From Erysipelotrichaceae bacterium (GTDB taxonomy: Bacteria; Bacillota_I; Bacilli_A; ML615J-28; CAG-313), in the NCBI GenBank assembly GCA_015059015.1, contig SVBG01000009.1, positions 1 through 64,000 of the forward strand: a stretch of 64,000 bases of DNA, read 5' to 3'. Shown here in pieces: positions 1 through 64,000 of this stretch. How positions within the stretch are numbered: position 1 is the first letter of the stretch; each line of letters starts with the position of its first letter. The translations under genes were made by a program, and so were the position numbers. The notes under the pieces are model-generated. The model saw only the letters and a list, made by a program, of their open reading frames with translations, was not told the origin of the DNA and did no database searches.

Positions 1-35
1 AAAGAGGTTTGTATTTTGAATACAAATCTCTTTTT
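1..35 (+). terminator. Intrinsic terminator at window start
   Basis: A 15-bp stem (positions 1-15 with 19-33, one G-U pair) closes on a 3-nt loop and runs into a short T tract. It presumably ends a plus-strand gene lying left of the window. The stem is nearly symmetrical, so it could also act on the other strand. Confidence 0.7.
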
Positions 36-36
36 C

Positions 37-120
37 ATCTCAAAAGATTTTACAAATAATCTCAAAAGAATTTATTAATTATCTCAAAATCTTAAAATCT
101 CAAAATCTCAAAAGATTTTA
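37..120. repeat. Low-complexity ATCTCAAAA direct repeats
   Basis: ATCTCAAAAGATTTTA occurs exactly at 37-52 and again at 105-120. Three or four shorter ATCTCAAAA or ATCTTAAAA copies lie between. The block sits between the terminator at the window start and the point where peptidase coding sequence becomes recognisable (about 125). It is non-coding in all frames and looks like a slippage or recombination product. Confidence 0.75.
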
Positions 121-208
121 TTGAACCATTATTAGTTGGGACTCTGAAACAGAAGCTCCTGTTGGCTGTTTAGAGGAAAGAAGTAAACAAGTTGGTGTTC
201 TTTCTGAA

Positions 209-1558
209 ATGAGTTACCGATTAGAGCGAAGTGAAGAATATATTGAATGTGTAAAAGTATTATATGAAAATATTGATTCGCTAGATGATGTATTAAAAGT
301 TGAAATTAAAAAAGTTTATAAAGATTTATTAAATTCATTAAAAGTTCCAATGGAAGAACTTGTTGAATATAGTATTTTAATATCTAAAGCTCAAAGTATA
401 TGGGCTGATGCTAAAGTTAATAATGATTATAAAAAGTTTGAATCTACCCTTTCTGAGATTATTAAGTTTAATAAAAAGTATGTTAAATATTTAGAAACTG
501 AAGAATTAAAAGGTTATGACGTATTACTTGATATTTATGAAGAAGGAATGACTAAAGAAAAATATGATAAGTTCTTCAGCTTATTAAAAGCTGAAATTGT
601 TCCTTTAGTACATAAGATTAATAGTCTAGAACCTTTAGAAGTATCATTAAAAGATAAATTATTTGATATCAATAAACAAAAAGAGTTTGCTAATTATTTA
701 ATGGATGTAATGTGTTTTGATAAATCACGTGGATTAATCAAAGAAAGCGAACATCCGTTTACTAGTGGATATGGAACAACTGATGTTAGAATTACTAATC
801 ATTATTATGAAGATTTATTAATTTCTAGTATTTTCTCTTGTATTCATGAATTAGGACACGCAACATATGAACAACAAAGTAATCCAGATCTTGATTCAAC
901 ACTTTTAGGTGGTGGTGCTTCAATGGCAATGCATGAATCACAATCAAGATTCTATGAAAACATTGTTGGAAGAAGTTATGAATTTTGGGTAAGACATTAT
1001 CCTAAGTTAAAAAGCATCTTTAGCGAAGAATTAAAAGATGTTACACTAGATGAATTTTATAAATATATTAATAATGTAGAATGTTCATTAATTAGAACTG
1101 AAGCAGATGAACTTACATATCCTTTACATATTATGGTTCGTTATGAAATCGAAAAACTAATTATAGAATCTGATGTTGATGTTTGTGAACTTCCTTCTAT
1201 TTGGAATAAGTTATATAAAGAATATTTAGGAATTGATGTTCCTACTGACAAAGAAGGAATTTTACAAGATGTACACTGGGCAGGAGGAAGTTTTGGATAT
1301 TTCCCTACTTATGCTTTAGGTAGCGCGTATGGTGCTCAAATGCTTGATGCAATGAAAAAAGATCTTGATTTTGAAAAAGTAATTGGTGAGGAAAACTTAA
1401 GTAAAATTAATGCCTGGTTAAAAGAGAAAATTCATATTTTTGGTTCAACTAAAACACCAGATGAACTTATGAAGATATCAACAGGTAAGAGTTTTGATGC
1501 ATCATACTATGTTGAATATTTAAAAAATAAATTTACAAAACTTTATAATCTTAAGTAA
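209..1558 (+). CDS. M32 family metallocarboxypeptidase, 5' end probably lost
   Basis: Zinc carboxypeptidase of the M32 (Taq/Pfu) family, a cytoplasmic enzyme that trims C-terminal residues from peptides. The family signatures are present in order: HPF near residue 187, DVRIT, the zinc site HELGH near 215-219, HESQSRFYEN, and DVHWAGGSFGYFPTY followed by LGSAYGAQ. The C-terminus is intact. From the first ATG the protein has 449 residues against about 500 for the family. Recognisable M32 sequence (SWDSETEAP...LEERS) continues in frame upstream to codon 125, where it meets a stop at 122 and the repeat block. No ribosome-binding site lies before the ATG at 209. The N-terminal 25-30 codons are therefore missing, and the gene may be a pseudogene or start on a non-standard codon. 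Confidence 0.85.
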   Translation: MSYRLERSEEYIECVKVLYENIDSLDDVLKVEIKKVYKDLLNSLKVPMEELVEYSILISKAQSIWADAKVNNDYKKFESTLSEIIKFNKKYVKYLETEELKGYDVLLDIYEEGMTKEKYDKFFSLLKAEIVPLVHKINSLEPLEVSLKDKLFDINKQKEFANYLMDVMCFDKSRGLIKESEHPFTSGYGTTDVRITNHYYEDLLISSIFSCIHELGHATYEQQSNPDLDSTLLGGGASMAMHESQSRFYENIVGRSYEFWVRHYPKLKSIFSEELKDVTLDEFYKYINNVECSLIRTEADELTYPLHIMVRYEIEKLIIESDVDVCELPSIWNKLYKEYLGIDVPTDKEGILQDVHWAGGSFGYFPTYALGSAYGAQMLDAMKKDLDFEKVIGEENLSKINAWLKEKIHIFGSTKTPDELMKISTGKSFDASYYVEYLKNKFTKLYNLK

Positions 1559-1643
1559 GAGATTTTAAATTAAACAGAATAATAAATTTTTAAGATATAA
1601 TAAATAATGGTATTATGATATAAGAATTTATGGAGGAATTACA

Positions 1644-1970
1644 ATGAACGTTACAATAAAAGATTATGAAGAATACTTATATGAAACATATAAAAATTAT
1701 GGAATAGATTCTAGTTTATTTATGAAATTAGTAGAAGAAATTGGTGAAGTTGCAGAAGTTTTAAATAAACGAGATGGCAGAAAAGCAAAGGAAAATGAAT
1801 ATTTAGAAGAACAATTAGGAAATGAATTAGTGGATGTAATTCATTATGCTTTCGCTATTGCTGCTTTGAATAATATAAATTTAAACGACTTTATTATTGA
1901 AAAAGATAAGAATGCGTCTATTAAATATAATCACAAATTTAATTTAATAGAATACTTATCTAATAAGTAA
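1644..1970 (+). CDS. MazG-like nucleotide pyrophosphohydrolase
   Basis: A 108-residue single-domain MazG-like protein of the all-alpha NTP pyrophosphatase superfamily. Such enzymes hydrolyse (d)NTPs to NMP and pyrophosphate for pool cleaning. The metal-binding pattern is visible as EEIGE near residue 31 and NELVDV near residue 60, matching the family's ExxE...ExxD arrangement. The start has a good Shine-Dalgarno (GGAGG, 8 nt upstream). It stands alone between the peptidase and the Fic gene. The substrate cannot be told from sequence; family members act on canonical or modified nucleotides. Confidence 0.8.
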   Translation: MNVTIKDYEEYLYETYKNYGIDSSLFMKLVEEIGEVAEVLNKRDGRKAKENEYLEEQLGNELVDVIHYAFAIAALNNINLNDFIIEKDKNASIKYNHKFNLIEYLSNK

Positions 1971-2068
1971 GGCTATATTAGAATCTATTTTTTCTTTAAG
2001 GATACATATTTTTGAAAAAATGATATATAATAATATCAATAATAATTTGAAAAAATAACCTTAATTAA

Positions 2069-2109
2069 TTGACTATTCCCTTATTTTATGATATGATTTA
2101 AGGGAATAG
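2069..2109 (+). promoter_or_regulatory. Fic-gene promoter embedded in an 11-bp palindrome
   Basis: TTGACT (2069-2074) and TATGAT (2092-2097) are 17 bp apart. A perfect inverted repeat, CTATTCCCTTA (2073-2083) and TAAGGGAATAG (2099-2109), overlaps the -35 and brackets the -10. This geometry fits a repressor operator. If transcription starts just past the -10 only the right arm would be in the RNA, so a terminator role is unlikely. Confidence 0.75.
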
Positions 2110-2125
2110 TACGGAGGGTAAGAGT

Positions 2126-3172
2126 ATGAGAACTTTTAATTATTCTAAAATAAAAGAAGAAAAATGGGATTCAGAAATACTTTCTTTAATTGCTGCAATA
2201 TATAAAGAAGCTGGGAAACAAGAAATGTATTTAAAACAAAAGCCTGAGCAATTAGAAAAATTTGTTGAAATTGCGAAAATTCAAAGTACTGAAGCATCAA
2301 ATGCCATTGAAGGTATTGTTACTACTAATACAAGAATTAAACAATTAGTTGCTGAGAAGACAACACCAAAAAATAGAAATGAACAAGAAATAGCAGGATA
2401 TCGTGATGTACTAAATATTATTCATGAAAGTTTTGATGCAATTCCAATTACAAAGAATCATATTTTACAACTTCATAAAATACTATATAGTCATATGAAT
2501 AATCCGATTGCAGGTAAAACTAAAACAGTTCAAAATTATATAAGTGCAACATATCCAGATGGGCATGTCGAAACATTATTTACTCCACTAAGTCCTACTG
2601 ATACACCTATTGCACTAGAAAGTATATGCAATGAATATAACAGAGTAATTGGAAATATGGAAGTAGAACCATTAATTGCAATTCCAACATTTATTCATGA
2701 TTTTTTATGTATTCACCCATTTAATGATGGAAATGGTAGAATGAGTAGATTACTTACAACATTATTATTATATAGATGTGGTTTTTATGTTGGAAAGTAT
2801 ATTTCACTTGAAGCAAAGATTGCAAAAAATAAAGACCTATATTATTATTCATTAAATGAATCACAATATAATTGGCATGAAGGAGAAGAAAATAAAGTTC
2901 CGTTTATTAAGTATATTTTAGGTACAATACTGTCTGCGTATAAAGATTTTGAAGAAAGATTTAATTTAATAGAAACTAAAAAATCTGCATTAGAGATAGT
3001 AAGAGAAGCTACATATCTTAAAATTGGAAAATTCACAAAACAAGATATTAAAGAACTTTGTCCATCTTTAAGTATAAGCTCAATTGAAGGAGCTTTAAGA
3101 AAACTAATTGGGTTAGGTGAAATTAATAGAGTAGGTCAAGGAAAAAATATTTCTTATTATAGAATTAAGTAA
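2126..3172 (+). CDS. Fic family protein (class II, N-terminal inhibitory helix, C-terminal winged helix)
   Basis: Fic proteins usually transfer AMP from ATP to a hydroxyl side chain of a target protein. The Fic motif HPFNDGNGRMSR starts at residue 197, with the catalytic His. SNAIEG at 58-63 fits the inhibitory (S/T)xxxE(G/N) motif that places this in the group with an N-terminal self-inhibitory helix. Residues about 290-348 look like a winged helix, common in chromosomal Fic proteins of this layout. At 348 residues it is full length. It has its own promoter with a palindrome, AGGG-type ribosome site and terminator. Autoregulation through the winged helix is an inference. The target protein is unknown. 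Confidence 0.88.
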   Translation: MRTFNYSKIKEEKWDSEILSLIAAIYKEAGKQEMYLKQKPEQLEKFVEIAKIQSTEASNAIEGIVTTNTRIKQLVAEKTTPKNRNEQEIAGYRDVLNIIHESFDAIPITKNHILQLHKILYSHMNNPIAGKTKTVQNYISATYPDGHVETLFTPLSPTDTPIALESICNEYNRVIGNMEVEPLIAIPTFIHDFLCIHPFNDGNGRMSRLLTTLLLYRCGFYVGKYISLEAKIAKNKDLYYYSLNESQYNWHEGEENKVPFIKYILGTILSAYKDFEERFNLIETKKSALEIVREATYLKIGKFTKQDIKELCPSLSISSIEGALRKLIGLGEINRVGQGKNISYYRIK

Positions 3173-3178
3173 AGATAC

Positions 3179-3211
3179 AGGAATTAGTGAAATACATGCT
3201 AGTTCCTTTTT
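3179..3211 (+). terminator. Terminator after Fic gene
   Basis: Stem 3179-3187 with 3199-3207 (nine pairs, one G-U), 11-nt loop, followed by a T tract. Confidence 0.65.
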
Positions 3212-3280
3212 ATTCTCTTCTTGTGAGGAGATTTATTTTTGTATAAAGAGGTAAATATTAGGAAAAAATAAGCATATAGG

Positions 3281-3309
3281 TTGCAAGAAAAGTATAAAAG
3301 TGGTATAAT
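3281..3309 (+). promoter_or_regulatory. str operon promoter
   Basis: TTGCAA (3281-3286), 17-bp spacer and TATAAT (3304-3309) with an extended -10 (TGGTATAAT). It gives a leader of about 110 nt before rpsL. Confidence 0.85.
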
Positions 3310-3320
3310 ATCTAAGGTTT

Positions 3321-3386
3321 TAGTGTTGGCTCTGTCAATACTATATTTTAGGGATATATGAAACGCCTGGTTTCGTGGAATATCTC
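3321..3386 (+). promoter_or_regulatory. Two-hairpin leader of the str operon mRNA
   Basis: Hairpin 1: 3321-3330 pairs with 3334-3343 across a 3-nt loop. Hairpin 2: 3351-3357 pairs with 3380-3386, then 3358-3364 pairs with 3370-3376, leaving a one-sided GGA bulge at 3377-3379 and a 5-nt loop. There is no T tract, so this is not a terminator. It could be a ribosomal-protein-binding autoregulatory leader (S12 or S7), but that is inference. Confidence 0.5.
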
Positions 3387-3428
3387 ACCAATAAAAGATG
3401 TTAAAGTTAGACGAAAGGAGAATATAAA

Positions 3429-3851
3429 ATGCCTACAATTAATCAATTAGTACGTAAAAGCCGTGTAGACAAAGTTAGAAAGTCTAAATCACCTCATTTA
3501 GGAATTGGTTTCAATAGTTTAAAGAAAGAACAAACTGAAATTAACAGTCCTCAAAAGAAAGGTGTTTGTACACGTGTAAGCACAATGACACCTAAGAAAC
3601 CTAACTCAGCTATCAGAAAGATGGCCCGTGTTCGTTTAAGTAATGGTATCGAAGTTACTGCTTACATTCCTGGTGAAGGACACAAACTTCAAGAACATAG
3701 CGTTGTATTAATCCGTGGTGGTCGTGTTAAGGACTTACCAGGGGTACGTTATCATATTATCCGTGGAACAATGGATACTACAGGTGTAGATGGTCGTAAA
3801 CAAGCACGTTCTAAATATGGAACAAAACGTCCTAAAGCATCAAAAAAATAA
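3429..3851 (+). CDS. rpsL: 30S ribosomal protein S12
   Basis: S12 of the small subunit decoding centre. The sequence contains the invariant TPKKPNSA and [10 protein letters not shown] segments, the second being a classic streptomycin-resistance site region, and the basic C-terminus KYGTKRPK. At 140 residues it has the normal Bacillota length. AAGGAG stands 9 nt before the ATG. First gene of the rpsL-rpsG-fusA-tuf block, with its own promoter. rpoB/rpoC do not immediately precede it here; a Fic gene does. Confidence 0.98.
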
Positions 3852-3938
3852 TTTAAAAATTAAAATCAAATAGTTTTATTAAAAACTACTAGGTAGTAAG
3901 ATTTCATTTTAGGAAATATAGAGAAAGGAGGAATCTAC

Positions 3939-4409
3939 ATGCCTCGTAAAGGACACATATCAAAAAGAGTTGTATTACCAGATCCAATTTACAATTCAGT
4001 AATGGTTACAAGACTAGTAAATAGTGTTATGTTAGATGGTAAAAAAGGTGTTGCTCAACAAATTATTTATGGTGCTTTTGATCGTATCGCTAAAGTTACA
4101 GGAAAAGACCCTCTAGAAGTTTACAAAGAAGCAATGAACAATATTATGCCACAATTAGAAGTTAGAAGCCGCCGTGTTGGGGGTGCTAACTACCAAGTTC
4201 CAGTTGAAGTAAGAGAAGAAAGACGTCAAACTTTAGGTTTAAGATGGTTAACAAACTATGCTCGTCTTCGTAATGAAAAAACAATGGAAGAAAGATTAGC
4301 TAAAGAAATTATGGATGCTGCTAATGGTATCGGCGGCTCTGTTAAAAAACGTGAAGATACTCATCGTATGGCTGAAGCAAATAAAGCATTTGCTCACTAC
4401 CAATGGTAA
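3939..4409 (+). CDS. rpsG: 30S ribosomal protein S7
   Basis: S7 nucleates assembly of the 30S head by binding the 3' domain of 16S rRNA. The protein has 156 residues, the usual length. It begins [10 protein letters not shown], carries the conserved [14 protein letters not shown] and LRWL segments, and ends with the [15 protein letters not shown] tail. A strong AAAGGAGG ribosome site precedes it. It follows rpsL by 87 bp and precedes fusA by 14 bp, as in other Bacillota str operons. S7 is the regulator of this operon in E. coli; whether it is here is unknown. Confidence 0.98.
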
Positions 4410-4423
4410 TTTAGGAGAATAAA

Positions 4424-6511
4424 ATGGCTCGTGAAGTTTCGCTTATAAATACAAGAAATATCGGTATCATGGCTCACATCGATGCTGGTAAAACAACATT
4501 CTCAGAAAGAATTTTATTCCATGCAGGTAAAATCCACAAAATTGGTGAAACACATGATGGTGCTGCACAAATGGACTGGATGGCTCAAGAACAAGAAAGA
4601 GGTATTACAATTACTTCTGCTGCAACTACAGTTTACTGGCAAAGTTTAAATAATGTTAGACATCGTATTAACGTTATCGACACTCCAGGGCACGTAGACT
4701 TTACAGTTGAAGTATCTCGTTCACTTCGTGTTCTAGATGCTGCTATTACAGTATTAGATGCTCAAGCAGGTGTTGAACCACAAACTGAAACAGTATGGCG
4801 TCAAGCTACTGAATATTTAGTACCTCGTTTAGTATTCGTTAACAAAATGGATAAAACTGGTGCTGATTTCAAATTCTCTGTTGAATCATTACATAACAGA
4901 TTAGGTGCTAACGCTCATCCTATTCAATGGCCTATTGGTGCTGAAGATCAATTCAAAGGAATCATTGACCTTGTTACAATGACTGCATTTGAATATGAAC
5001 CTAACCACCAAGATGAAGCTGGTCATGAAATCCCAATCCCTGCTGATTTAGTTGCTACTGCTGAAAAATATCATACAGAACTTATTGAAGCAGTTGCTGA
5101 ATTTGATGAAGAATTAATGATGGCTTACCTTGAAGGTGAAGAAATTCCTGTTGAACAATTAAAAGCTGCTATTCGTAAAGCTACATTATCTGTTCAATTC
5201 TTCCCTGTTCTATGTGGTACAGCATTCAAGAACAAAGGTGTTAGAAAAGCATTACACGCTGTAGTTGATTATTTACCTTCTCCAGTTGAAGTAGCTCAAA
5301 TTAAAGGTACTGATGAAGATGGTAATGAAGTAATAGTTGATTCTAATGATGAAGAACCATTTGCAGCTTTAGCATTTAAAGTTATGACTGACCCATATGT
5401 TGGTAAACTTACATTCTTTAGAGTTTATCGTGGTCATATGGAATCAGGTTCATATATCTTAAATGCATCTAAGAACTACAAAGAACGTATTGGTCGTATT
5501 CTTTTAATGCATGCTAATAACCGTTCAGAAATTAAAGAAGTTTATAGTGGTGATATCGCTGCTGCTGTAGGTTTAAAAAATACAACTACAGGTGACACAT
5601 TATGTGATCCATCTGCAATTGTAAATCTAGAATCTATGGTATTCCCTGAACCAGTTATTCAAGTTGCTATTGAACCTAAAACTAAGAATGACCAAGATAA
5701 GATGGGTGTAGCATTACAAAAATTAGCTGAAGAAGATCCAACTTTCAAAACTTATACAGATGAAGAATCTGGTCAAACAATCATCGCTGGTATGGGTGAA
5801 TTACACCTTGATATCATCGTTGACCGTATGAGAAGAGAATTCAATGTTGAATGTAACGTTGGTCGTCCTCAAGTTGCTTACCGTGAAACAATCAAGACTC
5901 CTGCTAAAGTACAAGGTAAATTTGTACGTCAATCAGGTGGTCATGGTCAATACGGTGATGCAGTTGTAATTTTTGAACCTAACCCAGGTAAAGGTTACGA
6001 ATTCGTTGACGAAATTGTTGGTGGTGTAATTCCACGTGAATACATCCCATCAGTTAATAAAGGTATTGAAAATGCCTTAGACAATGGTAATTTAGCAGGT
6101 TACCCAACTATTGATATCAAAGCTAGATTAGTATTTGGTTCATACCATGATGTTGACTCATCTACTACAGCATTTGAAATCGCAGGTAGTTTAGCATTTA
6201 AAGAAACTGCTAAGGTTTGTAATCCAGTATTACTAGAACCTATCATGCTTGTTGAAGTAGTTACACCAGATGAATATTTAGGTACAGTTATCGGTGATAT
6301 TTCAACTCGTCGTGGACGTATCGATGGACAAGAAGCTAGAGGTAAATCACAATCTATTAGAAGTTTTGTACCACTATCAGAAATGTTCGGATACGCAACA
6401 GCATTACGTTCAAATACTCAAGGTCGTGGAAACTTTACAATGCAATTCGATCACTATGACGAATGCCCACGTAACGTTGCAGAAGCTGTTATGAAAGCTC
6501 GCAGCAAGTAA
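4424..6511 (+). CDS. fusA: Elongation factor G
   Basis: EF-G, the GTPase that drives ribosomal translocation and, with RRF, ribosome recycling. The 695 residues match the family length. G1 is AHIDAGKTT near residue 18, G3 is DTPGH, and G4 is NKMD. Domain II is followed by domain IV ([12 protein letters not shown]) and the C-terminal domain V ([12 protein letters not shown]). It lies 14 bp after rpsG with AGGAG before the ATG, so it is probably co-transcribed. One copy is seen in the window. Confidence 0.98.
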
Positions 6512-6524
6512 TTATACGTTTTGC

Positions 6525-6553
6525 TTGCAAAAATAAATATTTTATTGTAAAAT
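6525..6553 (+). promoter_or_regulatory. tuf promoter
   Basis: TTGCAA (6525-6530), 17-bp spacer, TAAAAT (6548-6553). It lies in the 79-bp fusA-tuf gap, so tuf can be transcribed separately from the operon. Confidence 0.7.
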
Positions 6554-6590
6554 ATTAAAGTAAATTAAAAAAATTGAAAGGAAAATTATT

Positions 6591-7775
6591 ATGGCAAAGG
6601 AAAAATTTGTACGTACTAAACCCCATGTAAACATTGGTACAATCGGACACGTTGACCATGGGAAAACAACTTTAACATCTGCTATTACTACTGTATTAGC
6701 AAACGCTGGTCTAGCTAAGAAAATGGATTATAGCCAAATCGATGGTGCACCAGAAGAAAGAGAACGTGGTATTACTATCAATACTGCACACGTTGAATAT
6801 GAAACAGCTAAGAGACACTATGCACACGTTGACTGTCCAGGGCATGCTGACTACGTTAAGAACATGATCACTGGTGCTGCTCAAATGGATGGTGCTATCC
6901 TAGTTATCGCTGCTACTGATGGTCCAATGGCACAAACTCGTGAACATATCTTACTTGCTAACCAAGTAGGTGTTCCAAGAATCGTTGTATTCTTAAACAA
7001 ATGTGACATGGTTGATGATGATGAATTATTAGAATTAGTTGAAATGGAAGTTCGTGAATTATTAAGCGAATATGGTTTTGATGGTGATAATACTCCAATC
7101 ATTCGTGGTTCTGCATTAAAAGCTCTTGAAGGTGAAGCTAAATATGTTGAAGCTATCAACGAATTAATGAACACTGTTGATGAATATATTCCTGATCCAG
7201 TTCGTGAAACTGATAAACCATTCTTAATGCCAGTTGAAGACGTATTCTCAATTACTGGTCGTGGTACTGTTGCTACTGGTAGAGTAGAACGTGGTACTGT
7301 TAAAGTTAACGATAACGTTGAATTAGTAGGTATTAAAGAAACTCGTACTTGTGTTGTTACAGGTGTTGAAATGTTCCGTAAATTATTAGACCAAGCTGAA
7401 GCTGGTGACAACGTTGGTTTATTACTACGTGGTCTTGCTCGTACTGATGTAGTTCGTGGTCAAGTATTATGTAAACCAAAAACTGTTACTCCACATTCAG
7501 AATTTGATGCTCAAGTTTACGTATTAACAAAAGAAGAAGGTGGACGTCATACAGCATTCTTCAGTAACTATCGTCCTCAATTCTATTTCCGTACAACTGA
7601 CGTTACAGGTGTTATTACACTTCCAGCTGGTACTGAAATGGTTATGCCTGGTGACAATACTGAAATGCACGTTTCATTAATTCACCCAATCGCTGTTGAA
7701 CAAGGTACTAAGTTCTCTATCCGTGAAGGTGGACGTACTGTAGGTGCTGGTAACGTTACTAAACTTTCTGAATAG
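6591..7775 (+). CDS. tuf: Elongation factor Tu
   Basis: EF-Tu delivers aminoacyl-tRNA to the ribosome as a GTP complex. 394 residues, full length. G1 is GHVDHGKTT near residue 19, the switch region has [11 protein letters not shown]3 is DCPGHADY, and G4 is NKCD. Domains II and III follow. The Shine-Dalgarno GAAAGG precedes the ATG, and an independent promoter plus a strong downstream terminator bound the gene. Codon use is biased to the preferred T- and A-ending codons, as expected for a highly expressed gene. Confidence 0.98.
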
Positions 7776-7819
7776 TAAATAGTTATCTAAACAGTAAAAA
7801 CAAATCTTGAATTAAAATA

Positions 7820-7849
7820 GACTCATATCTTATGATATGGGTCTTTTTT
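7820..7849 (+). terminator. Terminator after tuf
   Basis: Ten-bp stem (7820-7829 with 7834-7843, one G-U), TTAT loop and a T tract. Ends the str operon. Confidence 0.9.
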
Positions 7850-7944
7850 GACGCGAAAATATAAAAGATTTAAAAATTTGCGATAAAAAGAGATTTTAAA
7901 TTATTATATATATGTAATAATAAAATAATGAAAGGAAGAAAGAA

Positions 7945-9510
7945 ATGAGAAAATTATTTAAATTATTAAGTTTAATTTTATTAGTAGTTTTAATTAATTG
8001 TGCACTTGTTGGTTGTGGAGCATCAAACAATGTATCTAATGAATTAGAAAATGAAAATCTTATTGAACATAAATTATCTTATGTAGTAATTAGAATTAAT
8101 CCGCAAATTGAATTAGTTATTGACGCGGAAGAAAAAGTAGTAGCAACAAATGCAGTAAATGCTGATGGCGAAGTTGTTTTATCTGAACTTAAGTTGATTG
8201 GATTAAGTTGTGAAGATGCTGTTTTAGCTTTTACTGAAAAAGCTATAGAACTTGGATATATTGATGTAACAGCTGAAGAAAATATTGTTTATGTTTTAGC
8301 AGAAAGTGAAACTGATGAAGAAGAAAAAGAACTTGAAGATAAGTTATGTGGTAAAATTGATAAGTTCTTTAATGAAAAAGGTATGCATGTTAAAGGAAAA
8401 TTTGAAGATTTAGAAGAATATAAATCTTTAGCAGAAGAATGGGGAGTTTCATTAAAACTTGCAAAATTAATTAGTAGAGTAACTGAACTTTATCCTGAAA
8501 TGACTATAGAAGAAATATTAGAATTATCTAAAAAAGAATTATGTGAACTTGTTAAAGATGAAAATAAGAAACATGGAATTCCTGTTCAAATACGTGATGA
8601 ATATAAAGAACAAGTAGAAGCTATTAAAGAAGAATTTAGTCGTTATTTTGAACTTAAGAAAGAGTTAAAAAAATTAGAAAAACAGTTAAAAAATGAATCA
8701 TTAACTGAAGAAGAAAAAGCTTCATTACAATCAGATTATGATCTAAAATTATTTGAATATGAAACTTTAAAAGCGGAATATGAAACTAAGTTAGAAGAAA
8801 TAAAAGAATCTTGTAAAGAAGAAATTGATAAAGTAAAAGATGAAATTAAAGAAGAAGCAAATGATCGTTTTGAAAAAATAGAAAAATATAAAACATTAGC
8901 AGAAGAGTGGAATGTTACACTTTATAAAGCAATTTTAATTAGTAAAATTTTAGAATCAAATCCTGAATTAACTTTAGAAGAAGTATTAAGTTTATCTAAC
9001 GAAGAATTAAAAGAATTATTAGGTGCAAATTGTCCTGAAAAAGAAGAAAAACCGGAAAATGGGAAACCAGAAAAAGAAGAAGATTTAGAAAATGGTAATC
9101 CTGATGTTGAAGAGGAACAACCTGAGGATAATAAACCAAACAAAGAAGATAAACCTGAAAATAATAAACCAAATAAAGAAGATAAGCCTGGAAATAATAA
9201 ACCAAATAAAGAAGATAATGATTCAGAAATAAAGGAAGAAATTGAAAATTTAGTAAATGAATATGCAAGATTATTTGAACTTAAAAAAGAGTTAATTAGT
9301 TTGAAAAAACAATTAAAAGATAAATCATTGAGCGAAGATGAAATTACAGCGTTACAAGAAGAATATGATTTAATGTATGCTGAATATAAAATTTTAAAAG
9401 AAGAGTTTAAAACTAAACTTGAAGAATTAAAAAAACCTATTGAGGGTAGTGAAGAAGAAATTCCCTCATTGGATCAACCTGAAATAAATGAGGATGTAAC
9501 AGAAGAATAA
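7945..9510 (+). CDS. Lipoprotein with RsgI-like domain, duplicated helical modules and a disordered linker
   Basis: 521 residues. Signal peptide with lipobox LVGC (Cys24), so anchored outside the membrane. Residues 44-120 resemble the RsgI middle domain found in anti-sigma-I proteins, including an Asn-Pro at 52-53 (INPQIEL). Then come two copies each of two helical modules: A at about 157-205 and 313-360 (LAEEW..., ELSKKEL), and B, coiled-coil-like, at about 222-290 and 430-498 (FELKKEL...KQL). A charged low-complexity linker (362-428, repeated KPNKEDKP) separates A2 and B2. It lies upstream of a sigma/anti-sigma pair that carries the same RsgI-like domain and one A module. An accessory sensor role is inferred; enzymatic domains are absent. 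Confidence 0.75.
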   Translation: MRKLFKLLSLILLVVLINCALVGCGASNNVSNELENENLIEHKLSYVVIRINPQIELVIDAEEKVVATNAVNADGEVVLSELKLIGLSCEDAVLAFTEKAIELGYIDVTAEENIVYVLAESETDEEEKELEDKLCGKIDKFFNEKGMHVKGKFEDLEEYKSLAEEWGVSLKLAKLISRVTELYPEMTIEEILELSKKELCELVKDENKKHGIPVQIRDEYKEQVEAIKEEFSRYFELKKELKKLEKQLKNESLTEEEKASLQSDYDLKLFEYETLKAEYETKLEEIKESCKEEIDKVKDEIKEEANDRFEKIEKYKTLAEEWNVTLYKAILISKILESNPELTLEEVLSLSNEELKELLGANCPEKEEKPENGKPEKEEDLENGNPDVEEEQPEDNKPNKEDKPENNKPNKEDKPGNNKPNKEDNDSEIKEEIENLVNEYARLFELKKELISLKKQLKDKSLSEDEITALQEEYDLMYAEYKILKEEFKTKLEELKKPIEGSEEEIPSLDQPEINEDVTEE

Positions 9511-9616
9511 ACTTAACTATTAATAAAGGTTAAAAAAAATTTAATTTAATTAGTTATTTTTGTCATAGTATGATATAATGTTAATGAGATAAATTTTTAA
9601 GGGAAAAGGTTTTACT

Positions 9617-10192
9617 ATGACCAAAAATTCTATTAAAGAAAAAAATAATATAATTGAAAATGCAATTGTTGGACTTGCAAATGGTGATGTTGATGCGATG
9701 GATATTTTATACTCTACTATAAAAACTGATGTCTATGCGTTTGCGTTATCTAAAGTTTATAATAAAAATGATGCTGATGATATATTACAAGATACATTTG
9801 TAAGAATATATGAAAATGCAAAGTTGTATGTACCTTTAGGTAAACCTATGGCTTGGGTATTTACTGTTGAGTTAAATATCATCAATAGGTATTTTCAATT
9901 AAAAAGTCGTTATGACGTCTTAAATGATGAAACTATTATTCATGATATAGTTGATGAATCTAATGATTCTAAAAATAATGAAATTCAAGATGAATATTTA
10001 ATAATGTTATTAGAAAGTTTAGATGAATTTGAAAGAGAAGTTATTTCATTACATTTAGTTTCTGATTTGAAATTTAGAGAAATTGCAGAAATGTTGAATA
10101 AACCATTATCTACAATTCTATCAAAATATAATAGAGCAATCAAAAAGATGAGAAAAATTAGTAAAGGAGGAAAATTGAATGAGAAAAAATAA
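9617..10192 (+). CDS. RNA polymerase sigma factor, ECF type
   Basis: 191 residues with the two-domain layout of extracytoplasmic-function sigma factors. Region 2 spans about 25-95 (DADDILQDTFVRIYENA; PMAWVFTV) and binds core and the -10. Region 4 spans about 128-182 (FEREVISLHLVSDLKFREIAEML... helix-turn-helix) and reads the -35. The gene overlaps the following anti-sigma gene by 14 bp, which usually means translational coupling and a cognate pair. The anti-sigma carries an RsgI-type domain, as partners of SigI do, but this sigma has a normal ECF region 4 rather than the SigI-specific C-terminus. Confidence 0.88.
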   Translation: MTKNSIKEKNNIIENAIVGLANGDVDAMDILYSTIKTDVYAFALSKVYNKNDADDILQDTFVRIYENAKLYVPLGKPMAWVFTVELNIINRYFQLKSRYDVLNDETIIHDIVDESNDSKNNEIQDEYLIMLLESLDEFEREVISLHLVSDLKFREIAEMLNKPLSTILSKYNRAIKKMRKISKGGKLNEKK

Positions 10193-11300
10193 TATTAAAA
10201 AAATCATTAAAGATTCATTTAAAAATGAAACACCTGATTTTTTAATGAATATTAAATCTTCATGCCAAAATATTCCTCAAATAGAAAGTAATGATACTGA
10301 TTTAGAAATTAAAACCAAATTTAATTATAAAATTATTTTTAGACGTGTAGCTTTTTGTGCAGTATGTTTTATTATGTTTGTGTTGGGAATATTGATTGGT
10401 AATATAGATACTAAATCTTTAATAGCAAAAAAGAATGCAAGTGTTTATTTTGATGTAAATCCTAGTATTGAAATTCAAATAGATGAAAATAATAATGTTA
10501 TAAATAGTGTTGCGTTAAACGAAGATGCAAAAGTAATTTTAGATAATATTTCGCTAGTAGGTGTTAATTTAAATACTGCTGTTTATTCGATTGTTGGTTC
10601 AATGTATGCAAATGGGTATTTGAATAGTGAAACTAATTCAATTCTTGTTAGTGTTGATGGAATTGAAGGTAATAATTTATTAACAGATATAACTAATCAA
10701 ATTAACTCCTTGTTTAAAGAAAATGATAAAATGGATTGTTCAGTTATTGCGCAAAATATAACTAAAGATGAAATATTAGAAACTTTATCATCTGAATATA
10801 ATGTTTCAATTGGAAAAATGCATTTAGTAAAAAAATTACTTCTAAAATGTGATTATTTAAATAAAGACAATTTTGAAGAATTAGTTGAAATGAGTATTCA
10901 TGATTTAGATTTATTATACAAATCTATTCCAAATAACGAAGAAAATAATGACATAGAAAAAGATGAACTGGTTACGGGTAAGCCTAGTGCTTATATTGAA
11001 AAAGATACTGCATATGATTACCTTGCTAATATGCTAGATATTGATATAAATGATGTAGATTGTTATAATGTTACAATTGTTTATCGTAATGAAATTAAGC
11101 ATGAATATAAAATGGTTTATGTTGTAGCAATTCAGTTTAAAAATCAAGAAATTCAAAATTATGTTATTGACTGTGCTACAGGTGAATTATTATCTGAAGA
11201 TGTTGTTGATAAATGGAAAGATAAATTAGATAAAGAAAACCAAAATGAAGATAAGGATAATCACAGAAAAGACGATATTAATCATAACAACAAAAAATAG
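10179..11300 (+). CDS. Membrane anti-sigma factor with RsgI-like extracellular domain
   Basis: 373 residues. A short cytoplasmic N-terminus (1-50), presumed to hold the sigma factor, leads to one membrane helix at about 54-75. Outside are an RsgI-like middle domain (86-162) with Asn-Pro at 94-95 (VNPSIEI), a helical A module (203-248, EYNVSIGKMHLVKKLL) also found in the upstream lipoprotein, a PepSY-like segment (about 275-340, ending YVIDCATGELLSED) and a charged tail. In characterised RsgI proteins the equivalent region is self-cleaved and later processed to free the sigma factor; that is family knowledge, not seen here. GGAGG lies inside the end of the sigma gene. Confidence 0.8.
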   Translation: MRKNNIKKIIKDSFKNETPDFLMNIKSSCQNIPQIESNDTDLEIKTKFNYKIIFRRVAFCAVCFIMFVLGILIGNIDTKSLIAKKNASVYFDVNPSIEIQIDENNNVINSVALNEDAKVILDNISLVGVNLNTAVYSIVGSMYANGYLNSETNSILVSVDGIEGNNLLTDITNQINSLFKENDKMDCSVIAQNITKDEILETLSSEYNVSIGKMHLVKKLLLKCDYLNKDNFEELVEMSIHDLDLLYKSIPNNEENNDIEKDELVTGKPSAYIEKDTAYDYLANMLDIDINDVDCYNVTIVYRNEIKHEYKMVYVVAIQFKNQEIQNYVIDCATGELLSEDVVDKWKDKLDKENQNEDKDNHRKDDINHNNKK

Positions 11301-11351
11301 GTAACTACTATTTTTTGATTAAAACTATTATTATTAATAGTATAAGTTTTA

Positions 11352-11378
11352 CCCCATATTAGATATGGGGCTTTTTTT
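11352..11378 (+). terminator. Terminator after anti-sigma gene
   Basis: CCCCATAT (11352-11359) pairs with ATATGGGG (11363-11370), 3-nt loop, then C and seven T. Confidence 0.9.
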
Positions 11379-11419
11379 ATTTATAAGGAAAGTTCATATT
11401 TTTGATAAATATTGAAAAT

Positions 11420-11460
11420 ATTGAAAAAAATTAAAAAAATATTGAAAAAAATTAAAAAAA
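11420..11460. repeat. Two tandem 21-nt A-rich repeats
   Basis: ATTGAAAAAAATTAAAAAAAT is present at 11420-11440 and repeated at 11441-11460 with the last base missing. A partial ATTGAAAAT copy precedes it. It lies just upstream of the structured RNA promoter. Confidence 0.7.
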
Positions 11461-11487
11461 CCTATAGATTTTTAATAAATAATTTGG

Positions 11488-11493
11488 TATAAT
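11488..11493 (+). promoter_or_regulatory. Extended -10 of structured RNA A
   Basis: TGGTATAAT with the hexamer at 11488-11493. No good -35 is visible 17 bp upstream. The predicted start is the G at 11500, seven nt after the -10, the same offset as in the sister RNA at 50.7 kb. Confidence 0.65.
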
Positions 11494-11499
11494 AATATT

Positions 11500-11690
11500 G
11501 TAAAAAGTCAAGGTTTAAAATTTATTATCTAGTCTTTTGGGATAATATTTATATTGATGATTTACTAGCCCTAAGAAACAAGGTAAGATTATGTTTGCGC
11601 AAAAGACTATACGCGGAGTTTATTTTATAAAAGATATTTCTATTCTTATTTTATAGGAGTAGAATCTTTTGTAGAGTAAGCTCCCTTTTT
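11500..11690 (+). ncRNA. Structured RNA A, ~190 nt, family unassigned
   Basis: Non-coding in all frames, with an extended -10 in front and a long terminator hairpin at the end. Hairpin P1 pairs 11523-11529 with 11541-11547. Its loop (11530-11539, TAGTCTTTTG) is fully complementary over 10 nt to 11600-11609, predicting a long-range pseudoknot or an alternative helix. TACGCGG follows directly (11610-11616). The 3' part (11615-11684) folds into a stem of about 21 bp with an inner 7-bp hairpin, then a T tract. The RNA at 50715-50908 has the same length, the same order of elements and compensatory changes in the helices. The RhuM/Fic gene begins 85 bp after the terminator with no promoter seen between, so read-through control is possible. 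Confidence 0.72.
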
Positions 11691-11775
11691 ATTTAATAGG
11701 GGGTGTTATGTGAAAAAATATTAGTAAAAATTTAAATTCAAAATTAGTTTTAGATAGAAAGGAAGGTAATTAAAA

Positions 11776-12720
11776 GTGAATAATAATTTTGAAATTAAAG
11801 TATTTAATAATGGAAATGTAAATGTTGTAGTATGTTTTGATAAAGATAAAAACACTGTTTGGTTAACTCAAAAACAAATGGCTGAATTATTTGGTGTGTC
11901 AGTTGATAATATTAGTTTACATATTAAGAATATTTTTGTAGATTGTGAACTTGATAATTCAGTTGTCGAGGAATCCTCGGTAACTGCATCTGATGGAAAA
12001 AAATATAAAACAAAAATATATAACTTAGATATGATTATTTCTGTTGGATATAGAGTAAAATCTAAAGTTGGTATAGTTTTTAGAAAATGGGTTACAGGTA
12101 TTTTAAATAAATATCTGGTTGAAGGATATGCTGTTAATGAAAAAAGATTAGAGTTTTTAGAAAAACAAATTAATTTAATTTCTATTGCTTCTAGATTAGA
12201 TGATAATGTTATTACTGATGAGGGAAATAAAATATTACAAACAATTATTGATTATAATAAAGCTTTATCATTATTAGATGATTATGATCATCAATGTCTT
12301 AAAAGGCCAACTGGAACATTAGGATGTTATAAAATAACTTATGAAGAATGTAGAAAAATTATTGATGCAATGAAATTTGATTCTAAAATATTTGGTGTAG
12401 AAAAAGATGGAAGCTTTAACTCAAGTATAAATGCGATTTATCAATCTGCATTTGGTGAAGATGTATATAAGTCAACTGAAGAAAAAGGAGCTAATTTATT
12501 ATATTTTATTGTTAAGAATCATTCATTTGTTGATGGAAATAAAAGAATTGCTGCAAGTATATTTTTATATTTTTTAGATAGAAACAATATTTTATATGTT
12601 AATGGAATAAAAAGATTATCAGATTCAGCACTTGTTGCGTTAACTATTTTGATTGCGGAAAGTAAACCAGAAGAAAAAGAAATTATTGTTGATTTAGTTA
12701 TGAATTTTTTAACAATGTAA
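11776..12720 (+). CDS. RhuM family protein with C-terminal Fic/Doc domain
   Basis: 314 residues. The N-terminal part (about 20-125: WLTQKQMAELFGVSVDNIS, then YRVKSKVGIVFRKW) is typical of the RhuM family, a DNA-binding-like module named from a Salmonella pathogenicity island gene whose role is unclear. The C-terminal half ends in a Fic motif HSFVDGNKR at 249-257, related to death-on-curing proteins. RhuM-Fic fusions are common on accessory elements and can behave like toxin or defence genes, but no antitoxin is adjacent. The start is GTG with GAAAGGAAGG upstream. It lies just downstream of structured RNA A. Confidence 0.85.
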   Translation: MNNNFEIKVFNNGNVNVVVCFDKDKNTVWLTQKQMAELFGVSVDNISLHIKNIFVDCELDNSVVEESSVTASDGKKYKTKIYNLDMIISVGYRVKSKVGIVFRKWVTGILNKYLVEGYAVNEKRLEFLEKQINLISIASRLDDNVITDEGNKILQTIIDYNKALSLLDDYDHQCLKRPTGTLGCYKITYEECRKIIDAMKFDSKIFGVEKDGSFNSSINAIYQSAFGEDVYKSTEEKGANLLYFIVKNHSFVDGNKRIAASIFLYFLDRNNILYVNGIKRLSDSALVALTILIAESKPEEKEIIVDLVMNFLTM

Positions 12721-12770
12721 TTATTTAGAATTAATCATTTAATATAGTAGAATTTAATAATAAGAAGTGG

Positions 12771-12776
12771 TATAAT
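12771..12776 (+). promoter_or_regulatory. Extended -10 of the acetyltransferase operon
   Basis: TGGTATAAT, hexamer at 12771-12776, 22 bp before the gene. The -35 is poor. Confidence 0.55.
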
Positions 12777-12798
12777 AGATTAAATAAGAGGGTGTATT

Positions 12799-13287
12799 AT
12801 GATAAGACTAGCAACATTAGAAGATTTAGAGACGATAAAAGATATTTATGCTCATGCAAGAAGTTTTATGGCATCAACCGGAAATCCTAATCAGTGGGGA
12901 AGTAGTTATCCAAGTGAAGAGTTATTACTATATGATATATCTAAAAATGAATTATATGTATGTTATGATCAAGAAGAGATTTATGCAGTATTTGTGTTTT
13001 TTATGCATGTTGATGAAACATATAATTATATTGAAGGTGCATGGCTAAATAATGATGATTATGGAGTGATTCATCGTATTGCAAGTATGGGCACTAAAAA
13101 GGGTATATTTAGTGAAGTTTTTTCTTATGTAACTAGTTTTATTGATAATATTAGAATTGATACACATAATGATAATTTAGTGATGCAAGGTGTTCTTAAT
13201 AAACATGGATTTATTAAGTGTGGAACTATATATTTAAAAAATGGAAGTGAAAGAATTGCATATCACTTTTTAAAAAATGGAGAATAG
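12799..13287 (+). CDS. GNAT family N-acetyltransferase
   Basis: 162 residues. It opens with the GNAT pattern IRLATLEDLETIKDIY, then carries ASTGNPNQWG, a feature of a GNAT subgroup in Bacillota, and ends with the usual C-terminal NHGF-like strand (LNKHGFIKCGTIYLKNG). Members move an acetyl group from acetyl-CoA to an amine; the acceptor is unknown. The central Q/RxxGxG/A acetyl-CoA loop is not well conserved (IASMGTKKGIF occupies its place). It is followed immediately by tatD and probably shares its transcript. Confidence 0.82.
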   Translation: MIRLATLEDLETIKDIYAHARSFMASTGNPNQWGSSYPSEELLLYDISKNELYVCYDQEEIYAVFVFFMHVDETYNYIEGAWLNNDDYGVIHRIASMGTKKGIFSEVFSYVTSFIDNIRIDTHNDNLVMQGVLNKHGFIKCGTIYLKNGSERIAYHFLKNGE

Positions 13288-13288
13288 T

Positions 13289-14065
13289 ATGAAAGAATTA
13301 TATTATATTGATACACATGTTCATTTAAATGATGAAAAATTACTTGCTCATTTAGATGAAGTAATAAGTGATGCTTTGAACAATAATGTTAAAAAAATGT
13401 TTGTTGTTGGTTGGGATTTAGAAAGTAGTAAACTTGCAATAGAACTTGCTCATAGGTATGAGTTTTGTTATGCGATAATTGGATTTCATCCTTGTAATAT
13501 TAAAGGATATAGTGATTTTGAGTATAAATGGTTAGATGAACATTTAAGTGATGAAAAAGTAGTTGCACTTGGTGAGATTGGATATGATTTTCATTGGGAT
13601 ACAACAACTAAAGAAGAACAAGATATTGCGTTCATTAGGCAACTAGATCTTGCGGTAAAACATAAATTACCAGTATCAATACATTCTCGTGATGCGCATC
13701 AAATAACATTTGATGTATTATCAGCGTATTGTGATAAGTTAGTAGGTGGAGTGCTTCATTCTTATAGTGGAAGCACAGAACTTGCTAAAGAGTATGTAAA
13801 AAGAGGTTTTATTCTTGGTATTAGTGGACCACTTACTTTTAAAAATGCTAAAGTTAACAAAGAAGTAGTAAAAGAAATAGATCTTAAATATTTAGTTTCT
13901 GAAACTGATAGTCCATATCTTACACCACATCCATATCGTGGATCAGAAAATGGTCCTAAATACATTCCACTTATTGTTAAAGAAATATCTTTATTAAAAG
14001 AATTTGATGAAAATACTGTTATGGAAGAAATTATTAATAATGTAAAACGTGTATTTGGTGTTTAA
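13289..14065 (+). CDS. TatD family metal-dependent hydrolase
   Basis: 258 residues from the ATG at 13289. An in-frame ATG at 13277 lies inside the previous gene, and its GGAG (13279-13282) is better read as the ribosome site for 13289. Amidohydrolase-type metal motifs appear in order: DTHVHLND, GFHPCNI, GEIGYDFHW, IHSRDAH, HSYSGS and SETDSPYLTP. TatD proteins are DNases with 3'-5' exonuclease activity in the characterised cases. In many Bacillota tatD sits by metG and rnmV; that context is absent here. Confidence 0.92.
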   Translation: MKELYYIDTHVHLNDEKLLAHLDEVISDALNNNVKKMFVVGWDLESSKLAIELAHRYEFCYAIIGFHPCNIKGYSDFEYKWLDEHLSDEKVVALGEIGYDFHWDTTTKEEQDIAFIRQLDLAVKHKLPVSIHSRDAHQITFDVLSAYCDKLVGGVLHSYSGSTELAKEYVKRGFILGISGPLTFKNAKVNKEVVKEIDLKYLVSETDSPYLTPHPYRGSENGPKYIPLIVKEISLLKEFDENTVMEEIINNVKRVFGV

Positions 14066-14066
14066 T

Positions 14067-14855
14067 ATGAAAAAAGTTGTTTATTTATTAATAATGTTTA
14101 TTGTATTAGGACTTTGTTCGTGTAATAAAAAAACTACAGTTGTTAATAATGTTATTAATCAAACTGTAGATATTGAAGATTCTATTACTATAGAATCATT
14201 AGAAGATGTTATTTGTAATACAATTAGTAATGTTGAACAAAGTGTTGTGGGTATTAAAGCTTTTAATGATAAGTCTTTATTAAAAAAAGAGTCATTTGGT
14301 AGTGGTGTTATAATAAGTAAAAAGGATAATAAGTATTATATTGTTACTAATCGTCATGTTGTAGTTTATCAAGATAAAGTATATGATAATATTGATATAT
14401 ATTTAGGAAATCTTGATTTATATCTTGATGCAAGACTTGTTTCTTATGATGAAAAAATAGATCTTGCGTTAATCGAGGTTGAAACTGATATTTTATTAAA
14501 AGTATGTGAACTTTGTAGTGATGAGACTTTAAAAAAGGGGAAGTTCTGTATTGCGGTTGGAAGTCCTTATCAGTTAGAAACTTATTATAATACTGCTATT
14601 GTTGGTAATATTAGTAATATAAATTGTATTATAATTGAATCTAATTATTTTTATAAAGAACTTACTAATGAATATATTCAAACTACTGCAACTTTGAATA
14701 TTGGATGTAGTGGGGGAGGACTTTTTGATTTAAGTGGAAAGTTAATTGGTATTAATACTTGGAAAGTTGTTGATTCATCAAATAATATAGAAGGAATGAA
14801 TTTTTCAATTAGTGTTGATAAAGTTAAATCTTTATTTAGTGATTATCTTCTGTAA
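14067..14855 (+). CDS. Trypsin-like serine protease, lipoprotein, no PDZ domain
   Basis: The ATG at 14067 gives a signal peptide with a Cys about 18 residues in (LGLCSC), fitting lipid anchoring. The longer GTG start at 14049 would add residues before the signal. The catalytic triad is visible: His in TNRHVV, Asp in DLALIEVE, Ser in GCSGGGLFD. Fold and motifs match the HtrA/DegP protease domain, but the protein (262 residues) ends after it, without a PDZ domain. It probably acts on misfolded or surface proteins outside the membrane. It starts 1 bp after the tatD stop, and its 3' end overlaps the convergent PBP gene by 20 bp. Confidence 0.85.
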   Translation: MKKVVYLLIMFIVLGLCSCNKKTTVVNNVINQTVDIEDSITIESLEDVICNTISNVEQSVVGIKAFNDKSLLKKESFGSGVIISKKDNKYYIVTNRHVVVYQDKVYDNIDIYLGNLDLYLDARLVSYDEKIDLALIEVETDILLKVCELCSDETLKKGKFCIAVGSPYQLETYYNTAIVGNISNINCIIIESNYFYKELTNEYIQTTATLNIGCSGGGLFDLSGKLIGINTWKVVDSSNNIEGMNFSISVDKVKSLFSDYLL

Positions 14856-16797
14856 TGTTTGGTAGTAGTCTTAAATACCATGGAATATTAGATCTTCTAA
14901 AGTATAATTCTTTAGTATATTCTGAAAAACTTCCGTAAAATCCTGTTATAGGATTTAATTTAACACTAATTACATCATCTGGTGTTTGATACCAGGTGGT
15001 GTTTTTATTTTTAAAGTATTCTTCTACAATATCAGCAAATAAGTATTTTGCGGTTAATTTATCGCTTCTTGATGTTATTAATCTATTATCATCATATCCT
15101 GTCCAAATACTTACTAATAGGTCTTTATTATATCCAATCATCCAGTTATCAGTATCAGTTGAACCTGATTTAGCTGCAAATGTATTTGTCAGTCTACTTG
15201 ATATTTGAATACCAGTTGGTCTAGTGTTATAAATAATATTAGTATCAAAAATATTTGTCATTAGTTCGTTTAAAATATATACATCAGATTTTTCTGCACA
15301 AGTGATAACAGATGTGTTATTTTCGTATAATACTTCACCTTCCATTGAAGTAATCCTTTTTATAACAAATGGTTCTATTTTTTTACCCTCATTTGCAAGT
15401 ATTTGATAACAACTACTCCATTCTAAATTTGTTACTTCATATGTTCCTAGTGCAAGACTAGGTATTTCTGGGACATTACTAAGTCCGAATGATTCAAGAG
15501 TGTTTTTTAATTTTTCCATTCCTAAAAATAAATGGGTTTTAACAGCATATATATTATCACTTGTTGATAGTGCATAAGCTAAACTAATTTCTGAATTAGG
15601 ATATGAGTCGTTATAGTTTTTTGGGGTATAAGTATCTTTCCCTATATAAAAAGTTGTTTTTTCACTTGTAAATGTTGTAGAAGATGTAAATCCGTTTTCA
15701 AGGGCAGTAAGATATAAAAAAGGTTTAACTGTTGAAGCAGGTTGACGCTTTGCGTAGACCGCTTTGTTATAACTATTTTCTTTATAAGAAGTACCACCAA
15801 TAATTGATAATATTTCTCCAGTTGAAGGATTAATTACTATAATACTTGTTTCTAAGTCATTATCTATTCTATTTGTAATAAAGCTAGTTATTTGATTATT
15901 AAGGTTTAAATCAAGGGTGGTTTCGACTTTTAATCCTTTATGTGCATATTCTTTAAGACCTGAAATGTTTTTTAATTCACTTAAAACATAATCTTGAAAA
16001 TATGGCGCTTGTGTTTCTTCTTTATTTTTATTAATTCCAATAAAAGTTAATTCTTCAGTTAATGCGTTAGTGTATTCACTTGTTGTAATACTTCCATCTT
16101 CTTTCATTTCTTGAAGGATCAGTTCACGTCTTTGTTTGTTATTTTCAGGGTTTTTTATTGGCGAATAAATTGTAGGACCTTTTGGTATCGCTGCAAGACT
16201 TACTGCTTCAAGGAGAGTTAAGTCTTTGGAATTTTTACCGAAGTAATAAAGTGCTGCATCTTCTACTCCATATATACCATGGTCAAAATAGATTGAGTTT
16301 AAATATCCTTCTAATATTTCTTCTTTAGAATATTTTGATTCTAAATTTAGTGCAATCATCATTTCAGAAAGTTTTCTTTTCCATGTTTTATCCATTGTTA
16401 GAAATAAGTTTCTTGCATATTGTTGAGTGATTGTTGATGCTCCTTGTTTTGCTTCGCCATAAATTATATCAACAATTGCAGCTTTACATATTCTAATGAA
16501 GTCAAGCCCTGTATGAGTAAAGTAGCGTTTATCTTCAATACTGATAAATGCATCGATTAAATAGTCGTTTATATTATCTAAAGCAACATAAGATTTCTTT
16601 TTACCATTACTATAACTTAAATATTGGTTATTATCTTTATCGTATAAAATAATTGTTTCTATTTCTGGTATCGTGTAGTCAAGACTGTTTGCAAGAATAA
16701 TAAAACCAATTGTAATAGTAGAGAATATTATAATTGAAATATATAAAGATATTCTAATTATTTTATTTATTTTATAAATTATTTTTTTCTTTTTCAT
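14836..16797 (-). CDS. Class A penicillin-binding protein (transglycosylase/transpeptidase)
   Basis: 653 residues. Builds peptidoglycan from lipid II by polymerising glycan strands and cross-linking stem peptides. One N-terminal membrane helix (about 14-36) is followed by the GT51 domain with catalytic Glu in EDKRYFTH (88-95), then KQGASTITQQ and KEEILEGYLN. The transpeptidase domain has STVK (355-358, active Ser), SDN (413-415) and KSGSTD. It is a short PBP1a-type protein without extra C-terminal domains. The next gene on this strand, about 90 bp upstream, has its own terminator, so this gene is probably transcribed alone. Confidence 0.95.
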   Translation of the reverse strand: MKKKKIIYKINKIIRISLYISIIIFSTITIGFIILANSLDYTIPEIETIILYDKDNNQYLSYSNGKKKSYVALDNINDYLIDAFISIEDKRYFTHTGLDFIRICKAAIVDIIYGEAKQGASTITQQYARNLFLTMDKTWKRKLSEMMIALNLESKYSKEEILEGYLNSIYFDHGIYGVEDAALYYFGKNSKDLTLLEAVSLAAIPKGPTIYSPIKNPENNKQRRELILQEMKEDGSITTSEYTNALTEELTFIGINKNKEETQAPYFQDYVLSELKNISGLKEYAHKGLKVETTLDLNLNNQITSFITNRIDNDLETSIIVINPSTGEILSIIGGTSYKENSYNKAVYAKRQPASTVKPFLYLTALENGFTSSTTFTSEKTTFYIGKDTYTPKNYNDSYPNSEISLAYALSTSDNIYAVKTHLFLGMEKLKNTLESFGLSNVPEIPSLALGTYEVTNLEWSSCYQILANEGKKIEPFVIKRITSMEGEVLYENNTSVITCAEKSDVYILNELMTNIFDTNIIYNTRPTGIQISSRLTNTFAAKSGSTDTDNWMIGYNKDLLVSIWTGYDDNRLITSRSDKLTAKYLFADIVEEYFKNKNTTWYQTPDDVISVKLNPITGFYGSFSEYTKELYFRRSNIPWYLRLLPNITEDNH

Positions 16798-16854
16798 AGA
16801 TGTATTCCTTTTATATTAGTTTTTATTAATTATTAAAAAAAATACATTACAAAA

Positions 16855-16893
16855 AAAGACAAAAAAAGATAATGAACTAAAATTCATTATCTA
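16855..16893 (-). terminator. Terminator of the 103-residue orphan gene
   Basis: Ten-bp stem (16867-16876 with 16883-16892), 6-nt loop, and an A run on the plus strand (T tract on the minus strand). It overlaps the stop codon of the gene at 16891. Confidence 0.8.
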
Positions 16894-17202
16894 TTCATTA
16901 TTTATAATATCATTAATTTTTTGTTCTAAATTATCTTCAGTGATAAAGTAAATATTTTCTAATGTAGTTTGATGATAAAAGTTTGTAACTGGAATATTGT
17001 TTTCAAATAATAATATGTTTTTATTTTTATATTTTATATTTAATTTATTTGTATATATTAAATATTCAAATTCTATAATTTCATTTTTATAATTGAGATG
17101 ATGATCGTCAATTAATATAAAATCTTTTGTAATAAATAAAGCATCTAATTGATTCTTTATAGATATATTATATGATGCTGCGATAATTAGATAATAGTAC
17201 AT
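16891..17202 (-). CDS. Hypothetical protein, 103 residues
   Basis: Not recognised. A soluble small protein, rich in Ile, Asn, Lys and Tyr, with no signal peptide or membrane helix. Reality is supported by a clear GAGGTG Shine-Dalgarno 7 nt before the ATG, a TATACT-like -10 further upstream on the same strand, and a terminator overlapping the stop. Short alternating hydrophobic strands (FILIDDHHL, IEFEYLIYTN, NILLFENN) suggest a beta-rich fold. No function is proposed. Confidence 0.65.
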   Translation of the reverse strand: MYYYLIIAASYNISIKNQLDALFITKDFILIDDHHLNYKNEIIEFEYLIYTNKLNIKYKNKNILLFENNIPVTNFYHQTTLENIYFITEDNLEQKINDIINNE

Positions 17203-17311
17203 TTATTTCACCTCTATATATAGTATATCATAATTTTTGAAGATTTAAAGTATTATGACTTATTATTAATATTCCATAAAAAATAAAAATATTTTTTACC
17301 TTTTTGTTTTC

Positions 17312-17340
17312 TTGCAAAAAGTTAACGAATGTGGTATAAT
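17312..17340 (+). promoter_or_regulatory. Promoter of the CPBP-ychF operon
   Basis: TTGCAA (17312-17317), 17-bp spacer, TATAAT (17335-17340) with extended -10 TGGTATAAT. Confidence 0.85.
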
Positions 17341-17386
17341 AAATTACTAGGAAGAATTTACAATTTAATTAAATTTAGAGGTAAAT

Positions 17387-18190
17387 ATGAAAATTAGATG
17401 TCAAAACTGTTATCGTGTTTTAGATCGCAATGAAGAATATTGTAAATCATGTGGTGAACATAGTGAACAAATGAAAAGAGCTATGGAAACAGGGAATTTT
17501 GGTGGTGGACCACTTGATCGTTTTAAGATTGGAGCATTACTATTTTTAATTCTTGCTTTCTTTGGAAATGGAATTATTATGATTACACTTGCGGTAATTC
17601 AAAAAGATAGTAATACTGACCTTTATAAGTATTCATATGGCTTATTAATTAGTTCGGTTGTTGCGCTGGCTGCAATATTTATAGTTCATTATAAAGATTT
17701 AATTGATTTTATATGGAATGGTAATAAAGAGCAATTTGGTAGATGTTTATTACTAGGATTACTTGGTGTAGTAATAGTTTCATTACTATCAATTTTGTCT
17801 AATGCAACAAGAGTCATACCAAATGTATATACAAATTATTTGCAAAGTGGATATGCAAGATTTTTTAGTGGTAAAGATTCAAATGCAACATTTATTTTAA
17901 TATCACTTATTTGTGTTGCAGTAGTAGAAGAAATTGTTTTTAGACGTTTATTAATTGATGCAATTGATGATCAAACAATGTTAAGTGATACAATGGTTGT
18001 TATCTTTGGAGGATTAGTAGCAACTATCGCTGATTTTGCATGGTTAATGAGTGTTGAAACTATAGTTACATCTTTAATAATTAATTTTATTTTAACATGG
18101 ATTTATATGAATTCTAATCGTAGTTTAGGATTAAATTTATTATTACGTGTTTTAATTATAGTAATTCAATTTTTAATATTTTTAGTATAA
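17387..18190 (+). CDS. CPBP-like membrane protein with N-terminal zinc ribbon, probably not a protease
   Basis: 267 residues. An N-terminal zinc ribbon (CQNC...CKSC, residues 4-22) precedes about seven membrane helices. The core resembles CPBP (Abi) intramembrane proteases, with motif 1 as EEIVFRR near residue 182. The two later motifs, which carry the other metal/catalytic His residues (FxxxH and HxxxN), are not seen: the corresponding segments read FGGLVATIADF and a final helix without His. It may be a catalytically dead relative acting as a scaffold or receptor. First gene of an operon with ychF 15 bp downstream. Confidence 0.7.
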   Translation: MKIRCQNCYRVLDRNEEYCKSCGEHSEQMKRAMETGNFGGGPLDRFKIGALLFLILAFFGNGIIMITLAVIQKDSNTDLYKYSYGLLISSVVALAAIFIVHYKDLIDFIWNGNKEQFGRCLLLGLLGVVIVSLLSILSNATRVIPNVYTNYLQSGYARFFSGKDSNATFILISLICVAVVEEIVFRRLLIDAIDDQTMLSDTMVVIFGGLVATIADFAWLMSVETIVTSLIINFILTWIYMNSNRSLGLNLLLRVLIIVIQFLIFLV

Positions 18191-18205
18191 ATAAAGGAGT
18201 AGAAG

Positions 18206-19303
18206 ATGAGTTTAACTGCAGGAATAGTTGGACTTCCTAATGTAGGTAAGTCAACATTATTTAATGCCATTACTAAAGCTGGTGCTTATATGGCAAATTT
18301 TCCTTTCGCAACAATTGAACCTAATGTTGGTGTTGTTGAAGTAAGAGATGAAAGATTAGACAATATTGTAAAAATTGTTAATCCAAGAAACGTTGTAAGA
18401 ACAAGTTTCTCATTTACTGATATTGCTGGACTTGTAAAAGGTGCATCAAAAGGTGAAGGTCTTGGAAATCAGTTTTTAAGTCACATTCGTGATGTTGATG
18501 CGATTTGTCAAGTTGTTAGATGTTTTGATGATTCCAATATTACACATGTATCTGGTAAAGTAGATCCAATTGATGATATTGAAATTGTTAATTTAGAACT
18601 TATTTTAGCTGATTTAGAAGTTGTTGAAAATCGTATTCCGAAGATTGAAAAGAAAGCTCAACATAAAGTAGAAAAAGAAGCTGTCATTGAATACAGTATT
18701 TTAACTAGACTTCGCGATGCATTTATGAATAATATGCCCGCAAGAAGTGTAGAACTTACTGATGATGAAAAGTTCTTTATTAAGAATTATCAATTCTTAA
18801 CAATGAAACCAATGCTATATGTTTGTAATGTATCAGAAGATGAAATGGCTACAGGTAATGATTATGTGGAAAAAGTAAAAGCATATGCTAATAACGAGGG
18901 TTCAAAAGTAGTTGTTATTTCTGCTAAGATAGAAGAAGAATTATCAGCACTTGATGATGAAGAACGTGCAATGTTTTTGGAGGATTTAGGAGTTAAAGAA
19001 AGTGGATTAGATAAGTTAATTAAAGAAGCTTATGAATTATTAGGTCTTAGAACTTTCTTTACTGCTGGTGAAAAAGAATGTCGTGCTTGGACATTTAAAA
19101 ATGGTATGAAAGCACCTCAATGTGCTGGCGTTATTCATACAGACTTTGAGAAAGGTTTTATTAAGGCTGAAACATATTCATATGATGATTTAATAAAATA
19201 TGGAACGCCTTTAAAAGTAAAAGAAGCAGGTCGCGTGCGTCTTGAAGGAAAAGAATATATTGTTCAAGATGGCGATATAATGTTATTTAGATTTAATGTA
19301 TAA
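18206..19303 (+). CDS. ychF: Ribosome-associated ATPase YchF (Obg family)
   Basis: 365 residues, full length for the YchF/OLA1 group, which binds ATP rather than GTP and associates with ribosomes in translation and stress control. G1 is GLPNVGKST near residue 8, followed by NFPFATIEPNVG and the G3-like DIAGLVKGASKGEGLGNQFL. The altered G4 (NVSE instead of NKxD) is the family hallmark of ATP preference. The C-terminal TGS domain (AWTFKNGMKAPQCAGVIH...DIMLFRFNV) is intact. AAGGAG precedes the ATG. Confidence 0.97.
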   Translation: MSLTAGIVGLPNVGKSTLFNAITKAGAYMANFPFATIEPNVGVVEVRDERLDNIVKIVNPRNVVRTSFSFTDIAGLVKGASKGEGLGNQFLSHIRDVDAICQVVRCFDDSNITHVSGKVDPIDDIEIVNLELILADLEVVENRIPKIEKKAQHKVEKEAVIEYSILTRLRDAFMNNMPARSVELTDDEKFFIKNYQFLTMKPMLYVCNVSEDEMATGNDYVEKVKAYANNEGSKVVVISAKIEEELSALDDEERAMFLEDLGVKESGLDKLIKEAYELLGLRTFFTAGEKECRAWTFKNGMKAPQCAGVIHTDFEKGFIKAETYSYDDLIKYGTPLKVKEAGRVRLEGKEYIVQDGDIMLFRFNV

Positions 19304-19331
19304 TTATTAATAAAATGAAAGGAGTAGAAAA

Positions 19332-20792
19332 ATGGAATTTCAAAGTAAAAAAGTTTTAGAACAATATCAGTTAAATGATGAAAAAAGTTATAATTTCTTA
19401 ATGCGTGGTGTTGAAATATTAAAGGTATTATTAAATCATAATTTTGATTCATATATTATTGGAACTTCTGTTAGAAATTTATATTTAGGTAAACAATTAG
19501 ATACAATTGAAATTATTACTACTGCTACTCCTGTTCAAATTAAAAATATTTATCCGGCACTTGTAATTGAAAGAAGTGGATTTACATATTTAAAAGAGTA
19601 TGGAAAATTTATAATATTTACTTTGTTTTCAGGTGATGAATCAACACTACCTAAGAAACTTGCACTTAAACATTTTAATAAGAAATTAACCTTAGCGTTA
19701 TGTAATAAATATTTTACAGTTAATTCGTTAGCGTTAACGCCTAATCTTATTATTACTAATATTTTTGATGGTGTAAAAGATCTTGATTCAAAAACTATCA
19801 AGACTACTGATAAACCAAAAGAAGTATTTACTAAAAATCCTATTTCAATGTTAGAAGCATTAGTTTTAGTATCAGAGCATAATTTTAGAATTGATTCTAA
19901 ATGTATGAAAGCACTTAGTAAATATTGTTCTTATTTAGAAGATATTAAAGAAGTTGAATTTATTAGAAAATTCAGACAAATCTTAAGAGGACCTTTTGCA
20001 AAGCAAGCTTTATTAGTTATAATCCGTAATAAATTATTTAGATATTTAAAAGTATATGATTTAATAACAAAAAGAATTAATTCTCATTTTAGAGATTGTA
20101 ATTATATTGAACAAGCATGTATTTTATATTTAATACTAGGATCAATTCCTGATGCTGCGTTCATTTCATCTGATGATTTAAAAGTTATTACTGAAACAAT
20201 GACGGTTACTCAATTAATTATCAATGATAAAGTAACACCGATGATGGTTTATAATATTGGATTAGAAAAATTGCTTTCAGCTAATCGTATTGCGCTTGCA
20301 AGTCGTTCTAAATATTCAAGTCAAGAAAAGTTAATTAGAAAATTATCGCGTGATGCTGTAATTAATAGTTCAAGAGATTTACAATTCTCTGAAATTGAAG
20401 TAATTGAACTTATGAATGGTGAAAGAAGTTTAAGAGTAAAAATTATAATGAATTTGTTATTAGAGAAAGTTATTAATGGTGAAATATATAATCATCATAC
20501 AACTATATCTGATGAAGCAAAAATATTAATTCAAGATTTATCTGAAATTTTTGACTATAAAGAACCGGAAATTTTACCTGTTATTAATGATGAATATATT
20601 GAAAAGTTATTAATTAAATATAATAAAGAATATGAGTTTTTAATTAGAGTATATTTAAGTGATGAAAAAGAGTTATATGAACTTTCTCCACTTGAAAGAG
20701 ATGAGATTGAATCTAGTGCTAAACTTCACGCTAAAGAATTCTTGTTAGAAACTTCGCAATATAGACCGTTAGAGGAAAGAGGACTAATTTAA
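19332..20792 (+). CDS. CCA-transferase/poly(A)-polymerase-like protein with altered catalytic motifs
   Basis: 486 residues, with the layout of bacterial class II tRNA nucleotidyltransferases: head domain, then a helical neck and body (residues about 170-260 recall the RNA-binding region, with MLEALVLVSEHNFRID). The catalytic GGxVRD reads GTSVRN (44-49), and the DxD metal pair aligns to TIE (58-60) within a gap-free stretch ending in the conserved TTATP. Both metal-binding Asp are thus replaced, so nucleotide addition is doubtful. It lies between ychF and yhaM, overlapping yhaM by one base. It may be an RNA-binding relic or a cofactor of the exonuclease. A true cca gene must lie elsewhere. Confidence 0.68.
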   Translation: MEFQSKKVLEQYQLNDEKSYNFLMRGVEILKVLLNHNFDSYIIGTSVRNLYLGKQLDTIEIITTATPVQIKNIYPALVIERSGFTYLKEYGKFIIFTLFSGDESTLPKKLALKHFNKKLTLALCNKYFTVNSLALTPNLIITNIFDGVKDLDSKTIKTTDKPKEVFTKNPISMLEALVLVSEHNFRIDSKCMKALSKYCSYLEDIKEVEFIRKFRQILRGPFAKQALLVIIRNKLFRYLKVYDLITKRINSHFRDCNYIEQACILYLILGSIPDAAFISSDDLKVITETMTVTQLIINDKVTPMMVYNIGLEKLLSANRIALASRSKYSSQEKLIRKLSRDAVINSSRDLQFSEIEVIELMNGERSLRVKIIMNLLLEKVINGEIYNHHTTISDEAKILIQDLSEIFDYKEPEILPVINDEYIEKLLIKYNKEYEFLIRVYLSDEKELYELSPLERDEIESSAKLHAKEFLLETSQYRPLEERGLI

Positions 20793-21730
20793 TGATTAAA
20801 TTTGTTGATATAAAAATTGGTGATGATGTAACATTTTTTGCGTTAATAGAGAGTATGCAAAAAAGATTTACACCTAATAAAAGTGGATATTATGGTGCAA
20901 CTCTATCTGATGGAGAAACATCAATAGATGCTAGAATTTGGGATTGTAGTTTAATTGAATCTAAAGATATTACTGCAGGAAATGTATATCGTTTTACTGC
21001 TCATGTTAATGAATATGCTGGTAAAGCACAATACGTTATTAAAAATATTGAAATAGTTGATGCTTCAGAAATTGATGTTTCTAAGTTTTTTAAGACTGCA
21101 CCACTTTCAAAAGAAGATTTAAATAAAGGTATTAAAACATATCTTAAGAAAATTACTAATCCAATCCTATATAAACTTTGTGTTAATTTAATTTCTAAGG
21201 TTGCATCTGAATATTTTGAATATCCAGCTGCAATGTCAATGCACCATAATTTCTTACATGGTCTTGCATATCATACATATACAATGTTACAACTTGCTGA
21301 AAAATTATTAGAACTTTATCCTGGTATGAACACAAATTTATTATATGCTGGTGTAATTTTACATGATATTGGTAAAACTAAGGAATTAAGTGGCAGTAAG
21401 GCTCCTGTTTATACACAAGAAGGTAATTTACTTGGACATATTGTTATTGGTCTTCAAATGGTTGCTGTTGCAGCAAGTGAAGAAGGTGTAGAAGATTCTG
21501 AAGAAGTTAAAATGCTAGAACATATGATTGCTTCTCATCATGGTGAACTTGAATTTGGAAGTCCTAAAGAACCTGGAATTATGGAAGCATATGCTCTTCA
21601 TTTAATAGATTTAATGGATTCTAAAATGGCTGCTATTTCACCTGAAGTATCTAAAACTAAAAAAGGACAAAGTACTTCACCAATTGGTAGTCTTGGTAGA
21701 AAACCATTATATGTACCTGATATAGATTAG
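20792..21730 (+). CDS. yhaM: 3'-5' exoribonuclease YhaM
   Basis: 312 residues. An N-terminal OB fold (FFALIESMQKRFTPNKSGYY, about 11-90) binds RNA. The HD phosphohydrolase domain has HGLAYHT near 152 and the metal motif HDIGK near 190, then HHGELEFGSPKEP. YhaM trims RNA and single-stranded DNA from the 3' end in Bacillota. Its ATG shares one base with the previous stop codon. The gene is intact and closes the ychF operon with a terminator 7 bp later. Confidence 0.95.
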   Translation: MIKFVDIKIGDDVTFFALIESMQKRFTPNKSGYYGATLSDGETSIDARIWDCSLIESKDITAGNVYRFTAHVNEYAGKAQYVIKNIEIVDASEIDVSKFFKTAPLSKEDLNKGIKTYLKKITNPILYKLCVNLISKVASEYFEYPAAMSMHHNFLHGLAYHTYTMLQLAEKLLELYPGMNTNLLYAGVILHDIGKTKELSGSKAPVYTQEGNLLGHIVIGLQMVAVAASEEGVEDSEEVKMLEHMIASHHGELEFGSPKEPGIMEAYALHLIDLMDSKMAAISPEVSKTKKGQSTSPIGSLGRKPLYVPDID

Positions 21731-21736
21731 AAAAAT

Positions 21737-21767
21737 AAGAGTTTTGTATATAATACGAAACTCTTTT
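21737..21767 (+). terminator. Terminator after yhaM
   Basis: Twelve-bp stem (21737-21748 with 21754-21765, one G-U), 5-nt loop and a T tract. It decides that the next gene starts at 21786 rather than at an in-frame codon within this hairpin. Confidence 0.8.
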
Positions 21768-21785
21768 AAAATTAAGGAGAATAAT

Positions 21786-22718
21786 ATGGATAAACTTAAA
21801 ATTCATTTTTTAAATACAATTTGGAGTGACGCAATAATACTTGAAAAAAATAATCACTATGCCTTTATTGATACTGGTAGTAAGTTTTATTATCCAATGA
21901 TCCAGTCTTATTTAGATGAGCATAATATAAAAAAGATTGATTTTATCTTGCTTACACATTTTCATAATGATCATTATGGAAATGTTACAAATATTGTTCG
22001 TGAATATAAAGTAGATAAACTTTATTTAAAACGTTATTATGGATTAGATGGTACTACTTCTAGTGGATATAATTCTAATGAAGAATATATAGAAAATGAG
22101 TTTAAAAATTATTATGAAATTATTGATGCTTGTAATGTAGAATCTACAAATGTTATATTTATTGATGAACTTGGTGTTGATGAATTTAATATTGATTTTC
22201 ATGATACAATGTTAGAGACTTATGATATTAAAAATAGACTTAATGATATATATAACAATAAGGAAAGTGTTTATTATAAACAAAAGAAGTTTAATGAAAA
22301 TTTTAACTGTTTAGGAATTTTTATACAAGAAAAGAGTCATAATATTTTTCTTGGTGCTGATGTTACTTGTTCTAATACTGATATAGTTGAACTTAAAGAA
22401 TTATCATATAAAATGATTAAAAGAATTTATGAAAAACATAACATAGATTATATTGATTTATATAAATCATGTCATCATGGTGGTGGAGGAACTAATACAC
22501 TTAAGTTATGTAAGTTATTAAAAGCTAAATATGTAGTTATTACAAATACGGATAAATGGTTAGATAATTATGACACGTTTAATAATTTAAAAGCCGCAAA
22601 TTTTAATGTAGAGATTTTTAAAACTGATTATTATAAATATGTATTTGAAATAAGTGATGATATTTCGTATAAGAGAATTGAAGAAGAATCGTTATTTATT
22701 ACACTTGGAAAAAAATAA
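21786..22718 (+). CDS. MBL-fold metallohydrolase
   Basis: 310 residues from the ATG at 21786, which has AAGGAG 7 nt upstream. The metallo-beta-lactamase zinc motif is THFHNDH near residue 61, with a later Asp ligand in LGADVT and a distal His in SCHHGGGGTN. The overall layout recalls the C-terminal MBL domain of ComEC and related stand-alone MBL proteins, but without membrane helices. It is cytoplasmic by lack of a signal. Substrate unknown. It is flanked by terminators on both sides, so it is a single-gene unit. Confidence 0.85.
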   Translation: MDKLKIHFLNTIWSDAIILEKNNHYAFIDTGSKFYYPMIQSYLDEHNIKKIDFILLTHFHNDHYGNVTNIVREYKVDKLYLKRYYGLDGTTSSGYNSNEEYIENEFKNYYEIIDACNVESTNVIFIDELGVDEFNIDFHDTMLETYDIKNRLNDIYNNKESVYYKQKKFNENFNCLGIFIQEKSHNIFLGADVTCSNTDIVELKELSYKMIKRIYEKHNIDYIDLYKSCHHGGGGTNTLKLCKLLKAKYVVITNTDKWLDNYDTFNNLKAANFNVEIFKTDYYKYVFEISDDISYKRIEEESLFITLGKK

Positions 22719-22752
22719 AACTCCTAAGACCAAAAGTCTTAGGAGTTTGTTT
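22718..22752. terminator. Shared bidirectional terminator
   Basis: Thirteen-bp perfect stem (22718-22730 with 22736-22748), 5-nt loop. A runs on one side and T on the other serve the convergent MBL and SurA-like genes. It overlaps the MBL stop codon. Confidence 0.92.
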
Positions 22753-25577
22753 TATTCTGCATCTAATTCTTCTAAAGCAGCTTCAACTAAATAAGTTAAA
22801 TCAGCATGAAGTTTAGTATTGTTTTCTGTGAATTTTACAGAACTTAATAATTCTTTAGCAGAATTTAAGATTGCTTTATTTACAACATCTGAACCAGCAA
22901 CTCTAGTGATTGCAGGAGAATAATATGTTGTAATTTGTGAACTACAGTTGATTGTAATGTCACGATCATCACTATCTAATTGATATTGTTCATATATATA
23001 AAGTGATGGTTTTTGTTGTTTTGTAGATGTCTTATATTCATAAGCTGTTCTAGCTGTAGCCTTTGTTACTGCTAATTGGTAGAAACCATTGTCAGCATAG
23101 AATGAACCATATTTATCAGCAAATGTATAAGGAGTAACGTTGTATACTTTACTATTCTTAACATAACGATAAACTGGATCTAGGTTTTGACCTGTAAGTG
23201 AAGTAGCTGTTCCATCTTCATCATTATAGTTAACGATATCTGACCACATTCCTTTAACAGCTGTAAGAATGTTTTCATGAACGTTTGATGAATTAGAATA
23301 TGTAGAACTACTAATTACTTTAATTCTTAAACCTTCTTGTTTGTATGAATACCAAACGTTTTGTGTAGAAATTGAAGAAGATAGTTCATATTCACGAACA
23401 ACAATATTTAAGTATGTTGTCATTGATTCTTTATGACTAAAATCTTTTGCGTCATATAATTCTTTAGCTGCTTTCCAAATTAATGTAACTAATTGTTGAG
23501 CAGATTCAGCTAATTTATCATCTTCAGCAAATTCATCAGCTGTACCATCTAAATCTTTGTCATAGTATACATAAACACCACTTGCAGTAGCAGAGAATGT
23601 TTCATCATAGATATCATCATAAGCTTCTAATACTGCTTGGTCTGCTGTAACATTTGTTAAATATTTACCATCATTAGTTGTTAGAACAAAGTGTCCGTAG
23701 TAATCATTCTTAGCATATACAACTGGTTTATCATTTTCATCAACATTTGGAACACCTTCGATGTCTGCTTCTTCCCATGCAAGAGTAATTGCAGGTAATA
23801 CATTTTCATCAACTACTTTAACACCAGTATCATGAGTTTTAGCCCATTTATCTGATTTTAAGCCCCAAGTTTTAACACCTTCATCATCAGTTAGTACAAC
23901 TGCTTCAACATCACCAACTTCAGCCATATATAATGCTTTTGTATAAAGTGCTAATACATCATCGTATAATGTACCGTTAAAGTCTACAATAATTGCAGCT
24001 TCTTCAGAAAGACCTAAATAATCTCTTAAGAAGTTTGTCCAACCATAAGATGTTGGGTAACCATAAGTTTCAAAATCACCATTTTCAAATGATTCTTTAT
24101 ATGATTCGATATCTTCATCAAAGTATTCTTGATATTTTTCAGTATCTAAAACTTCACCTGTAACATAGTTTACAACTTTATTATGTTCACTGTTTAAAAT
24201 AACATATTGTTGAACGAATAATAATGTAATAACAGCACCATAACGAGATGTTAATGCATTAAACATTTCATCAACTGTTAATGAACCACCATTCCATTTA
24301 GCAATTTCAGTACTTGATTCATTTTCTGTAGCTTTAAATGCTTCGTAATCTGTAATATCTAATGTGCTAAATACTGTATCGTAAGCTGATTTGTATTCAA
24401 TTTCTAAACCTTCAGCAAAGATTTCTAAACCAGCAGCTTGACGAAGTTCATACATAACACGGTTAATGTTATTTTCATAAGCAGAAGAAGAAGTTGCTAA
24501 GATATTATCAACTAAGTAACTGAATAATTTTTCTTTTAATGCATCAGTGATTTCAACGATATTGTTGTCTGCATCTTTTTCTGCAATATAAGTTTCATTA
24601 TCTTCAACTATAAATGTATCATCATTGTCATAAACATACGCAGTGTCAACTTCTTCAGCATACATTAAGAAGAAACGATCTGAATAAGCAAGAGGACCTT
24701 CAGTGTATTCACCATTTTCTAAGTTAACTGCTTTATTAGCAATTGCAGATGATGAAGAAGAACCTTGAATTTTTAATAAGTCAGCATATGTATATTCTGT
24801 AGCACCAGTACAATCTTCTTTATAAGCTTGTTTGTACATTGCTTTAAATGCTTCAACAACTTGTTCGTTTGTTAATGGGTTGTTGTCAGCATCTTTCCAA
24901 CCATTAAGTAATGAATTAACGTTAATACCAGCATCTTTCATAGTTTGAATTGCTTCTTTTTCACTTTCAAAAGTTACAATAATTAATTTATAAGTTTTGT
25001 GGAAATTAGAAGTAAAGTATGAAAGGTAATTATCATCAGTGAAATAAGGATCTTCATCTTCTTCAAGTTCTGCATCAGCTTCTTTAATTTCAGCAGTTAA
25101 AACTTCAAGTGTTTTTACATAACGTTTATAATCTAAACGATAATAGTTTTCGTAATATAATGGATTATTTTTATCATCAACATTTAAACCATTTGAAATC
25201 ATATCTAATTTAAATGATTTTTCAGCATCAGCTTTTTCTTCTTCAGTTAATTCTTCAACTTCAAGAGTTCCATATATTAAATTAGTCATTTGATCTTGGA
25301 AGTCTTCTTCTTGATCAGCTGTTAAAACTACATCTTTTAATAATTCTGCATCAATTGCATTTTCTAATTCTTCAATACCATAACTTTGTAATAAACGATT
25401 ATAAATATCTTGGTTAGTAATCTTTAAGTTACCAACTTCAGCAAAAATTCCGTCAGATGTGTATAGAGGAACTTGTGATGGATATTTATATTTAGTATCG
25501 TCTTTACAACTTACAATTGCGAAGATAGAAAGAACAACTATTAAACAAGGGATAATTCTTTTAAATAATTTTTTCAT
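22752..25577 (-). CDS. Large lipoprotein with SurA/PrsA-like N-terminal domain, paralogue 2
   Basis: 941 residues. Signal peptide with lipobox IVSC (Cys24). After it, residues about 40-90 (FAEVGNLKITNQDIYNRLL...ELLKD) match the chaperone-like N-terminal segment of SurA/PrsA foldases, the part that holds unfolded chains. No parvulin prolyl-isomerase domain is recognised; the rest is acidic and Tyr/Asp/Glu-rich. It shares blocks with the upstream neighbour (YGWTNF..DY, GTLYDDVLALY, KQEGLRIKV...TY) and the same Asp-Ala-Glu terminus, so the two are tandem paralogues. AGGAGG precedes the ATG, and only 12 bp separate it from the neighbour's stop. A role as an extracytoplasmic folding factor is inferred. 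Confidence 0.75.
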   Translation of the reverse strand: MKKLFKRIIPCLIVVLSIFAIVSCKDDTKYKYPSQVPLYTSDGIFAEVGNLKITNQDIYNRLLQSYGIEELENAIDAELLKDVVLTADQEEDFQDQMTNLIYGTLEVEELTEEEKADAEKSFKLDMISNGLNVDDKNNPLYYENYYRLDYKRYVKTLEVLTAEIKEADAELEEDEDPYFTDDNYLSYFTSNFHKTYKLIIVTFESEKEAIQTMKDAGINVNSLLNGWKDADNNPLTNEQVVEAFKAMYKQAYKEDCTGATEYTYADLLKIQGSSSSSAIANKAVNLENGEYTEGPLAYSDRFFLMYAEEVDTAYVYDNDDTFIVEDNETYIAEKDADNNIVEITDALKEKLFSYLVDNILATSSSAYENNINRVMYELRQAAGLEIFAEGLEIEYKSAYDTVFSTLDITDYEAFKATENESSTEIAKWNGGSLTVDEMFNALTSRYGAVITLLFVQQYVILNSEHNKVVNYVTGEVLDTEKYQEYFDEDIESYKESFENGDFETYGYPTSYGWTNFLRDYLGLSEEAAIIVDFNGTLYDDVLALYTKALYMAEVGDVEAVVLTDDEGVKTWGLKSDKWAKTHDTGVKVVDENVLPAITLAWEEADIEGVPNVDENDKPVVYAKNDYYGHFVLTTNDGKYLTNVTADQAVLEAYDDIYDETFSATASGVYVYYDKDLDGTADEFAEDDKLAESAQQLVTLIWKAAKELYDAKDFSHKESMTTYLNIVVREYELSSSISTQNVWYSYKQEGLRIKVISSSTYSNSSNVHENILTAVKGMWSDIVNYNDEDGTATSLTGQNLDPVYRYVKNSKVYNVTPYTFADKYGSFYADNGFYQLAVTKATARTAYEYKTSTKQQKPSLYIYEQYQLDSDDRDITINCSSQITTYYSPAITRVAGSDVVNKAILNSAKELLSSVKFTENNTKLHADLTYLVEAALEELDAE

Positions 25578-25589
25578 TGTCTATTCCTC

Positions 25590-28500
25590 CTATTCTGCAT
25601 CAGTTTTGTCACATTGAGCAAGTAATAATTCTAAGAATTCTTCAAGTCTTGATAAACCATTACTGTTTGCGAATGTAATATCATTTTTAACTTCAGTTAA
25701 TTTAGCGATATAACTTCTAGTTAGAAGTGTTCCACCTTCAACTTCAGATTCAGCATTTGTATACCATTGATCAATTTTTTCTTGTACTTCTTCATCAAGT
25801 TCATATTCATCACTAAATTCATCACCTAGTAAATCTTTTAATGCTTTTTCGTATTTAGCAAGTTTAGTTTCTAAGTATGCTTTTTCTGCTTCATAAGTTG
25901 AGATGTTATAACCACTTGCTTTATATGTTTCGATGTTTTCATCTACTGTAGCTATTTCTTCAACTACTGCATTGTATAATGCTAATGCTCTATAAAGTTT
26001 AACTTCCTCTTCATTAGGTAATTCAATTTTTTCATCAGCACTTAATACTGCAATCTTATGGTAACCATAATCAGTTGCGAATGCTTCTCCACCAATGAAA
26101 GGAACATCAAGTGTTTTACCAAGAAGGCCTAATTCTTCAACTTGTTTCCACATCTTTTCACATTCTTCTGCAAATGGTTCCATAATAGAAGAAGAAGAAT
26201 CATAAGTGTTAGCTGTTTCGAACTTAACATTTAAGCCTTGTAATTTATATTTACCAAAGTAGTTGTAATCATAAATTGAAGTGTTATTTTCTTTATTTTG
26301 TTCCCATTCTGTTTCATTATATTCATAAGCTGCTTCATTGTAAAGAGTTACAAGAGTAGTCATTTGATCTGATAATGAAGTACCATTTGTTTGATTAGCG
26401 ACTTCGTACATTAAATCAGCTAATTCTTTTGCAAGAGCAATTTGTTCTTCAGTCCAGTTATCTTTTTCTTTTAATAAGATTTCAGCAGAATTTTCAGCAG
26501 AATCATTGTTATCATAGTTTGTATCAATAGATACGATTAAGTTAATAACTGAAACACTGTACCATTCATCATAAGCTTCTTTCATAACTTCGTTAATCTT
26601 ATCAAATGTAGCAAGAGTATCAATATATACTTCTAATGCATCAGCATAGATAGAACCACCATATGTAGATGCTGTTAATAATTCTTGATCATTTTCAACT
26701 ACAAAGTAGTCTTTAATAAACTTCTTCCAACCATATTCAGCTGGGAAGTTAGGAGTGAATCCATAGTAAGAAAGGTAAGAGTATGTGAAATAGTCACTTT
26801 CAAAGTTTTTACGAAGTGTTTGAATTTCAGAATTCATTAAGTTCTTATATGAAGTTTCATTAATGATTGTATCTGTATATGGATTGTATATGCTATTTAA
26901 TGTTGTATCAGTAATTAAAATATAGTTTTCAATTAATGTTGCAACACTGCTTTCAGCATATTTCTTTTCTAAGTCTTCAAATAATTTTTGAGCTTTAATT
27001 TCTTGAACACTCTTCTTGTTGCCAGCTTCTGTTTGGAATGTAACTACAACATCTTTTTTGTTTTTCTTAGTTTTCTTATATTCATTATAATCAGTAGATG
27101 ATAATGTTGTTTCATAGAAATATTTATATTCATATTCATATAAAGCTTCTAAGTATGCATCATAGAATTTAACATTATGGTTATAACGTTTTTCATATAA
27201 CATTTCATTGATTGCGTTATCAGTTAATAATTCTTCAGTCATTTTTGCGACGATTTCATCATATAAAGTTTGGTCTGCAATAATGTAATTACCATTATCA
27301 TCTTTTTTGTTTTCACCATCAGAAGTTTTTTCAAATAAATCAGATTGTTCAAAATCTTCTAATTTTAAGATTAAATAGTAATAGTTACCAATTTTAACAG
27401 GTTCATTTGTATATGATTTGTAAGCTTCAGTTGGTTTAGTACTAATAGTTAAGTTTGTTGAATCAACTGATAAGTAGTTTGCAAGAGTTGCATTAATTTC
27501 TGTAGCTTCAGCTTCAGTCCAAGAGAACTTAAAGTTTTCGTTATTTAATAATTCATCTTTTAATACGTATGTATAGAATGGAGTAACTGTAACTTCATTT
27601 ACAGCAATAATTGCATCTTCAGCAGATTCATATTGATCAGTTTCAGCATTTTTTGTACCTTCTAGTGTGATAGTAGCAGTACCTGAACTCTTGTCGTTTT
27701 TGAATTCTACTTCAAAGTTTAATTTAATATCTAATTCGCCATCATCAGTTGTTGTAAAATCACCTTTAAGAACGTTTTCTTCAATTTTACCATATTTTTC
27801 GTTTTCAACAGACCAAGTGATTGTAGCTTCCTCTTGTCCATCTACATATGCAACTTTAGGTAATGTAACTTCTACACCATATGTGTTCTTTTCTAATTCT
27901 TTTTTTACTGCAATAATAACAGCTTGAACTGTGTTAGCTTCTTTTAATACTTGTTCATATGAATCAGCAGTGATAACATCATTACCTTCATTTAAGTAAG
28001 CATAAACTTCATTGTACATTTTAAAGAATGCTTCACATACTTGTAGATAAGTAAGCATATCTTCATCTTCAACTTCTGCTTTTTCAAAGTAGTCATAAGT
28101 AGAACTTACCCAACCATCGTTAGAACCAAGAACTTTATCTGAAGTATTAATACCATATTTTTCCATCATAGCAAGAGCAGATTTTTCTGATGTAAATGGA
28201 ATAAATAAACCAGTTACTTTACCAGTGTAGTTTTCTTCGAAATACTTTTCAACACTTGTAGTTGAATTTTCATCATTAGTCATATCGAACATGTTTCCAT
28301 CTTCTCTATTTTCTAAATATTTCTTTAGGTATTCAGCTTTAGCCCATTCTTCACGAGCATAAGATAATTTGTAATAATCTTTTACTACAGTCCATACTTT
28401 ACTATTTTCATTAGTATAGTCGTTATCTTGTGCTTCTGTTTTTGTAAGTAAACCTGTGATTCTTAATGAATCGATAACTTCATCCCATTTTTCTTGTGCT

Positions 28501-28844
28501 TCTTCAGCATCAAGTTCAGACATATCTTCTACTTGGAAGATTTGTTCTTTAATAAATGAAACGAATTTTTCATCATTGACATCAATTTTTTCAACTTCAT
28601 CTTTAAATAATTCACCATCTACTAGGTTAAGAATATCAGCTAAACCATATTGGTTTTTCATTAAAGTATAAAGTTTTTCGTTAGTTATAGTTAAATCGCC
28701 ATAACTAGCATAAACACCATCAGCGTTGTTAATTGCAGGTGTACGATCGTTAGCATTTTTTACTAATGATACAGTAACTGTAATTAATAAGATTAATAAA
28801 ATCCCAACACCAACAGGTGCAATACGTTTTAATAATTTTAACAT
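25590..28844 (-). CDS. Large membrane-anchored SurA/PrsA-like protein with Ig-like insert, paralogue 1
   Basis: 1084 residues. An N-terminal hydrophobic segment (about 8-28) without a lipobox Cys makes it a membrane-anchored or signal-peptide protein, unlike its lipoprotein paralogue. Residues about 42-90 (VYASYGDLTITNEKLYTLM...ELFKDEV) match the SurA/PrsA N-terminal chaperone segment. An insert at about 325-400 (ATITWSVENEKYGKI...GTATITLEG) resembles an atrophied bacterial Ig-like domain and is missing from the paralogue. No parvulin domain is recognised. It is the first gene of a two-gene minus-strand operon. Its substrate proteins are unknown. Confidence 0.75.
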   Translation of the reverse strand: MLKLLKRIAPVGVGILLILLITVTVSLVKNANDRTPAINNADGVYASYGDLTITNEKLYTLMKNQYGLADILNLVDGELFKDEVEKIDVNDEKFVSFIKEQIFQVEDMSELDAEEAQEKWDEVIDSLRITGLLTKTEAQDNDYTNENSKVWTVVKDYYKLSYAREEWAKAEYLKKYLENREDGNMFDMTNDENSTTSVEKYFEENYTGKVTGLFIPFTSEKSALAMMEKYGINTSDKVLGSNDGWVSSTYDYFEKAEVEDEDMLTYLQVCEAFFKMYNEVYAYLNEGNDVITADSYEQVLKEANTVQAVIIAVKKELEKNTYGVEVTLPKVAYVDGQEEATITWSVENEKYGKIEENVLKGDFTTTDDGELDIKLNFEVEFKNDKSSGTATITLEGTKNAETDQYESAEDAIIAVNEVTVTPFYTYVLKDELLNNENFKFSWTEAEATEINATLANYLSVDSTNLTISTKPTEAYKSYTNEPVKIGNYYYLILKLEDFEQSDLFEKTSDGENKKDDNGNYIIADQTLYDEIVAKMTEELLTDNAINEMLYEKRYNHNVKFYDAYLEALYEYEYKYFYETTLSSTDYNEYKKTKKNKKDVVVTFQTEAGNKKSVQEIKAQKLFEDLEKKYAESSVATLIENYILITDTTLNSIYNPYTDTIINETSYKNLMNSEIQTLRKNFESDYFTYSYLSYYGFTPNFPAEYGWKKFIKDYFVVENDQELLTASTYGGSIYADALEVYIDTLATFDKINEVMKEAYDEWYSVSVINLIVSIDTNYDNNDSAENSAEILLKEKDNWTEEQIALAKELADLMYEVANQTNGTSLSDQMTTLVTLYNEAAYEYNETEWEQNKENNTSIYDYNYFGKYKLQGLNVKFETANTYDSSSSIMEPFAEECEKMWKQVEELGLLGKTLDVPFIGGEAFATDYGYHKIAVLSADEKIELPNEEEVKLYRALALYNAVVEEIATVDENIETYKASGYNISTYEAEKAYLETKLAKYEKALKDLLGDEFSDEYELDEEVQEKIDQWYTNAESEVEGGTLLTRSYIAKLTEVKNDITFANSNGLSRLEEFLELLLAQCDKTDAE

Positions 28845-28892
28845 GTTTTTCTCCTTTTCTTTTGATATTTGTTGTCATTTTATAACATTTAT

Positions 28893-28921
28893 ATTTTACC
28901 AAAAATGGCTAAAATATTCAA
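28893..28921 (-). promoter_or_regulatory. Promoter of the SurA-like operon
   Basis: On the minus strand, TTGAAT (28916-28921) and TAAAAT (28893-28898) are 17 bp apart, 49 bp before the ATG. Confidence 0.65.
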
Positions 28922-29097
28922 CTAAAACTTACCCTTTTTAGGGGTGAAAATAGGTAAAAAATACCACTTTTTATTTAATGTGAAATCTATGTGAAATTAA
29001 TTTATTAGGCATATATAATTAATCTAAATTAAAGTAGTTCATATTATATATTAGAATATCAGTATTTGATATAAGTCTTCAGGAAGGAGGATTTCTT

Positions 29098-29187
29098 ATG
29101 AATCAAACACGTGGTGAATATGGTTATGCTTTTATCTTAGTATTATTTATTCTTCTTGTTATTATTGGCGCATGTTGGGCATTCTAA
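29098..29187 (+). CDS. YjcZ-like sporulation micropeptide, 29 residues
   Basis: Encodes MNQTRGEYGYAFILVLFILL followed by VIIGACWAF. The GYxFxLVLFILLVIIG core closely follows the YjcZ family, very short single-helix membrane peptides of spore formers that are found in or around spore layers. AAGGAGG lies 8 nt before the ATG, and a strong terminator follows. It sits alone between two divergent units. It is too short for most gene finders. The family match is by eye. Confidence 0.82.
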   Translation: MNQTRGEYGYAFILVLFILLVIIGACWAF

Positions 29188-29208
29188 TTAGAAAATTCAT
29201 TTTTAGAT

Positions 29209-29232
29209 AAACCTCTTTTAAGAGGTTTTTTC
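29209..29232 (+). terminator. Terminator after the micropeptide gene
   Basis: AACCTCT pairs with AGAGGTT around a TTTA loop (29210-29227), then a T run. Confidence 0.88.
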
Positions 29233-29266
29233 TTATTTGGTGATAAATAGTTCTTTAATATATAAC

Positions 29267-29295
29267 TTGAAAATTTATTCATTTAATGGTATAAT
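29267..29295 (+). promoter_or_regulatory. walJ promoter
   Basis: TTGAAA (29267-29272), 17-bp spacer, TATAAT (29290-29295) with extended -10. Confidence 0.8.
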
Positions 29296-29322
29296 ATGAT
29301 ATTAGTAAGGAGCATAAAGTAG

Positions 29323-30126
29323 ATGAAAGTAGTGGTATTAGGTAGTGGTTCTAAGGGTAACTCTACATATGTTGAAACTAAAAATACAAAAGTATTAATA
29401 GACACTGGACTTAGTATGTTACAAGTAAAATCTAGACTTAAAAATCAAGGAATAGAACTTGGTAGTCTTGATGCGGTATTTATTACTCATGAACACACTG
29501 ATCATATAAAAGAGTTAGTTTCAATTCTTACTAAAACTTCTGCTACTTTATATATTGAAGAAAATACTTATAATGAAGCTAACAGAAGATTAAGAGGAAA
29601 TTTAGTTAATTTTCCAAAGGTATTTATTAAACCTGATACTAAATATAATATTAATGATTTATCAGTTGTTCCAATGAGATTATCTCATGATACTTCCTAT
29701 TGTATGGGGTATTTAATGAAACAACTAGATGTTGATTCTAATAATACTTTTGCAAGTATCACTGATACTGGATATATTGATAAAAAATATTACAAAATTT
29801 TATCTTATATTAATACTATTTTGATAGAATCTAATCATGATCCTGAGATGCTTTTAAATAGTGGAAGACCTTGGATGTTAATTAATCGTATTTTAAGTAA
29901 TCAAGGTCATATGTCTAATGAACAATGTATTAAACATTTAAAAGACTTTATTAGTGATAATAATAAGAATATTATTTTAGGACACATTAGTGAAGAATGT
30001 AACGATTATGATTTAGCTTATAATGAATGTAGTCAAGCTTTTAATAATAATCCACCATTTAATTTAAGTGTGGCTTATCAATATACTGAACATCCAATGG
30101 TGTTGATTGGAGAAGAAGATGATTAA
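29323..30126 (+). CDS. walJ: MBL-fold exonuclease-like protein WalJ/YycJ
   Basis: 267 residues. It opens with the YycJ signature GSGSKGNST, and the metal motif is THEHTDH near residue 54. In Bacillota this gene usually closes the walRKHIJ locus, just before rlmH; here rlmH does follow (overlapping), while walRK are absent upstream. YycJ proteins have nuclease activity in characterised species and affect cell-wall signalling and mismatch repair. The separation from walRK and the presence of its own promoter suggest a rearranged locus. Confidence 0.9.
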   Translation: MKVVVLGSGSKGNSTYVETKNTKVLIDTGLSMLQVKSRLKNQGIELGSLDAVFITHEHTDHIKELVSILTKTSATLYIEENTYNEANRRLRGNLVNFPKVFIKPDTKYNINDLSVVPMRLSHDTSYCMGYLMKQLDVDSNNTFASITDTGYIDKKYYKILSYINTILIESNHDPEMLLNSGRPWMLINRILSNQGHMSNEQCIKHLKDFISDNNKNIILGHISEECNDYDLAYNECSQAFNNNPPFNLSVAYQYTEHPMVLIGEEDD

Positions 30127-30577
30127 AATACTTTGTGTTGGTAAAATTAAAGAACGTTTTTTTACCGAGGGAATAGTAGAATATGAAAAAAGACTTAATG
30201 CTTTTACTAAATTTAGTATTGTCGAAGTTAAAGAAGTAAATACTAATGATATTAATAAAAATATTCTTGAAGAAGGAAAAAATCTGCTTAGTAAAATAAC
30301 TGAAGATGAATTTGTTATAACTTTAGAAATTAACGGCAAGATGATTGATAGTGTGGAACTTGCTAAGTTAATTGAAGAAAAGCTTACCTATGGATTTTCT
30401 AAGCTTACTTTTGTAATTGGTGGATCTAATGGATTAAGTGAGGATGTTATTAGAAGAAGTAATTATCACTTATCTTTTTCTAAATTTACTTTTCCACATC
30501 AGTTAATGCGTCTTATTTTAAGTGAACAAATATATCGTGCATTAACTATTATAAACAATAAAGAATATCATAAATAA
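30119..30577 (+). CDS. rlmH: 23S rRNA (pseudouridine-1915 N3) methyltransferase RlmH
   Basis: 152 residues from the ATG at 30119, inside the end of walJ. A longer TTG start at 30107 lies over the GGAG that serves as ribosome site. SPOUT-fold methyltransferase of helix 69 in 23S rRNA, acting on assembled 70S ribosomes with SAM. Family motifs seen are VGKIKERFF, FVIGGSNGLSEDV (SAM-binding knot) and the C-terminal LSFSKFTFPHQLMRLILSEQ plus YRALTIINNKEYHK. Translationally coupled to walJ. Confidence 0.96.
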   Translation: MIKILCVGKIKERFFTEGIVEYEKRLNAFTKFSIVEVKEVNTNDINKNILEEGKNLLSKITEDEFVITLEINGKMIDSVELAKLIEEKLTYGFSKLTFVIGGSNGLSEDVIRRSNYHLSFSKFTFPHQLMRLILSEQIYRALTIINNKEYHK

Positions 30578-30588
30578 AGGAGTTAAAT

Positions 30589-31488
30589 ATGAATTTTATT
30601 TTAAATTTACTTGCCGTGATTACGACAATTGGTGCTGCGGGAATTTTCTTAGCTAATGTTATTATTAATTTAGTTAGAGCAATTAAAGTTAATAAACTAA
30701 TGAAAGCTGACCCTGATTATGTTGAAGGTGAAGTTATCGAAATTATTCACAGAAAGAATATGGTATATGTTCGTGTTGAATATCTTTCTAAAGTTAATAT
30801 GTTAAAATTTACTGAATTATTTCAACTTACACAAAAAGAATTTAATGATCAATATTATGAAGGTCAAAAGGTTAAAGTGTATTATCCAAAGTTAACTGGA
30901 ACAGAAAAAGTTACTAGTTTTCCTACATATTTAGAAGGCCAAAAGATTACTATTCAACCAGGACAAGTGTTTACTGATGTATTGTTATTTGCTGGTGGTG
31001 CTTATATAGCAGGGATTGTTTTAGGTTCTGTAATTACTCCATGTGATGTTACTGGTTTAATTGGTTTAGAGTGGAATGGTCGTCCATTTATCGAACAAAC
31101 TCGTACATTTGATACAATTATAGAAGGTGCTAAACCTTGTTTAACAGGTATTTATTTAATTATTATTTTGATGTTTTATTTAATGTTATTCACATATATT
31201 AAGGAACGTCTGTTTGGTTTATCTGCTGAACATAAGACTGCTTATTTAAAAATTCGTGGCATTAAAGGAACTGCAGAAGTTAAGACATTTAAATTTGGTA
31301 AATCTAAAAATGCTCAAGGCACAAAAGAATCTCTTTTAGAAATTGAATTCTTTACTAATTCTGGTGAAAAGGTTAATTGTAGTTTAAACTCATACCTTTA
31401 TACTGAAACTCAAGAACAATTTATTGACATTCTTTATGATGAATTAAATCCTAAGAATGTTGTGTATTACGTGAATAATGGAAAATAA
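30589..31488 (+). CDS. Hypothetical membrane protein (DUF3592-like)
   Basis: 299 residues, not firmly recognised. An N-terminal membrane helix (about 3-25) is followed by a soluble beta-rich segment ([23 protein letters not shown], then [11 protein letters not shown]), a central pair of helices (about 125-150 and 185-205), and a second beta segment with the same style ([11 protein letters not shown]... [19 protein letters not shown]). Two such segments around helices recall DUF3592-type proteins of unknown function. It starts 11 bp after rlmH and overlaps uvrB by 11 bp, so it is in an operon with both. Confidence 0.65.
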
Positions 31489-33457
31489 GTTTAAGTTAGT
31501 TTCTAAATTTGCTCCTTATGGAGATCAACCAGAAGCTATAAGGAGGCTTACAGAGAATGTCTTGGCAGGAATTCCTGAACAAACACTTCTTGGTGCAACA
31601 GGTACTGGTAAAACATTTACTATCGCAAATGTTATTCAAAATGTAAATAAACCTACACTTGTGCTTGCTCATAATAAAACATTAGCTGGACAACTTTATG
31701 CAGAGTTTAAAGCGTTATTCCCTGAAAATAGAGTTGAATATTTTATTTCTTATTATGATTATTATCAACCTGAAGCATATGTTCCATCTAAAGATATGTA
31801 TATTGAAAAAGATTCAAGTATCAATGATGAAATTGACCAAATGCGACATGCTGCTACAGCTTCTATTTTAGAACGTAAAGATGTAATAATTGTTGCTAGT
31901 GTATCTTGTATTTATGGTATTGGTGACCCTGAAGATTATAAAAATTCAATGTTAGTATTAAGAACTGGACAAAAAATTAAACGTAATGATTTACTTGAAA
32001 AGTTAGTTTCAATGCAGTTCTTAAGAAATAATATTGAATTTGGTCGTGGTACATTTAGAGTAAAAGGTGATAATGTTGATATCTTACCGACAAGTGAAAA
32101 GACTGAAGCAATTAGAGTTACTTTTTTTGATGATGAAATAGAAAAAATTTGTGTGTTTGATACTGTTACAGGTAAAGTATTGAGAGTTTCTGAAGTAATT
32201 AGTATTTTCCCTGCTACACACTTTGTACTTAGCGATGATAAAAAAGATGAAGCAATTAGACGTATTGAAGAAGAGTTACAAGAACGTGAAAAGTATTTTC
32301 ATGATAATGGTAAGTTATTAGAAGAAGAACGAATTCACCAAAGAACTTGTTATGATATTGAAATGTTAAAAGAAGTTGGTAGTTGTAGTGGTATTGAAAA
32401 CTATTCACGTCACTTATCTTTAAGAGATGCTGGTGAAACACCATCTGTATTAATTGACTTTTTTGGAAAAGATTATTTACTTGTTATTGATGAATCACAT
32501 GCGACAATTCCACAAGTTAGAGGAATGTTTAATGGTGATAGAAGTCGTAAACAAACACTTGTTGATTACGGATTTAGATTACCTAGTGCTCTTGATAATA
32601 GACCACTTAATTTTGAAGAATTTCAGTCTAAAATCAATCAAGTTATATATGTTTCTGCAACTCCAGGTGATTATGAATTAGATCGTAGTGCTGAGGTTAT
32701 TGAACAAATTATTAGACCTACAGGTTTACTTGATCCACTTATTGAAGTTCGTCCTACAAAAGGTCAAATAGATAGAATTATGTTTGATATTAAAGAACGT
32801 ATTGCAAATAATGAAAGAGTCTTAATTACAACGCTTACTATTAAAATGAGTGAAGATTTAACTGCTTATTTAAAAGAAGCAGGTATTAAAGTTGCATATT
32901 TGCATTCGGAAATTAAAGCGCTTGAAAGGTTAGAAATTATTAGAAAATTAAGAAAAGGTACATATGATGTATTAGTTGGAATTAATCTTTTAAGAGAAGG
33001 TTTAGATATTCCAGAGGTTAGTTTAATTTGTATATTAGATGCTGATAAAGAAGGTTTCTTAAGAAGTGCTAGATCTTTAATTCAAACGGCAGGTCGTGCT
33101 GCTCGTAATGCTAATGGTAAGGTAATCTTCTATGCTGATCGTATTACTGATAGTATGCAAAAATGTATTGATGAAACTGCAAGAAGAAGAAGTATTCAAG
33201 AAGAATATAACCGTCTTAATAATATAATTCCAAAGACAATTATTAAAGAAATTGGTGAAGAATTAACGATTATAAATGATGTTAGCGCAAATGTTTACGA
33301 TGAAATTACTGTTGAAGATTTTCGTAAATTAACAAAAATTGAACAAAAGAAACTAATTGAAAAATTAGAAAAAGAAATGAAAGAAGCTGCTAAAAACCTT
33401 GATTTTGAACAAGCTATGCAACTTCGAGATATTATATTTGAACTAAAAAGTAGGTGA
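31478..33457 (+). CDS. uvrB: Excinuclease ABC subunit B
   Basis: 659 residues, full length. DNA-damage-loading helicase of nucleotide excision repair. It carries Walker A GATGTGKT near residue 40, the beta-hairpin region [21 protein letters not shown]-box-like DESH, helicase motif VI (QTAGRAARN) and the C-terminal UVR motif ([22 protein letters not shown]) that contacts UvrC. In many Bacillota uvrA follows directly; here mnmA does. The start overlaps the upstream gene, and GAATAATGG lies before the ATG with a weak ribosome site. Confidence 0.97.
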
Positions 33458-33462
33458 TTTTT

Positions 33463-34605
33463 ATGAGTGCTATCAAAGATAAAAAAGATACTTTAGTTAT
33501 TGTAGGATTATCTGGTGGAGTAGATTCTGCATCAAGTTGTATTAAATTAATTGAAGAAGGTTATCATGTTGAAGCTATGTATATGCGTAACTGGGATAGC
33601 GCTTTAAACAATGATTTACGTGGAAATCCTACTGTTATGGATGAAGTTTGTCCTCAAGAAAAAGACTATCAAGATGCAAAAAGTGTTGCGGAAAAACTAG
33701 GAATTAAACTTCATAGAGTTGATTTTATTCAAGAATATTGGGACTCTGTATTTGAATATTTTCTTGCAGAATACAGAAAAAATCGTACTCCAAACCCTGA
33801 TATTTTATGCAATAAAGAGATTAAATTTAAAGCATTTTTAAATAAAGCAGCCTCACTTGGTGCTGATTATATTGCTATGGGGCACTATGCAAGAGTTATT
33901 CATGATGGTGATAAACACTATCTTTTAAGAGGGCGTGATGCTAATAAAGACCAAACTTACTTCCTTTCACAGCTTTCTAGTAAGCAAATTGCTAATGTAT
34001 TATTTCCTATTGGAGAGATGGAAAAGAAAGAAGTTCGTGCTCTTGCAGCTAAATATGAACTAAGTGTAGCAACTAAAAAAGACTCAACAGGTGTATGTTT
34101 TATTGGTGAAAGAAACTTTAAAGAATTCCTAATGAACTATATTCCTGCTAATCCTGGTGATATTGTTAATACAAAAGGTGAAGTTGTAGGTCGCCATGAT
34201 GGCGTAATGTACTATACAATTGGTCAACGACATGGCCTTGGTATTGGTGGACCAGGTGAAGCTTGGTTTGTATGTGGAAAAGATGCATCTAAAAATCATT
34301 TAATTGTCGGTCAAGGTAGTGAAACTGAACTATTATTCGCTAATCGTGTTATTGTTCGTGGTATAAATATTATTAATGAAAAGTTTACTAATGGACAAGA
34401 GATGACAGCAAAATTTAGATATCGTCAAGCTGATGTTAAAGTATGGGTAAAATGGATTGATGAAGATACTTTAGAAGTACATACATTTGAACCATCTAAA
34501 GCAATTACTCCAGGTCAAGCTTGTGTATTCTATGATGGTGATTACTGCCTTGGTGGTGGAACAATTGATGAAGTTTATATGGATGATGTAAAAAGAAGAT
34601 ATTAA
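33463..34605 (+). CDS. mnmA: tRNA-specific 2-thiouridylase MnmA
   Basis: 380 residues from the ATG at 33463, with AGGTGA overlapping the uvrB stop. Adds sulfur to U34 of Lys, Glu and Gln tRNAs. The PP-loop SGGVDSA is near residue 18, and the two catalytic Cys are in NPDILCNKEIKF and STGVCFIGE. GHYAR and the C-terminal beta barrel (CVFYDGDYCLGGGTI) are present. In many Bacillota mnmA precedes recD2 within a few genes; the same is true here. Confidence 0.96.
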   Translation: MSAIKDKKDTLVIVGLSGGVDSASSCIKLIEEGYHVEAMYMRNWDSALNNDLRGNPTVMDEVCPQEKDYQDAKSVAEKLGIKLHRVDFIQEYWDSVFEYFLAEYRKNRTPNPDILCNKEIKFKAFLNKAASLGADYIAMGHYARVIHDGDKHYLLRGRDANKDQTYFLSQLSSKQIANVLFPIGEMEKKEVRALAAKYELSVATKKDSTGVCFIGERNFKEFLMNYIPANPGDIVNTKGEVVGRHDGVMYYTIGQRHGLGIGGPGEAWFVCGKDASKNHLIVGQGSETELLFANRVIVRGINIINEKFTNGQEMTAKFRYRQADVKVWVKWIDEDTLEVHTFEPSKAITPGQACVFYDGDYCLGGGTIDEVYMDDVKRRY

Positions 34606-34650
34606 AAAGTTATAATTTAAAATATATAAATTAGAAAAGAGGTGACTTGT

Positions 34651-36984
34651 ATGGATAAAATCGAAGGAATGATAGGACGTGTATTATTCCACAATAAAGA
34701 TAATGGCTATACAGTCGCTTCTTTTTTAATTGATTTTAATAAAATACCAATTAGTGTAAAAAAAGCTAAAATTGTTGGTAATAAAACTACTGTTGTTGGT
34801 GTATTTGATAGAGTGCCTGTTGAAGATGAAGAATATATTTTAGAAGGAGAATTTATTAAAGATCCTAAATTTGGACTTCAGTTTAAGTTTACTTCTTTTC
34901 AAAGAAAAGGATTTGAATCTCCTTATGGAATTATTAATTATTTATCAAGTGATTTATTTCCAGGAGTTGGATTAAAAGCTGCAACCCAAGTTGTAGAAGC
35001 ACTTGGTGTTGAAGCAATTGATAAAATAAAAAAAGATCCAACATGTTTAGATAAAATTGATATAACTTTAAAACAAAAGACAGTTATTAAAACAGGTATC
35101 TTAAATGATGATACTGTTCAAAAAGCAATTATATTTTTAATGAACCATGGTGTTACAATTGATATGGCAAATAAAATATGTAATGCATTAGAAGGTTTAA
35201 ATATTATTGATGTTGTTAGTGATAATCCATATATGTTAATAGATAAAGTTGATAGATTTGGATTTAAAAAAGCAGATGCTTTAGCATCAAGTTTAGGAAT
35301 TCCTAAAACTGCAATATGTAGATTAAAAGCACTTCTTTGTTTTTGTTTAAAAGAAGTCTTATATTCATCAGGTAATAGTTATATTGCAAAGAGTGATTTA
35401 TATGTAGTTATTAATAAATATACTGGTGAAGAAATTGAAAAAGATAAATATCAAGATGTTTTAAATATGTTATATAGTGAGAAAAAAGTTTATATAGATG
35501 AAGTTAATAACATATATGATTATAATAATTATCTTGCGGAAATTGATCTTGCAAAAGAAATTGCAAGTTTCTTAAAAGATGAACGAAGTGCATCTGGTAT
35601 TAAAAAGTATGAACAAGATAAGATAGAGAAAATTTTTACTAAAATAAAAAAAGAAAGTCATATTGAGTTTTCTTTAGAACAAGAAGAAGCAATCAAAATG
35701 GCTTTTACAGAACCAATAGTAATTATTACAGGTGGTCCTGGGACTGGTAAAACAACTATTGTTCATGCGATATTAAAAATGTATTTAAGACTTAATGAAG
35801 ATAATTCAACACTTGCAGAAGGAATTGCTCTTCTTGCTCCTACAGGTCGTGCTGCTAAAAGATTAAAAGAATCTACGAATATGAATGCATCAACAATTCA
35901 TAGGTTTTTAGGGTATCAAGGTGAAAATTACTTTGAATATAGTAAAACTAATAAAACTTCTGCAAGACTTATTATTGTTGATGAAGCTTCCATGATGGAT
36001 TTACCTTTAGCATCACGTTTAATTACTTCAATGCATAGTGATGCAAGACTTATTATTGTAGGTGATGTGGACCAGTTACCATCTGTTGGTCCTGGTCAAG
36101 TATTAAAAGATTTAATTGATTCTAAAGAAATTAAAACAGTTAGACTTACTAAAATACATCGTCAAGCAGAAGATTCAAGTATTATTAAACTTGCTCATAA
36201 TGTAAATGAAGGTGTGTTACCTGAAAATCTTCTAGATAAATTAAGTGATCGAAATTTTATCGCAACTTCCTCTGATGCACTTCCATCAATGGTAGTTGAT
36301 TTATATCAAAAAGCGATTGAAAAGGGTAAGTCTATTAAAGATACGCAAGTATTAATTCCAATGTATAAAGGTGATGCAGGAATTAATGAGATTAATAATC
36401 GTATTCAAGAGGCAATCAATCCTTTAAGTGAACTTGGTGAATTAAAACATTTAAATAGAGTATTTAGAATTAATGATAAAGTAATTCAACTAGTTAATAG
36501 AGCTGAAAAAGGGATTATGAATGGTGATATTGGGTATGTTGCAAGTTTTATTATTAAAAATGAAAAAATAGTTGGACTTGAAGTAAATTATGATTTAATG
36601 AGAGTTCCATATACTTTAGAAGAACTTGATGATTTAACGCTTGCATATGCAATAAGTATTCATAAATCACAAGGTTCTGAATTTGATTTAGTGATTATGC
36701 CATTTACTAATTCATATTATATAATGCTAAAACGTAAACTTATCTATACTGGTATTACGCGTGCTAAAAAGACGCTTCTTTTAATCGGAGATCCTACTGC
36801 TATGCAGTATGGAATAAGAAGAATAGAAATAGAAAGAAGAACTATTTTAAAAGAAGAAATTAAAAAATATTTACATGCTACATCAATAAAACAAGAGTTA
36901 TCTAAATTAGATTCTCTTGAGGTATCACTAGATGATCTTGGTGTAATGGAGACATTTATTGATGAAGATGATTTTAACATCTAA
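34651..36984 (+). CDS. recD2: RecD2 family ATP-dependent DNA helicase
   Basis: 777 residues from the ATG at 34651; a GTG at 34642 lies on top of the GAGGTG ribosome site. 5'-3' superfamily 1B helicase that works without RecBC in genome maintenance. An N-terminal OB-like domain and helix-hairpin-helix region lead to Walker A GGPGTGKTT near residue 367, Walker B VDEASMMD, motif GDVDQLPSVGPG and the C-terminal TLAYAISIHKSQGSEF with ITRAKK. The length is normal for RecD2. Confidence 0.95.
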   Translation: MDKIEGMIGRVLFHNKDNGYTVASFLIDFNKIPISVKKAKIVGNKTTVVGVFDRVPVEDEEYILEGEFIKDPKFGLQFKFTSFQRKGFESPYGIINYLSSDLFPGVGLKAATQVVEALGVEAIDKIKKDPTCLDKIDITLKQKTVIKTGILNDDTVQKAIIFLMNHGVTIDMANKICNALEGLNIIDVVSDNPYMLIDKVDRFGFKKADALASSLGIPKTAICRLKALLCFCLKEVLYSSGNSYIAKSDLYVVINKYTGEEIEKDKYQDVLNMLYSEKKVYIDEVNNIYDYNNYLAEIDLAKEIASFLKDERSASGIKKYEQDKIEKIFTKIKKESHIEFSLEQEEAIKMAFTEPIVIITGGPGTGKTTIVHAILKMYLRLNEDNSTLAEGIALLAPTGRAAKRLKESTNMNASTIHRFLGYQGENYFEYSKTNKTSARLIIVDEASMMDLPLASRLITSMHSDARLIIVGDVDQLPSVGPGQVLKDLIDSKEIKTVRLTKIHRQAEDSSIIKLAHNVNEGVLPENLLDKLSDRNFIATSSDALPSMVVDLYQKAIEKGKSIKDTQVLIPMYKGDAGINEINNRIQEAINPLSELGELKHLNRVFRINDKVIQLVNRAEKGIMNGDIGYVASFIIKNEKIVGLEVNYDLMRVPYTLEELDDLTLAYAISIHKSQGSEFDLVIMPFTNSYYIMLKRKLIYTGITRAKKTLLLIGDPTAMQYGIRRIEIERRTILKEEIKKYLHATSIKQELSKLDSLEVSLDDLGVMETFIDEDDFNI

Positions 36985-37050
36985 AGCAATATTTTTTTAA
37001 AATTTGTTTTTAGGTGCTATAATATTAAAAAAATTACAGGAGGACTAATT

Positions 37051-38277
37051 ATGAATAATAATTATATTGCAGAAAGATCTAAAGGAAAAATGAAAAGTGA
37101 CATCTTAAAAATAGGTGCAATGGCTAAAGCTGATAAGGCAAGTGGTAACCATGTTATTGATGCTACAATAGGTGTATTTTTAAACGATGATAAATCGATA
37201 AATACTGTTCCTGCTGTAATTGAAGATTTAAACAATAATGTTACTAAAAATGTAGGATATGCACCAATTACAGGTTATCCAAAGTTTAAGGAAGGATTAC
37301 TAAAGTGGTATTTAAAAGACCAATATGAAAAACGTTCTAAAGAATACTTTATTCCTTTTGGTGCAACACTAGGTGGTACAGGTGCATTATCAATTTCGTT
37401 TAATGTCTTTTTAGATCCAGGTCAAACAGTACTTCTTCCTAGTATTATGTGGGGGAATTACAAACTTATTGCGAAAAAAGCTGGTTTAAAACATGATACT
37501 TATCAATTATTTAATAGTGAAGGTAATTTTAACATTACAAATCTTTGTTCTAAAATTGAAGAGTATAGTGCAACTCAACCTAATATTTTAGTTGTTCTAA
37601 ATGATCCATGTCAAAATCCTACGGGATATAGTTTAAGTAATGAAGAACATTTAAAATTAATTAAAAAATTAAATGCTTTAAGTGAAAAGGTAAATATTAC
37701 AGTAATTTATGATATTGCATACTTAGATTATGATGGTAATAATAGAGAACTTCATAAAATATTTAATAATATTTTTAATAATGAAATTAAGTTCTTACCT
37801 GTTTTTGCAGCGTCATGTTCTAAAGTATTTGGTATGTATGGATTTAGAGTTGGAGCATTCTTTACATTTGTAAAAGATGAAGAACTAGCAAAGAATATTA
37901 CTACTGCTGTTGAAGCTCAAATTAGAGGTACTTATTCATCACCAAATGGGCCAGCCCTTTCTTGTCTTGCTAATGCATTACTTGGTGATGAAGTAGATAA
38001 ATTAAGTGATCAAATTTACAATAATACGCTTACTTTAAAGACAAGAACTACTTATTTTATTAATAAGTTAAATGAACTTGGTATTAAACATTTACCTTAT
38101 AAGAGTGGTTTTTTTGTTTGCTTACCTTGTAGTGATGCATATGATATTTGTGAAAAATTAAAAGAACAACATACTTATTTAATTCCTATTGCAGATGATA
38201 TTGTAAGAATTGCAGTATGTAGTCTAAACTGTAATGAAATTGATGAGCTTGTTGGTGTTTTAAAAGAAGTAATGTAA
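37051..38277 (+). CDS. Class I/II pyridoxal-phosphate aminotransferase
   Basis: 408 residues. Fold-type I aminotransferase with the PLP lysine in SCSKVFGMYGFRVG, the Asp/Tyr pair region NDPCQNPTGY and VIYDIAYLDYDG, and a C-terminal Arg region (DIVRIAVCSLN). Resembles aromatic/aspartate aminotransferases that act on amino acids with 2-oxoglutarate. It has a strong AGGAGG site and a TATAAT (about 37018-37023) upstream. It stands alone ahead of the acyltransferase gene. Substrate preference cannot be decided. Confidence 0.88.
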   Translation: MNNNYIAERSKGKMKSDILKIGAMAKADKASGNHVIDATIGVFLNDDKSINTVPAVIEDLNNNVTKNVGYAPITGYPKFKEGLLKWYLKDQYEKRSKEYFIPFGATLGGTGALSISFNVFLDPGQTVLLPSIMWGNYKLIAKKAGLKHDTYQLFNSEGNFNITNLCSKIEEYSATQPNILVVLNDPCQNPTGYSLSNEEHLKLIKKLNALSEKVNITVIYDIAYLDYDGNNRELHKIFNNIFNNEIKFLPVFAASCSKVFGMYGFRVGAFFTFVKDEELAKNITTAVEAQIRGTYSSPNGPALSCLANALLGDEVDKLSDQIYNNTLTLKTRTTYFINKLNELGIKHLPYKSGFFVCLPCSDAYDICEKLKEQHTYLIPIADDIVRIAVCSLNCNEIDELVGVLKEVM

Positions 38278-38300
38278 ATATAATAAATATAGGTGAATTT

Positions 38301-39578
38301 ATGGAAAATAAAAATCGTTGGTTAAGGTTAGATAATGCGGGAAAAATATTTCCTTATGTATCTAAAAAGAACTTTGCTAATGTATTTAGAATAAGTTTCT
38401 ATTTAAAAGAAACGATAAAACCTGATATTTTACAAAATGCTGTTGATGATTTAAAGTATCGTTTTCCTACTTTCTTTGTAAAAATGAGAACAGGAATATT
38501 TTGGTACTATTATGAAGTAAATGAAAGAAAATTTGAAGTAAAGAAAGAAACAGCTTTTTTATGTTCATATAAAAATAAGAATAAAAATTATGGTTATTTA
38601 CTTGATATATTATATTATCAAAATAGAATCTCGATTGAAATGTTTCATGCGATAAGTGATGCAACAGGTGCTATAGAACTAGGTAAATCGATTGTTTATC
38701 GTTATTTAGAGTTGTTAGGATATAAGTTAGAAGATGAATTGAATGAAGTAATTAAAGTTGGAAGTGAACCAAAACTTAATGAAGCAGTTGATTCTTTCTT
38801 TGAAAATTATAATGGTGAAAAGTTAAATCGTTTTAAGGCTCCTAAAGCATATCTAATTAAAGGAACAAAATTTTTTGCTCCTGGAAATGGACTTGTTGTA
38901 GGAAGAGTTAAAAGTGATGAACTTGTTAATCTTGCACATAAATATGATTGTACTGTTACACAGTTTATTAGTGCTGTAATGCTTAGATCAATATATTTAT
39001 ATATGAGGCGTCATCAAATTAAAAATACACTCCCATTAAGTATTGTCCTACCTGTAAATATGCGTAAATATTATAATTCCGAAACATTAAGAAATTTTTC
39101 TTTATATATATATTTAATTCAACAAGTTAAACCAAATTTAGAATTTAGTGATTTTATTGAATCAATTAAAAAGTGTTATGATGAACAACTTAATATTGAT
39201 AGCCTTCAAGCAACACTTAACGCTAATATGCAAATTGAATCTTCTTATGCATTAAAATTATGTCCATTATTTTTAAAAATGCTTGCTTGTAAAATTGGAT
39301 ATAGTAAAGTAGCGGGAGGCTTATCAACAGTTTCTTTATCTAATATAGGTCCTATTAAAGGTCCTAAATCTTTACTTAATCATATTGAAAATGCAGAATT
39401 TATTGCTGCTGGTGCTAGTACTAGTCATAGTAGTTGTGTTATAAGTTGTGGTAATATTACAAAGATTTCAATTACAAGAGTTATTCAAGAATTAGATATC
39501 GAAAGAGAATTCTTTAGTTATTTAAGTTCATTAGGTTTAGAAGTTGTAGTTAGTAGTAATCTTTGGGAGGAAAACTAA
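38301..39578 (+). CDS. Condensation-fold acyltransferase (alcohol acetyltransferase-like)
   Basis: 425 residues. Chloramphenicol-acetyltransferase-like fold with the catalytic HxxxD as HAISDATG near residue 114. It begins with the family pattern WLRLDNAGKIFPY and the RFPTFFVKMRTGIFWYY block seen in a group of Bacillota alcohol acetyltransferase-like proteins. These are presumed to acylate a lipid or small alcohol; the substrate is unknown. It overlaps the next gene by one base (TAATG). The same pairing with a zinc-ribbon membrane protein (DUF6320-like) is common in gut Bacillota, suggesting a shared task. Confidence 0.78.
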   Translation: MENKNRWLRLDNAGKIFPYVSKKNFANVFRISFYLKETIKPDILQNAVDDLKYRFPTFFVKMRTGIFWYYYEVNERKFEVKKETAFLCSYKNKNKNYGYLLDILYYQNRISIEMFHAISDATGAIELGKSIVYRYLELLGYKLEDELNEVIKVGSEPKLNEAVDSFFENYNGEKLNRFKAPKAYLIKGTKFFAPGNGLVVGRVKSDELVNLAHKYDCTVTQFISAVMLRSIYLYMRRHQIKNTLPLSIVLPVNMRKYYNSETLRNFSLYIYLIQQVKPNLEFSDFIESIKKCYDEQLNIDSLQATLNANMQIESSYALKLCPLFLKMLACKIGYSKVAGGLSTVSLSNIGPIKGPKSLLNHIENAEFIAAGASTSHSSCVISCGNITKISITRVIQELDIEREFFSYLSSLGLEVVVSSNLWEEN

Positions 39579-40249
39579 TGTATTGTAAAAGTTGTAATGT
39601 CAAAGTTGAAACACATACTTTAGTATGTCCTTTATGTAAAAAGAATTTAATTGAAGATAATACACAAGAAGTTGTAAATTATCCAAGTATTAAAAAAATT
39701 AGTAGTATTAGAAAATTAATAAGAAGAATTGTACTTGCGGTATGTTTATCAGCAATTATAATTTGTACTATGATTAATTTACTTACCTTTAATGGCAGTT
39801 ATTGGGCTGCAATTGTTGATGTTGGATGTCTTGCTGTTATATTAATGTTTCAGTTTTCGATGCGTAAATGGGTAAGACTTGGTAAAACTTTATTTAGTGG
39901 AACACTTTGTATTATTGCTTTATTAATTGTTATTGATATGTTCGCATATAAAGAAAAAGTAAGTAGTGCAACTTGGAGCCTTGATTATACAATGCCTTTA
40001 ATTCTTGCTGGATCTTTAATTACAGCAACAGTATTTTTGTTTTTTGGAAATTTATTTTTTTCTGAATTTTATAATCATGCAATTACTTTATCAGTGTTAA
40101 ATATTCTTACTCTTTTAAGAATAAATAAAACTGATGTTATTTGGCCGATCTTAGTTAGTGCTAGTTTAGGTGTTGTAGTAATTATGATGATGTTATTTAT
40201 TTTTAAAGAGAAATTGTTTGAACAATTTAAAAGAAAATTTCATGCGTAA
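39578..40249 (+). CDS. Zinc-ribbon membrane protein (DUF6320-like)
   Basis: 223 residues from the ATG at 39578, whose A is the last base of the previous stop. A zinc ribbon (CKSCNVKVETHTLVCPLC, residues 3-20) is followed by about six membrane helices in three pairs. No catalytic motif is seen. GGAGG lies in the end of the acyltransferase gene. Likely partner of that acyltransferase at the membrane. A terminator follows. Confidence 0.75.
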   Translation: MYCKSCNVKVETHTLVCPLCKKNLIEDNTQEVVNYPSIKKISSIRKLIRRIVLAVCLSAIIICTMINLLTFNGSYWAAIVDVGCLAVILMFQFSMRKWVRLGKTLFSGTLCIIALLIVIDMFAYKEKVSSATWSLDYTMPLILAGSLITATVFLFFGNLFFSEFYNHAITLSVLNILTLLRINKTDVIWPILVSASLGVVVIMMMLFIFKEKLFEQFKRKFHA

Positions 40250-40276
40250 GAAAATTAAATAAATATAAAAATATAA

Positions 40277-40316
40277 AAAAGGGTAAGAATTCAAGATATG
40301 AGTTTTTACCCTTTTA
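40277..40316 (+). terminator. Terminator after the acyltransferase operon
   Basis: AAAAGGGTAA (40277-40286) pairs with TTACCCTTTT (40306-40315), with a loosely paired inner part. Confidence 0.75.
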
Positions 40317-40461
40317 AGTATTTTTTAATTAAAATATTGTTGAATAGTGAATAATTATTAAATTAGTATAAAACGTTTGTTTTATAAAACGAATTAATTA
40401 GAGTAAGTATATTTATCTAATAATCGTTTAAATCAAGTTTGAATATGTAAAATATAAAATG

Positions 40462-40490
40462 TTGACAGATTAATTAAAATGTTATAAAAT
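40462..40490 (+). promoter_or_regulatory. Promoter of the large lipoprotein gene
   Basis: Consensus TTGACA (40462-40467), 17-bp spacer, TAAAAT (40485-40490). About 90 bp upstream lies TATAAAACGTTTGTTTTATAAA, read here in two parts: an AACGTTT core at 40372-40378 flanked by TATAAAA and TTTATA, which may be an operator. Nothing else is seen in the 278-bp gap. Confidence 0.75.
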
Positions 40491-40527
40491 ATTAGTAAAT
40501 AATAATTATATGAGGGAGTATAGAGTT

Positions 40528-42984
40528 ATGAAAAAGATATTTTTATTATTATGCATAGTTTTTATGTTTTTTATTACTTCATGTGATAATTTTGGATCTA
40601 GTGATAATATAGAGGTTCCTGAAGGTGCGATTAGATTAAATAAGAGTAATTTTGAAGAGTACTTTAAAGTAAGAGTTACTAGTAACACGTCATGGTGGGA
40701 TCATGGTGTTCTAGCAAATGCGTATGTTTCTGTTAGTCCTAAAGATCCTTATTATGAAGTTGTTGGAACTGTAGAACTTAAGGTAAATACTTATGTTTAT
40801 ATAAACGATAGTTCAATACCTTTTTGTAAGATAGTATCAGATAATGCTAAATTTTATTTAACTAATGATGTTGTTAATGAATGTTATACACTAACTTGTC
40901 AAGGTGATAATTATAAAATAAATGAAAGTTCTAATACTTTTGAACTTGTTAGTGTATCAGGATATATTGTTATTGGCGAACAAGAGCCTTCTGAATTAGA
41001 AAAAATAACTGAAGATCAAATTGCAAATTCTAATAGTGTAAAAGAAGAAATTAATTCATTAATTGATGAATGGAAAATTGTGTGTAATAATGCTAAAAAT
41101 TATCAATTTGATAAGAAAAATTCATATTATTTTACTTCATATTATGGTGATGAAGACTCTTCTAAATCGGGTGGTTATGAGAATTATATGGCTAAAGTAG
41201 ATCAAGAAAATAAAGTTTATTCACAAGGTACTGATATTTATTATGCTAGTGATGATAAAACTATATATCAAGAAAAGATATTTAACGGAATGATTAAAAC
41301 TAATATTAATACTGGCAATATAGATTATTTATTGTCAGATGCTACTTTTAATTTTGATGGACTTATTGATTCTTCATGTGTATTTATTAAAGAAAATGAT
41401 AATACTTATTATGGATATACAAATTTTAAAGATATGGAAAAAAGTTATATTAGAGATTATATTTTACAAAGATTTAATTCATATCGCATAAAAAGTAATT
41501 ATGATGATATGGTTGTAAAATATACATATCTTATAATGGATGATTCATTAGAAATAACAGTTGAACTTAAATTTAAAGATTATCATTTTCATATTAATTT
41601 CTACGAATTAAATTATGTATATTCACAAAAAATCTCTAAGATAAATGAAATATCTGTAACACCTTATTCTAGTTTGGAAAATGATTTTGTATTAAGTGAT
41701 GAACTTAATGGAGCACTTATCACAAAAGCAGGTTTAGTTAAGATTGATTGTTCAACTACAGAAATTAATTTTAAAACTTATAATGATGATGATTATTATA
41801 TGGGAGCCACAAATCCTAATTATGATAATTATTTACCAGTTGAAATCACAGAAGCTGGTGTTTATAACTTTGAAAACATTAAATATGGTATATATGACTC
41901 AAATGGGGATTGGTATTCTGAACCATATTTTGAAAAAGGAATATATTTTTTAAGAGTTGAAAATGTACAATATGGCATCAAAAATCGTACTATTAATGTT
42001 AGTGCATCAAGATTTAAAGATTATGGTGATCTAAATAATCCAATTGAAATAATTGATAATAAATTTTCTTGTTATTTAGAAGGATATGGGGATATGCAAG
42101 TATATTCATTTATTCCAGATAAAGATGGTATTTATGAATTAACTAAACAAAATTATGTTGAGATGAAAATTTATAAGGAAGATAATTTAGAAGAATACAT
42201 TAGTATACTACGATATCAAAATTTTGCTTGTTATTTTGAGGCAAATACAAAATATATATTTATAATTGAGATTTACAATTATGAAGGTGATGTTAATTAT
42301 GAAGGATTAATATCATATATTGGAATGCCTTCAACGAATCCAACTGCTACTTTAGAATGGAATGAATATTTATTATATGATAAATTTATATTTGATGTAA
42401 ATATTTTAAAAACTGGTGAATATCAAGTAGAAGTAGAAGTTCTTGGCGGTGATTGTTCAGGGTGGAAGACTTTTTATAAAGAAGATGGTAGTGAGATTGA
42501 AGATTACGACTATAATTATGATGAAAATGATGTTTGTACATACACATTAGCAAAAGGTAAATATGAACTTAAATTAGCTAAATATTCAAATGATTATCTT
42601 CATTGTAGAATACGTCTTGTACTTATAACTGAGGGAGTTGAAGAAGAAAATAATGCTAATCTTTTTTATGATAAATATACAGCTTTAACAACTACGATTT
42701 TAACTACAACATATTCAACATCAAAGTTTTATTTTAATGTTGAAAAAGATTCATATATATTATTCACAGTTGATTCTAATAGTTTTAAAATATATGATTT
42801 AGATGGAAATCAAGTAAAAATTGATGAGTGGCAATATACTTCTACTGATAAAGAGTTTGATAATATAAAAGTTAAAAAATCAGGGTTATTAAAGTCTGGG
42901 ATGTATTATATTGTTTTTGAGAAAAGTCGTTATTCTAATACCCCTACTAGTTATTCTACTACTTTGAGATTAATAGAAGCATAA
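40528..42984 (+). CDS. Large lipoprotein, beta-rich, with PPC-like segments
   Basis: 818 residues from the ATG at 40528; an ATG at 40510 overlaps the AGGGAG ribosome site. Lipobox ITSC places Cys at residue 19. Not recognised as an enzyme. Residues about 505-610 (NNPIEIIDNKFSCYLEGYGDMQVYSF...YEL) look like a bacterial pre-peptidase C-terminal (PPC) beta sandwich, and similar patterns recur towards the C-terminus (STSKFYFNVEKDSYILFTV). A helical patch lies near 160-195. Extremely rich in Tyr, Asn and Asp. Probably a surface binding protein. It is monocistronic, with its own promoter and terminator. Confidence 0.7.
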   Translation: MKKIFLLLCIVFMFFITSCDNFGSSDNIEVPEGAIRLNKSNFEEYFKVRVTSNTSWWDHGVLANAYVSVSPKDPYYEVVGTVELKVNTYVYINDSSIPFCKIVSDNAKFYLTNDVVNECYTLTCQGDNYKINESSNTFELVSVSGYIVIGEQEPSELEKITEDQIANSNSVKEEINSLIDEWKIVCNNAKNYQFDKKNSYYFTSYYGDEDSSKSGGYENYMAKVDQENKVYSQGTDIYYASDDKTIYQEKIFNGMIKTNINTGNIDYLLSDATFNFDGLIDSSCVFIKENDNTYYGYTNFKDMEKSYIRDYILQRFNSYRIKSNYDDMVVKYTYLIMDDSLEITVELKFKDYHFHINFYELNYVYSQKISKINEISVTPYSSLENDFVLSDELNGALITKAGLVKIDCSTTEINFKTYNDDDYYMGATNPNYDNYLPVEITEAGVYNFENIKYGIYDSNGDWYSEPYFEKGIYFLRVENVQYGIKNRTINVSASRFKDYGDLNNPIEIIDNKFSCYLEGYGDMQVYSFIPDKDGIYELTKQNYVEMKIYKEDNLEEYISILRYQNFACYFEANTKYIFIIEIYNYEGDVNYEGLISYIGMPSTNPTATLEWNEYLLYDKFIFDVNILKTGEYQVEVEVLGGDCSGWKTFYKEDGSEIEDYDYNYDENDVCTYTLAKGKYELKLAKYSNDYLHCRIRLVLITEGVEEENNANLFYDKYTALTTTILTTTYSTSKFYFNVEKDSYILFTVDSNSFKIYDLDGNQVKIDEWQYTSTDKEFDNIKVKKSGLLKSGMYYIVFEKSRYSNTPTSYSTTLRLIEA

Positions 42985-42990
42985 GGTTTA

Positions 42991-43028
42991 ATTAAAGATA
43001 CTATTTTATTTAGTATCTTTAATTTTTA
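42991..43028 (+). terminator. Terminator after the large lipoprotein gene
   Basis: Thirteen-bp perfect stem (42991-43003 with 43011-43023), 7-nt loop, T tract. Confidence 0.9.
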
Positions 43029-43035
43029 TAAATAA

Positions 43036-43092
43036 ATGAAAACGTTTGCTAAAATATTATGTTTTGAAATACCTTAAATAAAAACGTTTACA
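43036..43092 (+). promoter_or_regulatory. Two cre-like operators upstream of the liv operon
   Basis: ATGAAAACGTTTGCT (43036-43050) fits the CcpA catabolite operator pattern WTGNAANCGNWNNCW at every fixed position. ATAAAAACGTTTACA (43078-43092) fits with one mismatch. They lie 100-150 bp ahead of the T-box leader. No CcpA gene is in the window, so another LacI-family regulator is possible. Confidence 0.55.
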
Positions 43093-43187
43093 TTGTTAAA
43101 TTTAGTGCATTAATAAAAATATAGTGATATACTATTTGCATATAAGTAAATGCGTTTAATCAGAAACGAGTAATATTATATTTTATT

Positions 43188-43402
43188 TTCAGAGAGTTAG
43201 TGGTTGGTGTGAACTAATATTAAAGATAATATGAAAATCATTCTGAGAGTAGTGGTCTGAACGTTTATATAATAAATATTACTAATATAAATTATTAAGA
43301 TACACCGGGTAGTTTCCGTTATCAAACTGGTGATGTGATGGCATTATCAAGAAGTGGTATGAATAAGTTTTTCATCTTCTTGAAGAAGATGGAATTTTTT
43401 TT
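43188..43402 (+). promoter_or_regulatory. T-box leader, isoleucine specifier, controlling the liv operon
   Basis: Stem I begins with AGAGAGTTAGTGGTTGGTG (43191-43209). The 3' side carries TGAAAATCATTCTGAGAG, placing the specifier at 43237-43239 as ATC (Ile). The expression platform is clear. A terminator stem, 43373-43380 with 43384-43391, is followed by eight T. The competing antiterminator pairs TCAAGAAG (43347-43354) with CTTCTTGA (43376-43383), and TGGT (43355-43358), which pairs with the uncharged tRNA end, follows the 5' strand directly. The usual ACCGCG after TGGT is missing (it reads ATGAAT). Uncharged tRNA-Ile should thus turn on branched-chain amino acid uptake. Confidence 0.88.
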
Positions 43403-43467
43403 ATTTATTAAACTGTAGAAAAGCATTCTTATATAAAACTAATATTTAAATTTGGAGGAAGAAATTT

Positions 43468-44628
43468 ATGAAAAAATTATTTAGTTTATTAGTTGTTTTA
43501 TTATTAGTGTGCTCAGTTGCTGGGTGTAAAGAAAAAGAAGCTGAAACTATTAAAATTGGTTCGTCGGGACCTTTAAGTGGTAGTGTTAGTATTTATGGTT
43601 TAGCTGTTAAAGAAGGTGTAGAACTTGCTATTGAAGAAATTAATGCTGCTGGTGGTGTTAATGTTAATGGTGAAATGAAAAAATTAGAACTTGTCGATTT
43701 CGTTAACGATGAAGCTGATGCTAAAAAAGCTGCTGCTGCTTTAACTAGTTTAATTTCTAAAGATGTTGACGTAGTTGTTGGTGCTGTAACTAGTGGTGCT
43801 ACTGAAGGTTTAATTGCTGAAGCTGTTAAACACGGTGTTCCTGTTATCACTCCTACTGGTACTGCTGATAAACTTACTGTTGGTGATAATGGTGATGAAA
43901 GAGATGTAAGATACAATGTATTCCGTGCTTGCTTCTATGATTCATATCAAGGTAAATTTATGGGTGAATATGCTGCTCAAGAAGGCGTTAAGAAAGCTTA
44001 TGTTTTATATAATAATGATGAAGATTATTCTAAAGGTTTAAAAGATGCATTTGTTACTGCTGCTACTGCTGGAAATGTTGAAGTTATTACTGCTGCTTAT
44101 TCTAAACAAGATAAAGATTTCAATGCATTCTGGGTTCCAATTCTTGAAGGTGGTTATGATTGCGTTTATGTTCCTGATTATTATGAAAATGTTTATAATA
44201 TCTTAAAGACTGGTTATGCTAAAGGTTATACAGGCGTTTGCTATGGTGGCGATGGTTGGGATGGTGTTATCAAACAAGTTAAAGAAGGTGAAGATGCTTC
44301 ATTCTTAGAAAATTGTTACTATACAAATCATTACTTTGGTGAATCTGAAAGTACTGCTGTTAAAACATTTGTTCAAAAATATCAAGCTAAATATGGATCA
44401 ATTCCAGTATCATTTGCAGCACTTGGTTACGATGCAGTTTACATTGCAAAACAAGCTATTGAAGCAGCTGGTTCTGTTGAATATGATGCAGTTGTTGAAG
44501 CTTTAACTAATGGTACATTTACTGGATTAGTTACTTCAAGTACTCCATTTACATTTAATAATGGTAATCCTGAAAAGGCTGCTGTTGTAATTACATTTAA
44601 AGATGGTAAAGAAGTAGAAGCTGAATAA
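43468..44628 (+). CDS. livJ: Branched-chain amino acid ABC transporter, substrate-binding lipoprotein
   Basis: 386 residues. Lipobox SVAGC (Cys near 20). A periplasmic-binding-protein type I fold of the Leu/Ile/Val family: KIGSSGPLSGSVSIYG opens the mature domain, followed by GVELAIEEINAAGGV and VVVGAVTSGATEGL. It captures branched-chain amino acids for the permease encoded downstream. GGAGG precedes the ATG. It is the first gene behind the T-box; an internal terminator follows it, so this subunit is likely made in excess. Ends in Val-Glu-Ala-Glu. Confidence 0.93.
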   Translation: MKKLFSLLVVLLLVCSVAGCKEKEAETIKIGSSGPLSGSVSIYGLAVKEGVELAIEEINAAGGVNVNGEMKKLELVDFVNDEADAKKAAAALTSLISKDVDVVVGAVTSGATEGLIAEAVKHGVPVITPTGTADKLTVGDNGDERDVRYNVFRACFYDSYQGKFMGEYAAQEGVKKAYVLYNNDEDYSKGLKDAFVTAATAGNVEVITAAYSKQDKDFNAFWVPILEGGYDCVYVPDYYENVYNILKTGYAKGYTGVCYGGDGWDGVIKQVKEGEDASFLENCYYTNHYFGESESTAVKTFVQKYQAKYGSIPVSFAALGYDAVYIAKQAIEAAGSVEYDAVVEALTNGTFTGLVTSSTPFTFNNGNPEKAAVVITFKDGKEVEAE

Positions 44629-44646
44629 TAAAAAAATGTAAAAAAA

Positions 44647-44682
44647 AAGGGTAGTATAAAGTGCTACCCTTGAATTTTTTTT
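44647..44682 (+). terminator. Intercistronic partial terminator livJ-livH
   Basis: Eight-bp stem (44647-44654 with 44664-44671), 9-nt loop and, after GAA, eight T. Between livJ and the permease genes, so it would reduce downstream transcription. An AGTATAATAA -10 (hexamer about 44692-44697) follows and may restart transcription. Confidence 0.75.
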
Positions 44683-44730
44683 AAAAATATAGTATAATAA
44701 TAATAATTTATATTTTTGAAAGGAGCTCTT

Positions 44731-45618
44731 ATGAATACATTATTAGAGGGACTTAAACAAGGCTTAGAATTAGGTAGTATATTTGCATTAATGGCGCTTG
44801 GTTATTCAATGGTTTACGGTATTGTAAAGATGATTAACTTTGCTCATTCAGAGTTTATTACTATTGGTGGATTCTTAGCATATTTTATAACAGAAAGTTT
44901 ATTAACTTCAACACTTGGTAGTTCAGTTTGGAATTTACTTATAGCACTTGTTGCTGCAATTATAGTCTGTGTTGTTGTCGCAATTATCACAGAACGATTT
45001 GCATATCGACCACTTCGTAAAAAAGGTTCATCAAGAATTACAGCTTTAATTACTGCAATTGGTGTTAGTTATATTTTTAGTGGTATCATGAATGCAATTG
45101 AACCTGAACAACTTCAATTTCATAAATTTGTAGATAAAAATACATCATTTTATATTGCAATAATTACTACTGCAGTTTTACTTGCAGCACTTACTTTCTT
45201 TGTTAAGAAGACTAAGATTGGGATTGCAATGAGAGCTGTTTCAGAAAATGAACAAGCTGCAAAACTTATGGGTATTAATAATAATTTCATTATTTCACTT
45301 ACATTTATGATTGGTTCTGCTCTTGCTGCAATAGGTGTTGTAATTTATTTACTAGATGGTGAATGTTTTACATTTGAAATAGGTTCAGTTACAATTGGTT
45401 TATATCCATTTGTGGCTGCTGTAATTGGCGGTATTGGAAGCCTACCTGGTGCTGTAATTGGTGGATTCTTAATTGGTATTATTAGAGCAATAACTCAGGT
45501 ATATAGTAATATTGGTTTATCTTCATGGGTAGATACAATTATTTATGGTATATTTGTAATTATTTTATTATTTAAACCATCTGGCCTTCTAGGTAAAGAT
45601 GTTAGAGAGAAGGTGTAA
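44731..45618 (+). CDS. livH: Branched-chain amino acid ABC transporter permease LivH
   Basis: 295 residues from the ATG at 44731. A TTG at 44716 sits just before the AAAGGAG ribosome site and is rejected. Seven to eight membrane helices. The opening GLKQGLELGSIFALMALGYS and MVYGIVKMINFAHSE are the LivH signature, and the cytoplasmic EAA-like loop contains AVSENEQAAKLMGI. It pairs with LivM to form the membrane channel. Separated from livM by 3 bp. Confidence 0.94.
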   Translation: MNTLLEGLKQGLELGSIFALMALGYSMVYGIVKMINFAHSEFITIGGFLAYFITESLLTSTLGSSVWNLLIALVAAIIVCVVVAIITERFAYRPLRKKGSSRITALITAIGVSYIFSGIMNAIEPEQLQFHKFVDKNTSFYIAIITTAVLLAALTFFVKKTKIGIAMRAVSENEQAAKLMGINNNFIISLTFMIGSALAAIGVVIYLLDGECFTFEIGSVTIGLYPFVAAVIGGIGSLPGAVIGGFLIGIIRAITQVYSNIGLSSWVDTIIYGIFVIILLFKPSGLLGKDVREKV

Positions 45619-45621
45619 GAT

Positions 45622-46947
45622 ATGATTTGGTTTAAAAGAATGAATAAAAGAAATTTAATTAGTACTGTTGTTGGTGTATTAGTGTTAACATTAATTTCAG
45701 TATTTAGTACTAAATCGTTTGAACTTCCTAAGATTTTAAATTTAATATTTATATATTCTATTGCTGCACTTGCACTTAATATTGTATGTGGATGTTTGGG
45801 TGAATTTGTACTTGGACATGGTGGATTTATACTTATAGGATATACAACAGCAGTTCTATTGATGCAACAACTTAGTAAATTATTTACTAAATCTATGGGT
45901 AAAGTATATTTTAAAGAAATGCTTGTTTATGTTGTAAGAGGCGGAGAACTTCACCCAATGGGTTATGTATTTATAATCTTAACTGTTATTATAGCTGCAT
46001 TAATTACAGCAGTAATAGGATTCGTAGTTGGTTTAATCGCACTTGGAAGACTTAAAGGAGATTATCTTGCAATTGTAACACTTGGCATTAGTTTAATATT
46101 TGTAAATATTTGTAAAAACTTTGATAAACTAGGTGGTGGTACTGGTATTAGTATTACTACTACAATATCCTCAACGCCACTCTTAAATCTTGGTTTCTTA
46201 GTTGCATGTTTAATATTGATTTTAACCTTTATGGGTTCTAGATTTGGAAGAAATATCTTAGCTTGTCGTGATGATAATATTGCTGCTGAAGCTTGTGGTG
46301 TTCCGGTAAATAAAACTAAAGTTATTGCCTTTACATTCTCATCTCTTCTTGCTGGTATTGGTGGAGCATTACTTGCATTTGTTCAGCCTCAAGCTCCTAC
46401 TGCATTTGGACAGGATATGTCAATCTTATTCTTAATAATTATTGTTCTTGGAGGACTTGGATCACTTACTGGTTCTATTATTGCTGCAATCTTAATTGTT
46501 CTTTATGAAAACTGGTTCTGTGTTCAATCGTGGGTTCCTGATTTCTTTGCAAATAATCCTAAGATTATTTATGGTATTATTTTAGTTCTTATTATGTTAT
46601 TTAGATCAAGTGGTATTTTAGGTAAGAATGAATTTACTTGGAATTGGTTCTATAAGATGTTTAAGAAAGAAAAGAAAGTTGAAGTTAGTCAATTAAATGA
46701 ATCTCCTGTTTTTTATAAATTTGCAAAATTATCAAAAATATTTGGTATAATTGCTCTTTGTTTATGTTATATTCCGTTAATTGGTGAGTCTTTAGCCGTT
46801 GCTGGTATTGTTTTTGGATCAATTGGTAAAAAATCTTCTAATGAAACAGTGCGTAGAGTAGCTTCAAAAGGATTAACTTTATCAGTAATTAGTGTTATCA
46901 TATCATACATTGTTGTTGATATTCTAGTAATAATTTTAATGCAATAA
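45622..46947 (+). CDS. livM: Branched-chain amino acid ABC transporter permease LivM with C-terminal extension
   Basis: 441 residues. The permease core (about 1-350) has LNIVCGCLGEFVLGHGGFILIGYT, RLKGDYLAIVTLGI and the loop ACRDDNIAAEACGV, as expected of LivM. After a charged linker, residues about 365-441 add two more membrane helices (IIALCLCYIPLIGESLAVAG and VISVIISYIVVDILVIIL) separated by a short basic loop. This tail resembles a DUF4190-like hairpin and is not part of ordinary LivM. Its role is unknown. It lies 3 bp after livH and 16 bp before livG. Confidence 0.9.
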   Translation: MIWFKRMNKRNLISTVVGVLVLTLISVFSTKSFELPKILNLIFIYSIAALALNIVCGCLGEFVLGHGGFILIGYTTAVLLMQQLSKLFTKSMGKVYFKEMLVYVVRGGELHPMGYVFIILTVIIAALITAVIGFVVGLIALGRLKGDYLAIVTLGISLIFVNICKNFDKLGGGTGISITTTISSTPLLNLGFLVACLILILTFMGSRFGRNILACRDDNIAAEACGVPVNKTKVIAFTFSSLLAGIGGALLAFVQPQAPTAFGQDMSILFLIIIVLGGLGSLTGSIIAAILIVLYENWFCVQSWVPDFFANNPKIIYGIILVLIMLFRSSGILGKNEFTWNWFYKMFKKEKKVEVSQLNESPVFYKFAKLSKIFGIIALCLCYIPLIGESLAVAGIVFGSIGKKSSNETVRRVASKGLTLSVISVIISYIVVDILVIILMQ

Positions 46948-46963
46948 AGGAGGATAATTATAT

Positions 46964-47728
46964 ATGGCAAATACAGTTTTAAAAGCTAATAATATAACTA
47001 TCGTCTTTGGTGGTTTAAAAGCAGTTGATAATTTTAGTATTGAAATTAAAGAAGGAGAACTAGTTGGTTTAATTGGACCAAATGGTGCTGGTAAAACTAC
47101 AGTATTTAATATGTTAACTGGTGTATATGTACCAACAAGTGGAACAGTTGAGTTATGTGGAAAAGATGTAACAAAACTTAGTCCTCATAAAAGAGTAGAA
47201 ATCGGTATTGCAAGAACATTCCAAAATATAAGACTTTTCAAAAGAATGAGTGTTTTAGAAAATGTTAAAGTTTGTTCTAATATTCATATGAATTATAGTA
47301 TGTTTGATGGAATATTTAAAACTAAGAAATACTTTGAACAAGAAGATCGTGCTACAGAAGAAGCAATGGAAATCTTAAAAGTATTAGGTCTTGAAGAATA
47401 TGTTAATGAAGAGGCTCAAAACCTACCTTATGGTAAACAAAGAAAACTTGAAATTGCAAGAGCACTTGCATCACATCCTGCAATTTTATGTCTTGATGAA
47501 CCTGCTGCCGGGATGAATCCTATTGAAACAGAAGAACTAATGGAAACAATTAAAATTGTTAGAGAAAAGTTTAATACCGCAATTTTATTAATTGAACATG
47601 ATATGAAACTTGTAATGGGAATTTGTGAATGGATTAAAGTAATAAGCTTTGGTAAAGAAATTGCTACAGGTACTCCTGTTGAAATTAGAAATAACAAAGA
47701 AGTTATTACAGCTTATTTAGGAGAGTAA
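46964..47728 (+). CDS. livG: Branched-chain amino acid ABC transporter ATPase LivG
   Basis: 254 residues, normal length. Walker A GPNGAGKTT near residue 40, Q-loop ARTFQNIRLF, signature region LPYGKQRKLEIARAL (a YGKQ variant of LSGGQ typical of LivG), Walker B AILCLDEPAAGMNP and the H-loop EHDMKLVM. It energises transport together with LivF. AAAGGAGG precedes the ATG, and it is separated from livF by 4 bp. Confidence 0.95.
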   Translation: MANTVLKANNITIVFGGLKAVDNFSIEIKEGELVGLIGPNGAGKTTVFNMLTGVYVPTSGTVELCGKDVTKLSPHKRVEIGIARTFQNIRLFKRMSVLENVKVCSNIHMNYSMFDGIFKTKKYFEQEDRATEEAMEILKVLGLEEYVNEEAQNLPYGKQRKLEIARALASHPAILCLDEPAAGMNPIETEELMETIKIVREKFNTAILLIEHDMKLVMGICEWIKVISFGKEIATGTPVEIRNNKEVITAYLGE

Positions 47729-47732
47729 TATT

Positions 47733-48641
47733 ATGTTAGAAGTAAAAAATTTATCTGTAACTTATAATGGTAATATTAAAGCCTTAAAAGAAGTTAACAT
47801 AAATGTTAATAAAGGTGAATTAGTAGTACTAATCGGTGCTAATGGGGCTGGTAAAACAACTTTATTAAAAGCACTTACAGGACTTGTAAAAGTTGATTCT
47901 GGAAGTTTTGCAAATCTTGATTTAACTGGTCTTACTGATAAAAGAACATTAAATAGATTTTGTGGACAAAAAGACACTGATAAATTACTTGCTGCATTTG
48001 AAACAAGTGAAGCTGTTTTTGATTTCTTACAAAGAGCTGAAATTGATCAATGTAATCCAGTTAAAGGAATTTCATTTGATAAATTAAAACGTCTTCAATC
48101 TAGATATCAAAAATATGTAACAGCAAATCTTTTAAGAGTTCCTGCTCATGAAGCAATTATGTATGGTGTAGCTCATGTTCCAGAAGGTCGTCAAGTATTT
48201 GCAAACCTTACTGTTCAAGAAAACCTTGAAATGGGTGCATATAGAAGACACAATGCAATTAAAATTAAACAAGATTTAAAAGAAGTATTTGAAAGATTCC
48301 CTCGTCTTGAAGAAAGAAGAAAACAAAAAGCTGGTACTTTATCTGGTGGTGAACAACAAATGCTTGCTATGGCAAGAGCAATGATGAGTAAACCTAAAAT
48401 CTTACTTTTAGATGAACCATCAATGGGACTTTCTCCTATCTTTGTAAATGAAATCTTTGACATCATTAAGAGTCTTCATGAATCTGGAATTACAATTTTA
48501 CTAGTTGAACAAAATGCAAAAGCTGCATTATCTATTGCAGATAGAGCATATGTACTTGAAACTGGTAAAGTAGTTCTAGAAGGTAATGCAAATGATCTTT
48601 TAAATGACGAAAATGTTAAGAAAGCATATTTAGGTGCTTAA
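47733..48641 (+). CDS. livF: Branched-chain amino acid ABC transporter ATPase LivF with internal insertion
   Basis: 302 residues against about 235 for LivF. Walker A GANGAGKTT (36-44) and VDSGSF are normal. After LTGLT, about 65 residues (roughly 66-132: DKRTLNRFC...RYQKYVTANLL) intervene before the conserved VPAHEAIMYGVAHVPEGRQVF (Q-loop region). The rest is canonical: LSGGEQQMLAMARAMM, ILLLDEPSMGLSP, EQNAKAAL. The insert contains two Cys and a helical, charged character, and no frameshift is apparent. It would lie on the helical-domain side of the ATPase, near the contact with the permease. Last gene of the operon. Confidence 0.9.
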   Translation: MLEVKNLSVTYNGNIKALKEVNINVNKGELVVLIGANGAGKTTLLKALTGLVKVDSGSFANLDLTGLTDKRTLNRFCGQKDTDKLLAAFETSEAVFDFLQRAEIDQCNPVKGISFDKLKRLQSRYQKYVTANLLRVPAHEAIMYGVAHVPEGRQVFANLTVQENLEMGAYRRHNAIKIKQDLKEVFERFPRLEERRKQKAGTLSGGEQQMLAMARAMMSKPKILLLDEPSMGLSPIFVNEIFDIIKSLHESGITILLVEQNAKAALSIADRAYVLETGKVVLEGNANDLLNDENVKKAYLGA

Positions 48642-48652
48642 TAAATAGAATT

Positions 48653-48688
48653 AAAGTATTATAGAGTAAATCTATAATACTTTTTTTA
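48653..48688 (+). terminator. Terminator after the liv operon
   Basis: Twelve-bp perfect stem (48653-48664 with 48672-48683), 7-nt loop, T tract. Confidence 0.92.
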
Positions 48689-48697
48689 TCGTTTTAC

Positions 48698-48732
48698 TTG
48701 CAATTATCTATACTTCGTGATATGATGTATAG
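48698..48732 (+). promoter_or_regulatory. padR operon promoter with overlapping inverted repeat
   Basis: TTGCAA (48698-48703), 17-bp spacer, TATGAT (48721-48726). CTATAC (48708-48713) and GTATAG (48727-48732) form an inverted repeat around the -10, containing the ATAC...GTAT arms that resemble PadR operators. It suggests negative autoregulation. Confidence 0.68.
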
Positions 48733-48749
48733 CGTAAGGAGGAGTATAT

Positions 48750-49070
48750 ATGGATGCTCAATTAAAAAGAGGAATATTAGAAGTATGTGTATTAAGAGCT
48801 ATTAAAAACGAAGATTCTTATGGCTATAAAATTATTAAAGATATGAAACCATATATTGAAATGAGCGAATCAACACTTTATACGATCTTAAAAAGATTAG
48901 AAAATCAAGAGATGATTACAGTATATACAGTTGAACATAATAGTCGTTTAAGAAAATATTATCATATAACAAGTATAGGAAAAAACAGATTAAGAGATTT
49001 TATTGAAGATTGGCGTGAAATTATGTTAATTTATAAATTTGTAAGCAAGGAGGATAATATTAATGACTAA
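48750..49070 (+). CDS. PadR family transcriptional regulator
   Basis: 106 residues, PadR-s1 size. Winged helix with LKRGILEVCVLRAIKNEDSYGYKIIKD and the recognition region SESTLYTILKRLENQEMI; RKYYHITSIGKNRL forms the wing. PadR proteins repress genes by binding palindromes and often respond to small ligands or envelope stress. It forms a conserved trio with the DUF1700 and DUF4097 genes, overlapping the former by 8 bp. The inverted repeat over its promoter is the likely operator. Confidence 0.92.
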   Translation: MDAQLKRGILEVCVLRAIKNEDSYGYKIIKDMKPYIEMSESTLYTILKRLENQEMITVYTVEHNSRLRKYYHITSIGKNRLRDFIEDWREIMLIYKFVSKEDNIND

Positions 49071-49659
49071 GATAGAATTCTTAAATAAATTAAATAGTAA
49101 ACTATCTAACTTTCCAGAAACTGAAGTAAATGATCGATTAAGCTTTTATATAGAAATGATTGATGATTATATGGATGAAGGTTTAACTGAAAGTGAAGCA
49201 GTAGAAAAATTAGGTAGTATTGATGAAATTGCTGAAAGCATTGCGGGTGATATTCCGCTTGTTAAGATTGCTAAAAAGAATTTAAAAACAAAAAGAAAAC
49301 TTAGTGGACTTGAAATTACATTACTTATTGTAGGTTTCCCAATTTGGTTTAGTTTGCTTGTAGCTTTATTTGCGGTAGTTATATCATTATATGTATCTAT
49401 TTGGTCTGTTTTAATAAGTATATGGGCATGTGGTATATCTTTTAGCATATGTTCATTAGGAACGATACTACTATTTATTGTTTATTTATGTGTTGGTAAT
49501 GTCCCTTTAGCCTTTATGTTATTAAGCTGTTCGTTAGTGTTATTTGGATTATCTATATTATTCTTTTTATTATGTAAGTATTTAACAATATGGGTAATTA
49601 AGTTAACAAATAAAATGTTAAAAAGTTTTAAAAACTTATTTATTAAAAAGGAGGAATAA
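49063..49659 (+). CDS. DUF1700 (HAAS domain) membrane protein
   Basis: 198 residues. The N-terminal helical HAAS-type segment (FLNKLNSKLSNFP, then DRLSFYIEMIDDYMDEGLTESEAVEKLGS) is characteristic of DUF1700, followed by three or four membrane helices and a basic C-terminus. DUF1700 proteins accompany PadR regulators and DUF4097 proteins; a role in signalling to or modulating them is assumed but unproven. AAGGAGG lies upstream, inside padR. Separated from the next gene by 2 bp. Confidence 0.88.
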   Translation: MTKIEFLNKLNSKLSNFPETEVNDRLSFYIEMIDDYMDEGLTESEAVEKLGSIDEIAESIAGDIPLVKIAKKNLKTKRKLSGLEITLLIVGFPIWFSLLVALFAVVISLYVSIWSVLISIWACGISFSICSLGTILLFIVYLCVGNVPLAFMLLSCSLVLFGLSILFFLLCKYLTIWVIKLTNKMLKSFKNLFIKKEE

Positions 49660-49661
49660 AA

Positions 49662-50627
49662 ATGAAAACGTTAGAAAAAATTTTAATAATGGTATCTGTT
49701 GCTGCAATTCTTGTTGGGGTAATTGTTTTTACTTTTGTTCTTGGACGTAATGGGTTTAATTTTTCTAATTTTAATAACTCATCTTTAGAAACTAATACTT
49801 ATCAAATAAATGAGGAATTTTCTAACATTTTAATAAATGATGATGAAACTGATATTAGTATAGAATTATCTGATAATGGTAGTAATTACATTGTATCTAA
49901 AGAATATAATGACATCAAACATTTAGTTAATGTGAATAATAATACACTTGAAATTAAAGTTGAAAACAATCGTAAATGGTATAATAAAATCTTTTCATTT
50001 AATAAATTAGAAATGACATTATATTTATCTAAAACACTTTATGATAAATTAATTATAGATACATCAACTGGAGATATTGAAATTTCAGATAAATTTACAT
50101 TTTCTGATATTAATATTACCGCAAGTACATCAGATGTAGAATGTAATGCTAATGTTATTGAAAATATGAAAATTCATGTTAGTACTGGAGACATTGAAAT
50201 TGGAAGTATAACTGCTAGTAATATTGATTTGGAAGTCTCAACAGGAGAAATTGAAGCACAAAACATTAACTGTCATAATGAGTTTAAGATAAAAGTTTCA
50301 ACAGGTGATGTAGAACTAGTTAATATAACTTGTAATAACTTTTATTCAACTGGTGATACTGGAATAATATATTTAGATAATGTTATAGCAAGTGAAAATA
50401 TGGAAATCAAAAGAAGTACAGGTGATGTTAGACTTAATAAGTGCGATGCAAAAAATATTATAATTGAAACTTCAACTGGTGATGTAAAGGGAAGCTTATT
50501 ATCAAATAAAATATTTGAATGTAAAACAAATACAGGAAAAAAACAAGTACCAAGTTCTAGTGGAACTGGCACTTGTATGATAACTTGTAGTACGGGCGAT
50601 ATAATAATTGAAATTTTAGGGAAATAA
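49662..50627 (+). CDS. DUF4097 family beta-repeat protein
   Basis: 321 residues. One N-terminal membrane helix (about 8-28), then an extracytoplasmic right-handed beta-helix-like repeat in which STGDIE or a close variant (STSDVE, STGEIE, STGDVE, STGDVR, STGDVK, STGDII) recurs every 18-22 residues. This is the hallmark of DUF4097 (adhesin-like) proteins that often follow PadR and DUF1700. The function is unknown; envelope sensing is a common guess. AAGGAGG before the ATG. Confidence 0.9.
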   Translation: MKTLEKILIMVSVAAILVGVIVFTFVLGRNGFNFSNFNNSSLETNTYQINEEFSNILINDDETDISIELSDNGSNYIVSKEYNDIKHLVNVNNNTLEIKVENNRKWYNKIFSFNKLEMTLYLSKTLYDKLIIDTSTGDIEISDKFTFSDINITASTSDVECNANVIENMKIHVSTGDIEIGSITASNIDLEVSTGEIEAQNINCHNEFKIKVSTGDVELVNITCNNFYSTGDTGIIYLDNVIASENMEIKRSTGDVRLNKCDAKNIIIETSTGDVKGSLLSNKIFECKTNTGKKQVPSSSGTGTCMITCSTGDIIIEILGK

Positions 50628-50678
50628 AAAATTCTATCATTGTCGCCTTTAAATTTTTTTACAAAATTTAAAAATGTA

Positions 50679-50708
50679 TTGACTTTTATAAAATAAAAAT
50701 GGTATAAT
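50679..50708 (+). promoter_or_regulatory. Promoter of structured RNA B
   Basis: TTGACT (50679-50684), 18-bp spacer, TATAAT (50703-50708) with extended -10 TGGTATAAT. The predicted start is G50715. Confidence 0.8.
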
Positions 50709-50714
50709 TAAATT

Positions 50715-50908
50715 GTAAGAAATTCAAGTTTTAAAGGTTATTATTTACTCTAAAGGAGTAATAATCATATTGAAATTTTTGCTACTCCTAGGTATTTAGA
50801 TAACATTATATTGCACTTTAGAGGTTACGCGGGTATTGACATTATAAAAGAATTATCTATTTCTAAATTTAGAAATAGAATCTTTTATATTGTTGATACC
50901 CCTTTTTT
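50715..50908 (+). ncRNA. Structured RNA B, ~190 nt, sister of RNA A
   Basis: Non-coding in all frames, with its own promoter and terminator. Hairpin P1 pairs 50740-50748 with 50758-50765 (one bulged T). Its loop (TCTAAAG, 50749-50755) is complementary to CTTTAGA at 50816-50822, and TTACGCGG follows. Between them, ATATTGA, CTAC-CCTA and ATTAT-TTGC are shared with RNA A. The 3' part (50831-50901) is a long hairpin with a perfect inner stem, closing in CCCC and six T. RNA A at 11500-11690 shares length, order and the pairing scheme but not the paired bases, so the helices are supported by covariation. Not recognised as 6S, SRP, tmRNA, RNase P or T-box. Confidence 0.74.
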
Positions 50909-51193
50909 GTTTTTTGACTTTAAGAATTTATAAATTTTGATAGAATTGTTAAAGTTTTTTATTGAAAAAACACAATAATTATAAAAAATTAATCAATGTA
51001 TTAAATTCTTTTATGAGTAGATTGTTTGTGCCAAAGAGTAGCCAATAAAGTTAGAAAAAATAATTATATTAATAATTATTATAAAATATGGAAATATTAA
51101 TTAAATTAAAATAGTATAATTTTACCTTGATTTTATAAGTCAAGGTAATTTTCTTGTTTATAGTGTGCTTTTTATATTAAAATTTGGTATAAT
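50909..51193. other. Intergenic stretch between RNA B and the ABC-F gene
   Basis: About 285 bp of AT-rich sequence. It holds a weak hairpin (51123-51130 with 51140-51147, then ATTTTC) that may act as a terminator or attenuator, and an extended -10 TGGTATAAT (hexamer about 51187-51192) for the ABC-F gene. Nothing else is recognised. Confidence 0.5.
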
Positions 51194-51220
51194 ATGTGGA
51201 GAGAAAAAGTGAGGTATTTT

Positions 51221-52810
51221 ATGATTCAAGTATCTAGTCTTGCTATGCAGTTTGATGGCAAGTATTTATTTAAAGATGTTAATTTAAAGTTTGTAAAAGG
51301 TAATTGTTATGGGATTATTGGTGCTAATGGTGCTGGTAAAAGTACATTCTTAAGACTTTTATCTAAAGATTTAGATCCTTCATTTGGTGAGATTATTATT
51401 GAAAAGAATTTAAGAATGAGTGTTTTGAAACAAAATCAAAATGCTTATGATGATTTAACTGTTATAGAAACTGTTTTAAAAGGTCATGGTAGACTATATG
51501 ATATTATGAAAGAAAAAGAAGTATTATATAGTAAAGAAAATCTTACTGATGAAGAAAACTATCATTTATGTGATTTAGAGATGGAGTTTGCTGATTTAGA
51601 TGGTTGGAATGCTGAAAGTGATGCTGCTACACTTCTTAATAATTTAGGTATTAGTGATGAAGTTCATTATGAAGTTATGGAAAATCTTGATTCTAAGTTA
51701 AAAGTAAAGGTTCTGCTTGCACAAGCATTATTTGGGAATCCTGATATTTTAATTTTAGATGAACCTACTAATAACTTAGATTTAAAAACTTGTGAATGGT
51801 TAGAAGATTTTTTAAATGAGTTTGATAATATTGTTATTGTTGTTAGTCATGATAGACATTTCTTAAATAATGTTTGTACACATATTTGTGATGTAGATTT
51901 TGGTAAAATTAAGATTTATGGTGGTAACTATGATTTCTGGTATCAATCAAGTCAACTTGCACTTCAACAATTAAAAGATCAAAACAAAAAAGCTGAAGCA
52001 AAGAAGAAAGAATTAGAAACTTTTATCGCAAGATTCTCTGCTAATCTTTCTAAATCTCGTCAAGCAACTTCACGTAAGAAGTTATTAGAAAAGTTAAATA
52101 TTGAGGAAATTGAACCATCAACAAGACGTTATCCATTTGTTGATTTTAAAATAAATAGAGAATGTGGTAATGATATTTTAATAGTTGAGAATTTAACTAA
52201 AAAACCTTTCTTTGAGAATTTATCATTTACTGTGGATAAGTTAGATAAAATTGTTTTCTTAAGTGATAATACACTTGTTACTACAACTTTATTTGATGTT
52301 TTAATGGGGAAAACTGAAGCAGATAGTGGTACTATTAAATGGGGTGTAACTATTACTAGTGATTATATGCCTGTTGATAATAGTGAATATTTTAATAAAG
52401 TGGGTATGAATATGTGTGACTGGATTCGTCAGTATTCCGGTGATGAACAAACTGATACCTTTGTAAGAGGATGGCTTGGTAGAATGTTATTCTCTGGTGA
52501 TGATGTATTTAAAGATGTAACTGTTTTATCGGGTGGAGAAAAGGTAAGACTTATGCTTGCAAAATTAATGCTTTCTGGTGCAAATGTAATTTTACTTGAT
52601 GATCCAAGTAACCATTTAGACCTTGAAACTATTACATCATTAAATAATGGTATGATTAGATATAAAGGTAATTTACTGTTTACATCGCACGACCATGAAA
52701 TTATATCTACTGTTGCAAATAGGGTGATTGCTTTTAAAAATGGGGAAGTTATTGATAGAAAGATGAGTTATGAAGAATATTTAGAAAGATTTGAAAGGGA
52801 GAGTAAATAA
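51221..52810 (+). CDS. ABC-F family ATPase
   Basis: 529 residues from the ATG at 51221. An ATG at 51194 abuts the -10 and cannot be the start. Two ABC domains without membrane helices. Domain 1: Walker A GANGAGKST, Walker B ILILDEPTNNLDL, but the signature reads ENLDSKLKVKVLLAQAL instead of LSGG. A linker with SANLSKSRQATSRKK follows. Domain 2: the Walker A position is degenerate (LSDNTLVTTTLFDVL), while VLSGGEKVRLMLAKLML and LLDDPSNHLDLET are intact. This recalls the YkpA/YbiT branch. ABC-F proteins act on the ribosomal E site. A translation or antibiotic-tolerance role is not decided. Confidence 0.88.
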   Translation: MIQVSSLAMQFDGKYLFKDVNLKFVKGNCYGIIGANGAGKSTFLRLLSKDLDPSFGEIIIEKNLRMSVLKQNQNAYDDLTVIETVLKGHGRLYDIMKEKEVLYSKENLTDEENYHLCDLEMEFADLDGWNAESDAATLLNNLGISDEVHYEVMENLDSKLKVKVLLAQALFGNPDILILDEPTNNLDLKTCEWLEDFLNEFDNIVIVVSHDRHFLNNVCTHICDVDFGKIKIYGGNYDFWYQSSQLALQQLKDQNKKAEAKKKELETFIARFSANLSKSRQATSRKKLLEKLNIEEIEPSTRRYPFVDFKINRECGNDILIVENLTKKPFFENLSFTVDKLDKIVFLSDNTLVTTTLFDVLMGKTEADSGTIKWGVTITSDYMPVDNSEYFNKVGMNMCDWIRQYSGDEQTDTFVRGWLGRMLFSGDDVFKDVTVLSGGEKVRLMLAKLMLSGANVILLDDPSNHLDLETITSLNNGMIRYKGNLLFTSHDHEIISTVANRVIAFKNGEVIDRKMSYEEYLERFERESK

Positions 52811-55320
52811 TGAAAAGATTAATTAAATTATTATTTAGTTTAGTACTTGTTACTATTTTAAGTTTTACTGTAATTGTTAAAGCTAGTGTAGAAGATTTTT
52901 CTAGTTTAGATGTTGTAAAAACATCAAGTGTTATGACTGATCAAGAACTTGATGCGGGTGTTAAACTTTATCAAGTTGGTACTACTGCATATAATGATGG
53001 AATAATTGAAGAGACAAGACTTAATGATTATGTTGTTTCTTGGCTTGATTATGGTGATAATCCATCTGTTAGAATTGTAAACTGGACTAGTGATTTTATT
53101 GAAGACTGGGGTGGTGGAAAAGCTACTGTACTTGCACAAAAATATGAAGAATCTCATCCTGGTTATTTAGTTGTAGGTGCTATTAATGGAGATTTCTTCC
53201 ATATTACAGAAAATGATGAAGTAGTTAATCTTTCAATGCAAGAAGGTGAAATGCTTAAACCATATGTAATGGATGCTCTTGGAAGTGGTGTACTTGGTTG
53301 GACATATGATGGTAGAATTGTTTCTGGTATTCCAACAATTTCAGATAGTATGTACTTAGAAGTATTAGATGCTGATAAAAATAAATTAAATGAAAAAACT
53401 ATTTCAAGTGTAAATGGTGCTATTAGTGAAACAGGTATTACATTATTAACTAAAGATATTGAAAAAAATGGTGAAATTGAATATGATTTTACTGGAATGA
53501 CAGTTGTGGAATTAAATTATACACTTCACAGATTTAGTTTAGATGGAAACCATAATAATGACCGTTTATTTGTTAAAGGTAATATTACTAAAATATCTAA
53601 AGATTTAGGAAGTGGTAGTGTTATTCCTGAAAGATGTGTATATTTAGTTGCAAAAGATGATTCACTAGATCATTTAAAAGTAGATGATTTTGTTCGTTGT
53701 CAATATCACTTAACTGGAAAGTGGGCTGATGTTTATAATACAACTGGTTATTATGATAAAATCTTAGAAAATGGAAAGTCAATGTTCTATCAATCATCTA
53801 GAAATGATTATTCACATCTTGCTGGAGATCTTTCGTATGTAAATTGTAAAAAGAATAGAACTGTTATCGGTATGAAAGAAGATGGTTCAACTGTTTTTAT
53901 GACAATTGAATATAGAAAAGATGGTAATTATGGTGCTTCATATTATGAATGTGCAGAATATTTAAGAAGTATTGGATGTGTTGAAGGATGGTTACTTGAT
54001 GGTGGTGGTTCTACTTCAATGGCACTACGTCAACCTAGTGGTGGATTTAAACTAATTGCAGGTGGATCTGATGGACAAGAGCGTAGTAACGGTAACGCAA
54101 TGTTATTGGTTGTAAAAGATCCAGGTATGACACCAGTTATGAAGAATGTTACAAGATTTTCCGCAACAGTTGGTTTACAAGATAATGATAGTCCATTTAG
54201 AAAAGATGTATTTGATATTAAAATGGAATTAAATGGGGAAGTTTATGATTATAACGATGAACCATTAACATTTAATAACTTAGAAGAAGATACTGAATAT
54301 ACTATTACTATTCATTATAAAATGAATTTAGAAAATGGTAAAGTCTTCTCTGGAAAACTATATCGTACATTTGAAACTTTTGCATTTACTGCTCCTAATG
54401 TTACATTTAGTGTTGCACAAAAATCTAATACTGAATTAGTATTAGCTCATAAAATTAGAAAAGCAGATGGTGTAGAAATTAGTAATTTCGTAATTCATCA
54501 AGGAGATACTACTTATAACGTAAATCCTGGCGAATCAATCCATGTAACTAATCTAACTCCACTTAGCAATTATGAATTTTATGCAACTTTTGATGCATAT
54601 GATCCAGTAACTTCTAATATATATCATATAACTACTAAAACTTATGAATGTTCGACTTTAAAAGAAGCACGTCCAATTATCACATGTTTTAAATTAGTAA
54701 AACATGCAGGTACAGTACTTGAATTTGAATATGGTTATAGTGACCAAAGTAATAAAGTTGAATATGCATATATTGAATTCTTTGGTTCTGAAAATATTGT
54801 TGAAGGAACAAACGGTATAAAACGTTTTGAAGGATTTGATTTAACACAAAGTTCTTATACATTTACATTTAGACTAAAAACTGCTACTGGTGAAATAGTT
54901 AGTGATAAAATTATACTAGAACAAATGGATGAACTTCCACCAAGTGAAGAAATTCCTCATACTCATACATTTGTAGAAGGTAAGTGTGAATGTGGAGAAG
55001 TTGATCCAAACTATGTACCACCACATGTTCATAACTTTGTAGAAGGTAAGTGTGAATGTGGAGAAACAGATCCAAATTATGTAGAACCTCATACTCATAC
55101 ATTTGTAGAAGGTAAGTGTGAATGTGGAGAAGTTGATCCAAACTATGTACCACCACATGTTCATAACTTTGTAGAAGGTAAGTGTGAATGTGGAGAAATA
55201 GATCCAAATTATACTCCTGAACCTACTAAGAAAAAATGTGGTAAGAAAAATGTTAATTTATTAGTAGAGATTATGTGTATTACATCTTTATTTGTAATTT
55301 TATTAAAAAAACGTAAATAA
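52810..55320 (+). CDS. Surface phosphodiester glycosidase (NAGPA domain) with tandem His/Cys repeats
   Basis: 836 residues. A signal peptide (1-26) is followed by a NAGPA-type domain (about 60-435: GAINGDFF, KKNRTVIGMKEDGS, EGWLLDGGGSTSMAL, SNGNAMLLVVKD), related to enzymes that remove GlcNAc from phosphodiesters and often acting on cell-wall sugars. Two fibronectin-like regions (about 440-690) lead to four 22-residue repeats (717-804) of the type HTHTFVEGKCECGEVDPNY, each with His and Cys pairs that could bind zinc. A KKCGKKN segment, a hydrophobic helix and KKRK form a wall/membrane anchor without LPxTG. The gene shares one base with the ABC-F stop codon, so the two are co-transcribed. Confidence 0.85.
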   Translation: MKRLIKLLFSLVLVTILSFTVIVKASVEDFSSLDVVKTSSVMTDQELDAGVKLYQVGTTAYNDGIIEETRLNDYVVSWLDYGDNPSVRIVNWTSDFIEDWGGGKATVLAQKYEESHPGYLVVGAINGDFFHITENDEVVNLSMQEGEMLKPYVMDALGSGVLGWTYDGRIVSGIPTISDSMYLEVLDADKNKLNEKTISSVNGAISETGITLLTKDIEKNGEIEYDFTGMTVVELNYTLHRFSLDGNHNNDRLFVKGNITKISKDLGSGSVIPERCVYLVAKDDSLDHLKVDDFVRCQYHLTGKWADVYNTTGYYDKILENGKSMFYQSSRNDYSHLAGDLSYVNCKKNRTVIGMKEDGSTVFMTIEYRKDGNYGASYYECAEYLRSIGCVEGWLLDGGGSTSMALRQPSGGFKLIAGGSDGQERSNGNAMLLVVKDPGMTPVMKNVTRFSATVGLQDNDSPFRKDVFDIKMELNGEVYDYNDEPLTFNNLEEDTEYTITIHYKMNLENGKVFSGKLYRTFETFAFTAPNVTFSVAQKSNTELVLAHKIRKADGVEISNFVIHQGDTTYNVNPGESIHVTNLTPLSNYEFYATFDAYDPVTSNIYHITTKTYECSTLKEARPIITCFKLVKHAGTVLEFEYGYSDQSNKVEYAYIEFFGSENIVEGTNGIKRFEGFDLTQSSYTFTFRLKTATGEIVSDKIILEQMDELPPSEEIPHTHTFVEGKCECGEVDPNYVPPHVHNFVEGKCECGETDPNYVEPHTHTFVEGKCECGEVDPNYVPPHVHNFVEGKCECGEIDPNYTPEPTKKKCGKKNVNLLVEIMCITSLFVILLKKRK
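54958..55221 (+). repeat. Four 66-bp in-frame repeats, arranged as two 132-bp units
   Basis: Units begin at 54958, 55024, 55090 and 55156. Units 1 and 3 are nearly identical, as are 2 and 4, so the array grew by duplication of a 132-bp pair. They encode alternating HTHTFVEGKCECG and HVHNFVEGKCECG blocks. Such near-identical repeats can vary in number between strains. Confidence 0.92.
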
Positions 55321-55324
55321 AAAT

Positions 55325-55350
55325 ATGGTCATCATCTGATGACCATTTTT
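55325..55350 (+). terminator. Terminator after the glycosidase gene
   Basis: ATGGTCATC pairs with GATGACCAT (55325-55346) with a tiny loop, then a T tract. Confidence 0.88.
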
Positions 55351-55424
55351 CATTTATTTAACAACTATAATATTTTATTTTTGTGTAATAATAAAATTGT
55401 AACATGAATTGTGAGGTGATTAAA

Positions 55425-55601
55425 ATGAAAACAAATATTGGTGCATATATCGCTGGTGGTATGAGTGTACTTGGAATTTGGCTTGTTTATGAAAATAAAC
55501 AAAAAATTGAAACGATGATGAAAAACATTACAGCAAAAGCTGATCAGATGCTACAAGAAATGAAATGTTGCAGTTGCAACGAAAAAGAACAAAGTTGTTA
55601 A
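55425..55601 (+). CDS. Small membrane protein with Cys-rich tail
   Basis: 58 residues from the ATG at 55425, chosen because GAGGTG lies 8 nt upstream; an in-frame ATG at 55404 precedes that site. One membrane helix (about 6-24, IGAYIAGGMSVLGIWLVYE) is followed by a basic helical part and a C-terminal CCSCNEKEQSC that could bind metal or form disulfides. It looks like the small YtxH-type membrane proteins in shape, but no family is recognised. It is bounded by terminators on both sides, so it is a unit of its own. Confidence 0.68.
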   Translation: MKTNIGAYIAGGMSVLGIWLVYENKQKIETMMKNITAKADQMLQEMKCCSCNEKEQSC

Positions 55602-55610
55602 TGTTCTTAA

Positions 55611-55640
55611 AAAAAGATAGTTTAATACTATCTTTTTTTT
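55611..55640 (+). terminator. Terminator after the small membrane protein
   Basis: AAAGATAGT pairs with ACTATCTTT around a short loop (55613-55635), followed by T. Confidence 0.88.
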
Positions 55641-55700
55641 AAAATAAAAAGAGCAATTTTAAAATTTTTTTTAATTATATAAGTGAGGAGGATAAATATA

Positions 55701-56219
55701 ATGAAAAAATATTTGATTTTATTATTGATACTTTTATGTATGTGTCTAAATGTTTCATGTAATGACGATAACTTTATTGTTAGTAGTACACCTACTTATA
55801 ATGAAACATCTAAGATGTTATTAATTGATTTAAAAGGAGCTATTAGACTTCCTAATGTTTATAGTGTAGAAGAAGGAACAATTTTAAATGAACTTATTAA
55901 TTTAGCTGGTGGACTAGAGGCCAATGCTGATGTATCTAAAATTAATCTTGCTTTTGTTTTAAGTGAAAATCAAATGATTACAATACCTTACAAAATTGAA
56001 AATGAAAGTAATAATAATGATAGTAGTGGTTTAATTAATATTAACACAGCAAGTGTTAATGAACTTTGTACATTACCAGGAATTGGTACTTCTAAAGCAA
56101 ACAATATTGTAAATTTCAGAAATACTAATGGATATTTTATGACAATAGAAGATATTAAAAAAGTAAGTGGTATTGGTGAAGAGTTATTTAATAAGATTAA
56201 AGCATATATTTGCGTTTAA
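55701..56219 (+). CDS. comEA: ComEA-like DNA-binding lipoprotein
   Basis: 172 residues from the ATG at 55701, with GAGGAGG upstream. ComEA binds incoming DNA outside the membrane in natural transformation. The lipobox-like NVSC ends the signal, so it appears lipid-anchored rather than held by a membrane helix as in B. subtilis. A SLBB-like segment (about 40-95: LIDLKGAIRLPNVYSVEEGTIL) is followed by the double helix-hairpin-helix (108-172: ININTASVNELCTLPGIG, then KKVSGIGEELFNKIKAYI). The comEC gene overlaps the end. Confidence 0.88.
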   Translation: MKKYLILLLILLCMCLNVSCNDDNFIVSSTPTYNETSKMLLIDLKGAIRLPNVYSVEEGTILNELINLAGGLEANADVSKINLAFVLSENQMITIPYKIENESNNNDSSGLININTASVNELCTLPGIGTSKANNIVNFRNTNGYFMTIEDIKKVSGIGEELFNKIKAYICV

Positions 56220-58392
56220 AAAAATTAAAAAACAAGTTCATTATTTATTATTATATGTAATAACACTTATTTATTTAATAGTAAAAAATAGTTATTTATT
56301 AGTTATTTTAATAATATTGTTATTAGTGTTATTTTTTATATATAATAGGACATTATTATATTACTCTTTATGTATTAGTTTAGTAATTGTCCCTTATATA
56401 ATAATAAATAACTGTAATTTTAATAAAATTTGTATAGATGTAGTTAATGATTATGGGAAAGTTTATAAAGTAGTTAGTTATGATGATTATGATAAAGTAT
56501 ATATAAAAATTAATAAGGTTAATTTTTTCTTTAATACAAATGATAATCTATTATCATCTGGTGATAAAGTTTATATAAAAGGAAAAGTTAAAATACTATC
56601 TAAATCACACTATGAAAATGGTTTTAATTATTATGATTATTTAAGATATCAAAATATTTATGGTCAAATTGTTATAGAAGAAGTAAAACTTATAAACAAA
56701 GGATTTGGTATTAATATTTTTCATGAAAAGGTTAATAACTATATTAGAATTAAATTTAATCCAACAAATGCACAAATTATTCAAGCTTTAATTATTGGTG
56801 AAAAGCATAATTTAGATGAAGAGTTAAATGAAGACATTAAGGGTATTGGAATAAGTCATTTGTTTGTAATATCTGGTTTACATGTTGAATTAATTAATAA
56901 AACAATTGATAAGTTTTTAACTGTTATAAAAATGAAAGAAAAGTATAAAAATATTATAATATTATTATTTCAGTTGTTTTATTATGTTTTAACAAGTTTA
57001 CTTGTTTCAATATTAAGAGTAATCATTGGTTTTGTTTTAAGTAAGTTTTTAAAAAATATTGTTAAAGAATTAACTACAATTGATAAATTATCTTTAAATG
57101 CAATAATTGTTTTATTAATAAACCCTTATAATTTATTTTCTTATAGTTTTTTACTTTCATACATGATTGTTTTTGGAATTTTATTAATAAGTCCAAAGTT
57201 AAAAAAAGAAAAAGGGATAAAGAATTTTATTATTAACAATTTATTTATATCATTTACATCTACTATTATTAGTTTACCAATTATAGTTAGAATATCATCT
57301 GATATTAATATATTATCAATTCTATTTAATTTATTTTTTATTCCATTTGTATCATATATATTGTTACCTCTTACTTTTATAGTGTTTGTTATTCCTGGTT
57401 TAGAATTTATATATAGTTTTATTGTAAATTTTTTTATTGGCGTTACAAGAGTTTTATCAAATATTGATATTTTTACGATAAGTTTTTCTTTTATACCTTT
57501 AGTGTTGGTAATTATATTTTATATATTATTTATACTTGTATTTATGAATAAAGGTTATAAATATAAGAAAATAATAAGAATTGTATTTATTTTATATATT
57601 GTATTTCTTTATTATCTTCCTTATTTTAATAATATAGAAGAGGTTTCTTTTTTAGATTTGCCTTCAGGTGACGCAACATTTATTCATACATCGTATAATA
57701 AAAAGAATATATTAATTGACACTGGTGATGTTGATGCGAGTATGATTATTTCTTTTTTAAAAACTAAAGGGGTTAAAAATCTTGATGCGGTAATTATATC
57801 ACATGGTGATAGTGATCATATTGGAGGTTTAATTAGTTTAAATAATGAATTTAAGATAAAGAGTTTATTTATTAGTTATTATGATAGTGTAAGTGTAAAT
57901 GAAATAAAGAATTATAATTTAAGTAACATACAAGTTTATTATTTAAAAGAAGGAGATGAGTTTTATATAGATAAGTTATATTTTAAAGTATTATGGCCAG
58001 GTAGTAATCAATTTGATGTTAATAATAATAGTTTAGTTATTTATAGTGAAATCTTTAATACTAGGTTTTTATTTACAGGTGATATTGAAAAAGAAGCAGA
58101 AAATGGCTTTGTAAAAAAGTATAAAAATTTATGTGTGGATGTTTTAAAAGTAGCTCATCATGGTTCTAAGACATCATCAACAATTGAGTTTTTAAACTGT
58201 GTTAAATTTACTTATGCTGTTAGTATGAATGGTTATAGTAATACATATAATTTTCCTCATAAAATAGTAGTAGACCGAATTAATGGATTAGATAATGTAA
58301 TAATGTTAAATACTCTTGATTTTGGGACAATAACATTTTACAGGAAAAATAGAAATTCACCTCTTAAGATAAAAGTGAGTTTTAATAGTTGA
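56167..58392 (+). CDS. comEC: ComEC-like DNA uptake channel
   Basis: 741 residues from the farthest GTG; the real start is uncertain because no ATG occurs early and any GTG/TTG start lies within comEA. It has about ten membrane helices. The competence domain holds the hallmark GIGISHLFVISGLHVEL (near residue 225). The C-terminal MBL domain (from about 490: FLDLPSGDATFIHTS) carries SHGDSDHIGG and LFTGDIE and HHGSKTS, so the presumed nuclease site is intact. Together with ComEA it forms the DNA import step. Pilus genes are not in the window. Confidence 0.92.
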   Translation: MVLVKSYLIRLKHIFAFKKIKKQVHYLLLYVITLIYLIVKNSYLLVILIILLLVLFFIYNRTLLYYSLCISLVIVPYIIINNCNFNKICIDVVNDYGKVYKVVSYDDYDKVYIKINKVNFFFNTNDNLLSSGDKVYIKGKVKILSKSHYENGFNYYDYLRYQNIYGQIVIEEVKLINKGFGINIFHEKVNNYIRIKFNPTNAQIIQALIIGEKHNLDEELNEDIKGIGISHLFVISGLHVELINKTIDKFLTVIKMKEKYKNIIILLFQLFYYVLTSLLVSILRVIIGFVLSKFLKNIVKELTTIDKLSLNAIIVLLINPYNLFSYSFLLSYMIVFGILLISPKLKKEKGIKNFIINNLFISFTSTIISLPIIVRISSDINILSILFNLFFIPFVSYILLPLTFIVFVIPGLEFIYSFIVNFFIGVTRVLSNIDIFTISFSFIPLVLVIIFYILFILVFMNKGYKYKKIIRIVFILYIVFLYYLPYFNNIEEVSFLDLPSGDATFIHTSYNKKNILIDTGDVDASMIISFLKTKGVKNLDAVIISHGDSDHIGGLISLNNEFKIKSLFISYYDSVSVNEIKNYNLSNIQVYYLKEGDEFYIDKLYFKVLWPGSNQFDVNNNSLVIYSEIFNTRFLFTGDIEKEAENGFVKKYKNLCVDVLKVAHHGSKTSSTIEFLNCVKFTYAVSMNGYSNTYNFPHKIVVDRINGLDNVIMLNTLDFGTITFYRKNRNSPLKIKVSFNS

Positions 58393-58491
58393 ATGAAATT
58401 AGTAATATTTTTAAATAAATAGTTTCTTTTACTTGTTTATTGGTTAATTTTATGATATAATAAACGCGTGAATTCCTCGGAGGTGAAAATA

Positions 58492-58755
58492 ATGGCAAAC
58501 ATTAAACAACAAATTAAACGAGATATTACAAATAAGAAAAGAAATGAATTAAATAGCTCATTTGATTCATCTGTTAAAACTGCTATGAAAGCTTTCGAAG
58601 TAGCTGTTGAAGCAGGAAACAAAGAAGAAGCTACAAAAGCTTATCAATTCTTATGTAAGAAATTAGACAAATCTGTTACTAAGGGTGTACATAACAAAAA
58701 ATATGTTGCTCGTCAAAAATCTCGTTGTGCTAAAGCTTTAAATAAATTAGCATAA
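58492..58755 (+). CDS. rpsT: 30S ribosomal protein S20
   Basis: 87 residues from the ATG at 58492, with GGAGGTG 8 nt upstream; an in-frame ATG at 58468 precedes that site. All-helical, lysine-rich protein with the S20 pattern MANIKQQIKRD...NKKRNELNSS, and C-terminal KGVHNKKYVARQKSRCAKALNKLA. Binds 16S rRNA early in assembly. Near comEC and holA, the usual Bacillota position. Confidence 0.95.
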   Translation: MANIKQQIKRDITNKKRNELNSSFDSSVKTAMKAFEVAVEAGNKEEATKAYQFLCKKLDKSVTKGVHNKKYVARQKSRCAKALNKLA

Positions 58756-58770
58756 TTAAATAAGAAATCT

Positions 58771-58800
58771 AGACCTTTAAGGCGCCTTAAAGGTCTTTTT
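58771..58800 (+). terminator. Terminator after rpsT
   Basis: Near-perfect palindrome AGACCTTTAA...TTAAAGGTCT (58771-58796) around GGCGCC, then T tract. Confidence 0.92.
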
Positions 58801-58860
58801 CTTATTTTAAATAGTTATAAAATATAGTATTATATAAAAAAAAGGTTAAAATCTCGTTTT

Positions 58861-58895
58861 TTGACAGTGACAAATAATATTGTTTATGTTAAAAT
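58861..58895 (+). promoter_or_regulatory. Promoter of the XRE regulator gene
   Basis: Two overlapping -35 choices, TTGACA (58861-58866) and GTGACA (58867-58872). The second stands 17 bp from TAAAAT (58890-58895). Confidence 0.6.
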
Positions 58896-58927
58896 GATTA
58901 TGTAAGAAATTTAAAAAGGAGAGAAAA

Positions 58928-59539
58928 ATGTTTATTGGCGAAATTATTTTACAAAGAAGAAGAGAATTACAAATGACTCAAAAACAGTTAGCAGAAAAAT
59001 TGAATGTTACTGATCGAACTGTTTCAAGATGGGAATGCGGAGTAAATCTACCAGATGTAGAGATGCTTAAAACTATTTCAATAGTACTTGATGTTGAGAT
59101 TAAATATTTCTATGAGGACGTAAAAGAAAAAGAAATTAATCAAACAGAAGAATATGATTATGATAGAATTAAGAAATTTAAAATTCAATTAATTGTTCCG
59201 TTTATATTAATTTCAATATCAATTATTATGACTATTATAGTGAAATTTATAATATTAGAAATTTCTGCTACACTTGGATTATTCTCAAATATCCATCATA
59301 TGATTGATTATGTATTTGATTCTGGAACAGTTAATAAATTATATATATTGATGATTTTATTAATAGTATCATTCATAATAACTGTAGTTTCCTATGGATT
59401 GTATTTAAAAAGTTCTATTTCATTTAAGTATTTCTATAAAGAGAAAATGTTTAAAAAAGTGTATATTGATATTTATAAGAAAAATATGATATTATATTTC
59501 ATTTTATTTGGATTATCAATTTGTTGTTTCTTTATTTAA
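58928..59539 (+). CDS. XRE family regulator with C-terminal membrane helices
   Basis: 203 residues. The N-terminal helix-turn-helix (1-65: GEIILQRRRELQMTQKQLAEKLNVTDRTVSRWECGVNLPDV) is a classic Cro/C1-type domain. After a charged link, three or four membrane helices follow (about 85-110, 140-163, 185-203). Such membrane-tethered XRE proteins are frequent in gut Bacillota, and their signals are unknown. AAAGGAG precedes the ATG. It has its own promoter and terminator. It lies between rpsT and holA, a place where other Bacillota have no regulator, so it is likely an insertion in the locus. Confidence 0.85.
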   Translation: MFIGEIILQRRRELQMTQKQLAEKLNVTDRTVSRWECGVNLPDVEMLKTISIVLDVEIKYFYEDVKEKEINQTEEYDYDRIKKFKIQLIVPFILISISIIMTIIVKFIILEISATLGLFSNIHHMIDYVFDSGTVNKLYILMILLIVSFIITVVSYGLYLKSSISFKYFYKEKMFKKVYIDIYKKNMILYFILFGLSICCFFI

Positions 59540-59546
59540 TGATTTT

Positions 59547-59572
59547 AGTCTTCAATTATGAAGACTTTTTCT
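59547..59572 (+). terminator. Terminator after the XRE gene
   Basis: AGTCTTCA (59547-59554) pairs with TGAAGACT (59559-59566), 4-nt loop, T tract. Confidence 0.88.
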
Positions 59573-59587
59573 TTTTAAAAAATGAAA

Positions 59588-59611
59588 AACTACTTCAAGA
59601 AGAAGTAGTTT
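59588..59611 (-). terminator. Terminator of holA
   Basis: AAACTACTTC pairs with GAAGTAGTTT (59588-59597 with 59602-59611); on the minus strand a T run follows. It overlaps the holA stop. Confidence 0.8.
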
Positions 59612-60575
59612 AGTTGTTAAGTTGTAGTAAGATAAGTTCAATGCCAATGTTTTTATCAATTTTACCTGATTTAATTTTAAAGTCTAGATCTGCCATTTTT
59701 ATTACATAGTTTTCTAAATCTTCAATTCTAAAGTTTTTAGCATCTTTTACGATATAATATGCTCTACTTGATGATACATTGTATAGTCTTGAAATATCAT
59801 GTTGGCTATATCCTGCTTTTAATAGTTTAGCAGTTGTAAGAAGATCTTTGAATGAGTTGGAAATCATTGCGATAACACCACCAATGTCTTTTGTTTGAAG
59901 AGCAAGTGTTTGATAGATTTTGTTTGTTTTGATTAAGTCTTTTGCGATAATAGCTTTGATTAGATTAAAAATTTCTTTACTTAAATCTTTTGTTACAAGA
60001 AGCTTTACCACTTGTTCATCGATAAGACCTGAGTCTCCAACATAATTCATAATTTTATCTAGTTCATTTACCATTCTTACTTGGTCTGAATTGATATATT
60101 CTAAGAATAGGTTGATTGCGCTATCTTTAATTTCAATATTACGTGATGCGCATGTTCTTGTAATCCAACCCTTGATTTCAATTTCCTCAGAATCTGAATA
60201 ATCAATAATCATAGCATAGTTTTTTAATGCTTTGTAAACTTCATTTGCTGGATTTGGTGTGATGTTGGTTGCATTAATAATAATGATGCTTGTGTCAACT
60301 GGTTTCTTTAAGTATTTGATAAAGTTTTTAGCATCATTTGCAATTTCACCTTTTGTAGTTAAGAAAGTTGGATTTCTTAAGATTATGATTTTTAAATCTT
60401 CTAAGAATGGAAGTGTACAAGCATCTTCTAAAACTCTACTAAATGATGTTTGTTCCATATCATATTTGATAACTGAAACTTGTTGTTTGTCATAACTTGA
60501 TATGATACGAGAAATTCTATTTTGAATAAAGATTTCTGCTGTGCCTGTGAATAAATATAAGTTTTCATCAACCAT
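59610..60575 (-). CDS. holA: DNA polymerase III subunit delta
   Basis: 321 residues, full length. Clamp-loader subunit that opens the sliding clamp. The N-terminal pattern NLYLFTGTAEIFIQNRISRII and LEDACTLPFLEDLKIIILRNP is that of the delta family (YqeN), then the helical lid and C-terminal collar domain (DIGGVIAMISNSFKDLL, DLEYVIKMADLDFKIKSGKID-like). GGAGA lies before the ATG on the minus strand. It usually lies between comEC and rpsT on the same strand as rpsT in Bacillota; here it is on the opposite strand and beyond the XRE gene, so the locus has been rearranged. Confidence 0.94.
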   Translation of the reverse strand: MVDENLYLFTGTAEIFIQNRISRIISSYDKQQVSVIKYDMEQTSFSRVLEDACTLPFLEDLKIIILRNPTFLTTKGEIANDAKNFIKYLKKPVDTSIIIINATNITPNPANEVYKALKNYAMIIDYSDSEEIEIKGWITRTCASRNIEIKDSAINLFLEYINSDQVRMVNELDKIMNYVGDSGLIDEQVVKLLVTKDLSKEIFNLIKAIIAKDLIKTNKIYQTLALQTKDIGGVIAMISNSFKDLLTTAKLLKAGYSQHDISRLYNVSSSRAYYIVKDAKNFRIEDLENYVIKMADLDFKIKSGKIDKNIGIELILLQLNN

Positions 60576-60681
60576 TTTATTACATCTCCTATTAAATATA
60601 TTATATCATATTTTCTAAAAATAAAAAAGTAAAGTGTATAAAAGTTAAAAAAAAGCACTAAAATAATATGAGGTGATATAT

Positions 60682-61725
60682 ATGGAAAATCAAAAAATAA
60701 ACTTTTCTTTAAGAACTGATTTAGCTTATGATAGTGTTAAAAGCTATGAATCAAGTGTAATAAATGGTTTAATTGAAACAAAAGAAGTTATTAAAGGTGT
60801 TGAAATTACTAAGCATATTGTTAAAGAACAAGCTCGTGAAATACTTAACAAAGCTCCTGGAATTTATTATACAATTGATATAAATGAGCAAAATTATCAT
60901 GATCATAATATATCTAAAGATATAGAAAATATTGTTGCGGGGGTGCTTTTAGAGCTAATTGAAAGTAGAAATTTAAAGGGTAAAAATGCACTTGTTGTAG
61001 GGCTTGGTAATGCTAATATTACACCTGATGCGATAGGGCCATATGTTGTTGATAACATTGTTGTGACTAGACATTTGGATTTAAATGAAGAATTGCATAG
61101 TGGTTATAGTGTTGTTTCTGCGATTAGTCCAGGTGTTATGGGGACTACTGGGATTGAGACATATGATATTATCGAAGCTGTAAGAAATAAGATTAATATT
61201 GATTATATTATTGTAGTTGATGCATTATGTTCATCTAGTATTGCACGTGTTAATAAAACGATTCAAATAACTGATACAGGGATTCAACCAGGCTCAGGGG
61301 TAGGAAATAAACGTAAAGAAATCTCGTTCAATACAATGCGAATTCCAGTGTTTGCAGTTGGAATTCCGACAGTTGTTGATGCTGTAACTATAGCAAGTAA
61401 TACGTTAGATTATGTTATAAAGTATCTAAATTTGGAATATAATAATATGGTGTCAAGTGTTAATAAATTATCACCAAATGGAATTGGTATAGAGTATGAC
61501 AATGTTGAAGAACCTAATAGCGATGTAAAAGAGCATTTTTTAGGTCAAATTGGTTTATTAAATCAAGAAGAATTAAAAGTATTGTTTCAAGATGTTTTAA
61601 CACCTAATGGATATAATTTAATGGTCACAAGTAAAGATATTGATGCAGAAGTAGAAGATTTATCTAAAATTGTTGCATGGGGAATCAATAAAGCTTTACA
61701 TGAAAATTTTATGGAGGAGATATAG
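60682..61725 (+). CDS. gpr: Spore germination protease Gpr
   Basis: 347 residues from the ATG at 60682, with GAGGTG upstream. Gpr degrades small acid-soluble spore proteins at germination. Its zymogen-type N-terminus carries FSLRTDLAYDS (auto-processing region), then GLGNANITPDAIGP, SAISPGVMGTTGIETYDII and DALCSSSIARVNKTIQ with the Asp of the active site, and GSGVGNKRKEIS. The gene is full length and intact, implying a selective reason to keep it. A sigma-G-type promoter is not clear (GTATA at 60636-60640 only). The 61725 gene overlaps its stop. Confidence 0.95.
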   Translation: MENQKINFSLRTDLAYDSVKSYESSVINGLIETKEVIKGVEITKHIVKEQAREILNKAPGIYYTIDINEQNYHDHNISKDIENIVAGVLLELIESRNLKGKNALVVGLGNANITPDAIGPYVVDNIVVTRHLDLNEELHSGYSVVSAISPGVMGTTGIETYDIIEAVRNKINIDYIIVVDALCSSSIARVNKTIQITDTGIQPGSGVGNKRKEISFNTMRIPVFAVGIPTVVDAVTIASNTLDYVIKYLNLEYNNMVSSVNKLSPNGIGIEYDNVEEPNSDVKEHFLGQIGLLNQEELKVLFQDVLTPNGYNLMVTSKDIDAEVEDLSKIVAWGINKALHENFMEEI

Positions 61726-61982
61726 TGAGGAAAGTATTTGTTTTAGTTTGTATATTTTTTGTCTTTTTATTTGGTTTAACAATAGGTGGTAATTTTAATA
61801 AAGGAACTAGTCAGTTGTTTGAGGAATCTAAAAATCAATTTGAAAGTGAAATTACCACCCCAAATAATAATTATAACAGTGTGACCCTTGTTCCAGATGG
61901 AAATTTAATAAATAAAACAGCTAAAAAAGTAGAGAGAGTTATTGATAATGTTATAGATAAGTTATTCTCTTTTTTGACATAA
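61725..61982 (+). CDS. Small membrane protein, YqxA-like by position
   Basis: 85 residues, GTG start whose G is the last base of the gpr stop codon; GGAGG lies 6-10 nt before it. One N-terminal membrane helix (about 4-22: FVLVCIFFVFLFGLTIGG), a polar Asn/Ser-rich stretch and an amphipathic C-terminal helix. In B. subtilis the order is gpr-spoIIP-yqxA; here spoIIP is missing and this protein follows gpr directly. Shape and position fit YqxA (DUF3679), but the sequence match is weak. Confidence 0.62.
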   Translation: MRKVFVLVCIFFVFLFGLTIGGNFNKGTSQLFEESKNQFESEITTPNNNYNSVTLVPDGNLINKTAKKVERVIDNVIDKLFSFLT

Positions 61983-61988
61983 AGTGTT

Positions 61989-62026
61989 AAATCTTAAAAA
62001 AGTAAATCTTTTTTAAGATTTTTTTA
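61989..62026 (+). terminator. Terminator after the gpr operon
   Basis: AAATCTTAAAAAA (61989-62001) pairs with TTTTTTAAGATTT (62009-62021), 7-nt loop, T tract. Confidence 0.9.
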
Positions 62027-62105
62027 AATTAAAAAAAGCAATTTTGGGTAGTTTTGCTAATTATATAAGTGAAGAGATTTATTTGATAAAAAATGGTAAT
62101 TGTTC

Positions 62106-62134
62106 TTGCAATAAAGTTAATTTTTTGGTATAAT
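62106..62134 (+). promoter_or_regulatory. pgsA promoter
   Basis: TTGCAA (62106-62111), 17-bp spacer, TATAAT (62129-62134), extended -10 TGGTATAAT. Confidence 0.85.
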
Positions 62135-62154
62135 ATACTAAAAGAGGTGCGAAT

Positions 62155-62850
62155 ATGAATTTACCAAATAAATTATCATTAATTAGAATTTTATTAATAC
62201 CTGTCATTATGATTGTGTATAGTATTGAACCACTTAGAAATCAAATGGTATTTGAGGGAGCATATCATTTATCAGTTTGTAACTTGATTATTATGATTCT
62301 TGCTATTGCAGGTGCATTAACTGATTTATTTGATGGGAAATATGCAAGAAAACATAATTTAGTTACTGATTTAGGAAAGTTTTTAGATCCACTTGCTGAT
62401 AAATTATTAGTTCTTACTTTGTTAATAATAATTTATGATCAATGTAATTATTATGGTGCATTATATTATTTAGATACTGGTGGTAAAGAATTAGAACAAT
62501 TGTTAAGATGGTGGATGGTTTTAATTATTTTAGCTCGTGAGTTTATGGTTACTGGAATTAGACTTGTGGCTGCGGGAAAAAAACAAGTTATTGCTGCTAG
62601 TTGGTATGGAAAAGTAAAAACTACTTTACAATTTGTAACATTAATTATTTTACTTGCAGGTTGTGCAGTGTTAGAAAATCCTAATAATGGTGATTTAGTT
62701 CCTTATGAACCAATATATGTAATATTTGTAAATATTTTAATTATTGCAACACTTACTGTTACTATACTTAGTGGTTATGATTATATTGTTAAAAACCTTG
62801 ATAATTTAAAAGACAATACTTATAAGAAGAAAAATAAATCTCAAAAATAA
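62155..62850 (+). CDS. pgsA: CDP-diacylglycerol-glycerol-3-phosphate 3-phosphatidyltransferase
   Basis: 231 residues. Makes phosphatidylglycerol phosphate from CDP-diacylglycerol and glycerol-3-phosphate at the membrane. The CDP-alcohol phosphotransferase motif DG-AR-G-D-D is complete: DGKYARKHNLVTDLGKFLDP then LAD, residues about 60-83. Four to six membrane helices. Slightly longer than B. subtilis PgsA because of a loop near residues 105-120. pgsA next to recA is the usual Bacillota order (cinA is absent between). Confidence 0.94.
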   Translation: MNLPNKLSLIRILLIPVIMIVYSIEPLRNQMVFEGAYHLSVCNLIIMILAIAGALTDLFDGKYARKHNLVTDLGKFLDPLADKLLVLTLLIIIYDQCNYYGALYYLDTGGKELEQLLRWWMVLIILAREFMVTGIRLVAAGKKQVIAASWYGKVKTTLQFVTLIILLAGCAVLENPNNGDLVPYEPIYVIFVNILIIATLTVTILSGYDYIVKNLDNLKDNTYKKKNKSQK

Positions 62851-62866
62851 TTAAAGGAGAGAAAAT

Positions 62867-63904
62867 ATGGCAGAACGAAAAAGTGCTAAACAACTTCAAA
62901 TTGATGAAGTTGAACAAAATGGAAAAAAAGATGAAAGAGAAAAGGCATTAGCAGAAACGTTTAAAACTATTGAAAAGACATATGGTAAAGGGTCTGTAAT
63001 GCGTCTTGGTGATGTAGTTGATGAAAAGGTAGAAGTTATTCCTTCAGGTTCAATTACTCTTGATGCTGCAATGGGTGTTGGTGGTTATCCAAAGGGAAGA
63101 ATTATTGAAATCTTTGGACCTGAATCAAGTGGTAAAACTACTTTTGCTTTACATGCAATTGCTGAAGCACAAAAACTTGGTGGTTATGCAGCGTTCGTAG
63201 ATGCAGAACATGCACTTGATCCTACTTATGCAAAAGCTCTTGGTGTTGATATTGATAATTTAATCGTATCACAACCTGATGATGGCGAACAAGCATTAGA
63301 AATTGTTGAAGCATTAGTTAGAAGTAATGTTATTTCAATTATTGTTATTGACTCAGTTGCTGCACTTGTGCCTAAAGCTGAAATTGAAGGTGATATGGGA
63401 GCAAGTCATGTAGGTCTTCAAGCAAGACTTATGTCTCAAGCAATGAGAAAACTTGCAGGTGTTATTAATAAGAGTAAAACTGTCGCAATCTTTATTAATC
63501 AAATTCGTGAAAAAGTTGGTGTATTATTTGGCAGTCCTGAAACAACTTCGGGTGGTCGTGCTTTAAAATTCTATTCAACTATTCGTTTAGATATTAGACG
63601 TGTTGATCAAATTAAAGATGGTACTGAGCCTATTGGTAACCTTACAAGAATTAAGATTGTTAAAAATAAAGTAGCACCTCCATTTAGAACTGCTGAAGTT
63701 GATTTAATTTACGGAAAAGGTATCTCTAAAGAAGGAGAACTTTTAGATCTTGCAGTTAAATATGATATCATTGATAAGAGTGGTGCTTGGTTCTCATATA
63801 AAGGAGAACGACTTGGACAAGGTCGTGAAAACGTTAAAGAAATGCTTAGAACTAATCCAAATCTTGAAAGTGAAATTGAAAAACTAGTAAGAGAAGCATT
63901 ATAA
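62867..63904 (+). CDS. recA: Recombinase RecA
   Basis: 345 residues, full length. Strand-exchange ATPase of homologous recombination and SOS induction. Walker [10 protein letters not shown] near residue 82, with [36 protein letters not shown], the L2 loop region [26 protein letters not shown]. The C-terminus ends REAL with few acidic residues. AAAGGAG precedes the ATG. No LexA-type box is evident in the 16-bp gap to pgsA, so transcription from the pgsA promoter is likely. Confidence 0.98.
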
Positions 63905-63924
63905 AAATAGAAAGAGAAATTAAT

Positions 63925-64000
63925 ATGAGTGGTAAATTAGTAATATTTAATCATCCATTAATGACACATAAATTAGCAATTATTAGAAATGAAGTAACAA
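63925..64000 (+). CDS. upp: Uracil phosphoribosyltransferase, 5' part
   Basis: Open frame from the ATG at 63925 to the window end (25 codons). It begins MSGKLVIFNHPLMTHKLAII, closely matching the start of UPRT (consensus V-FDHPLIQHKLT-IR). Converts uracil and PRPP to UMP. AAAGAGAAA upstream is a modest ribosome site. Cut by the window edge. Confidence 0.82.
   Translation, partial: MSGKLVIFNHPLMTHKLAIIRNEVT

Follow-up and report, generated by a model that had tools for sequence, protein, structure and literature searches.

How toxic bacterial defence genes are kept silent until infection is, to our knowledge, largely open, and in most of the cases of control known to us one regulator serves one system. 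The nearest described arrangement to the RNA discussed here is RCd22-abiF of C. difficile (abiF motif, RF03085). Most RCd22-abiF transcripts stop before the toxin gene and those that read through are the toxin mRNA, which its authors call riboswitch-like premature termination; the RNA also binds its protein (PMC12373285). Both arrangements consist of a sigma-A promoter, a structured RNA, an intrinsic terminator and then an abortive-infection or defence-type gene. But the present RNA is not a member of that family: it has neither the abiF motif nor an Abi_2 gene, one core stands before five unrelated protein families, and the RNA does not track the protein. As that paper summarises, a short, prematurely terminated transcript was reported for abiD1 of Lactococcus lactis (PMC12373285); it too is the structured 5' UTR of a defence gene, although a single gene is concerned there. 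Type III toxin-antitoxin systems (ToxIN, CptIN, TenpIN) likewise place an RNA pseudoknot and a terminator upstream of a toxin-like gene, and the order promoter, RNA, terminator, protein gene is the same here as in these and in abiF. However, there are no tandem repeats and no ToxN-type protein, the protein genes are exchangeable, and where those systems have a single dedicated toxin family (ToxN-like or Abi_2), the five unrelated ones stand here. Terminator-type riboswitches and attenuators of Bacillota share the compact covarying pseudoknotted core, the intrinsic terminator and the ribosome-binding site, and here too a conserved structured leader with an intrinsic terminator lies directly upstream of an open reading frame; the differences are that no known class matches, that the genes are defence and transposon genes and not metabolic ones, and that the RNA is mobile and multicopy. 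Lastly, some copies lie inside an IS605/IS1341-type TnpB element, but upstream and with their own terminator; the place of omega RNAs is the right end. We file the RNA as a new family of a known kind, the attenuation leader, unusual in serving many unrelated defence genes.

RNA B, the type copy, is an RNA of about 190 nt at 50715–50908 on the plus strand of the window, by which we mean the whole stretch of 64,000 nucleotides that was analysed. Its promoter (50679–50708, plus strand) consists of TTGACT, 18 nt and TATAAT preceded by TG, with 11 of 12 consensus matches. The core (50715–50833, plus strand), delimited by covariance-model matches and pair counts and with a predicted start at 50715, holds on that strand the helices P0 (50715–50727/50770–50782), P1 (50736–50746/50756–50766), P2 (50787–50790/50797–50800) and P3 (50801–50804/50824–50827). 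According to pair counts, the P1 loop CTCTAAAG (50748–50755) is the 5' strand of a pseudoknot whose 3' strand is CTTTAGAG (50816–50823). A long intrinsic terminator (50831–50908, plus strand; stem 50831–50901, T-run 50903–50908; −32.8 kcal/mol) closes the unit. RNA A spans 11500–11690, also on the plus strand, with a core (covariance-model match, pair counts) at 11500–11617, pseudoknot strands at 11530–11539 (TAGTCTTTTG) and 11600–11609 (CAAAAGACTA), and the CGCGG block with the terminator at 11612–11690 (CGCGG 11612–11616, stem 11615–11684, T-run 11686–11690; −35.3 kcal/mol). Its −10 box TATAAT, preceded by TGG, lies at 11488–11493, the alignment position equivalent to that of RNA B, and its −35 region at about 11463–11468. 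Both RNAs begin with GTAA, 7 nt past the −10 box. The sequence-only reading had given the two the same start offset, a sigma-A-type promoter, conserved blocks, a P1 hairpin and a long 3' hairpin with T-run, and all of these are present in both. That it assigned neither to a known family agrees with our searches: Rfam 15 has 0 matches at gathering score in the window, and nothing credible appears at E ≤ 10 for RNA A or RNA B. A conserved coding leader was dropped as an explanation, as the TTG-started frame MKFLLLLGI of RNA B is absent from RNA A.

Is the fold real? Folding of RNA A and of RNA B beats 200 shuffles (z −5.7 and −4.8), and the model comprises P0 (12 bp), P1 (11), the pseudoknot (8), P2 (4), P3 (4) and P4 (5). 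Across 29 distinct aligned copies, 93.6% of cells are paired against 82.9% after shuffling, and at most 46% when slid by 1–3 columns. Two-sided changes affect 24 pairs, with 14.5 ± 1.5 expected and 0 of 500 shuffles reaching that number, and 25 compensatory branch events fall on the tree, compared with a null mean of 3.1 and a maximum of 10 in 1000. Structured paralogous RNAs with compensatory change, as first proposed, are thus borne out. The alignment was fitted to a model holding P0–P3 without the pseudoknot, so fitting cannot have biased the counts for the latter; this helix is 97.8% paired, shows two-sided change in five of its eight pairs and accounts for 5 of the tree events. The pairing of the loop with the distal strand is indeed kept between RNA A (TAGTCTTTTG with CAAAAGACTA) and RNA B (CTCTAAAG with CTTTAGAG), and the bases do compensate, but this swap, which had been offered as direct covariation evidence, is by itself essentially one block change on one branch.

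The description of RNA B as a second copy was right about its homology with RNA A but an undercount. The genome of the window (2.0 Mb, 14 contigs, 98% complete) holds 11 copies, and in the alignment the promoter is kept in all of them. Eight are of B type, at 87–100% identity to RNA B, two are of A type (RNA A and C3_208) and the eleventh, C6_28, differs in its 3' part. RNA A matches the B-type paralogues at about 70% over 215–259 nt, with E down to 4e-21. As a side observation, C6_28 (L017, G000:C6:28300-28495) keeps the core, has A-U in place of G-C in P4, carries another 3' end and has no associated gene. A covariance model built on the own-genome copies found further copies in relatives from ruminant-gut Bacilli, bringing the full-length total to 30. 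Within the same order there are six copies in G003, seven in G004, four in G007, three in G036 and one each in G023 and G014, while the match in G010 is weak and partial; the RNA is missing from most of the remaining genomes in the order, so that presence is patchy even among close relatives. Outside the order, no match turned up in 395 genomes of the class with only 9 candidates scored for each, a weak negative. In 84,980 genomes a pattern scan picked up 17 matches, all in metagenome-assembled genomes of Bacilli/Bacillota, mostly with names that refer to samples of ruminant cecum, rectum or rumen. Viral contigs gave no match to the exact motif, which does not support a phage origin.

What stands behind these RNAs? 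Downstream DNA is readable for 28 copies, and 25 of these have directly behind them, on the same strand, a gene from one of five unrelated families: RhuM (8 copies, some RhuM-Fic), the DUF1016/YhcG nuclease (5), an SLFN_AlbA_2 ATPase with HATPase_c_4 (4), AbiEi-AbiEii (4) and TnpB (4, of which one is a pseudogene and one is seen only at its start). The other three comprise one copy before a two-gene pair and the gene-less RNA B and C6_28. By sequence assignment, PADLOC places RhuM and DUF1016 in models for phage-defence candidates and AbiE in a defence system. In about half of the copies the start codon lies 22–40 nt past the T-run, often with a ribosome-binding site. Other genes lie 63–284 nt away from the terminator and the AbiE genes have a promoter-like site of their own, so read-through is not needed by all of them. 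Distant genes often have a ribosome-binding site and a very short open reading frame right behind the terminator, as if an earlier gene had been replaced. Behind RNA A, the RhuM-Fic gene (11776–12720, plus strand; Pfam PF13310 and PF02661, PADLOC PDC-S23/PDC-S05) starts 85 nt past the T-run, with an SD-ATG-TGA mini-ORF in between. Behind RNA B, a gap (50909–51193, plus strand) leads to the next gene, an ABC-F-like ATPase at 51194, and tblastn detects in it no remnant of RhuM, DUF1016, AlbA_2, AbiE or TnpB. RNA B is a gene-less copy and probably a decayed one, a relic. The same genomes also contain many RhuM, AlbA_2 and AbiE genes without any such leader, and a literature search for leader or terminator control of RhuM, DUF1016 or TnpB returned nothing direct.

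A partner RNA should track its protein family in sequence, and this RNA does not. RNAs preceding the same gene family do not exceed the expected likeness (0.718, permutation p = 0.58). RNA A, before RhuM, is 94% identical to C3_208, before DUF1016, whereas the window's genome has two DUF1016 genes whose RNAs share 68% identity. Leaders are exchanged as well: the AlbA_2 protein behind the RNA in G007, whose frame is broken by one stop, has 82% identity over 448 aa to an AlbA_2 of the window's genome; the leader ahead of this homologue is unrelated and has a terminator of its own. Further leader types, again with a terminator just before the start, precede other RhuM and DUF1016 genes in the order. 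A different RNA in the equivalent position points to a common job, the control of transcription into the gene.

Since the RNA usually lies just ahead of a defence-type or transposon gene, it is probably an interchangeable on/off leader and not a free-standing 6S-like RNA. With moderate confidence, we read it from these sequence comparisons as a leader that controls defence and mobile genes by transcription attenuation, can be exchanged between them and is carried in part by a TnpB element. Most transcripts would stop at the terminator and yield a short RNA, and the downstream gene would be made only from read-through. The signal might be a ligand, a phage factor or the state of RNA polymerase or ribosome. 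The module would travel in two ways, in part inside the TnpB (IS605-like) element and in part as a unit of RNA and gene, and the gene behind it would be swapped. If attenuation is true, the leader would point the way to defence genes and give direct access to the signal by which they are released. A bolder proposal, to which we lend tentative credence, is that the RNA is a common mobile switch that senses infection or damage for unrelated immune genes and TnpB and that can be exchanged with other leader classes. A single RNA fold before five unrelated defence and mobile families, whose homologous proteins swap this leader for other terminator-bearing ones, is what gives the family its interest.

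How could such a leader switch? Every intact copy has a sigma-A-type promoter of its own and, at its end, a long intrinsic terminator whose stem starts, in 28 of 28, at base 2 or 4 of CGCGG. Because the stem starts inside this block, a candidate helix P4 (TTGCG with CGCGG) and the full terminator would exclude each other by 2–4 nt. More tentatively than for the steps above, CGCGG may thus pair either with TTGCG, as P4 with the pseudoknot strand in its loop, or within the terminator base, and a stable core would weaken the terminator. The overlap of P4 with the terminator base recurs in 28 of 28 copies; the helix is paired in 97% of cells and is nearly invariant, and no covariation event on the tree supports it. 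In RNA B the candidate P4 (50811–50832, plus strand) joins TTGCA (50811–50815), where most copies have TTGCG, to CGCGG (50828–50832), so one pair is A·C, and its 3' strand overlaps the terminator base. The helix is mismatched in RNA B, which has no gene, in G004_C20, with a truncated RhuM, and in C3_362, with a broken tnpB, but it is also off by one pair in G004_C12b, whose RhuM is intact. The coincidence of P4 mismatch with a missing or damaged gene is suggestive only.

Could the RNA instead be a structural or selfish part of an IS605/TnpB-like element made up of left end, promoter, RNA, tnpB and right end, with the other genes hitch-hiking or landing behind it and no host regulation? We think this unlikely, albeit with real evidence in its favour. 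Some copies lie inside an element with a full TnpB (NCBIfam guided_TnpB), and three TnpB copies share one common element, from TTATTCATAAGGAAAGTTC to AATCATTTTGTTCT, at different sites. The left ends of the TnpB elements always lie just past the T-run of a host terminator. Their left stretch recurs ahead of RNA A (RhuM), where it reads TTATTTATAAGGAAAGTTCATATTTTTGATAAATATTGA (11377–11425, plus strand) past the terminator of the host gene, and ahead of G007_C37 (AlbA_2). Presence and absence between close genomes, together with the multicopy, patchy distribution, fit a mainly selfish element, as does the greater likeness of RNAs within a genome (0.795) than between genomes (0.71). Comparison of sites tells of the same mobility: an RNA+AbiE unit stands at birA in the window's genome and between pcp and groES in G004; the former has no unit between pcp and groES, and the birA site of G004 holds RNA+RhuM. 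RNA–gene units therefore come and go and their genes are exchanged, partly within the TnpB element, although exact insertion boundaries at the pcp–groES site cannot be placed in the AT-rich flanks. Against a mere element part stand several facts. Most RhuM, DUF1016, AlbA_2 and AbiE copies lack the left stretch, and a TnpB right end was sought behind the non-TnpB genes and not found. Co-orientation and the 22–40 nt to the start codon recur in many independent copies, and other leader classes occupy the same position before homologous proteins. In a separate observation on the element itself, the RNA-carrying TnpB elements lie directly past a host intrinsic terminator of the form TTTTTTATT[CT]ATAAGGAAAGTTCAT (L024, L025, L020, L070-L073, L069; window 11377-11425), as if they inserted at terminators.

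An RNA antitoxin or partner, which would bind and restrain the protein made by read-through as in type III systems or abiF, would explain the order of promoter, structured RNA, terminator and toxin-like gene, which is that of RCd22-abiF (PMC12373285). Yet one RNA is common to five unrelated protein families, its sequence is independent of the gene family, another leader precedes a closely similar AlbA_2 protein, and Rfam gives no abiF or type III match. As RNA identity does not track the gene and leaders swap, RNA–protein pairing is rejected as the main reading, and we regard it as improbable.

We give still less credit to a trans-acting RNA, 6S-like or another small RNA, that is independent of its neighbours. 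The sequence-only reading had described two stand-alone paralogous RNAs recalling 6S RNAs. An own promoter and terminator and the two copies without an associated gene agree with this, but 25 of 28 copies are gene-linked, there are 11 copies with patchy presence in close relatives, and the type copy, RNA B, is one of the two gene-less ones, so that comparison falls. No 6S model matches either RNA even at E ≤ 10, and the long rod with a central bubble mimicking an open promoter is not what the supported structure looks like; that the fold differs from 6S had been anticipated correctly, and P0/P1 with the loop–distal pseudoknot, P2, P3 and the terminator bear this out.

HEARO RNAs are found upstream of iscB. 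A guide RNA for TnpB (omega RNA or HEARO-like), for which one could cite the four copies upstream of tnpB, can hardly be what this is: the genes behind 21 copies use no guide RNA, Rfam has no match, the anatomy is wrong, and promoter and terminator fix both RNA ends inside the element, so no flanking DNA would be transcribed as guide.

Several minor observations concern neighbouring genes and leaders. The two-gene pair directly behind the RNA in G036_C114 (L075:4101-5896) encodes proteins of 178 and 420 aa with no Pfam, PADLOC or NCBIfam match and is a candidate for a new defence system. A second leader class of about 105 nt (L224, G000:C3:200823-200927; L227, G000:C7:273107; L225, G003:C18:33421-33519; L226, G004:C8:84013-84117) precedes an AlbA_2 gene, a DUF1016 gene and a 167-aa open reading frame of unknown function. 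Its 5' AAACAAAC is complementary to GTTTGTT, which sits in the loop of a conserved AGTCTTATTCATAC terminator. A third type, ahead of DUF1016 or RhuM genes (L145, L148, L125, L154, L161, L112), has a short reading frame ending near the terminator, about 25 nt before the start codon, and a CAACTTAATA block common to several; the arrangement is suggestive of ribosome-mediated attenuation. Finally, the DUF1016 gene L132 (G000:C4:6491) and a different TnpB (L192/L189, G000:C8:14186 and G003:C23:15673) have another left-end-like stretch in common, AAAAGNGCAATTTTAAA..TTTTTTTTAATTATAT, which is a second hint of TnpB and DUF1016 genes exchanging places in one element.
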